Assembly: GCA_019923695.1 (NCBI GenBank)
Contig: JAHXGO010000002.1
Coordinates: 1-37,741, forward strand
Source of the DNA: Candidatus Liptonbacteria bacterium
GTDB lineage: Bacteria > Patescibacteriota > Minisyncoccia > UBA6257 > Colwellbacteraceae
Length of the DNA stretch: 37,741 bases
Direction of reading: 5' to 3'
Below the pieces are notes generated by a model. It was given only the letters and a program-made list of their open reading frames with translations, made no database searches and was not told the origin of the DNA. A program made the translations under genes and the position numbers. Of this stretch, positions 1 to 37,741 are shown piece after piece; position 1 is the stretch's first letter, and every line of letters begins with the position of its first letter.

Positions 1-40
1 GCTGGGCGGACAAAAAAACGGAATCAAAAAATAAATTAAA

Positions 41-2620
41 ATGGTTTCGCTTCAAAATTCTTTATCCGAAGTAAAAGGCATTGGCCCGAAGTTTATCGCA
101 AAACTCAAACGGCTTAAAATAGAAACCGTAAAAGATATTTTATGGCACTTTCCCGTTTATTATCAGGATTGGAATAAAATCACTTTAATAAAAAACTTAA
201 AAGCCGGTGAAAGAGCGGTAATTAAAGCAAAAATTTTAAATATTAAATATCGAAGAACCTGGAGAAAGAAAATGGCTGTCATTGAAGCTCTGATTAATGA
301 CGGTTCTGGGACAATTAGGGTTATTTGGTTTAATCAATATTACATAAAAAATATTTTAACTAAAGGAAAAGCCGCTTTTTTTGCCGGAAAAGTTATGGCT
401 AGCCCGGACGATATTTATCTTTCCAACCCTCATTATGAAATAATCAACGAACAAAACGAAAAACCTTTTTTAACCGGTCTTTTGCCAATATACCCTGAAG
501 TTAAAGGTCTTACCTCAAAAGGTATCAGATTTGTCATAAAAAAAATTATTCCTTCACTTGAAATAATTCAAGAATTTGTCCCAAAAAAAATTTTAACTGA
601 TTACGGTTTACCAGAAATAAATAAGGCAATCTTTCAAATCCATAACCCTGGAACAGAAAAAGAAGCGCAATTAGCAAGAAAAAGATTTGAATTTGAGGAG
701 TTGTTTCTTCTTCAGTTAAACAACCTTACCCAAAAAAGAAAATTAAGAAATGAAAAAGCCATTCAAATCCAAACTGACATTGAGTTTATAAAAAAAATAA
801 TAGAGAGTCTTCCGTTTAAACTTACTTTCCCTCAAAAGAGAAGCTTATGGGAAATTCTGCAGAATCTAAATCGTCAATTTCCGATGAACAGGCTTCTTCA
901 AGGAGATGTGGGTTCAGGTAAAACCGTAGTCGCGGCCATAGCGTCGGTTCTAACCGCAAAAAACGGCTTTCAGGCCTGTTTTATGGCGCCAACCGAAATT
1001 CTGGCTAATCAGCATTATCAAACTTTCAAAAAATTATTCGGTCAATTTAACTACCCTATTGCTCTGCTAACATCAAAATCCGCCATTATCTTTTACGCTG
1101 AAGGATTGGAAACCGAAATTAAAAAACAAAAAATCATTGAAGACATAAAAAACGGAAAAATAAAAATAATAATTGGAACACATGCTTTGATCCAAAAAAA
1201 CATAATTTTCAACAACCTGGCTTTTGTGGTGATTGATGAACAGCATAGGTTCGGCGTTCGTCAACGAGCCTTACTGACACAATCTCAAGTCGTCAATACA
1301 TCCGAGTTTATAAACAATGATAAAATTGCAGAAAAAAAATTATTCTCTAAGTTAAAAAATATTTTTTTAAAAATTCAAGAAGAAATAGGAAGTTTTTGTC
1401 AGGAGGAACAATATGCTGATGTATTAGAAAAAAAATTGAAAGAAGAAAAAATAAATTTTAAAAGAGAGCTCCCAACTGAAGTTGAAGATAAAAAACCCAA
1501 TTTTATTAATTTTATCATTGAAAACAGAATTTTAATTAATCTTAAATCAAAGCCGCTTATAGAAAAAAGTGATTACTATCAAATGAAGTATTGTTTAGAA
1601 ATTACTAATTTGGAATTGGGTTTAATAATAAATTTTCAAGATAAATATCTAAAGTTAAAAAGAATTTTAGGAGATAAAAAAATTGTAAACTCGAATAACT
1701 TAATGGTTTCAAATCAGTTTTTACCGCATTTTCTTTCTATGTCAGCCACTCCGATTCCACGCACATTGGCAATCACGATTTTTGGAGATCTTGACCTTTC
1801 AATTATTGACGAACTTCCTTTGGGAAGAAAACCAATTATCACAAAAATAGTGGCTCCAATAAACAGAAATAAAGCTTATGATTTCATTCACGATCAAGTT
1901 AAAAAAGGAAAACAAGTTTTTGTTATCTGCCCCAGGATAGACAATGCGCGGACCGAAACAGATTATGAACAAACTAACCCAGATAATCAGTATGAGTCCG
2001 TGTCAAATAAACATAGGCCTACTTTATTATGGGAAGTCAAAGCAGTCAAAGAAGAATACAAAAAACTATCAGAAGAAATATTCCCCGACCTTAAAGTAGC
2101 GATGGTTCACGGCAAAATAAAAGCAAAAGAAAAAAACCAGATTATTTCCGACTTCAAAGACAAAAAATATGATATTCTTGTTTCTACTTCTGTTGTTGAG
2201 GTTGGGGTGGATATCCCCAACGCTACAATTATGATGATTGAAGGAGCGGAAAAATTCGGTTTAGCTCAACTTTACCAATTCAGAGGCCGAGTCGGAAGAA
2301 ATATTTACCAGTCTTTTTGTTTTCTTTTTACCGACTCATTTTCAAAAGCAACCCATTACAGATTAAGAGCTTTAATTGAAGCAAAAAACGGCTTTGAGCT
2401 TGCCGAAAAAGATTTACGGATTAGAGGTCCGGGAGAATTTTTAGGGACAGAACAAACCGGATTGCCGGATACGGCAATGAGGGCCCTAAAAAATCCAAAA
2501 TTAATTAAAGAAAGTCGCGAAGCCAGCCAAAAAATTCTAAACAAAGACCCATATTTAGACACTTATCCTTTGTTAAAAAATAAACTTTCGACTTTTCAAA
2601 AAGCAATCCACTTGGAATGA
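41..2620 (+). CDS. recG: ATP-dependent DNA helicase RecG with an internal GxxExxY-like domain insertion
   Basis: Helicase motifs GDVGSGKT, DEQHRFG, SATPIPRT and QFRGRVGR; N-terminal wedge-like region; continuous 859-aa ORF. Confidence 0.95.
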   Translation: MVSLQNSLSEVKGIGPKFIAKLKRLKIETVKDILWHFPVYYQDWNKITLIKNLKAGERAVIKAKILNIKYRRTWRKKMAVIEALINDGSGTIRVIWFNQYYIKNILTKGKAAFFAGKVMASPDDIYLSNPHYEIINEQNEKPFLTGLLPIYPEVKGLTSKGIRFVIKKIIPSLEIIQEFVPKKILTDYGLPEINKAIFQIHNPGTEKEAQLARKRFEFEELFLLQLNNLTQKRKLRNEKAIQIQTDIEFIKKIIESLPFKLTFPQKRSLWEILQNLNRQFPMNRLLQGDVGSGKTVVAAIASVLTAKNGFQACFMAPTEILANQHYQTFKKLFGQFNYPIALLTSKSAIIFYAEGLETEIKKQKIIEDIKNGKIKIIIGTHALIQKNIIFNNLAFVVIDEQHRFGVRQRALLTQSQVVNTSEFINNDKIAEKKLFSKLKNIFLKIQEEIGSFCQEEQYADVLEKKLKEEKINFKRELPTEVEDKKPNFINFIIENRILINLKSKPLIEKSDYYQMKYCLEITNLELGLIINFQDKYLKLKRILGDKKIVNSNNLMVSNQFLPHFLSMSATPIPRTLAITIFGDLDLSIIDELPLGRKPIITKIVAPINRNKAYDFIHDQVKKGKQVFVICPRIDNARTETDYEQTNPDNQYESVSNKHRPTLLWEVKAVKEEYKKLSEEIFPDLKVAMVHGKIKAKEKNQIISDFKDKKYDILVSTSVVEVGVDIPNATIMMIEGAEKFGLAQLYQFRGRVGRNIYQSFCFLFTDSFSKATHYRLRALIEAKNGFELAEKDLRIRGPGEFLGTEQTGLPDTAMRALKNPKLIKESREASQKILNKDPYLDTYPLLKNKLSTFQKAIHLE
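1283..1717 (+). other. In-frame insertion in RecG resembling a GxxExxY (PDDEXK_3-like) protein
   Basis: Residues KLFSKLKNIFLKIQEEIGSFCQEEQYADVLEKKLKEEKINFKRELP...FINFIIENRILINLKSKPLIEKSDYYQMKYCLEITNLELGLIINFQDKYLKLKRIL match the GxxExxY family pattern; located between DEQHRFG..LLTQ and ..LPHFLSMSATPIPRT, which are close together in ordinary RecG. Confidence 0.8.
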
Positions 2621-2869
2621 TAGTTTCGTCTACAATCTGCATAAATTCAGATATATAAATTTTTTTTAGATGGCAAAAATATCTTAACGAAGGAGGCGAA
2701 AAACTAAACACTGTTCTGACAACAAAACGAATTTGTATTATTCTGAAAGCCACAAAAAATTTCATCACTAAAAATCTTCTTATGAAAAGATAGATAAAAA
2801 AGTTATTTGTCTCATTTAAATTAAAATATATTTCGACAAAAAAATATCATTTATTTTTATAACTTTCTT

Positions 2870-3069
2870 AAATACCCAAGAATGAACGCTGTTGCAGAGA
2901 GACCTAACCGAACCTTACGAGAGGAATTCATTGATTGGGATAAAGAGACTTTGGCTTGCGATTTAGAGAGATTCAACAAAAAGTTCATTAACTGGCTTGT
3001 GTGATATAATACCCAAAAGTCTCATTACATTTCCCAAAACAAGCTGTCTCCTGTACAATTTATGATATC
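2870..3069 (+). pseudogene. C-terminal relic of an integrase-core (rve, IS3/IS481-like) transposase
   Basis: Reading from about 2870: KYPRMNAVAERPNRTLREEFIDWDKETLACDLERFNKKFINWLV*YNTQKSHYISQNKLSPVQFMIS; in-frame TGA at 3002-3004 at the usual Trp of WYNT. Confidence 0.8.
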
Positions 3070-3218
3070 AATACGATATTCCATTATCCAAAGAGGTTGA
3101 TTGGATACATGGTTTTTTATTTCAAAATAAATGGGGTTGGGATAAATATATAATTAAAAAACACCCGGGAATTAAAAAGATTTTTTCTTTCAAGAGAGAA
3201 GCTGAGCAGATAAAATTT

Positions 3219-3809
3219 TTGAAAAAATATATTATTGAATTTAGAAAAGAAAATAAAAAACTAATAGAAGAAAATAAAACAAGATACCAAAAAGAATGGC
3301 AAAAAATTGAAAAAGATTTTTTCATTGTACTTCCAAAAATTTTGCAAATTGATTGGCCTCAAGATAAAACAATTAGGGCTATGATTTCTATCAACCCAAT
3401 TTGCCCTCGTTTCTTAAATGATTGGAGTTTCTCTATTTTTTATAACTACAAAAAATCATCTCATGCGATGGAAGTTATTATGCACGAGTGTTGCCATTTT
3501 TTGTATTTTGAAAAATGGAAACTATTATATCCAAAAGTAAATAATAAAAAATTTGAATCGCCTTATTTAGAGTGGCATTTGAGCGAAATTTTAGCGCCAA
3601 TCATCTTAGGTGACATACGAATTCAAAAAATGTTAAAACGTAAGGCAGATTTTTATACCGAACATAAAAGAATAAAAATAGGTGATAAAACTGCTCCTAA
3701 ATATTTTAATGATTTATATAATAAAACCGCCAAAAGTAAAAATTTTGATGAATTTTTAAAAGAATCTTATCAGAGAATTAAAAAGAATAATGAATTATTT
3801 AAAATATAA
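3219..3809 (+). CDS. Putative zincin-like (HExxH) protein, probably 5'-truncated
   Basis: HECCHF motif and downstream EWHLSEILAP; ORF stays open upstream to 3066 (YQYDIPLSKEVDWIHGFLFQNKWGWDKYIIKKHPGIKKIF...) with no ATG; listed start is TTG. Confidence 0.55.
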   Translation: MKKYIIEFRKENKKLIEENKTRYQKEWQKIEKDFFIVLPKILQIDWPQDKTIRAMISINPICPRFLNDWSFSIFYNYKKSSHAMEVIMHECCHFLYFEKWKLLYPKVNNKKFESPYLEWHLSEILAPIILGDIRIQKMLKRKADFYTEHKRIKIGDKTAPKYFNDLYNKTAKSKNFDEFLKESYQRIKKNNELFKI

Positions 3810-3847
3810 AGTCCAATCGGCGTTTTAATTTTTGATGATTTTCGGCG

Positions 3848-3935
3848 AGCGGGCAAAAAATTTCCTCCCCCCTCAAATTTACCCTCGTAGGGAAACTTTG
3901 TTTCTCCTTCGGGGTTCCCCAAATTCTTGCCCGCT
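3848..3935. repeat. Long hairpin-forming inverted repeat
   Basis: AGCGGGCAA (3848-3856) and TTGCCCGCT (3927-3935) are perfect inverted repeats; nested GAAAC/GTTTC and GGGAA/TTCCC inside. Confidence 0.65.
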
Positions 3936-3972
3936 ACCTGCATAAATCAATAGATTATGCTATTTTCATACT

Positions 3973-3997
3973 AGAAAAAACTCACTGTGAGTTTTTC
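3973..3997. repeat. Perfect short hairpin upstream of the Cys-rich peptide ORF
   Basis: GAAAAACTC-ACTGT-GAGTTTTTC. Confidence 0.6.
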
Positions 3998-4036
3998 AAA
4001 ATCAAGCACTTTTACAACCGAAAGGAGATGAGAAGA

Positions 4037-4180
4037 ATGAATGAGTCGGAAATTCTCGTCGTCCCCGATACCGAGACGCGCGTGCGAGTCGCCGAAAAAA
4101 TCGACCTCAAAGATGCGGTCGATGTGCGACCCTGCGACTGCACATCCTGCAGTTCCTGTAGATGCACTCCGTGCAAGTAG
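4037..4180 (+). CDS. Small Cys-rich peptide (47 aa), candidate RiPP precursor or metal-binding peptide
   Basis: MNESEILVVPDTETRVRVAEKIDLKDAVDVRPCDCTSCSSCRCTPCK; strong Shine-Dalgarno AAAGGAGATG at 4021-4030 with good spacing; absent from the ORF track because it is under 60 aa. Confidence 0.65.
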   Translation: MNESEILVVPDTETRVRVAEKIDLKDAVDVRPCDCTSCSSCRCTPCK

Positions 4181-4189
4181 TACGGCATC

Positions 4190-4385
4190 ACTAAAGACCC
4201 GAACATGTCTATAAACTGCTCTTTTTCTTTGTAAAATAAATTATTAATTATATATTGCATCGGGGATATTTATTTTAATGTCCAATGTGATCTTTCTGTA
4301 TTATACCACGCAAATCAATCAATAAATTTTCTGTTGAATCTCTCTAAATCATAAACTAAGGTCTCTCTTTTAAGACATCGTTATA
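4190..4385 (-). pseudogene. Second integrase-core transposase C-terminal relic
   Basis: Minus-strand reading RCLKRETLVYDLERFNRKFID*FAWYNTERSHWTLK*ISPMQYIINNLFYKEKEQFIDMFGS; two in-frame stops. Confidence 0.8.
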
Positions 4386-4561
4386 TGTAAAAATCTCGAG
4401 TATTATTTACACTTTTAATTTTATATTCAAGGACAGGTTGTCTTGAAGAACATCTTACAGATGCGCTGGGCTTGGTGTCGCCGCTGGAGCAAAAATATTC
4501 TGGTTCTGAAAGACAATCTGTCCGAAAATGTAAACAACGCTATGAAATTTTACACGTTATA
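4381..4561. repeat. Fold-back element copy 1 (structured RNA or MITE-like)
   Basis: Near-identical by eye to 32357-32530; nested inverted repeats GGACAGGTTGTCTT/AAGACAATCTGTCC, TTTACACTTTT/AAAATGTAAA and internal hairpin CATCTTACAGATG. Confidence 0.8.
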
Positions 4562-4705
4562 TAAACAAGCAAAACCTTTAATACCATAACTAATGCTTAT
4601 TATTTTCATACATATTTAAACTCCTACAGAGTCCAATATGTATCTGAACTTATGCGCCCCTTATATCAAACGGCGCGCTACTCACTATAGCGAACCGTAA
4701 ATTCG

Positions 4706-5014
4706 CTATTCAGTTTTAATAATCTTAACTTCAGTAAAAAGTTGACGGTGTCCTTTCTTTTTTCTATAACGAGTTTTTGATTGATAGCGAAAAACTATTT
4801 TTTTATCTCCTTTGCCTTGGCATAAAACTTCCGCTTCCACTTTTCCGTTTTTAAGATACGGCTCGCCTATTTCAACATTTGCGTTATTGGCCTTAAGTAA
4901 AACTTTCTCAAAAAAAACGCTGGCGCCTTTTTCGCCTTTAATTTTTTCTATTTTTATTATATCGCCGGCTGAAACCAAATATTGTTTTCCGCCACTTTCA
5001 ATAACTACTAACAT
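4706..5014 (-). CDS. rplU: 50S ribosomal protein L21
   Basis: MLVVIESGGKQYLVSAGD...VLCQGKGDKKIVFRYQSKTRYRKKKGHRQ. Confidence 0.95.
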   Translation of the reverse strand: MLVVIESGGKQYLVSAGDIIKIEKIKGEKGASVFFEKVLLKANNANVEIGEPYLKNGKVEAEVLCQGKGDKKIVFRYQSKTRYRKKKGHRQLFTEVKIIKTE

Positions 5015-5023
5015 TAAAATATC

Positions 5024-5326
5024 TTACCAAAAAAAAATCCGAGATGCAACTGAAACGAAAATTATAGCGCTTACAAATAAACTTACCGCGCCAAAAATAT
5101 AAGAAACAACCCTTTCTCTTTTAAAAACAAATTCAGCCAAAACAAAATTCATTACCACAATAAAAAAATTAATGCCGACTATTTTTAAGATAGAAATTTG
5201 GTCACCGATAAAACCGGTTATTATAATAAAATTCCCCTCTATTTCAAAAACAGCGATTAAAAACGAAGACAAAACAAAAAATAAAGCTAATAAATATATC
5301 CCAAAATAATAAAATCTTTTTTTCAT
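5024..5326 (-). CDS. Small integral membrane protein, unknown function
   Basis: 100 aa with several hydrophobic segments; directly upstream of rplU. Confidence 0.6.
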   Translation of the reverse strand: MKKRFYYFGIYLLALFFVLSSFLIAVFEIEGNFIIITGFIGDQISILKIVGINFFIVVMNFVLAEFVFKRERVVSYIFGAVSLFVSAIIFVSVASRIFFW

Positions 5327-5349
5327 TTTTTTAATATTTCTTCTTTAAA

Positions 5350-5422
5350 CGCCCCCACGGGGAATCGAACCCCGGTTTTCGGATTGAGAACCCGACGTCC
5401 TAGGCCTCTAGACGATAGGGGC
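5350..5422 (-). tRNA. tRNA-Glu (anticodon CTC)
   Basis: Minus strand GCCCCTATCGTCTAGAGGCCTAGGACGTCGGGTTCTCAATCCGAAAACCGGGGTTCGATTCCCCGTGGGGGCG folds as a cloverleaf; CCA not encoded. Confidence 0.93.
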
Positions 5423-5514
5423 CAAATAATTTATTTAATCTGATAATTGAAGAATAATCTTAATACTTCTCCAATAGTTAATCAAATTTCATTTTAATCA
5501 ATAAAGCAATAATT

Positions 5515-6852
5515 TTACTTCAGCCATTTCCCATATTGACGAGGCAATAATTGCCCTGCCTTTGCCGGTTCTGCCATTATTTTAAAACTGATTTTCTCCA
5601 TTCTGACGCCTTGAGAGCCTTTAACAAGAATCAAATCATTCGGTTTGATTATTTTTTCAATATTTATTTTTGCTTCATCAGAGTTTGCAAAACTTATGAC
5701 CAAGGGGCAATCTATGACCAAGGGGCAATCTATGACCAAGGGGCAATCTGAAATATTTTTTTTTATAAATTTTGTTTTTCTCGCGCCTTCAGCTATAAAT
5801 TTTGCTTTTGTCCCAACCGTAATCAAAACATCAACAAAACCAGCAGCTAATTTTCCAATATTTTTATGAGCTTCAACAGAATACTCCCCCAATTCTAACA
5901 TATCTCCTAAAATCGCCACCTTTCTTTTTGCTTTCAAATCTTTCAAAACATCAAGCGCTTCTTTTGCTGAAGATGGCGAAGTATTATAAGAATCATCAAT
6001 AAGATAACAAGATTTAATTCCTTTAATAAGTTTTAATCTCCCGGGCAAAGATTGATAAAAAGGAAAAATATCAGCCATTTCCTTAAGAGTAAAACCTAAA
6101 ATTAACCCCACGGCCGCGCTAACTGCTGTCGCGTAAGCCTGGCCCTTGCCAAAAACTCCGTCAATTTTAACTGTTACGCTTTGTTTTTGATATTGTAATT
6201 TAAAAATAATACCTAAAGGATTATACCCCTGACAACAATTTTTAAAACCGGTAATTCTGACATCAGCGCCTTTATTAAATCCGTAAGTTAAAACTTTTGC
6301 TTTTGTTAAATTTTTTGAGGAAAGAACCGTTTTGTCGTCAAAATTTAATATCGCGAAACCTTTTTCCGATAAACTTGAAATTATTTTTGCATCCTCTTCA
6401 GCCACTTCTTTTGGACAACTATAAAATTCAACATGAACCGGCACATCCGAAGAAGAAACAAAAACACCAATCAAAGGACTAGTAACTTGCAGTAAATAAT
6501 CAATGTCTTTTGGCTTATCGGCGCCATACTCTAAAATAAGAAATTTAGGGTAATCGCTTTTAAAAATAATTTTAAAAAAAGCCAAAAAAAACACTTTTAA
6601 CCAAAATAAAAACCCGCCGGTTTGATAATACTCGCCTAAAATAGTTAGAGGTAAGCCGATTTCATTGTTAAAACTTCCGCGACTTGCCCGAACTTTGTTC
6701 TTAGCTTTCAAAACATTGTATATCGCCTCTTTGGTTGAACTTTTGCCAACCGTGCCTGACACCCCTATAATTATCGGTTTATATTTTAAAATAATTAATC
6801 GGCTAAAGTGTTTTAAAAGAAAAATTAGAATTTTTAATAAAATTTTTCGCAT
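5515..6852 (-). CDS. murF: UDP-N-acetylmuramoyl-tripeptide--D-alanyl-D-alanine ligase
   Basis: Mur ligase P-loop GVSGTVGKSSTKEAI, DDSYNTSPSSAKEAL, AILGDMLELGEYS. Confidence 0.93.
   Translation of the reverse strand: MRKILLKILIFLLKHFSRLIILKYKPIIIGVSGTVGKSSTKEAIYNVLKAKNKVRASRGSFNNEIGLPLTILGEYYQTGGFLFWLKVFFLAFFKIIFKSDYPKFLILEYGADKPKDIDYLLQVTSPLIGVFVSSSDVPVHVEFYSCPKEVAEEDAKIISSLSEKGFAILNFDDKTVLSSKNLTKAKVLTYGFNKGADVRITGFKNCCQGYNPLGIIFKLQYQKQSVTVKIDGVFGKGQAYATAVSAAVGLILGFTLKEMADIFPFYQSLPGRLKLIKGIKSCYLIDDSYNTSPSSAKEALDVLKDLKAKRKVAILGDMLELGEYSVEAHKNIGKLAAGFVDVLITVGTKAKFIAEGARKTKFIKKNISDCPLVIDCPLVIDCPLVISFANSDEAKINIEKIIKPNDLILVKGSQGVRMEKISFKIMAEPAKAGQLLPRQYGKWLK
5696..5749 (+). repeat. Three perfect tandem copies of an 18-bp unit inside murF
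   Basis: ATGACCAAGGGGCAATCT x3, read on the coding strand as CPLVID CPLVID CPLVIS. Confidence 0.98.
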
Positions 6853-7075
6853 TTGTTAAAATAAATAAGCTATGGCAAAACAAAACTTAAGATATTCAAA
6901 TCTTATTTTATTATAACAATTTAGATTAATATAGCGAATAATAAGCCGCTCAATATGTTGAGCTCGAGACTCGCTATAACAAACTGTAAATATATTATAT
7001 CGAACCTACGGTTCGCTATAATATATTTGACAATCTTCATTACACAACGCTTTGCTACTATGACACATCATAGCG

Positions 7076-7091
7076 CTATGCTATAGCATAG
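7076..7091. repeat. Palindrome CTATGCTATAGCATAG (short copy)
   Basis: Same core as the 24/26-bp palindromes at 10990 and 15377; adjacent palindrome CATAGCGCTATG. Confidence 0.7.
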
Positions 7092-7167
7092 ATATTATTA
7101 TTACTATTATATTTTCCGATCGGAAAGTATAATAGTAAAGTAGAATTAAAATAAAAAATATACTCAA

Positions 7168-7285
7168 TGAAAAACTGCCTAAAAGTCTTTTGGCCGGGTA
7201 AGCGCGGGCAGTTTTTCTAACAGGGCCAACCCCGTTAAAAATCCCCGCCAAAAACGGGGCAATCTACCTTTGGTAGTCTACTTCT
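7168..7285 (-). ncRNA. Cluster of hairpins in the murF-ftsI gap; possible terminator or structured leader
   Basis: GAAAAACTGCC...GGCAGTTTTTC, CCCCGTT...AACGGGG, CTACC-TTTG-GTAG. Confidence 0.45.
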
Positions 7286-7367
7286 TTTATTATTTATTTT
7301 ACCACCTCTTTCCCAAAATATTAGTTCTGTATTAATCTATATCAAATCTAATAATTCGTTTGATTCA

Positions 7368-8972
7368 CTATAACCTATCAGGCGAAACTTCGTAATAATT
7401 TAAAATAAACTGCGCCAATTCTCTAAAAGCCGGCATAATCGTCTGACTTGCAAAAATAGGTCCTTTCCCTTTATCCATTCTAATTAAAGCAATAAAACGC
7501 GGGTTATAAGCCGGAGCAAAACCAACAAAAGTATGAATTAATTCGTCAGTATATCCTCCTTTTTGAAAATCGGGAATCTGGGCTGTTCCAGTTTTTCCTG
7601 CTACGCTATAACCACTAATTTGGGCTGACCTAATTTCGTCAACCTTTGCAATCATCATTTCTGTTACCTGACGGCTGGTTTCTTCACTGATTACTCTTCC
7701 TAAACACTCTTGATTGCCCGCTAACAAATGAGGCTTGACCATTAACCCATTATTAGCAATTACATTTATAGCAGTTAAAAGTCTGATAGGAGTAACAGCA
7801 ATGCCTTGACCAAACGAAGCTGTCGCCAAATTAATATCTCTGCCATCTCTTAAGGTCCTTAAGTTGCCAGTTACTTCTCCCGGTAAATCAATGCCTGTTT
7901 TTTTATTTAAGCCAAAATTTTTCAAATAATCATAAAATACGCTCTTGCCTATTTGTTGGGCAACAAAAACAATACCGGTATTAATAGACTTTTCAATAAT
8001 TTTGCTCATATCGGTTTTTCCGTAAGCTCTAAAATCCCAATTTCTAATAGTTCTGTTGTTTAAAGTCACATAACCTTTATCGACGAATTCGGTATAAGGA
8101 GTAATTTTTCCAGTTTCAATGCCAATTGCCATTGTGATAGGTTTTAAAACCGAGCCAGGCTCATAAACACTTTGAACCGCCGGATTCAAAAAATTTTTGA
8201 CTTCAAGTTCTCCGAAATTATTAGGATCAAAATTAGGTAAAAAACTCATCGCTAAAATTTCTCCATTTTTCGGATTCATCACAATTATCATTCCAGATTC
8301 AGCTTTATGTTTAGCAACCGCGTCTCCCAAAATTTTTTCAGCTGCCGCCTGAATATTTCTATCTATGGTTAAATATATATCCTCCCCTTTTTTCGGAGGA
8401 ACTATTTTTTCACCCAAAATAACTCCGGGCTCGCCTTTTAAAATATGATTATAAAAAGATTCAATACCATAACGACCGGAATTTTCAGAAACAAAACCAA
8501 GGAGATGACTGGCCAATCTTTCGTTTGGATAAAAACGATAAGGCTCTTGGCTTATACCAATTCCTTTTAAATTAAGTTTTTGAATTTCTTGAGCTTGTTC
8601 TAAAGAAGCTTTTCTTAATATTATTTCATAAGGGTCTTTTTTATTTGAAATCCTTGATAAAATTTTTTTTTCTTCAATGTTTAAAACTTTTGCTAAAATT
8701 GAAGCGGTCTCATTAATGTTAACAATGTTTTTTGGAACGGCAAAAATTAAAGGATAATATTTTTTTACCGCCACTGGCACAGAGGCTTTATTTTTATCCG
8801 TGAAAAAAATATTTCCCCTTTCCGGTTCAAGGTCAAAAGCTAAACGCCGATGAGCTTCGGCTCTAACCATAAAATAATCTCCTCTGTTCAGTTGAAGATG
8901 ATAAAAATTCGCCAAAAGAACGGCATAAACTAAAGTAAAAATTATAAAAATCAGCGAGAAGCGAATTCCCAT
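7368..8972 (-). CDS. ftsI: Peptidoglycan D,D-transpeptidase FtsI (class B PBP)
   Basis: SVLK, SIN and KTGTAQ motifs; N-terminal TM; PBP dimerisation region. Confidence 0.92.
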   Translation of the reverse strand: MGIRFSLIFIIFTLVYAVLLANFYHLQLNRGDYFMVRAEAHRRLAFDLEPERGNIFFTDKNKASVPVAVKKYYPLIFAVPKNIVNINETASILAKVLNIEEKKILSRISNKKDPYEIILRKASLEQAQEIQKLNLKGIGISQEPYRFYPNERLASHLLGFVSENSGRYGIESFYNHILKGEPGVILGEKIVPPKKGEDIYLTIDRNIQAAAEKILGDAVAKHKAESGMIIVMNPKNGEILAMSFLPNFDPNNFGELEVKNFLNPAVQSVYEPGSVLKPITMAIGIETGKITPYTEFVDKGYVTLNNRTIRNWDFRAYGKTDMSKIIEKSINTGIVFVAQQIGKSVFYDYLKNFGLNKKTGIDLPGEVTGNLRTLRDGRDINLATASFGQGIAVTPIRLLTAINVIANNGLMVKPHLLAGNQECLGRVISEETSRQVTEMMIAKVDEIRSAQISGYSVAGKTGTAQIPDFQKGGYTDELIHTFVGFAPAYNPRFIALIRMDKGKGPIFASQTIMPAFRELAQFILNYYEVSPDRL

Positions 8973-9244
8973 TGGGGGTTTTTATCTTTTATTAAACCTT
9001 TTTCTTGAGCTAATATTTCTAAATTCTTGATATCCGTCAACCCAAATAAATTATTATTAAGTTCGGCATTTGAAAGCTTTAAATCCGCAATTTTATTCCC
9101 AAGCGAGTTTATTTCATGACGGTAAGTGACAGAATAAGCATAAAAAAAGACTGAAACAGCAAGGCCGACCAAAACCCCTCCTCCAAAAAATAAAATAAGG
9201 GTATCTAAAAAAGTTTTTTTTCTACTTGGTTGAATAACGGTCAT
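8951..9244 (-). CDS. FtsL-like septum protein
   Basis: Single N-terminal TM plus coiled-coil, between rsmH and ftsI. Confidence 0.65.
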   Translation of the reverse strand: MTVIQPSRKKTFLDTLILFFGGGVLVGLAVSVFFYAYSVTYRHEINSLGNKIADLKLSNAELNNNLFGLTDIKNLEILAQEKGLIKDKNPQWEFASR

Positions 9245-9271
9245 TTTTTTATTAATTATTTTAATTTTTCA

Positions 9272-10141
9272 TTAATTAATTTTTATCGCCCTTAATTTGG
9301 CTGATCTGCTCCGAGGATTATTTCTGATTTCCAAAAAATTTGGAACTAAGGGTTTTTGATTTATTAATTCAGCTTCTTCTTTTTGAACCATTTTTTTAAA
9401 TTGTTCTTTGACTATTTTGTCTTCAAGCGACTGAAAAGTAATAATCGCCACCCGGCCGCTTTTTTTAATAATTTCAGGCAAAATTGCTAAAACTTCCACT
9501 AAATTTTTCAATTCATTATTAATATAAATCCTAAAAGCCAAGAAAGTTTTTGTGGCCGGATGTATTTTCCCTCTTTTTGGGACAACCGACTCTATGACTC
9601 TAACTAAATCTTCTGTGGTTTCAATCCATTTTTTTCTTTCTGTTTTAAAAATAGCTTCGCTTATTCTTCCGGCATAACGCTCGTCGCTTAATCTAATAAT
9701 CTCAAAAATTTCTTGTCTACTTAATCGTCTTAAAGCTCTGTAAAGAGGTTCTGCTTTTTTATCGTAAGTCATTAGTAGCGGCTCGTTTCTCAAAAAACTA
9801 AATCCCCTTCCTGATTTTTCAAGTTGTTCAGAAGAAACGCCAAGATCCAATAAAAGACCGTCAGCTTTCGATAGTTTCTTTTTTTTCAAAACTTCTTTTA
9901 GTGCCGTGTAATTAGCTTTAACTAAAATAATTTTTGAACTATGATTCTGCCATTTTAATTTTGCCGCTCTTATCATTTCTTCGTCTAAGTCCAACCCCAA
10001 AAATATGCCATTAGGAGAAATTACTTTTAAAATTTCAAACGCATGTCCTCCTCCATCAATAGTGCCATCAATAAAAAAATCGCCGGGCTTAGGATTCAAT
10101 ATATTTATTACTTCTTGTAAAAGAACTGGTTTATGATTCAT
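9272..10141 (-). CDS. rsmH: 16S rRNA m4C1402 methyltransferase
   Basis: MNHKPVLLQEVINIL..FIDGTIDGGGHA..GLDLDEEMI; C-terminal NPRSRSAKLRAI. Confidence 0.95.
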   Translation of the reverse strand: MNHKPVLLQEVINILNPKPGDFFIDGTIDGGGHAFEILKVISPNGIFLGLDLDEEMIRAAKLKWQNHSSKIILVKANYTALKEVLKKKKLSKADGLLLDLGVSSEQLEKSGRGFSFLRNEPLLMTYDKKAEPLYRALRRLSRQEIFEIIRLSDERYAGRISEAIFKTERKKWIETTEDLVRVIESVVPKRGKIHPATKTFLAFRIYINNELKNLVEVLAILPEIIKKSGRVAIITFQSLEDKIVKEQFKKMVQKEEAELINQKPLVPNFLEIRNNPRSRSAKLRAIKIN

Positions 10142-10181
10142 ATTAAAATTTTACATTGTTATTTTTGATTTTATGAAATTT

Positions 10182-10613
10182 TTATATTCCCAGCGCCGAC
10201 AATTTTTCCGCTATTTCGTCAGAGGCGTTCTCGGTTTTTTCTTTGTATATTCTCCAGCTTTCTTTGTCCCAAATTTCAATTCGATTGTACAAACCGGCGA
10301 CTACAGACTCCTTTTCTAAATTAGCGTATTGTCTTAAATATTCAGGAAGCAAAACTCTGCCCTGATTATCCAGCTCACAATCAACAGCCCCGGCAAGCAT
10401 AAGTCTGACAAAAGCCCTTGAATTAGCTTGAGCTAAGGGCAAAGCAATAAGTTTTTGGGCTAAAACTTCCCAATCTTTTGAGGTAAAAATAAAAAGACAT
10501 CGATCTAATCCTTTAGTCACAATTGCCCCTTCTAAAAGCTGACTTCGAAATTTAACAGGAACGGCAATTCTACCTTTTAAATCAATATTGTGTTTGTATT
10601 CGCCTATAAACAT
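10182..10613 (-). CDS. mraZ: Transcriptional regulator MraZ
   Basis: MFIGEYKHNIDLKGRIAVPVKFR..DNQGRVLLPEYLR double AbrB-like motif. Confidence 0.95.
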   Translation of the reverse strand: MFIGEYKHNIDLKGRIAVPVKFRSQLLEGAIVTKGLDRCLFIFTSKDWEVLAQKLIALPLAQANSRAFVRLMLAGAVDCELDNQGRVLLPEYLRQYANLEKESVVAGLYNRIEIWDKESWRIYKEKTENASDEIAEKLSALGI

Positions 10614-10655
10614 ATTAAAAATTTTTTAATTTTACAGGGGTTTAATAGTTTAAAG

Positions 10656-10705
10656 TTATCCACAGAAATAACCAGTTCTCCACATAGTTATCCACAATTC
10701 CCCAC
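10656..10705. promoter_or_regulatory. Repeated (T/C)CCAC / TTATCCACA motifs upstream of mraZ: MraZ boxes and/or DnaA boxes
   Basis: TCCAC at 10659, 10679 and 10691, CCCAC at 10701; TTATCCACA at 10656 and 10688 (another at 10805). Confidence 0.55.
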
Positions 10706-10989
10706 TTTTATTAGAATCCTATTCTATTCCTTGTCTTAAGTCAAAGTTTAAACAAAACCCTAAAAAAATGAGTATTTTAAAGGATTTTTAAACAATTTAT
10801 AAAATTATCCACATGTGCTAAACAAACTTTTTTATAACCAACTAACGAATTTATAATTTAATATGTTTCTATAAAATATATTTTGAACAAAAACGCCAAG
10901 TATCCACTTTACTATATGGTTTCAATTTCATTTCTATTACGCAAAAACACGCAAAAAAAACATAAAAATACCGCTAATCTAAAATACAA

Positions 10990-11013
10990 ACCACTATGCT
11001 ATAGCATAGTGGT
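10990..11013. repeat. Perfect 24-bp palindrome
   Basis: ACCACTATGCTATAGCATAGTGGT. Confidence 0.9.
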
Positions 11014-11122
11014 CAAAAAATATAAAAATAAATCTCATTAAAAACGGAATAATTTAAACATAGCGAACTTTAGACTTAATGTAGTTCTCCATAAAGAATC
11101 GGAGATCTAATATATTAAAAAA

Positions 11123-11833
11123 TTAAAATTTTAAATATTTAAACCATCTTTCGTAAAGCTCTTTGGTCGCTCTTAAATCTCTAACATTATATCGAGCAAT
11201 ATCCAAAAATTTTTTTTCGGAAAAAAGTTTAGCTACTTCGTCTCCAGTTGTCCCGCCAACCTTGGGACTTGGGATATTAAACGCCCTACTCCATAAATGA
11301 AGATTCCCCTTTTTTCTTACAGCTCCGTAAAAACTTAATTGGTCCATAAGATCAACATGTATAACTCCAAATTTTTGACGTTCAAGATAACGATTTGACA
11401 TTAAATCTTTAGTCGACTTTATCCCCAAAATAGCAGAACGAATCATAATAAAAGGAGCATCAAATCCCCTGCCGTTAAAACTTATAAATTCGTCGTACTT
11501 TTCCGCTATCTGCCAAAATTGGTTTAAAATTTCCAGCTCGGACATCTGCTTAAATTTAATATTATCCTCAACAAAGTCTTCAATTTGCTTTCCGGGCGCC
11601 TGAAAATAAACCCCGCCTTGATTTTTTTCCGAATCTAAAATACCCAAAGAAACAATTTCCCCGGTTAAAGGTGAAAACCCCAAACCGCTTATTATATCCT
11701 CCAGGGCGCTATCGTATTCCTCTTCGTTTAATGATTCTTTTTTAAGCCAATTAGTCAAAAAAAATTTTGTGGTTTCATCAATAGAGCCGAAATCTTCGCC
11801 CACAGTTTCAATATCAAAAATAAGTTTTGGCAT
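11123..11833 (-). CDS. Predicted PolB-related 3'-5' exonuclease (DNA_B_exo2-like)
   Basis: LIFDIETVG..FISFNGRGFDAPFI..YNVRDLRATKELY exonuclease motifs. Confidence 0.8.
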   Translation of the reverse strand: MPKLIFDIETVGEDFGSIDETTKFFLTNWLKKESLNEEEYDSALEDIISGLGFSPLTGEIVSLGILDSEKNQGGVYFQAPGKQIEDFVEDNIKFKQMSELEILNQFWQIAEKYDEFISFNGRGFDAPFIMIRSAILGIKSTKDLMSNRYLERQKFGVIHVDLMDQLSFYGAVRKKGNLHLWSRAFNIPSPKVGGTTGDEVAKLFSEKKFLDIARYNVRDLRATKELYERWFKYLKF

Positions 11834-11850
11834 ACTTTTATAAATTTTAA

Positions 11851-12246
11851 TTAAAGCTCTATCTGACAGCCGCTAACTTGACTTAATTTTTCAAAGTTTT
11901 GGAGACCAACTAATCTTTCATTGTTAGGAAAAACCCAAGTTGGAAAATTATTAATTTTTTTATCAATACATTTTTGAGGCTCTAACCTACAATTAACATA
12001 ATTAATAAAACGAAAAGATTGACTAAACATTCTCCTTTGTTCTTTACAGGCCGGACAAAAATCATTGCCATACATAATAATTCCAGTTTTACTTAAGCAA
12101 TCAGCGAATTTATCTATTTTCGAAATAGGCAAATTATCAACGATTTCTTGATTTTTATTTTGACTAAAAACATAAAACGAAACAATAACCCCAACTAACA
12201 AAATCAAGATTAAAGCGATTGCAAAGATAATTATTTTTTTATTCAT
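11851..12246 (-). CDS. Membrane-anchored thioredoxin-like protein
   Basis: N-terminal TM, MYGNDFCPACKEQ active site, NFPTWVF cis-Pro loop. Confidence 0.8.
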   Translation of the reverse strand: MNKKIIIFAIALILILLVGVIVSFYVFSQNKNQEIVDNLPISKIDKFADCLSKTGIIMYGNDFCPACKEQRRMFSQSFRFINYVNCRLEPQKCIDKKINNFPTWVFPNNERLVGLQNFEKLSQVSGCQIEL

Positions 12247-12277
12247 ATTATTTATTTTTTAAAATTATTTTCCTTAT

Positions 12278-12778
12278 TTATTCATCGCAACAATCAACAA
12301 GTTTATTAACTATATCTTCTAAACTCCAAGCCTTGTCTTCTTTAGCAACTTTTTTAATATCTGTAATGTTGATAAGTTTTAATTTTAACCCCCAAAATAA
12401 AGAATAAAGTTTATAGGCGTAAGAAAAAATTTTTTGAGCTTCTTCTTTTTTACCGTCACTATAAAGCTTTGTCCCAACCTCCATCAGTCTCATTGTCGCC
12501 GCTAAAAGATGTTTTGCGGCGCACCAAGTCTCACCTTCATGTTTTTCAATCATTCTGGCAAGAAGTTCTTTTCTTAATGACCGTGTTTCATCAAGCAAAT
12601 TATAATAACTTGGATCTTCAGTGCGACTGGCGGTAAAGAAAAAATGTTCTTCAAGACTTATTAAATTCATAATAGCAATACTTAAGTCCTCTTCTGACGA
12701 AAGGTCAATATCTTTTTTCTGATTAAAGTCCTTTATTTTCTCAAGAAGTTTTTCCAACCCGCCTTTTTTATCTTCCAT
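12278..12778 (-). CDS. Conserved-looking helical protein of unknown function
   Basis: 166 aa, helix-rich, C-terminal DCCDE, between thioredoxin-like and CcdA-like genes. Confidence 0.55.
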   Translation of the reverse strand: MEDKKGGLEKLLEKIKDFNQKKDIDLSSEEDLSIAIMNLISLEEHFFFTASRTEDPSYYNLLDETRSLRKELLARMIEKHEGETWCAAKHLLAATMRLMEVGTKLYSDGKKEEAQKIFSYAYKLYSLFWGLKLKLINITDIKKVAKEDKAWSLEDIVNKLVDCCDE

Positions 12779-12791
12779 AATAAAAATTTAA

Positions 12792-13595
12792 TTAAAACTT
12801 AATAAAAAAAATTATAACCCCTAAAATGATCATTGCCAAGCCGGCAAAAACTTGGCGTTTTAACGAGCTTTTTTCTTTCCATTTATTAATAATCTCCAAA
12901 AACTTTTTGTCCAAAGCCAAAAAAAGAACTATTACAAGAGGAAGAACAAAAATAAGGTTATAAACTAAAAGATACCCAACCCCCTGTAAAAAAGTAGCCC
13001 TATCGCTTAAAAAAGCTAAAATCGCTAAATAAACCATCCCCGTGCAAGGAAACTCAAAAACTCCAACCAAAGACCCTAAAACAAAAGCCGCGCCAACTGA
13101 ACCCTTTTGTATCAAAACGGCGATTCGTTGGTGAATAAAAGAAGGAACCTTCAATTTTACCGGGGACTTAACCCAAAAAACATTTATTAAACTAATTGAA
13201 CCAGCAAGTATCAAAAAAATAGAAGCGAATTTGGAAAGTATCCCTGAAGGCAGATTTAAATGTCCGATGATATTAAGAAAACCAAGCCCTATGAGAAAAT
13301 AAGTTATAAATATCCCCAAAATATAAGAAATTCCTATTTTAAAAATATTCATTTTCAAAGTCCCCAAGGATAAAAGAAAAGCAACACTAACAAGCAAAAT
13401 CGAAATAGCGCAAGGATTTATTGAATCAATAAAAGCGGCGACGCTGACTAAAAGAAAAAAAGCCTTAGGATTATACAAATAATCATCAAGATTCCCATCT
13501 CTGGGAAGAAAATTTTCATTAAAAAGAAAAGCTCCGAATAAAATAATGAAAAAAAGAACTGTTATTATTAAAATTTTTCTTTGTATAAATTTCAT
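12792..13595 (-). CDS. CcdA/DsbD-family transmembrane thiol-disulfide transporter
   Basis: INPCAISILLVSVAFLLSLG and VFEFPCTGMVYLAIL paired Cys-Pro-type motifs in a multi-TM protein. Confidence 0.8.
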   Translation of the reverse strand: MKFIQRKILIITVLFFIILFGAFLFNENFLPRDGNLDDYLYNPKAFFLLVSVAAFIDSINPCAISILLVSVAFLLSLGTLKMNIFKIGISYILGIFITYFLIGLGFLNIIGHLNLPSGILSKFASIFLILAGSISLINVFWVKSPVKLKVPSFIHQRIAVLIQKGSVGAAFVLGSLVGVFEFPCTGMVYLAILAFLSDRATFLQGVGYLLVYNLIFVLPLVIVLFLALDKKFLEIINKWKEKSSLKRQVFAGLAMIILGVIIFFIKF

Positions 13596-13900
13596 AATAA
13601 AATGAAGCTTTGATATTGAATATGAATCTTATTTAAAAGATTTTGATATAACCTCTAAAAAGACGCATAAAATATAGTAAATTAACTCAATCGTCAGATT
13701 AAAAAAATTTTTATGGCATTTTATGTCGAACTATCTCCCCCTTAAAATATCAAACAATTGGGCCAAATCGCCATACTATTAAAAAGTATTATACCATTTT
13801 CAGAAAAAATCGCCAGTATGATAAAACAAAGCTTAACATATTGAGTTTATATTTCACTATGACAAACTTTAGTTTAATATAAAATATACAATCCTTAATA

Positions 13901-14659
13901 TTACAAAGTTAAAACTTTTGGGCCTGATTTTGTAACAGCAATTGTATGTTCAAAATGAGCTGATAAACTTCTGTCGCTGGTGATAAAACTTCCATCATCA
14001 AGTTCTAAAATGATAGAAGAACCCAAACTAAACATCGGTTCAAGAGCAATAACCATTCCCTCGACAAGAGTCATTCCTTTTCCTTTTTCTCCAAAATTAT
14101 AAACCATCGGCTCTTCATGAGGATAAAAACCAACTCCATGACCGCCTAACCCCCTAATAACATTAACTCTATTTTTCCGGGCAACTTTTTCAATTGCCGC
14201 GCCAACATCGCCAAGTTGATTTCCGATTTTTAAGACTTTAATACCAGCTGTTAAGGCCTGTTTTGTTGCTTTAATTAAACGACAAACATCAGAAGAAGCC
14301 GAACCAATTATCAAAGTTGTTGCGGCATCGCTAATAAGTCCTTTATATTTTATACCAACATCAATTTTCAATAAGTCCCTATCTTTTAAAACATAATCAT
14401 CGGGAATACCATGAACAACGGTTTCATTTAACGATAAACAAATATGGCCGGGAAAACCATAACGACTGCCTAAAGGTCTGTAATACAAAAAAGCTGATTC
14501 CGCTTTTTTTGATTTAATTATTTCAGCCGCTAATTTATCAAGCTCGATTAAACTAACCCCAATTTTCGCGGCTTTGCGTAGTTTTTTTAAAACTAAAGAC
14601 AAAATTCGTCCGGACTTTCTTATCCCATCTATCTCTTTTTTATTTTTTAGAAGAACCAT
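13901..14659 (-). CDS. map: Type I methionine aminopeptidase
   Basis: HICLSLNETVVHGIPDD, DVGIKYKGLISDAATT, GHGVGFYPHEEP. Confidence 0.95.
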   Translation of the reverse strand: MVLLKNKKEIDGIRKSGRILSLVLKKLRKAAKIGVSLIELDKLAAEIIKSKKAESAFLYYRPLGSRYGFPGHICLSLNETVVHGIPDDYVLKDRDLLKIDVGIKYKGLISDAATTLIIGSASSDVCRLIKATKQALTAGIKVLKIGNQLGDVGAAIEKVARKNRVNVIRGLGGHGVGFYPHEEPMVYNFGEKGKGMTLVEGMVIALEPMFSLGSSIILELDDGSFITSDRSLSAHFEHTIAVTKSGPKVLTL

Positions 14660-14665
14660 AAAAAT

Positions 14666-15313
14666 TTACAATTCGTGATTAACGGATAATCTAAAATTCA
14701 GTTTTTTTAAATTTTCAATAATTAATTTAGTAACTTTAGACGGAGAAGGGGTTCCGTCTATTTTTATTAATTTATATCTCTGTTTTTTTAAAATACTAAA
14801 AATGGGTAAAAGATTAGTATTATATACTTGAAATCTTAATTTGATTTTTTCTATCTTGTCGTCCTCTCTGCCTCTTTTGCTGTTTCTTTTTATAGATTCA
14901 TTTAAACTAATATTTATCCAAACAATAAAAATGTTCTTTTTTTCAATTGTTTTTTCTAAAAATTCAAATAAACCCTTTGTCCTTCTGTCGCCAAAAGCCT
15001 GATAATAAGATCGAGGAATTCCCGTTATGACAAGCCCCCTGTTTTGTTTTACTCCGCCTTGTTGGTTAAAAAGTTTTTTGATTTCTTTTTTAACAATTCT
15101 TAAAAGCCAACTATGGTTAACCAACCCCCCTGCCAAAGACAAACTCCTTTGTTGTTTTATAAAAGGATTTTGAAGTTTTTTAGGATCTTCAAATATTGTT
15201 CTAAGATAAGAACCAGCGTCAAAATAACCAAATTTGAATTTTTTTGCCAAAAACTCTCCTTGGGTGTTTTTCCCCGAACCCGGAGGTCCTAAAATAATTA
15301 AAACTGACTGCAT
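14666..15313 (-). CDS. adk: Adenylate kinase-like NMP kinase (divergent)
   Basis: P-loop GPPGSGKNTQ, GIPRSYYQA, RGREDD; located between secY and map. Confidence 0.8.
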   Translation of the reverse strand: MQSVLIILGPPGSGKNTQGEFLAKKFKFGYFDAGSYLRTIFEDPKKLQNPFIKQQRSLSLAGGLVNHSWLLRIVKKEIKKLFNQQGGVKQNRGLVITGIPRSYYQAFGDRRTKGLFEFLEKTIEKKNIFIVWINISLNESIKRNSKRGREDDKIEKIKLRFQVYNTNLLPIFSILKKQRYKLIKIDGTPSPSKVTKLIIENLKKLNFRLSVNHEL

Positions 15314-15376
15314 AAATAAATTATAGCATATCAAAGCTTCGCTTCGATATAGTGAATCTCGTTCAATATATCAAAC

Positions 15377-15402
15377 CACCACTATGCTATAGCATAGTGG
15401 TG
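15377..15402. repeat. Perfect 26-bp palindrome
   Basis: CACCACTATGCTATAGCATAGTGGTG. Confidence 0.9.
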
Positions 15403-15437
15403 TACCGCTCGATATATCGAACCTGCGGTTCAAAAAT

Positions 15438-16718
15438 TTAAGTAAATTCTTCGTATTCCCTGATTTTTAATTCAGAATCAATTTTTTTAGTAATTTCTAA
15501 AGCAACGGCAACCACAATCAATAAAGCCGTGCCGCCGATAGTAAGATTAGGTAGGTCAGTTAAAAATTGAGTAATAATCGGTAAAATAGCAACAAAACCA
15601 AGGAACACTGCGCCAAACAAAGTAATTCTGCTAATAACCGAAGAAAGATAACTTATGGTTGGCGGCCCCGGCCTAACCCCCGGAAGAAAACCACCGCTTC
15701 TCTGAAGATTTTTAGCAATTTCTTTGGGATTAAAAACAATCGCAGTATAAAAATAAGTAAAAATAAAAACCAAAATAAAATATAAAATTCCATAAATAAG
15801 ATTATTATTTTGAATTTTAGTGAAAAACTCAAGTATCCTTTCTCCGGCAACAGGAGAAATTCCGGATAAAACCTGACCAATAAATTGGGGAAATATTAAA
15901 ACCGAAACCGCAAAAATAATTGGAATAACGCCGGCCTGATTTAATTTTAATGGTAAATAAGTTGAAACTCCTCCGTAAACCCGATTCCCCCTTATTCTTT
16001 TCGCATAAGAAACAGGGATTTTTCTTTCGGCAGCGTTAATAATAGTAATACCTACTATAACAGCCAAAGCTAAAATAGCAAAAATTAAAATCATATCAAG
16101 CCTCAATATACCCAAACGAAAATTCTCTAAACCGCCGCCTAAGGACATCGGTAAACCGCTGACAATCCCCGCAAAAATAATTAATGAAACTCCACTTCCT
16201 AACTGCTGTTTATTGATTAACTCTCCAAGCCATAAAATAACCATTGAACCAGCAGTAATAACAATCACATTACCTAAAACATTTAATAAAGCGGTTTCGG
16301 CAAATATTCCTTGAGCGGAAAGAAATCTCAAAAAACCGAAGGATTGAAGCGCGGCTAAAGGGACAGTCAGCAAGCGTCCTAAGCGTTCAAATTTTTCCCG
16401 GCCAATAGCTCCTTCTTCATAAAAAATTTCTTTTAATTTAGGGAAGACAACGGTTAAAAGCTGAAGAATAATTGTCGCGGTAATATAAGGAGCAACCCCA
16501 AGCATAGCAATTGAAAGATTCCCCAATGCTCCGCCAGAAAAAATATTTAAATAACCAAGCATCTGATTGCCAGCAACTAATTCTCTTAACCTCTCTTCGT
16601 TTATGCCGGGAATAGGAATAGCGATAAAAATCCTAAAAACAATAAGAAGAAAAATAATTATAAGAATTTTTTTTCTTAAATCTGGAATTTTAAAAACTTG
16701 CTTAATTTTTTCAAACAT
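15438..16718 (-). CDS. secY: Preprotein translocase subunit SecY
   Basis: FRIFIAIPIPGIN..GVAPYITATIILQLL..LNQAGVIPIIFA..GVRPGPPT. Confidence 0.96.
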   Translation of the reverse strand: MFEKIKQVFKIPDLRKKILIIIFLLIVFRIFIAIPIPGINEERLRELVAGNQMLGYLNIFSGGALGNLSIAMLGVAPYITATIILQLLTVVFPKLKEIFYEEGAIGREKFERLGRLLTVPLAALQSFGFLRFLSAQGIFAETALLNVLGNVIVITAGSMVILWLGELINKQQLGSGVSLIIFAGIVSGLPMSLGGGLENFRLGILRLDMILIFAILALAVIVGITIINAAERKIPVSYAKRIRGNRVYGGVSTYLPLKLNQAGVIPIIFAVSVLIFPQFIGQVLSGISPVAGERILEFFTKIQNNNLIYGILYFILVFIFTYFYTAIVFNPKEIAKNLQRSGGFLPGVRPGPPTISYLSSVISRITLFGAVFLGFVAILPIITQFLTDLPNLTIGGTALLIVVAVALEITKKIDSELKIREYEEFT

Positions 16719-16741
16719 CTTTTTACTCTTTGCTTTGCGGT

Positions 16742-16927
16742 TTATTTTTTGCCTCTTAACTTCGGAAGTCTTAAGACAAATTCGCGTTCAGCTGGGCGAA
16801 TACGGTGGCCAGCCCGAGATTTCTGTCCTTTAAGACCGCGACCGCAATAATTCCCTTTTTTCCCTCCGCGGCCAATTCTTTTTTTAGGTTTATTTTTATA
16901 AATTGGTTGAAGCTCGTGTAATTGCAT
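16742..16927 (-). CDS. rplO: Truncated 50S ribosomal protein L15 (61 aa)
   Basis: MQLHELQPIYKNKPKKRIGRGGKKGNYCGRGLKGQKSRAGHRIRPAEREFVLRLPKLRGKK; canonical locus before secY. Confidence 0.85.
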   Translation of the reverse strand: MQLHELQPIYKNKPKKRIGRGGKKGNYCGRGLKGQKSRAGHRIRPAEREFVLRLPKLRGKK

Positions 16928-16979
16928 AATGATAATTTAAAATATAAATATTAAAAAATAAATGTTTGAATTTTCAATT

Positions 16980-17462
16980 CTAATTTATTATTTTAATTTT
17001 TGGTTTTTGATTTTTAATTTTTTTTAACGCTTCTATAGTTGCCATAGCGTTAGTTAATTTATTTTTAGTAGTACCCAAACATTTAGCGGTAATATCAGTA
17101 ATTCCGGCAAGCGAAAGAACTGCCCTAACCGCCCCTCCGGCAAGCAAACCATGACCATGTTTAGCCGATTTAAGTAAAACTTTAGCGGCGCTAAATTTTG
17201 CCATAACTTCATGAGGGATTGTTCTTTTTTTTAAAGGAACAAAAATAAGATGCTTTCTAGCTTCGATTTTAGCTTTTTGGACTGCCTGATTAACATCAAC
17301 TCCTTTAGCAATACCAACCCCAACTCTGCCTTTACCATTACCAATTGCCACTGTTGCCCGAAAACGAAAACGCTTTCCTCCAGCAACAACTCTAGTTACC
17401 CTTCTTAAGTCCAAAACTTGTTCTTGGAATTCTTCTGTATTAGCTCTTTTGAATGGAAGCAT
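16980..17462 (-). CDS. rpsE: 30S ribosomal protein S5
   Basis: RRVTRVVAGGKRFRFRATVAIGNGKGRVGVGIAKG. Confidence 0.96.
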   Translation of the reverse strand: MLPFKRANTEEFQEQVLDLRRVTRVVAGGKRFRFRATVAIGNGKGRVGVGIAKGVDVNQAVQKAKIEARKHLIFVPLKKRTIPHEVMAKFSAAKVLLKSAKHGHGLLAGGAVRAVLSLAGITDITAKCLGTTKNKLTNAMATIEALKKIKNQKPKIKIIN

Positions 17463-17466
17463 AATA

Positions 17467-17856
17467 TTAGATTTTTATTCCTTCTTTTCTTAAAATCTCG
17501 ACAATAATTTTTATCCGACCATGATATTTATAACAACCGCGGTCAAAGACCATTGCGCTAATTCCAGCTTCTTTTATTTTTTGAACTAAAATATCGCTAA
17601 CTTTCAAAACCTGATCCGATTTTTTTATTTTTTTCGCCAGAGGCGAATCCGCCGTAAGCGGGAGCTTTGACTTCAACTGAAGGGTAGAAGCAGAAATTAA
17701 AGTATGACCTTTTTCGTCGTCTATCGCCTGAAGATGAATATGATTATTACTTCTTTGAACGGTTAAACGAGGACGTTCTTTAGTGCCTAAAATTTTAGAC
17801 CTTGTTCTTTTTTTTCTTTTTAATCTCTGCTGATTTTTAATAATTGCTTTCTTCAT
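17467..17856 (-). CDS. rplR: 50S ribosomal protein L18
   Basis: RPRLTVQRSNNHIHLQAIDDEKGHTL..VFDRGCYKYHGRIK. Confidence 0.94.
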   Translation of the reverse strand: MKKAIIKNQQRLKRKKRTRSKILGTKERPRLTVQRSNNHIHLQAIDDEKGHTLISASTLQLKSKLPLTADSPLAKKIKKSDQVLKVSDILVQKIKEAGISAMVFDRGCYKYHGRIKIIVEILRKEGIKI

Positions 17857-17867
17857 TGTATAATATA

Positions 17868-18419
17868 TTATTTATTATTTGTTGCGGCAGCCAGTTTCTT
17901 TCCGGCCTTTCTCTTAATAATTTCGTCAACATACATAATACCCGTTCCTTTATAAGGTTCAGGTTTTCTAATCCTTCTAATTCTGGCGGCTGTTTCGCCG
18001 ACTAAAAATTTATCCGGCCCGGTAATTTTAACAATGTTTTTTTCAACTGAAATTTTAATACCCATTGGTATAAGAAATTCTACCGGATGAGAATAACCAA
18101 CATTTAAAATCAATTTTTCTCCCTCAATATTTGCCCGGCAACCAACTCCTTCGATTTTCAATGCTTTAACAAAATCTTCCATCGAACCTTTTAAAGCATT
18201 ATTTGACAAAGCGCGTATCGTTCCCCAATTAGATTTTGCTTGTCTTGTATGTTTCTTAATTGAAAAGATAATATTATTATTTTCTATTTTTACTTCTACA
18301 TCAGCTAAAAACTTAACTTTTAATTCGCCATTTTTTCCGGCAAAAACTAAAAACCCCTCCTCTAAACGGACTTTTACTTCTTCTGGAATAAATATCGGTT
18401 TTTTCCCAATTTTAGACAT
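17868..18419 (-). CDS. rplF: 50S ribosomal protein L6
   Basis: MSKIGKKPIFIPEEV..IRRIRKPEPYKGTGI. Confidence 0.96.
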   Translation of the reverse strand: MSKIGKKPIFIPEEVKVRLEEGFLVFAGKNGELKVKFLADVEVKIENNNIIFSIKKHTRQAKSNWGTIRALSNNALKGSMEDFVKALKIEGVGCRANIEGEKLILNVGYSHPVEFLIPMGIKISVEKNIVKITGPDKFLVGETAARIRRIRKPEPYKGTGIMYVDEIIKRKAGKKLAAATNNK

Positions 18420-18587
18420 ACTAAACTAAAAATTTTAACGAGCCACAAATTTAAATACCTAATTTTTCTTACTAAAGACTAACACTGTTTTAAAAAAATA
18501 TCAATATTTTTTTTAAAAGAAAAAGCGAGATAAAAATCTTATATTTAAAGCCTTGCGTTTTCAACTTGAAAATTTAAACAAAGTCTT

Positions 18588-18971
18588 TTACCAAATTTCA
18601 AAAAGCATTTCTCCGCCAACTTTCATTTTTTTTGCTTCTACATCAGCTAAAATTCCTTTTGGCGTACTTAAAAAATAATTGCCATAACCTTGTTTTGAAA
18701 ATCTAATTTCGTTATAACCTTTATAAACTCTTCTTGAAGACTTACTTAAAAACTTTATGTTTTTTATCGCTGATTCTCCTGATTCGTCGTAATTAAGATC
18801 AATGGAAATTATTTTTTTAACCGTTCTTCCTTTTTTTTGAGCAGACTTTAAATAACCAAATTTAACTAAAGATTCCGCAATCGCCAAATTAATTTTTGAA
18901 TAAGGAACTTTTAGGCTTTTCTTTTTAGCCATAATAGCATTATTAATCATTGTTAACATTATTATATGCAT
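18588..18971 (-). CDS. rpsH: 30S ribosomal protein S8
   Basis: MLTMINNAIMAKKKSLKVPYSK..STPKGILADVEAKKMKVGGEMLFEIW. Confidence 0.93.
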   Translation of the reverse strand: MHIIMLTMINNAIMAKKKSLKVPYSKINLAIAESLVKFGYLKSAQKKGRTVKKIISIDLNYDESGESAIKNIKFLSKSSRRVYKGYNEIRFSKQGYGNYFLSTPKGILADVEAKKMKVGGEMLFEIW

Positions 18972-18986
18972 AGATTTTAAAAAAAA

Positions 18987-19172
18987 TTACCAAGACGCTT
19001 TTTTAACTCCTGGGATTAAACCCTTAGAAACCATTTCTCTAAAACAAATTCTGCAAAGATTAAAATCCCTAATATATCCTTTTTTTCGACCACACTTAAA
19101 ACACCGCCTCACTATACGAGATGAAAACTTTGGTTCTTTTTTTGCTCTTGCGATTACTGATTGTTTTGCCAT
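18987..19172 (-). CDS. rpsN: 30S ribosomal protein S14 (zinc type)
   Basis: [40 protein letters not shown]. Confidence 0.96.
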
Positions 19173-19226
19173 TTTATTTTAATTTATTCTCCAGCCATAG
19201 ACTACCCCTAGGCCATAAATAATCTT

Positions 19227-19826
19227 TTATTTTTTAAATGGTACTCCTATTTCTTTATAAAAATCAATTGCTTTATTACGATTCCCAGTATTCAAAGCAA
19301 CCGTCACCTGTAAACCAAAACTTGCTTTTGAAATTTCCTGATTTATTTCCGGAAAAACTACCTGCTCTTTAAAGCCAATATTCAGGCCTCCATTTTTATC
19401 AACGCTTTTCAAATCAATCCCTTTAAAATCTCGAACTCGAGGTAAGACCGTATTGATTAATCTTTTAAGAAAATCATTCATCCTTTTTCGCCTTAAAGTA
19501 ATTTTAAGCCCAACAACCTCTCCCTCTCTAACTTTAAAACCAGCTATGGATTTTTTCGATTGAGTGTCTGTTGGTATCTGGCCAGTAATCAAACTTAGTT
19601 CTTTTTTAATTTCCGGTAAAATTTTCTCGTCAAACTGGGAGTTTAGTTGACGGGACTTACCTATCCCAACAGAAACAATAATCTTTTCAATTTTAACCCC
19701 TTTTAAAGAGGCCTCTGTCGAAGATAAGTTTTTAATAAGACCAACATCAAGCGACATATCACTCGATATATTTAATGTCTTATCTACTATATCAGTATTC
19801 TTTTTTTTCTTCTCTTTTTTTATCAT
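19227..19826 (-). CDS. rplE: 50S ribosomal protein L5
   Basis: KIIVSVGIGKSR..KKSIAGFKVREGEVVGLKITLR..LPRVRDFKGI. Confidence 0.95.
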   Translation of the reverse strand: MIKKEKKKKNTDIVDKTLNISSDMSLDVGLIKNLSSTEASLKGVKIEKIIVSVGIGKSRQLNSQFDEKILPEIKKELSLITGQIPTDTQSKKSIAGFKVREGEVVGLKITLRRKRMNDFLKRLINTVLPRVRDFKGIDLKSVDKNGGLNIGFKEQVVFPEINQEISKASFGLQVTVALNTGNRNKAIDFYKEIGVPFKK

Positions 19827-19837
19827 TTAAAAAATAA

Positions 19838-20146
19838 TTATTTAAAATTAGAGTCACACTTTTTACAATTTCTTAATTTATTCTCTCCTTCAAATTTAAA
19901 CCCTACTCTTGTTTTTTGTCCACATTTCGGACAAATAATTTTAACATTTGGAGTTGAAATCGGCATAGAAATCAAAACTGTTCGTCCTTTTTCTCCTTCT
20001 TTTTTAGGTTTAATGGATTTTTTATATTGGTTTAGTTCTTGAATAAGAATTTTATTTTTTTGGGGGAAAACAGAACTAACCTTGCCGCTTTTGCCGCGAT
20101 CTTTACCCTTAACTATATAAACATTATCCCCTTTTTTTATTTTCAT
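19838..20146 (-). CDS. rplX: 50S ribosomal protein L24
   Basis: MKIKKGDNVYIVKGKDRGKSGKV; C-terminal CPKCGQKTRVGFKF. Confidence 0.95.
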   Translation of the reverse strand: MKIKKGDNVYIVKGKDRGKSGKVSSVFPQKNKILIQELNQYKKSIKPKKEGEKGRTVLISMPISTPNVKIICPKCGQKTRVGFKFEGENKLRNCKKCDSNFK

Positions 20147-20149
20147 ATT

Positions 20150-20518
20150 TTATACAATATTTTTTGCCATTGATACTATTTTTTCAAACCCTTTTTCTTT
20201 AAGTTCTCGAGGGATAGGACCAAAAACTCTTGTTCCCAGCGGTTCGTTTTTATTATTTATCAAAACAACGGCATTATTGTTAAACCGAACATATAATCCG
20301 CCAGCGCGTTTAAAATTGTTTTTTGCTCTTACAATTACAGCTCTTACTTTGTCTTTCTTCTTAACATTTTTTCTCGGTTCTGCCTCTTGAACCGAAGCAA
20401 TAATAATATCTCCGATTCCGGCGTATCGTTTTCTACTACCTCCTAAAACTCTGAAGCACCGAATTAATTTTGCTCCAGAATTATCAGCTACCGTTAAAAT
20501 TGCTCTTTCTTGAATCAT
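20150..20518 (-). CDS. rplN: 50S ribosomal protein L14
   Basis: MIQERAILTVADNSGAKLIRCFRVLGG..GTRVFGPIPREL. Confidence 0.97.
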   Translation of the reverse strand: MIQERAILTVADNSGAKLIRCFRVLGGSRKRYAGIGDIIIASVQEAEPRKNVKKKDKVRAVIVRAKNNFKRAGGLYVRFNNNAVVLINNKNEPLGTRVFGPIPRELKEKGFEKIVSMAKNIV

Positions 20519-20528
20519 AGTTTTTATT

Positions 20529-20783
20529 TTAAATCTTTAACGAGGAAACTACCCTCCATCTTTTATCTTTTGATAACGGCCTTGTTTCTTCAATAGTCAC
20601 CTTATCGCCAACTTTGTATTCATCATTTTCATCATGAGCCTTAAGTCTTTTTCTGACCTTAAAATGTTTCTGATATTTTTTATCTATCTTAAAACGATTA
20701 ATTTCAATGACTACGGTTTTCTGCATTTTATCAGAAACAACTATTCCTTCTAATTTTCTTTTCTTTTTTATATTATTTTTCAT
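20529..20783 (-). CDS. rpsQ: 30S ribosomal protein S17
   Basis: LEGIVVSDKMQKTVVIEINRF..YKVGDKVTIEETRPLSKDKRW. Confidence 0.95.
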   Translation of the reverse strand: MKNNIKKKRKLEGIVVSDKMQKTVVIEINRFKIDKKYQKHFKVRKRLKAHDENDEYKVGDKVTIEETRPLSKDKRWRVVSSLKI

Positions 20784-20792
20784 ATTTTATAT

Positions 20793-21206
20793 TTATTTTT
20801 TTGATATAAATTTAGTTTTAAAAGGAAGTTTATAACTCGCTAATTTTAAAGCTTTTTCAGCAACATCTTCAGAAACACCATCCATTTCAAAAATAATTCT
20901 TCCTGGTTTAACTGGAAAAACATAATATTCAACCGACCCCTTGCCTCCGCCCATTGTCACTTCCGGCGGTTTTTTAGTTATCGGTTTATCAGGAAAAACT
21001 TTAATAAAAATCTTTCCATCTCTTTTAATAAAATGAGACAATGTTTTTCGAGCCGCTTCAATCTGATTTGAAGTTAACCAAGCGCTTCCTAAAGCTTTAA
21101 GACCATATTGGCCGCAAGATAACTTCGTCCCCCTTGTCTCCACCTTTCTTTTTCGAGAACGCCCCTTGTGCCATTTTCTATGTTTTACTTTTTTAGGTAT
21201 TAACAT
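20793..21206 (-). CDS. rplP: 50S ribosomal protein L16 (start chosen at MLIPKKVKHRK)
   Basis: MLIPKKVKHRKWHKGRSRKRKVETRGTKLSCGQYGLKAL; track ORF extends upstream into rpsC. Confidence 0.95.
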   Translation of the reverse strand: MLIPKKVKHRKWHKGRSRKRKVETRGTKLSCGQYGLKALGSAWLTSNQIEAARKTLSHFIKRDGKIFIKVFPDKPITKKPPEVTMGGGKGSVEYYVFPVKPGRIIFEMDGVSEDVAEKALKLASYKLPFKTKFISKK

Positions 21207-21213
21207 ACTAACT

Positions 21214-21978
21214 TTATTTTTCAGAAAACATTTTTCCTTTATAAATCCAAACCTTGACACCTAAAGTCCCATAAATTGTAAAGGCGGTTATTTCGCCATA
21301 ATCAATATTCGCTCTTAAAGTAGTAAGAGGAAGATTACCAGCTTTAAGCCATTCTCTTCTGGCTATTTCTGCTCCATCAAGTCTGCCTGCAACCTCAATC
21401 TTAGCCCCTTCAACAATTTTATAAGCCATCATTTCGCTCAAATATTTTTTAATTGTTTTTCTAAACTTATATCGTTTTTCTAAATCACTAGCAATGTTTT
21501 GAGCGATAATTTGGGCTGAACATTCATTTCTTGATAATTCTAAAACACTTAAATTAATGCCTACGGTTGTCTTATGTCGATTATCCTGTTCATTATGACC
21601 AGAAGATGGTCTGTGACCAGAAAATAATCTATGGCTAGAGGATAACTTATGATTAGAGGACGGTCCAATATCAATATTTTTCCTAAAGGCAAAAACTTCT
21701 TTGTTTATATTTTTAGTTAATTCTTCAATTCCTTTGCCGCCTCGACCAATAATTAAACCGGGCTTTAAAGCCTTAATCATAATCTTACAAACTCCCGGAA
21801 CTCTCTCTATTTCAATTGAAGCAACACCAGCTTCTTTTAAACGCTTGTTTATAATTTTTCTAATTAAAATATCTTCTTGAAGAAGATAAACGCTAATTTT
21901 TGAATTGCTAAACCAGCGAGAATCCCAATTCTTTAAACTTCCTAATCTTAACAATGTTGGTTTAATTTTTTGCGCCAT
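21214..21978 (-). CDS. rpsC: 30S ribosomal protein S3 with repeat-derived insertion
   Basis: MAQKIKPTLLRLG..IMIKALKPGLIIGRGGKGIEEL..AEIARREWLKAGNLPLTTLRANIDYG. Confidence 0.95.
   Translation of the reverse strand: MAQKIKPTLLRLGSLKNWDSRWFSNSKISVYLLQEDILIRKIINKRLKEAGVASIEIERVPGVCKIMIKALKPGLIIGRGGKGIEELTKNINKEVFAFRKNIDIGPSSNHKLSSSHRLFSGHRPSSGHNEQDNRHKTTVGINLSVLELSRNECSAQIIAQNIASDLEKRYKFRKTIKKYLSEMMAYKIVEGAKIEVAGRLDGAEIARREWLKAGNLPLTTLRANIDYGEITAFTIYGTLGVKVWIYKGKMFSEK
21595..21666 (+). repeat. Four diverged tandem 18-bp units inside rpsC
   Basis: ATGACCAGAAGATGGTCT GTGACCAGAAAATAATCT ATGGCTAGAGGATAACTT ATGATTAGAGGACGGTCC. Confidence 0.88.
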
Positions 21979-22046
21979 ATATGTAATATTTATCAAAACG
22001 ATTTATCAAAATAACTTATTAAAATAATCTAACTAAATAAATATGA

Positions 22047-22586
22047 TTAAACAGCTTTTCGACGAAAAACACGACGGTAAAAATTAGGTTTTTCCGGTTT
22101 GTCAATCCTCTGTTCTTTTCCTTCTTCTTTTTTCTCTATTTGCAATTCTTTCTTTTCGGATTGTCTTTTAACCGCAGACAAAGACTTTTTAGTAATTTTT
22201 TTGTCCTTTTTTTTGCCAACAAATTTAAACCTACTCTTCTTTTCGGAAGATTCTGATAAAATAAGAATAACATGACATCTTTGTTTATGTAAGGGTGTTG
22301 CCCGGCCTTGAGCCCGAGGCAAAGACCTTTTAAGTCTTATTCCTTTATCAACCAAAATATTTTTAATATAAAAATTTTCGATTTTTATTTCTTTATTTTT
22401 ATTATTGACAACATTAGCGATAGCGCTTCTTAATAATTTTAATAAAGAAGCAGCCGCTCTTTCTTTTCTAAACATCAATTCCGCTTCAGCGTCTCCAACC
22501 GGCATACCGATAATAATCCGACTAACGCTTCTAGTTTTTCTCGGAGTTATATCTAAGTTTGATAATTTTACTTTAATTTCTTTCAT
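22047..22586 (-). CDS. rplV: 50S ribosomal protein L22 with charged C-terminal extension
   Basis: SNLDITPRKTRSVSRIIIGMP..FYIKNILVDKGIRLKRSLPRAQGRATPLHKQRCHVILIL. Confidence 0.93.
   Translation of the reverse strand: MKEIKVKLSNLDITPRKTRSVSRIIIGMPVGDAEAELMFRKERAAASLLKLLRSAIANVVNNKNKEIKIENFYIKNILVDKGIRLKRSLPRAQGRATPLHKQRCHVILILSESSEKKSRFKFVGKKKDKKITKKSLSAVKRQSEKKELQIEKKEEGKEQRIDKPEKPNFYRRVFRRKAV
22158..22175 (-). repeat. Probable single 18-bp unit in the rplV C-terminal extension
   Basis: Minus strand GCGGTTAAAAGACAATCC versus fusA unit GCGGCCGAAGGGCAGTCC; differences are all transitions. Confidence 0.55.
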
Positions 22587-22607
22587 CTTAAATTAATTGC
22601 AATCTAA

Positions 22608-22925
22608 TTATTTCTTACGGCTGGAAGAAGGAACATTTTTCCCTGCGGCAGTTTTTTGTTCCATTTCTTTTTGTATTTTTCCGCCATGTCTAAAAAATTT
22701 TTTAGTCGGAGAAAACTCTCCCAAATGATGACCTATCATTTCTTCAACCACTTTGACATTAATAAAATCTTTGCCATTATGAACTGCAAAAATATGACCG
22801 ACCATTTCTGGACAAATTTCGCTATTTCTCGCCCAAGTTTTAATCGACGTACCGATTGGGACTTTGGTTATTTTCTTTAATAATTTTTGATCCACATAAG
22901 GACCCTTTTTAGAACTTCGGCTCAT
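22608..22925 (-). CDS. rpsS: 30S ribosomal protein S19
   Basis: [43 protein letters not shown]. Confidence 0.97.
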
Positions 22926-22929
22926 TTTT

Positions 22930-23769
22930 TTATCTTTTTTTCTTTTTAATTCTTCTTTTTACAATCAAAATATTTGACCATTTATTTTTTTTCCTTGTTC
23001 TTTTCCCGCCGGTTACTTTCCCCCATTTAGTTTTAGGCTTTTTAGTCCCTCTTGGTTGACGACCCTCTCCTCCACCGTAAGGATGATCCCTAGGATTCAT
23101 TGCAGTACCACGAACTGTCGGCCTAATCCCCATCTTTCTTGAGCGGCCAGCTTTGCCAATATTAGTCAATGTCCAATCAGGATTAGAAACCTGACCAATA
23201 CAAGCAAAATTATCCCATAAAACTTTTCTTATTTCTCCGGACGGTATTTTAATATGGGTATAACCAGCGTCATGAGCCAAAACTTCACTGCTTGAACCAG
23301 CTGAACGAATGATTTGTCCGCCTTTTCCGGGATTTAATTCAATATTATAAATGCGATAACCAACAAAAATATTTTTAAGCCGCATTCTATTACCTGGTTT
23401 ATAAGACGCAGAATCTGCAGTAATAATCTCATCTCCAACTTTAACACCTTGGGGGGCCAAAACATACCGACGCTCTCCATCTTTATAAAGAATTTTCATA
23501 ATAAAGGCTGTTCTATAAGGATCATATTCGATGGTTTCAACTTTTGCCGGAATATTTAATTTATCGGCTTGATTAAAATCAACCAAACGGTAAAGTCTTT
23601 TTACTCCTCCACCTTGATGTCTAACCGTTATTCTTCCTTGATTATTCCTGCCGGAAAAAGAAGATAATTTAACTAATAAATTTTTTTGAGGTTTAACCTT
23701 GCTTAATAAACCGTATTCAACTACGGTCATTTGACGCCTTGATGGAGTTGTTGGTTTAAACCTTTTCAT
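22930..23769 (-). CDS. rplB: 50S ribosomal protein L2
   Basis: [44 protein letters not shown]. Confidence 0.97.
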
Positions 23770-24062
23770 TTTGATATTGATATAGTTTGACCTTTTTTTA
23801 AAGTGACAATGGCTTTTTTTAAAAAAATTAACTTTTTTGATTGTCCTTTAGTTATAAATTTTCCTTTAGCCATTGATTGTCTTTTAGTTACACAAATTAT
23901 ATTTATCGAAACCGGTTCAACTTTATATTGTTTTTTTATCTCTTTTTTTATCTCATTCTTATTAGCATTTTTATCAACTAAAAAAACATATTTATTTAAA
24001 CCGCCCATTAATTGGGCCTTTTCACTCAAATATATTTTTTGCGCTAACTTAACTTGTTGCAT
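23766..24062 (-). CDS. rplW: 50S ribosomal protein L23 with repeat-derived loop
   Basis: LSEKAQLMGGLNKYVFLVDKNANKNEIKKEIKKQYKVEPVSINII..KKAIVTLKKGQTI. Confidence 0.93.
   Translation of the reverse strand: MQQVKLAQKIYLSEKAQLMGGLNKYVFLVDKNANKNEIKKEIKKQYKVEPVSINIICVTKRQSMAKGKFITKGQSKKLIFLKKAIVTLKKGQTISISK
23839..23892 (-). repeat. Three tandem 18-bp units inside rplW
   Basis: Minus strand GTAACTAAAAGACAATCA ATGGCTAAAGGAAAATTT ATAACTAAAGGACAATCA (phase shifted by 1 nt); encodes VTKRQSMAKGKFITKGQS. Confidence 0.88.
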
Positions 24063-24831
24063 GATAATGATTATCTATAATAGAAATCGCATCCTTGTCT
24101 AAAAGAATATGTTTATAACGAAGTAAATCATAAACATTCAAAGAACGAGGGTCAAGACTTTTTGTTCTTAAAATATTTTTAGCTGCCCGAATCAAGTTTT
24201 TTTGGCCAACAGACAACCCTTGACCAAGAGGCAACTCATTAACTCCAGCCGGAATTATTAAAACGCTTATTTTCTGATTTTTATGGCCAACGGACAATCC
24301 ATGGCCGAAGGACAATTTTTTTACCCTTGCTAAAGATAGTTCTGTCTTGGTAAGAGAAGACGCTTGTTTTTGTTGTTTCTCTCTGGGAACAAAAATTTTT
24401 TTTAAAATTTCAGCAACCAATTTCGTTTTTGGTTCGCTAATTTTTAATTGGTCAACTATTTTTATTTCACTATCATTAAATTTTTTTGCCAACGTACTAA
24501 AAATAGCGGCTTGCTTCATTTTTTTGTTAATTTTTATTTTATAGTTCCGGTCTTTTGTCGGTCCGTGAGTAACACCTCCTCCTTTCCAAATAGGAGAACG
24601 AATCGAACCATGTCTTGCCCTGCCTGTTCCTTTTTGACGCCAAGGTTTTTTTCCCCCTCCTCTTACTTCTCCTCTTCCTTTAGAATGAGCTAAAATTTTA
24701 CGGCTATTTTGAGACTGAACATTTAAAGCCTGATAAACAAGGTCCGGATTCCAAGGATATTGAAAAATACGATCTGGAAGATCGGTCTTTCCAATAATTT
24801 CTCCTTCTATATTGTATAAATCAGTATTCAT
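24049..24831 (-). CDS. rplD: 50S ribosomal protein L4 with two repeat-derived insertions
   Basis: RKILAHSKGRGEVRGGGKKPWRQKGTGRARHGSIRSPIWKGGGVTHGP; C-terminal LNVYDLLRYKHILLDKDAI. Confidence 0.95.
   Translation of the reverse strand: MNTDLYNIEGEIIGKTDLPDRIFQYPWNPDLVYQALNVQSQNSRKILAHSKGRGEVRGGGKKPWRQKGTGRARHGSIRSPIWKGGGVTHGPTKDRNYKIKINKKMKQAAIFSTLAKKFNDSEIKIVDQLKISEPKTKLVAEILKKIFVPREKQQKQASSLTKTELSLARVKKLSFGHGLSVGHKNQKISVLIIPAGVNELPLGQGLSVGQKNLIRAAKNILRTKSLDPRSLNVYDLLRYKHILLDKDAISIIDNHYHATS
24202..24237 (+). repeat. Two tandem 18-bp units in rplD (site A)
   Basis: TTGGCCAACAGACAACCC TTGACCAAGAGGCAACTC. Confidence 0.85.
24283..24318 (+). repeat. Two tandem 18-bp units in rplD (site B)
   Basis: ATGGCCAACGGACAATCC ATGGCCGAAGGACAATTT. 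Confidence 0.9.
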
Positions 24832-24835
24832 AAAA

Positions 24836-25255
24836 CTATATAAAAATTTTTATTTTTACTCCCCTAGCTCCCGGTAAAGGTCCTTTTAGGGCCAAAATTC
24901 TATTCTTATCATCCCATTCAATAATCTTCTTTTTTAAAGTGATTGTTTCGCTTCCGGTTCGACCGGCCATTTTTCTTCCGGGCCAAACTCTTTGAGAGGC
25001 AGTATCGCCGATAGAACCCGGAGCCCGAAGTCTGTTTTTTTGACCGTGAGTTTTCGGTCCACCCCTAAACCCATAACGTTTAACAACTCCTTGAAACCCT
25101 TTTCCCTTAGAAACACCAGTAATTTTTAATATTTTTCCTACCTCAAAATTTGTGTCTTGAACACTATCCTCAATTTTTACCAATGTAACCGGAACTACAT
25201 CGTCTTTGATAAAAATCTGACTCATATTTAATTTTTTAGCGGTAATGTAATTCAT
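24836..25255 (-). CDS. rplC: 50S ribosomal protein L3, internally shortened (139 aa)
   Basis: TAKKLNMSQIFIKDDVVPVTLVKI..ITGVSKGKGFQGVVKRYGFRGGPKTHGQKNRLRAPGSIG..KMAGRTGSE. Confidence 0.93.
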   Translation of the reverse strand: MNYITAKKLNMSQIFIKDDVVPVTLVKIEDSVQDTNFEVGKILKITGVSKGKGFQGVVKRYGFRGGPKTHGQKNRLRAPGSIGDTASQRVWPGRKMAGRTGSETITLKKKIIEWDDKNRILALKGPLPGARGVKIKIFI

Positions 25256-25265
25256 TAAATCTACT

Positions 25266-25322
25266 TACTACAAAAAAACCGAGTAACCTCCGTAAAAAAC
25301 GAAGTAAACGCGGTTGTTTTTG
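25266..25322 (-). terminator. Attenuator/terminator-like hairpin between rpsJ and rplC
   Basis: Minus strand AAAAACAACCGCG...CGGAGGTTACTCGGTTTTTTTG: imperfect stem followed by a T-run. Confidence 0.4.
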
Positions 25323-25374
25323 TATTATTTAAATTTTTATAATTGACTACCCGCGCTTCAATATATTAAATATA

Positions 25375-25680
25375 TTACATCATTTTTATCTCAATGTCCA
25401 CTCCCGCAGGTAGATTAACATCATTTAAAGATTCAATTAATTTTTGAGTCGGCTCTATAATATCAATTATTCGTTTATGAACTCGCATTTCAAATTGTTC
25501 CCTTGAATCCTTATGAACAAAGGTTGAACGATTAACCGTGTATCTTTTAAACTCTGTAGGTAATGGAATTGGGCCAACAGATTTACCATTCAGTCTTCCT
25601 AAAACATCAAAAATCTGCCGGCAGGAATTATCTACTAATTTTTGATCATAAGATCTGATTCTTAATCTTAGTTTTTCCAA
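25375..25680 (-). CDS. rpsJ: 30S ribosomal protein S10
   Basis: LRLRIRSYDQKLVDNSCRQI..GPIPLPTEFKRYTVNRSTFVHKDSREQFEMRVHKRIIDI. Confidence 0.97.
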   Translation of the reverse strand: MEKLRLRIRSYDQKLVDNSCRQIFDVLGRLNGKSVGPIPLPTEFKRYTVNRSTFVHKDSREQFEMRVHKRIIDIIEPTQKLIESLNDVNLPAGVDIEIKMM

Positions 25681-25693
25681 GGTTAAATAAAAA

Positions 25694-26893
25694 TTATTTT
25701 ATAATTTTAGTAATAATCCCAGCGCCAACGGTTTTTCCTCCTTCACGAATAGCAAATCTCTGTTGTTCTTCCATAGCTACCGGAACTATTAATTTAACAC
25801 TTATTTTAACAGTATCTCCTGGCATTGCCATTTCAATACCGCTTGGTAAAATCATTTCTCCGGTTACATCAGTTGTTCGGAAATAAAACTGGGGTTTATA
25901 TCCAGCAAAAATAGGAGTGTGACGGCCTCCTTCTTCTTTACTCAAAAGTAAAATTTCCGCTTCAAATTCAGTATGAGGAGTAATTGAACCAATAGCCGCA
26001 ATAACCTGACCTCTTTCAGCATCTTCTTTTTTAATGCCGCGAAGTAAAATTCCAACATTATCTCCAGCCTGACCTTCTTCAAGTAGTTTATTAAACATTT
26101 CAATACCAGTAACAATCGCTCTCTGAACTGGCCTTAAACCGACAATTTCTATTTCTTCATTAAGTTTAATTTTCCCTCTTTCGGCGCGGCCGGTGACAAC
26201 CGTCCCACGACCTTCAATTGAAAAAATATCTTCAATCGGCATAAGAAATGGTTTATCAATTTCTCGAGTCGGTTGAGGGATATTTTCATCAACTACATTA
26301 ATAAGTTCAAAAATAGGTTTAAGCGCCTCATCGTCAACAGATTTAGCTTCTAAGGCCTTCAAAGCTGACCCCTTAACTATAGAAATTTCATTTCCCGGAA
26401 AGCCATATTTTAATAACAACTCTCTAATTTCAGCTTCAACCAAACTAACAAGTTCAGGATCATCCACAATATCAACTTTATTTAAAAATACGACAATCGC
26501 TGGAACCCCAACTTGACGCGCAAGTAAAATATGTTCTCTAGTTTGAGGCATTGGTCCATCAGCCGCAGAAACTACTAAAATCGCTCCATCCATCTGGGCT
26601 GCGCCGGTAATCATATTTTTAATGTAATCAGCATGACCAGGAGCGTCAATATGAGCATAATGCCTTTTTTCCGATTCATACTCGGAATGATGAAGAGCAA
26701 TAGTAATTCCTCTTGCTCTCTCTTCTGGAGCATTATCGATTTGATCGACTGTTTCCTTTTTTTTAATATAGCCTTTTAAAAATAAGGCATTCATAATAGC
26801 TGCGGTAAGAGTAGTTTTGCCGTGATCAACATGACCGATTGTCCCAATATTGATGTGCGGCTTAACGCGTTCAAATTTTTCTTTTTCTGCCAT
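25694..26893 (-). CDS. tuf: Elongation factor Tu
   Basis: [60 protein letters not shown]. Confidence 0.98.
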
Positions 26894-27037
26894 AGTAATT
26901 TATTTAATCTATTTTTATTTTTTACCTTCTTATATTTTTTTATAAAAACTTAGGAAGGCGAATTTTTTATTAATTTCTTCGACTTTAAAATTATAATAAA
27001 TATTCCTCTAATGTCAATTCATTTTATTACAAAACAA

Positions 27038-29176
27038 CTATTTTTTACCTTCTATAATTGCCGACTCAACATTTTTTGGAACACGCTCATAATTAGAAAA
27101 CTCCATTGTAAAAACTCCTCTTCCTTGAGTCATTGAGCGCAAATGAGTCGCATAACCAAACATTTCAGATAAAGGAACCATTGAATCAATAACTTTAATA
27201 TTATCTCTGTCGCTAATAGAATCAATTCTCCCTCTTCTTGAAGAAAGGTTGCCAGCAACATCTCCCAAGAAATCAGACGGAATAATCACCTGAAGTTTCA
27301 TTATTGGTTCCAAAATAACAGGTTTGGCATTCTTTACCGCCTCTTGTAAGGCAATAGAAGCCGCGATTTTAAAAGCTATTTCAGAAGAATCAACATCATG
27401 AAAAGAACCATCATAAAGTGTAACTTCCATATCAATTAAAGGATAGCCGGCAACCATTCCTTTGCTCATTGATTCTTTAACGCCTTTTTCAACCGCGGAA
27501 ATAAATTCTTTTGGAATTACCCCTCCTTTAATCGCGTCAATAAAAATAAATCCTTTCCCACTTTCCAGAGGAACAACTTTTAACCAAACATGTCCATACT
27601 GACCTCGACCGCCAGACTGACGAATATATTTTCCTTCTGCCTTAGAAGTTTCTTGAATCGTTTCTTTATAAGCGACTTGCGGGCGTCCGACATTAGCGTC
27701 AACAACAAATTCTCTTCTCATTCTTTCAACCAAAACATCAAGATGTAATTCTCCCATACCGGAAATAATCGTATCCCCAGTCTCTAAATCTCCCGAAACT
27801 CTAAAAGTAGGATCTTCTTCCATAAGCCTTCTCAAAGCCAAGCCCATTTTTTCTTGGTCAGCTTTTGTTTTCGGAGAAATTCTTTGAGAAATAACCGGTT
27901 CTGGAAAAACGATTTTTTCTAAAATAATAGGATTTTCCACATCGCATAAAGTATCTCCTGTAGTCGTATCTTTAAGTCCGACTAAGGCGCAAATATCACC
28001 CGTATAAACTTCTTCCACTTCTTCTCTTTCATTAGCGTGCATTCTTAAAATTCTGCCCGCTCTTTCTTGATTCTCTTTTACGGCATTTAAAATATAACTG
28101 CCTCTTTTAAGGACGCCGCTGTAAACCCGAAAATAAGTAAGAGAACCGACAAAAGGATCAGCGGCAATTTTAAAAGCTAAAGCTGAAAATGGTTCACCGT
28201 CTTCAGGTCTCCTCTCGACTTCACTTTCGTTTTTCAAATTAATTCCTTTAACAGGAGGTAAATCAACAGGCGAAGGCAAATAATCTATTACCGCATCCAA
28301 AATCAACTGAACCCCTTTGTTTTTTAAAGCAGAACCGCAAAGAACTGGAACTAAATTATTATTTAGGGTCGCTTTTCTTAAAACTCTTTTTAAATCGTCT
28401 TCTCCAATTTCCTTTTTTTTGGACTGCCCTTCGGCCGCAGATTGTTCTTCGATCATAGTAAGATAATCATTAAGTAATTCCTCGTCATTCTCAACCACTT
28501 TTTCAACTAAGATAGAACGCATCTGAATTGCTTGTTCCATAAGTTTCTCCGGGATATCATAACTTACTATTTTTTCGCCATGTTCCCCCTCAAACCTGAA
28601 AGCTTTCATTTTTATAAGATCTATCACCCCTTCAAATTCCGATTCGTTTCCAATCGGCAATTGAATAGCAACAGCGTTTGGAGTCAACCGTTCAATAATT
28701 GATTTAAAACTTTTTTCAAAACTTGCCCCTATCCTGTCTATTTTATTAATAAAACAAATTCTCGGAACTTTATAATCATCGGCGTAACGCCAATTAGTTT
28801 CTGATTGTGGCTCAACTCCAGCTACTCCGTCAAAAACAACAACCGCTCCATCAAGAATTCTTAAAGAACGCTTAACCTCAACAGTAAAGTCAATATGACC
28901 CGGAGTATCAATAAGATTTATTCTGTGTTTATTTTCTTCGCCTTCTTCAATATAACTCGGGGCCCAAAAACAAGTGGTGGCAGCAGCAGTAATAGTAATC
29001 CCTCTTTCTCTTTCTTGTTCCATCCAATCCATAACCGCGGCCCCCTCATGAACTTCGCCTATTTTATAAGAAGTACCGGTATAAAAAAGAATTCTTTCAC
29101 TAACTGTTGTTTTACCAGCGTCAATGTGAGCGATTATACCTATATTTCTATATTTTTCTAACGGATATTTTCTCAT
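27038..29176 (-). CDS. fusA: Elongation factor G with repeat-derived insertion
   Basis: [47 protein letters not shown]. Confidence 0.98.
28421..28456 (-). repeat. Two tandem 18-bp units inside fusA
   Basis: Minus strand ATGATCGAAGAACAATCT GCGGCCGAAGGGCAGTCC encodes [12 protein letters not shown]. Confidence 0.8.
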
Positions 29177-29266
29177 AATTAAAAAATAAAATTCAAATAT
29201 TTTACCATGCTCTTTTGAATATTCACTAAAATAACAAAATAAAAAAACTATAACTCAAAATTAAAG

Positions 29267-29310
29267 AGATTATCTTTTGGCCAGAGGTTGTCCCTTTACC
29301 CTTTGACCAG
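29267..29310 (-). repeat. 18-bp-family units immediately downstream of rpsG
   Basis: Minus strand CTGGTCAAAGGGTAAAGGGACAACCT (unit with 7-9 nt internal duplication) then CTGGCCAAAAGATAATCT. Confidence 0.75.
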
Positions 29311-29318
29311 AGGAAAAC

Positions 29319-29783
29319 CTACCATGAAAAATGACCAAAAACGCGATTAGATTCAGCCATCCGGTGAATATCCTGCTTTTTTTTAATAGCAGCTCCTTCG
29401 TTTTTAGAAGCTTGTAAAAGTTCTTCGACCAATTTTTCAGTTATTCCCTTGCCCTTTTTTGACCGAGCAGATTCAATAATCCATTTGCAAGCAAGCATAA
29501 ATTTTCTTTCAGGCCGAACCTCTCTGGGAACCTGATAATTGGCTCCTCCAATTCTCTTTGAAGCCACTTCAACAAGCGGCATAGCATTTTGAACCGCTTT
29601 TTCAAAAATCTCAATAGGATTATGTTTCTCCTTTTCCAAAACTTTAAAAGCCAAATAAAGGTTTTTTTCCGCAATAGATTTTTTCCCGTCAATCATCAAA
29701 TAATTAATAAACCTACTAACAGCTATATTATTATAAAGCGCGTCTGGTTTGCGTTCTCTTTTATAATTTCTTTTTTTTCTCAT
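29319..29783 (-). CDS. rpsG: 30S ribosomal protein S7
   Basis: VSRFINYLMIDGKKSIAEKN..GGANYQVPREVRPERK..MAESNRVFGHFSW. Confidence 0.97.
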   Translation of the reverse strand: MRKKRNYKRERKPDALYNNIAVSRFINYLMIDGKKSIAEKNLYLAFKVLEKEKHNPIEIFEKAVQNAMPLVEVASKRIGGANYQVPREVRPERKFMLACKWIIESARSKKGKGITEKLVEELLQASKNEGAAIKKKQDIHRMAESNRVFGHFSW

Positions 29784-29832
29784 AAGGAATAATAATAAAA
29801 TTTTATAATTTTAATATATTGAATCTAAACTA

Positions 29833-30255
29833 TTATCGAGACTCTTTTTTTGGCGCTTTCGCCCCATATTTACTTCTTTGTTGACGACGATTAGAAACAC
29901 CTTCAGTATCTAAAATACCACGAACAACATGATATCTAACTCCCGGCAAATCTTTAACCCTGCCGCCACGAATTAAAACAACTGAATGTTCTTGAAGATT
30001 GTGTCCTTCTCCGGGAATATAAGCGGTAACCTCCATACCATTAGTTAAACGAAGACGGCAAACTTTTCTTAAAGCAGAGTTTGGTTTTTTTGGAGTAACC
30101 GTAAAAACTTTTAAACATACCCCTCTTTTAAAAGAAGAATAAGACTTAACGGGTTTATTTCTCAAAACATTAAAATATCGTCCAAGAGCTGGAGTTTTTG
30201 TTTTTTTAGTTATTTTCCGTCTACCTCTTTTTACCAATTGATTAATCGTAGGCAT
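29833..30255 (-). CDS. rpsL: 30S ribosomal protein S12
   Basis: [74 protein letters not shown]. Confidence 0.98.
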
Positions 30256-30342
30256 ATTTATTAATATAAAAGAAAAATAATGTTTGTGTCAATCCTGAAA
30301 AGTCTAATAGGCTTTTACTTTATCAAAAACTTCTTTAAGAAA

Positions 30343-30963
30343 TCAATAAAACAACGACCCAGTGATTATTCTGAAAATAATATTAGCTAAAGGCCCTAAG
30401 ATAAACATTGCGGCTAAAAACGCAAATAAAATTCCAAAAATTCCCAATCTTTCTGAAATCTGCCTAAAAAATTTAGGAAACAAATCTTCAAATATTTTTG
30501 AGCCATCAAGCGGAGGAAGGGGCAATAAATTAAATAAAGCCAAAAAAATATTTATATAAATAACAAATCCCCAAAAATCCCAAAACCCAGCTGGCGCATA
30601 AATACTTGGTTCTAAAAATCTTAAAATTAATCCAAAAAAAACCGCAATTATCAAATTAGTTAAAGGCCCGGCAGCCGCCACTTTTAAAGAGCCGTATCTT
30701 TGATCTTTTAAAGCATAAGGATTATAAGGCACCGGCTTAGCCCAACCAATAAAAACTCCAGAATAAAAAAGCAAAAAAAGAGGGACAATTACCGTTCCTA
30801 ATGGGTCTAAATGCGCTAAAGGATTAAGAGTTAAACGGCCTTCTCTTTTAGCGGTGTCATCTCCTAAGGCATAAGCTGCCCAAGCATGAGCATATTCATG
30901 AAAAATAGCTGACGCAACAATTACCGCATATATTAATAATTTAATCACATTAGGATCGTTCAT
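30343..30963 (-). CDS. Site-2 protease family (M50) membrane metalloprotease
   Basis: HEYAHAWAAYALGD and NLLPLPPLDGSKIFEDL motifs in a multi-TM protein. Confidence 0.92.
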   Translation of the reverse strand: MNDPNVIKLLIYAVIVASAIFHEYAHAWAAYALGDDTAKREGRLTLNPLAHLDPLGTVIVPLFLLFYSGVFIGWAKPVPYNPYALKDQRYGSLKVAAAGPLTNLIIAVFFGLILRFLEPSIYAPAGFWDFWGFVIYINIFLALFNLLPLPPLDGSKIFEDLFPKFFRQISERLGIFGILFAFLAAMFILGPLANIIFRIITGSLFY

Positions 30964-31160
30964 TAAAATATTATATCAGAGTTTTGTTTTGTCGTAAAAT
31001 AAAGTTTTTATAGATTAGATGACACATTACTTAATATATTGAATTTAAAGCTCTCCATAGTGAACTATTTAATTCAATATAATCACAACTTTTGATGATT
31101 CAAAAAATCTTTATTATTTAGCCAAGCGTTAGTTAAAATGAAAATAATAAAACTTATCAA

Positions 31161-31862
31161 CTAAATTCTAAGTTCTCTTAAAATTAGAATAGGAGTCTGA
31201 CAATTAGATTGAGTGGCTGGATTATCTTTTAAAATTTCCAGCATTAATTTTTCCTTACCTATTAAATCCCGACTTTTTCCTAAAATGTTCCCCCCTAAAT
31301 CATTGACATCAGCCACCAGAAAAAAAAATCCATATTTTTCTTTGAAGTTTTGACAAAGATTGTCGCAATTTTTTAAACCGAGAATACCCATCTCACCATA
31401 TTGGGGAAATATTTTGTCATAAAAACCATCAATTTGAGAAATCTGATGGCCAGCCACCCAATAAAAAACACCATAAATTTTAAAAACTTTACAGACCCCA
31501 GCCAAAATTGAAGCCAATAAAATTCTTGGCAAACCAGCCAAATTAATGGCTAACTGCATTTTTAAAGGATTGCCAACCGAAAAACCGGCTGTTGTCTTTT
31601 TAACAAACCCTGAAAGAAAAGAAGCCCAAAAACCTATTTTTAAATCTTTTTTATAAACAACTTTTCCTTCTAAGATTGAAATAATTTTTTGACCCAAAAC
31701 CACAATATCCCCTTTTTCTAAATAGGCCAAAACATAATTTTCTAAAATTTCTGCCAAAGAATCTTTTTCGCTAATAAAATGTGTTTTTATTGGATAGCGA
31801 GCCCACCTTTGGCCCGAAACTTCAATTATTAGTTTTTTACCAGGATTAGGTTGAAACTCCAT
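31161..31862 (-). CDS. F420-0:gamma-glutamyl ligase (CofE)-like family protein
   Basis: YLEKGDIVVLGQKIISILEGKVV, N-terminal IIEVSGQRWARYPIKTHFI, LLVADVNDLGGNILG. Confidence 0.65.
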   Translation of the reverse strand: MEFQPNPGKKLIIEVSGQRWARYPIKTHFISEKDSLAEILENYVLAYLEKGDIVVLGQKIISILEGKVVYKKDLKIGFWASFLSGFVKKTTAGFSVGNPLKMQLAINLAGLPRILLASILAGVCKVFKIYGVFYWVAGHQISQIDGFYDKIFPQYGEMGILGLKNCDNLCQNFKEKYGFFFLVADVNDLGGNILGKSRDLIGKEKLMLEILKDNPATQSNCQTPILILRELRI

Positions 31863-32356
31863 TAATTTTATTTTAATCTTTTTAAGCTAAAATTAAAAAT
31901 CTATACATAAGTCCATAATATTCTGGAAAACCCAAAATTTTTTATTAAATATTATATCAAACTTTGATTGTTTAAAAAAAAGCGTGTATAAGGCTAACCA
32001 AACTTATGTCTCTAAAACCATTTAAATTATTAATCTTACAACGATATTATAAAATGGTTTATTGAATCTTCCTTACGAAGTTCAATTTTACAAGAAATAA
32101 AAAATAATGTAAAATTCAAAAATCAAAAATTTCTTTCGTTAGTTTTCAATTTTCAATTTTCAATAAATTTTACAATTTTATAATTTCCAAACTTACGGTT
32201 ATTCTTATAAAGTTAAACTTCAATAGACTTCTCCAAAAAATCACTAATTTGTTAAGAAATAAAAATGTTTAGAAATTGGAAATTCGAATTATCAAGATAT
32301 ATCTTATTGTAAAACTCTATAAAACTAAAGTTCTAAAGAATACAATATATTTATAA

Positions 32357-32530
32357 CATTATCTGTAAGAATCTCGAGTGTTATTTACACTTTTAATTTT
32401 ATATTCAAGGACAGGTTGTCTTGAAGAACATCTTACAGATGCGTTTTTGCCGCTGGAGCAAAAATATTCTGGTTCTGAAAGACAATCTGTCCGAAAATGT
32501 AAACAACATTATGAAATTTTACAGATTATG
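32357..32530. repeat. Fold-back element copy 2
   Basis: CATTATCTGTAAGAATCTCGAG...GGACAGGTTGTCTTGAAGAACATCTTACAGATGCG...AAGACAATCTGTCCGAAAATGTAAACAACATTATGAAATTTTACAGATTATG; homologous to 4381-4561. Confidence 0.8.
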
Positions 32531-32535
32531 TAATC

Positions 32536-32574
32536 AATAAAAAATCCCTCCTTTTTTAATACGGGAGGGATTTT
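32536..32574 (-). terminator. Rho-independent terminator on the minus strand
   Basis: Minus strand AAAATCCCTCC..GGAGGGATTTTTTATT: 11-bp stem and T-tract. Confidence 0.8.
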
Positions 32575-32595
32575 GGTTAAGCAATAAAAAGAATT

Positions 32596-32634
32596 TTATT
32601 TCTTTTTTTTCTTAGCCACTTTCTTTTTTGCCAT
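32596..32634 (-). CDS. Micro-ORF, Lys-rich 12-aa peptide (MAKKKVAKKKKK)
   Basis: ATG GCA AAA AAG AAA GTG GCT AAG AAA AAA AAG AAA TAA followed by a strong terminator. Confidence 0.4.
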   Translation of the reverse strand: MAKKKVAKKKKK

Positions 32635-32964
32635 AAAAAGTTTTTTATATATAGTGAGGCTAATAAAAGTTGCCGACCATTCAATTCCATTAGCTCTTGT
32701 TTAATTTTAGAACAAATAACTTTTAAAAAAAATGTGGATAACTTCTATTGATCTTAAAACTTTAATTTATCAATTAATAAAGTAAAAATTTTTGTTAAAA
32801 TAATGATGTCCTGCCTTTTTTCTTCTATACTAACTTTGTTTTAGATAAAAAACGAAGGCTCAATAACAACAAAATAAATTTTTTAGAAAAGATAAAATTT
32901 TAATTTTTATAACTAAAGCTCCTTAATTTTTAATTAAGATTTTCGGAAGTTTTTCACTGAAGTT

Positions 32965-33915
32965 TTAAGACAAAATTTGGATTTCTTCTTCCAGTTTAAT
33001 GTCAAACTGTTTTAAAACCTCTGATTTAACAAGGTTGATCAAATAAATGACATCATTAGAAGAAGCGTTATCAATATTAACAATAAAATTTGAATGTTTG
33101 TCGGAAATCATCGCGCCACCTTGACAGACTCCCTTAAGCCCAGCCTTATGTATAAGATAAGCGGCAGGAATAACTGGGAAAGGATCAGTTTTAATTACTT
33201 CGGCGAATAATTTTCGTTGATCCAAAGGAACTTTTTCAATCGCAACATTTTTAAAAACGCTTCCGGCGTTTGGATATTCCAAGGGTTGTTTTTCTAAACG
33301 ATAAGAAAAATTTTTTTCGATTTCTTTTTTCATAAGCTCTTTATCAGCCGAAGTAAAGGATAAAGCCGCCTTTAAAATAATTTCATTATCGTTAGTTTTA
33401 AAAATACTTGAACGATAGTTAAACTCGCAATCTTTATTTTTTCTTATAACAAAATTATCAGGATTTTTTATTTCAAGACTTAAAACCTCATAAACCGATC
33501 CTTTTATTTCTTTTCCGAAGGCGCCAGCATTCCCTCTTATAGCCCCGCCTAATGTTCCGGGCAAACCAGCTGCCCACTCTAAACCGGACAAGCTTCTTTC
33601 CTGCGAATAATTAACCAAGTTATTCATTAAAACGCCAGCGCCTGCTTCAATTAAATAATCGTCAATTAAATTTATAAAATCAAAATTTATTTTCAAAACC
33701 AAACCATTAAATCCCTCATCGCTAAATAAAACATTTGTCCCGCCGCCTAAAATAAAAATCTTTAAGTCTTTGTTTTCAGAAAAAAGTTTTTTAAATGTTT
33801 TAAAAACTTCTTTTATATCCTTAATATCAGAAACCTCGAAAAAAAAACGCGCCGGACCACCAATGCGATAATGAGAATAATCTTTTAATAAGATATTTGT
33901 TTTAAAATTAATCAT
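32965..33915 (-). CDS. murB: UDP-N-acetylenolpyruvoylglucosamine reductase
   Basis: KDYSHYRIGGPARFFFEV..LGGGTNVLFSDEGFNGLVLK..AAGLPGTLGGAIRGNAGAFG..YPNAGSVFKN. Confidence 0.95.
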   Translation of the reverse strand: MINFKTNILLKDYSHYRIGGPARFFFEVSDIKDIKEVFKTFKKLFSENKDLKIFILGGGTNVLFSDEGFNGLVLKINFDFINLIDDYLIEAGAGVLMNNLVNYSQERSLSGLEWAAGLPGTLGGAIRGNAGAFGKEIKGSVYEVLSLEIKNPDNFVIRKNKDCEFNYRSSIFKTNDNEIILKAALSFTSADKELMKKEIEKNFSYRLEKQPLEYPNAGSVFKNVAIEKVPLDQRKLFAEVIKTDPFPVIPAAYLIHKAGLKGVCQGGAMISDKHSNFIVNIDNASSNDVIYLINLVKSEVLKQFDIKLEEEIQILS

Positions 33916-33954
33916 TAAGGTTGACGAAAATTCAACTTAGAAATAAATAATGCT

Positions 33955-34104
33955 TTATTTTTTGGTTTTAATATCATTATTCCTTAAATTAAATTTGTAT
34001 ATTTTAAATACTTTATTCCGAAGCCTATAAATAAAATTATTAAAAACAAAAAAAACAAAATAGAAGAAAATTATTACTAAAATCGCGATTAATATATTAA
34101 ACAT
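33955..34104 (-). CDS. Small single-TM protein (49 aa), unannotated
   Basis: MFNILIAILVIIFFYFVFFVFNNFIYRLRNKVFKIYKFNLRNNDIKTKK; one hydrophobic span plus basic tail. Confidence 0.45.
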   Translation of the reverse strand: MFNILIAILVIIFFYFVFFVFNNFIYRLRNKVFKIYKFNLRNNDIKTKK

Positions 34105-34275
34105 AATTCTATTTTTTAGCAAAACGAAACTTCAATATAATGCTAAAATCTAATTTTACAAGAAAACTATATCAAATAACTGTCGATGATGAAATACCCC
34201 CTGCTTAAAAAGAATAAGAAAAAAACTCAACCCCCTTGTCCTATTTAAAAATAAATTTTTAACAGAATCAAAAAA

Positions 34276-35076
34276 TTAATGATGGTTATTACTATTACGG
34301 CCCAGTCTTTTTAATAATTCGCCGGCTGCTCTTAATTCAGCTTCTTGCTTTGATTCCCCTAATCCCTCGGCTTTTATCTCATTATCAAAATAAACTCCAA
34401 CTTTAAAAATCTTTTCATGATCAGACCCCATTTCGTCCAAAACTTTATAAGTCGGAGTAATTTTATATTCGCTTTGAATAATTTCCTGAAGCAAGCTTTT
34501 AGCGTCTTTATAAAGACCTTTTTCTTCTATCTCCGGAAGGTATAAAATAAGAAAGCTATCAACAAAATATTGAGCCTTTTCATATCCCTGGTCAAGATAA
34601 ATCGCGCCAATTAACGCTTCAAAAGCATTTGCCAATATTGTTTCAAACGAACGATTATTCATTTGAACCTCTCCCTTAGAAAGTAAAATATAATCTTTTA
34701 AAGAAAGACTTTCCGAAGCCTTAAAAAGCATTTTTGAATTCACTAAAGACGCCCTTAAAAGAGTAAGTTTCCCCTCTTCAAGTTGAGGATATTTTTCAAA
34801 AAGATAGCGGGTGACAATAAGCTCTAATACAGCATCGCCCAAAAATTCTAACCGTTCATTATGAGGAAGTTTCCAAAAAAAGTTTTCATTCAAATACGAA
34901 CGATGAGTCAGTGCTTCTTTTAATAAGTCTTTATTATTAAAATTTGTTCCTATTTTTTTTTCTAAAACTGATAAATCCATAAACTGTCCGTTGACCAAAG
35001 GTTGTCCATTAGTCAAAAGTTTTCCATTAGCTAAAGGTTTTGTTTTTTTATTTGATAATTTAATTTTAATTTTCAT
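34276..35076 (-). CDS. rnc: Ribonuclease III with repeat-derived N-terminal extension
   Basis: [46 protein letters not shown]; dsRBD at the C-terminus. Confidence 0.95.
34981..35034 (-). repeat. Three tandem 18-bp units in the 5' part of rnc
   Basis: Minus strand TTAGCTAATGGAAAACTT TTGACTAATGGACAACCT TTGGTCAACGGACAGTTT encodes [18 protein letters not shown]. Confidence 0.93.
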
Positions 35077-35566
35077 TTTTTACTTTTCTGTTTTTTTCAA
35101 TTGTTTTTTTTGGTATTTCGTTTTTATCAGGCTCTCCAATTTCCCGATAAACAGTCCCTAAAACGCCATTGATAAATTTTCCGGCATTAGCGCTGCCATA
35201 AGCCTTTGCCAGTTCAATCGCTTCATCAATAGCAACCCGAGGAGGAACTTCCTGTTTATCAGCAAAAAGAAGCTCGTATAAACCTATGCGTAAAATATTT
35301 CGGTCAATCAAAGAAACTTGTTCAAGGGGCCACCCTGGCGCCGCCTTTTTAATAATTTCATCAAGCTCCCTTTGTTTATTTAAAACGCCATTAATAATCT
35401 TAAAAACAAAGTCTTTGCCATCTAAATCAGGGCCAAACTCTTCAATATTTCGATTAACAATTAAATTGATATCACCAAGATGACCGTTAAAATGTTTTTC
35501 AAACATAAAGTCCCATTCATACAAAGACTGTAAAGCAATAGAACGGCTTAATTGGCGACTAGACAT
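35066..35566 (-). CDS. nusB: Transcription antitermination protein NusB
   Basis: [63 protein letters not shown]. Confidence 0.95.
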
Positions 35567-35579
35567 TTTTAAAGATTAT

Positions 35580-35757
35580 ATAAAACTTGATATAGCGAAC
35601 TTCGGACTCAATATATTAAGCGGCATACCGCTTGCTATGGCAAATCATAAATTTAATATATTAAACTGACTATTCACTATAGTAAACCTTGAATTCAATA
35701 TAGCAAAATAAAATTTAACGCATTGAGCTTTATTCAATATATCAAGTTTTGTAAAAT
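35580..35757. repeat. Cluster of AT-rich TATAGYGAAY / RTTSAATATATYAA dyads
   Basis: cttgatatagcgaac..ctcaatatattaagcggcataccgcttgc..tatattaaactgactattcactatag..ttgaattcaatatagc..attcaatatatcaag. Confidence 0.55.
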
Positions 35758-35894
35758 CCACAATTTAAACAAACGCAATGAGGCTTAAGAGGGCCTTTAC
35801 ATTTAAGACAAGTAGAGAGTTTCTGATTTTTTTTTCTTAAATTCGCTCTCCTTCGTCCTACTTTCGATCTTGTATGATGTTTGACTGGCGGCAT
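35742..35894 (-). CDS. rpmF: 50S ribosomal protein L32
   Basis: MPPVKHHTRSKVGRRRANLRKKNQKLSTCLKCKGPLKPHCVCLNCGFYKT; not in the ORF track (50 aa). Confidence 0.93.
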   Translation of the reverse strand: MPPVKHHTRSKVGRRRANLRKKNQKLSTCLKCKGPLKPHCVCLNCGFYKT

Positions 35895-36007
35895 ATTTTA
35901 AAAATTAAATTTGTAAGAATAATAACTATTTTTTCAAAAATAGTCAACTTCTTATTTTATATAACCACGCTTTATTTTAAACTCCAGAAAAGCTTTAAAC
36001 AATATTA

Positions 36008-36035
36008 TTGACTTTCAACCGTTTTTTAGTATACT
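36008..36035 (+). promoter_or_regulatory. Sigma70-like promoter for rplJL
   Basis: TTGACT-N16-TATACT immediately upstream of the structured leader. Confidence 0.75.
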
Positions 36036-36044
36036 TAATAAAAG

Positions 36045-36131
36045 TCCGCAGACAGCAGGTCTACCCTGTAAAATTATTTAACAGGGTAACAAATCCTACC
36101 GAGGACAGCAAAATGCTTTTTTGTTTGCGGA
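36045..36131 (+). ncRNA. Ribosomal protein L10 leader (autoregulatory)
   Basis: Outer stem TCCGCA..TGCGGA, inner stem TACCCTGT..ACAGGGTA, AGACAGCAGGT and CCTACCGAGGACAGCA; directly before rplJ. Confidence 0.8.
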
Positions 36132-36190
36132 TTTATATTTAGGGCTGTTTTACGGTCATAAGATAAATCCGTTTTTTATTTTTAAAAAAT

Positions 36191-36670
36191 ATGTTAACTA
36201 AAAAACAAAAAAATAATCTTATTCAAGAAGGGATTGAGGAATTAAAAAAAGGCAAATCTTTAATCTTTATTGATTTTTCCGGGTTAAAAGGAAACGATTT
36301 AGCCAATCTTCGAAATAATTTAAAAGAAATCGAAAGTACAATGAAAGTTATAAAAAAAAGACTTTTAAGAATTATTTTTGAAAGAAAAAGAATTGATTTT
36401 AACCCCGAAATTTTTGAATCCCAGTTAGGCACGATTTTCTCTTCAGCTGAAATTTATTCAGTCGCCGCTGTTGCGGGGAAATTAGAAAATTTAAAAATTT
36501 TAGGAGGATTTGATTTAGAAAAGAAAGAGTTTATCAAAGCTGATTTGGTTATTAAATTAAGTAAGCTTCCTTCAAAAAAAGTTTTACTTGGTCAATTAGT
36601 GGGAACTATTGTTTCCCCTCTTCGCGCTTTTCTTTATGTTTTGACAGAAAGGTCGAAAAAGATTGCTTAA
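36191..36670 (+). CDS. rplJ: 50S ribosomal protein L10
   Basis: GKSLIFIDFSGLKGNDLANLRNNLKEIESTMKVIKKRLL; between leader and rplL. Confidence 0.92.
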   Translation: MLTKKQKNNLIQEGIEELKKGKSLIFIDFSGLKGNDLANLRNNLKEIESTMKVIKKRLLRIIFERKRIDFNPEIFESQLGTIFSSAEIYSVAAVAGKLENLKILGGFDLEKKEFIKADLVIKLSKLPSKKVLLGQLVGTIVSPLRAFLYVLTERSKKIA

Positions 36671-36702
36671 ATTAAATAAAATTATTTAAACTAAAATTAT
36701 TT

Positions 36703-37065
36703 ATGGATAAATTACAGGATATTATTTCAAAAGTAGAACAACTCAATGTGGCTGAATTAGCCGAACTAGTTAAAATAATGGAAGAAAAATTCGGGGTTTC
36801 GGCGGCTATGCCGATGGCAGTCGCGGGCGGAGCCTCCGGAAGCGTTGAAGAAAAAACATCATTCAGCGTTTTACTTAAATCAACTGGCGAACAGAAAATT
36901 AATGTTATCAAGATTGTTAGGGAGGTCACTGCATTAGGATTAAAAGAAGCAAAAGATTTGGTTGATGCTGCGCCGAAAGTGGTTAAAGAAGAACTAAAAA
37001 AAGAAGAAGCTGAAGAGTTAAAGAAAAAATTTGAGGAAGTCGGAGCAGTTGCAGAAATTCAATAA
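36703..37065 (+). CDS. rplL: 50S ribosomal protein L7/L12
   Basis: [59 protein letters not shown]. Confidence 0.98.
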
Positions 37066-37212
37066 AATCTTGCATTTCACAAGCGGTTAGCAATTTCTAA
37101 TTTTTTATTTTAAAATTAGACATTGTTAATCGCTTTTTGATTTTTTAAAAACGGTTTATTACAATAACGCAAAGTCTTAATATATCAAGCAGCACCCAGC
37201 TCGATATAATAT

Positions 37213-37287
37213 GGGCAATTAGCTCAGTGGTAGAGCGCTTCGTTCACATCGAAGAGGCTGTTGGTTCGATCCCAACATTGCCCACCA
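37213..37287 (+). tRNA. tRNA-Val (anticodon CAC), CCA encoded
   Basis: GGGCAATTAGCTCAGTGGTAGAGCGCTTCGTTCACATCGAAGAGGCTGTTGGTTCGATCCCAACATTGCCCACCA. Confidence 0.96.
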
Positions 37288-37604
37288 AAACCAGGCGTTC
37301 CGATTTTTTGGGAATCAATCAGTAGAAAATATATATTGCCGTTCATTATATTTTGTTCTAATAAATCCTCGCCACTTGACCTGTATAAATGCGCTTCACA
37401 ATTGACCAAAACGAATTTCATTTTTATACGATTTTAATTTTATATCAAATTTGACTTGCTCAACAAAAAAATTGCGATAATAAAATAATATTTTACATAA
37501 TATTCATATTGAAAACTTAAATAATCACTCTAATACGACAAACCAAAAAATCTTGATTATCCTCAAGTCTAACTTTATCGAAAACCAACCTCGATAATTA
37601 CTCC

Positions 37605-37700
37605 AAAACCAATATATTGACTTACGAAGTCGATATATTGATTATAGCGAGATAACACACAAATTATTGACTTCGTAAGTTAATAGATTATTAAATTTCA
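37605..37700. repeat. AT-rich palindromes of the same general family at the window end
   Basis: ATATATTGACTTACGAAGTCGATATAT and TATTGACTTCGTAAGTTAATA imperfect palindromes. Confidence 0.55.
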
Positions 37701-37741
37701 ATAAATATAGCCTTGATAGACAACAAGCTTCGATATAATCT

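Follow-up and report, generated by a model that had tools for sequence, protein, structure and literature searches.

Palindromic elements that lie in-frame within Rickettsia genes have been known for more than 20 years, and we know of no candidate enzyme for moving them. These Rickettsia palindromic elements (RPEs) are mobile palindromic DNA of about 150 bp, carry no nuclease, and occur in-frame and unremoved in many unrelated protein genes (PMC10969869). The element family considered here is likewise palindromic and found in-frame in unrelated proteins, and is likened to RPEs by description; it differs in having a nuclease domain between its arms and a length of about 430 bp. Nuclease-bearing elements of this kind would be candidates for the missing autonomous partner of RPE-like elements.

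Introns encoding LAGLIDADG proteins are present in the rRNA genes of CPR bacteria (PMC11270868). The inserts described below resemble these introns and inteins in being nuclease-coding, in occupying recurrent positions in essential genes, and in being sporadic with empty-site sisters. However, inteins and LAGLIDADG introns are spliced from protein or RNA, whereas the element here has neither splicing domain nor ribozyme and stays in the protein; its nuclease fold also differs from LAGLIDADG. A further likeness is to MITEs and other small inverted-repeat elements, in that arms-only inserts in LepA look like internally deleted, non-autonomous forms, but terminal repeats and target duplications were not recognised here and the arms are arrays of short motifs with a spacing of about 11–12 bp. 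A literature search on GxxExxY, PF13366 and in-frame CPR elements returned no description; most subscription journals lay outside its reach, and the search is hence no proof of novelty. The family is apparently undescribed, a variant of the in-frame palindromic element with a nuclease inside.

The copy analysed here lies in recG of Candidatus Liptonbacteria bacterium, within a 37,741-nucleotide stretch of DNA (the window). We consider it likely that this copy has decayed from a mobile element of Parcubacteria-type Patescibacteria, one that sits in-frame and is not excised, and whose distribution points to mobility. The window copy is in-frame like the others, and its palindrome is eroded.

The RecG insert and its predicted fold

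The features of the locus are as follows.

41–2620, forward strand: recG, one frame of 859 aa with the insert in-frame (open reading frame, RecG profiles and alignment with 1gm5)
1283–1717, forward strand: full insert of about 141–145 codons (codons 415–559), in the interval between helicase motif II (DEQHR) and motif III (SATPIPR)
1283–1318, forward strand: 5´ linker or eroded 5´ arm, TQSQVVNTSEFI, at the same position as the inverted-motif arms of intact copies; residual signal weak
1303–1310, forward strand: possible inverted-repeat remnant CGAGTTTA, weak (8-bp match in AT-rich sequence; partner TAAACTCG)
1319–1672, forward strand: GxxExxY/PDDEXK_3 domain, type B (profile matches; AlphaFold model of 1283–1717)
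1508–1510, forward strand: first catalytic acidic position, an Asn codon in the window where the family has Asp (alignment)
1538–1540, forward strand: second catalytic acidic position, that of E-x-K, an Asn codon in the window where the family has Glu or Asp (alignment)
1544–1546, forward strand: Lys of the E-x-K motif, kept (alignment)
1673–1717, forward strand: 3´ linker or decayed 3´ arm (local match over 40 bases to the corresponding arm of L195, a near relative)
1686–1693, forward strand: TAAACTCG, pairing with 1303–1310; weak

The RecG frame has zero internal stops. RecG profiles cover the protein as two blocks, aa 1–416 and then from about 558 onward, and T. maritima RecG (1gm5) aligns with aa 3–420 and 565–832. 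The stretch from DEQHRFG to ATPIPR measures 176 aa, whereas 54 RecGs of the order that lack the insert have 34–54 aa there, a difference of about 141 residues. The earlier note had placed an insert of about 145 codons at 1283–1717 and assigned it to the GxxExxY family; coordinates and length are right, and the family assignment is borne out by two profiles above their curated cut-offs. PF13366 (PDDEXK_3, Pfam) matches aa 434–537 with 52.6 bits (cut-off 22, E 7e-14) and TIGR04256 (GxxExxY, NCBIfam) matches aa 436–542 with 52.8 bits (cut-off 35), scores far beyond chance. The literal GxxExxY motif is absent from the insert, which reads FCQEEQY, with E and Y kept. The type-B subfamily mostly has FCRE(R/K)QY, and the Gly is shifted two residues upstream across the type-B clade. 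Membership thus follows from the profile scores and not from the literal motif.

Structure prediction of the insert gave a PD-(D/E)XK-like fold. The AlphaFold model of 1283–1717 (pLDDT 81, pTM 0.74) has the order H-H-E-E-E-H-E-E, which includes the alpha-beta-beta-beta-alpha-beta core of this fold. Its nearest folds are PD-(D/E)XK nucleases, with viral matches at E 3.6e-7 (unnamed) and 1.3e-5; a search of the PDB alone gave E 0.013 (probability 1.00), and a sequence search for a solved structure of any GxxExxY relative found none. The insert is like the GxxExxY/PDDEXK_3 family in its scores above both cut-offs, its predicted fold and the D...E-x-K motif of most of its embedded relatives. It differs from the intergenic members, which are small and free-standing, in that the embedded domain lacks its own start and stop and is part of a host protein. 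A model of full-length RecG (pLDDT 61, pTM 0.38, six-row alignment) was too poor for placing the domain on the motor.

Elsewhere in the window, MurF (5515–6852, reverse strand) contains an in-frame tandem repeat, DCPLVI three times with an 18-bp unit, at about 5697–5751.

Distribution across RecG and other proteins

A RecG match was found in 245 of the 246 genomes of the order, although some weak matches may be other helicases, and 86 of the 246 have PDDEXK_3 somewhere. The GxxExxY domain fills the RecG loop between motifs II and III in 17/246 genomes, the window's included, scattered over six families (f1, f5, f8, f16, f17 and f23). Filled and empty loops occur within the same genus: G221 is filled and G222 empty, G177 filled and G178 and G179 empty, G060 filled and G059 and G061 empty, and G181 and G182 filled and G180 empty. 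No pair of filled and empty alleles inside one species was seen among the genomes compared. The insert is thus sporadic rather than uniformly conserved, and because of this distribution and the empty-site sisters within genera it is not ancestral; an ancestral domain of CPR RecG is ruled out on the same grounds. The empty loop of the G180 RecG (L122), a sister of the two filled genomes, reads LLSRTQTHHP, and its SRTQTHH could be a scar left when an element was lost.

The window's genome is a draft in 22 contigs, and the window copy could in principle be an assembly error or a chimera of two genes. We give this practically no credence, since insert and host share one uninterrupted frame and the same architecture recurs independently in this loop, both in 16 further genomes and among named GenBank records.

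The insert is the only PDDEXK_3 match in its genome (422 kb, 95.9% complete). Among the genomes listed with the domain, just G000, the window's genome, and G075 belong to the window's family, and the RecG insert is type A in G075 and type B in the window, which implies that the loop received an insert on two separate occasions. RecG has a second insertion site in the linker between wedge and helicase, before the motor (G226), and a third between motifs I and Ia (L194). The latter copy, from Parcubacteria group bacterium GW2011_GWD2_38_12, is the closest relative of the window copy, at 63% identity. In a tree of 60 domains from which L194 was left out, the window copy is sister to L064 (support 98/86), which precedes a prepilin-like sequence in a family other than the window's. 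The type-B clade that holds the window copy (100/100) has mixed hosts, namely RecG, M50 protease, GT2 and prepilin.

Frames longer than 250 aa hold about 49 of the roughly 150 PDDEXK_3 matches listed for the order, and further orders of the class also have long domain-bearing frames. Pfam or NCBIfam confirms as hosts LepA (two sites), GatB, a transketolase-like protein, a copper P-type ATPase, an M50 protease, a GT4 glycosyltransferase, D-Tyr-tRNA deacylase, NDH2 and an O-antigen ligase. A family-2 glycosyltransferase with two inserts has a weak host match, and two copies sit ahead of prepilin-like sequences as fusions, judged by eye. The in-frame elements of this family thus occupy about a dozen unrelated proteins, and the window holds one old copy. 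Such in-frame inserts are common across this class of ultra-small bacteria, with recurrent sites in LepA, GatB and RecG. The family would explain puzzling domain architectures of CPR proteins, and its insertion sites may be read as natural maps of insertion-tolerant loops. Since the inserts exist with and without the nuclease at recurrent sites, their origin and movement are directly testable.

Two further loci deserve mention. One glycosyltransferase-like frame (L043 in G034) contains two GxxExxY inserts, of types A and B. In a MAG labelled Bacteroidetes (L229), a GxxExxY domain is fused to the C-terminus of a DXR-like protein; there may be GxxExxY fusions outside CPR, or the contig may be misbinned.

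Arms, junction hairpins and nuclease-free inserts

Embedded copies are flanked by repeats of a 6–7 bp motif with a spacing of about 11–12 bp, in one orientation on the 5´ side and inverted on the 3´ side, e.g. ACGCAGACT... before the domain and ...AGTCTGCG after it. Motif variants include GCGGAC, ACGGAT, ATCCGAA, GCGAAC and CCGGAT. The two arms of one element share a mean of 4.77 7-mers, against 1.20 when arms are re-paired (0 of 5000 permutations; this test, like those on the junctions, counts related sequences as independent). In the frame of the element the arms read as polar linkers, e.g. TQTETQTNAD and RESASSPRESA. Intergenic copies often carry similar arms, and none was seen inserted in rRNA or tRNA genes. 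Target-site duplications and transposase-type terminal repeats were not recognised.

The LepA insertion site lies between GITIKMAPVRM and LNLIDTPGH, and filled genes have stems, mostly of 7–10 bp, directly at the element: GTGAGAATGG-TGTA-CCATTCTCAC in L032, GTTCGCATGA-TTTA-TCATGCGAAC in L048 and GTCAGGATGA-TTTA-TCATCCTGAC in L044. The second half of the stem is missing in empty LepA genes, and the paired bases follow the host codons. Median stems of domain-bearing genes are 8.5 bp (5´) and 10 bp (3´), against 4 bp in 21 empty genes (p 9e-4 and 5e-5, with kin counted as independent). In RecG, 5´ stems of at least 6 bp were found in 7/11 type-A copies and 6/54 empty genes (p 5.5e-4, again with kin counted as independent). 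Stems of type-B copies, and of 3´ sides outside LepA, were not above host background; junction hairpins are thus not a general feature of the elements. The LepA stems may have formed during repair, when the host strand was copied by snap-back, or may reflect selection for structure.

The same LepA site has 20–45 extra residues and no domain in 13 genes. One of these arms-only inserts, L046, has the arm type of domain-bearing elements; the others are different palindromic arrays, and in L170 a 19-bp junction hairpin inverts the host codons ATGGCTCCTGTGCGGATGC. We read L046 as an internally deleted element, and the other arms-only inserts as alike in place and form. They are of several sequence kinds, and derivation from GxxExxY elements is arguable for L046 alone. 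As an observation in its own right, the GITIK–DTPGH loop of LepA is a hot spot of diverse nuclease-free in-frame inserts, many of them palindromic (L167, L168, L170, L175–L177, L180, L181, L186, L189–L191).

The domain has a dN/dS of 0.06–0.07 in four same-host pairs, L054/L057 (RecG), L042/L067 (Cu-ATPase), and L034/L035 and L068/L010 (LepA), a sign of strong purifying selection, from which it follows that it is translated and was functional in those lineages. This bears on the idea of a post-transcriptional or post-translational removal, as an intein, an intron or by ribosomal bypassing, that would keep the insert out of mature RecG. Intact copies do have inverted arms and junction hairpins that resemble the stem-loops of excised or bypassed elements. 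However, no intein or Hint family is found among the Pfam and NCBIfam matches of the window RecG, and the insert lacks Cys or Ser at its start and His-Asn at its end, where it reads VSNQF before LPHF. The window contains no group I or group II intron family at Rfam gathering scores, and in about 430 nt a ribozyme would scarcely fit beside the reading frame. Embedded copies are in-frame and stop-free, in part owing to how they were picked, and a dN/dS of 0.06 in same-host pairs is unexpected for an untranslated stretch. Inteins and introns are very unlikely for want of a splicing domain or ribozyme, and ribosomal bypassing is very unlikely in view of the selection data.

Between families, LepA inserts are 78–88% identical and their LepA hosts 48–62%, which suggests horizontal arrival of the insert; the difference could partly reflect slower evolution of the domain, with silent sites near saturation.

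Decay of the window copy and a proposed route

The family consensus NF(A/V)DF..I.(E/D)LK has become NFINF..INLK in the window insert. The acidic catalytic residues are thus substituted, as the earlier note had suggested: the window copy has D->N at 1508–1510 and E->N at 1538–1540, and lacks the D and E-x-K residues of an active nuclease with the exception of the Lys. Among 47 aligned embedded copies it alone has lost both acids; L042 is the only other one without the catalytic D, and most embedded relatives retain the D...E-x-K motif. In type-B alignment numbering the lost acids are D64 and E74, and the near-invariant Arg25, Arg28, Arg91 and Tyr92 are gone as well. The terminal branch of the window copy in the 60-domain tree is 0.56, against 0.18 for L064, and a crude ratio of replacement to silent changes per branch is 0.38 for the window, 0.15 for L194 and 0.29 for L195, all below 1.

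Little is left of the arms. The 3´ arm matches that of L195 over 40 bases (shuffle p 0.001) and that of L194 (p 0.003), the 5´ arm is not recognisable as an element arm, and the two share only three 7-mers, with no significant inverted repeats between them. Neither junction has a significant hairpin. What ties the window copy to the family is thus its homologous domain and 3´ arm, together with its position at a RecG site that other copies share.

The domain might instead have been domesticated, i.e. captured in this lineage as a GxxExxY fold that lost catalysis and was kept for a function specific to RecG, such as binding of DNA or a partner. The open frame, the replacement/silent ratio of 0.38 beside 0.15 and 0.29 on the relatives' branches, and the good confidence with which the insert fold is modelled would all agree with this. 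Yet the near-invariant D64, E74, R25, R28, R91 and Y92 are lost, the closest relatives are in other genes or at other RecG sites, the domain is absent from nearly all other genomes of the window's family, and constraint would also be expected merely to prevent misfolding inside RecG. We regard domestication as improbable, less so than excision. On the simplest reading, the window holds an old element that is dead as a catalyst and whose frame is kept by the need for RecG. The suggestion in the earlier note that a nuclease-like mobile module was captured by RecG and inactivated gains support from the family, the fold model, the loss of the acids and the sporadic insert, inactivation being what the substitutions predict.

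An intact element would consist of a GxxExxY PD-(D/E)XK domain without its own stop codon, set between inverted arrays of an element-specific 6–7 bp motif, which would also code for flexible polar linkers. Insertion into a tolerant loop would give the order host part, linker, nuclease domain, linker, host part. Whether embedded in the host protein or supplied by intergenic copies, the nuclease would cut empty and perhaps hairpin-prone sites, and repair of the break would copy the element into the cut site. The distribution is compatible with such homing into empty alleles. As type B, the window's kind, is without junction hairpins, a hairpin-targeting step would not be general. The insert was probably retained because any removal that broke the frame would cost the genome its only RecG, and the domain would now serve as a folded spacer inside RecG. 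The window copy may thus represent an end state, a dead nuclease not easily shed by a needed helicase.

More broadly, these elements might constitute a new class of selfish DNA, a proposal that we see as evenly balanced. Nuclease elements without start or stop would reside permanently inside essential proteins, their arms doubling as linkers and their junction hairpins being formed or sought (in LepA apparently via inverted duplication of host sequence). They would give rise to arms-only derivatives and would die by catalytic decay while the host gene keeps the frame open, as in the window.

A separate observation concerns family f17, in which in-frame TGA codons are found in LepA (L274–L277, in G185–G188) and in RecG (L200:4761–4763, in G186). 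At two of the LepA TGA positions relatives have Trp, or Tyr/Trp, and this suggests that TGA is read as Trp in f17.
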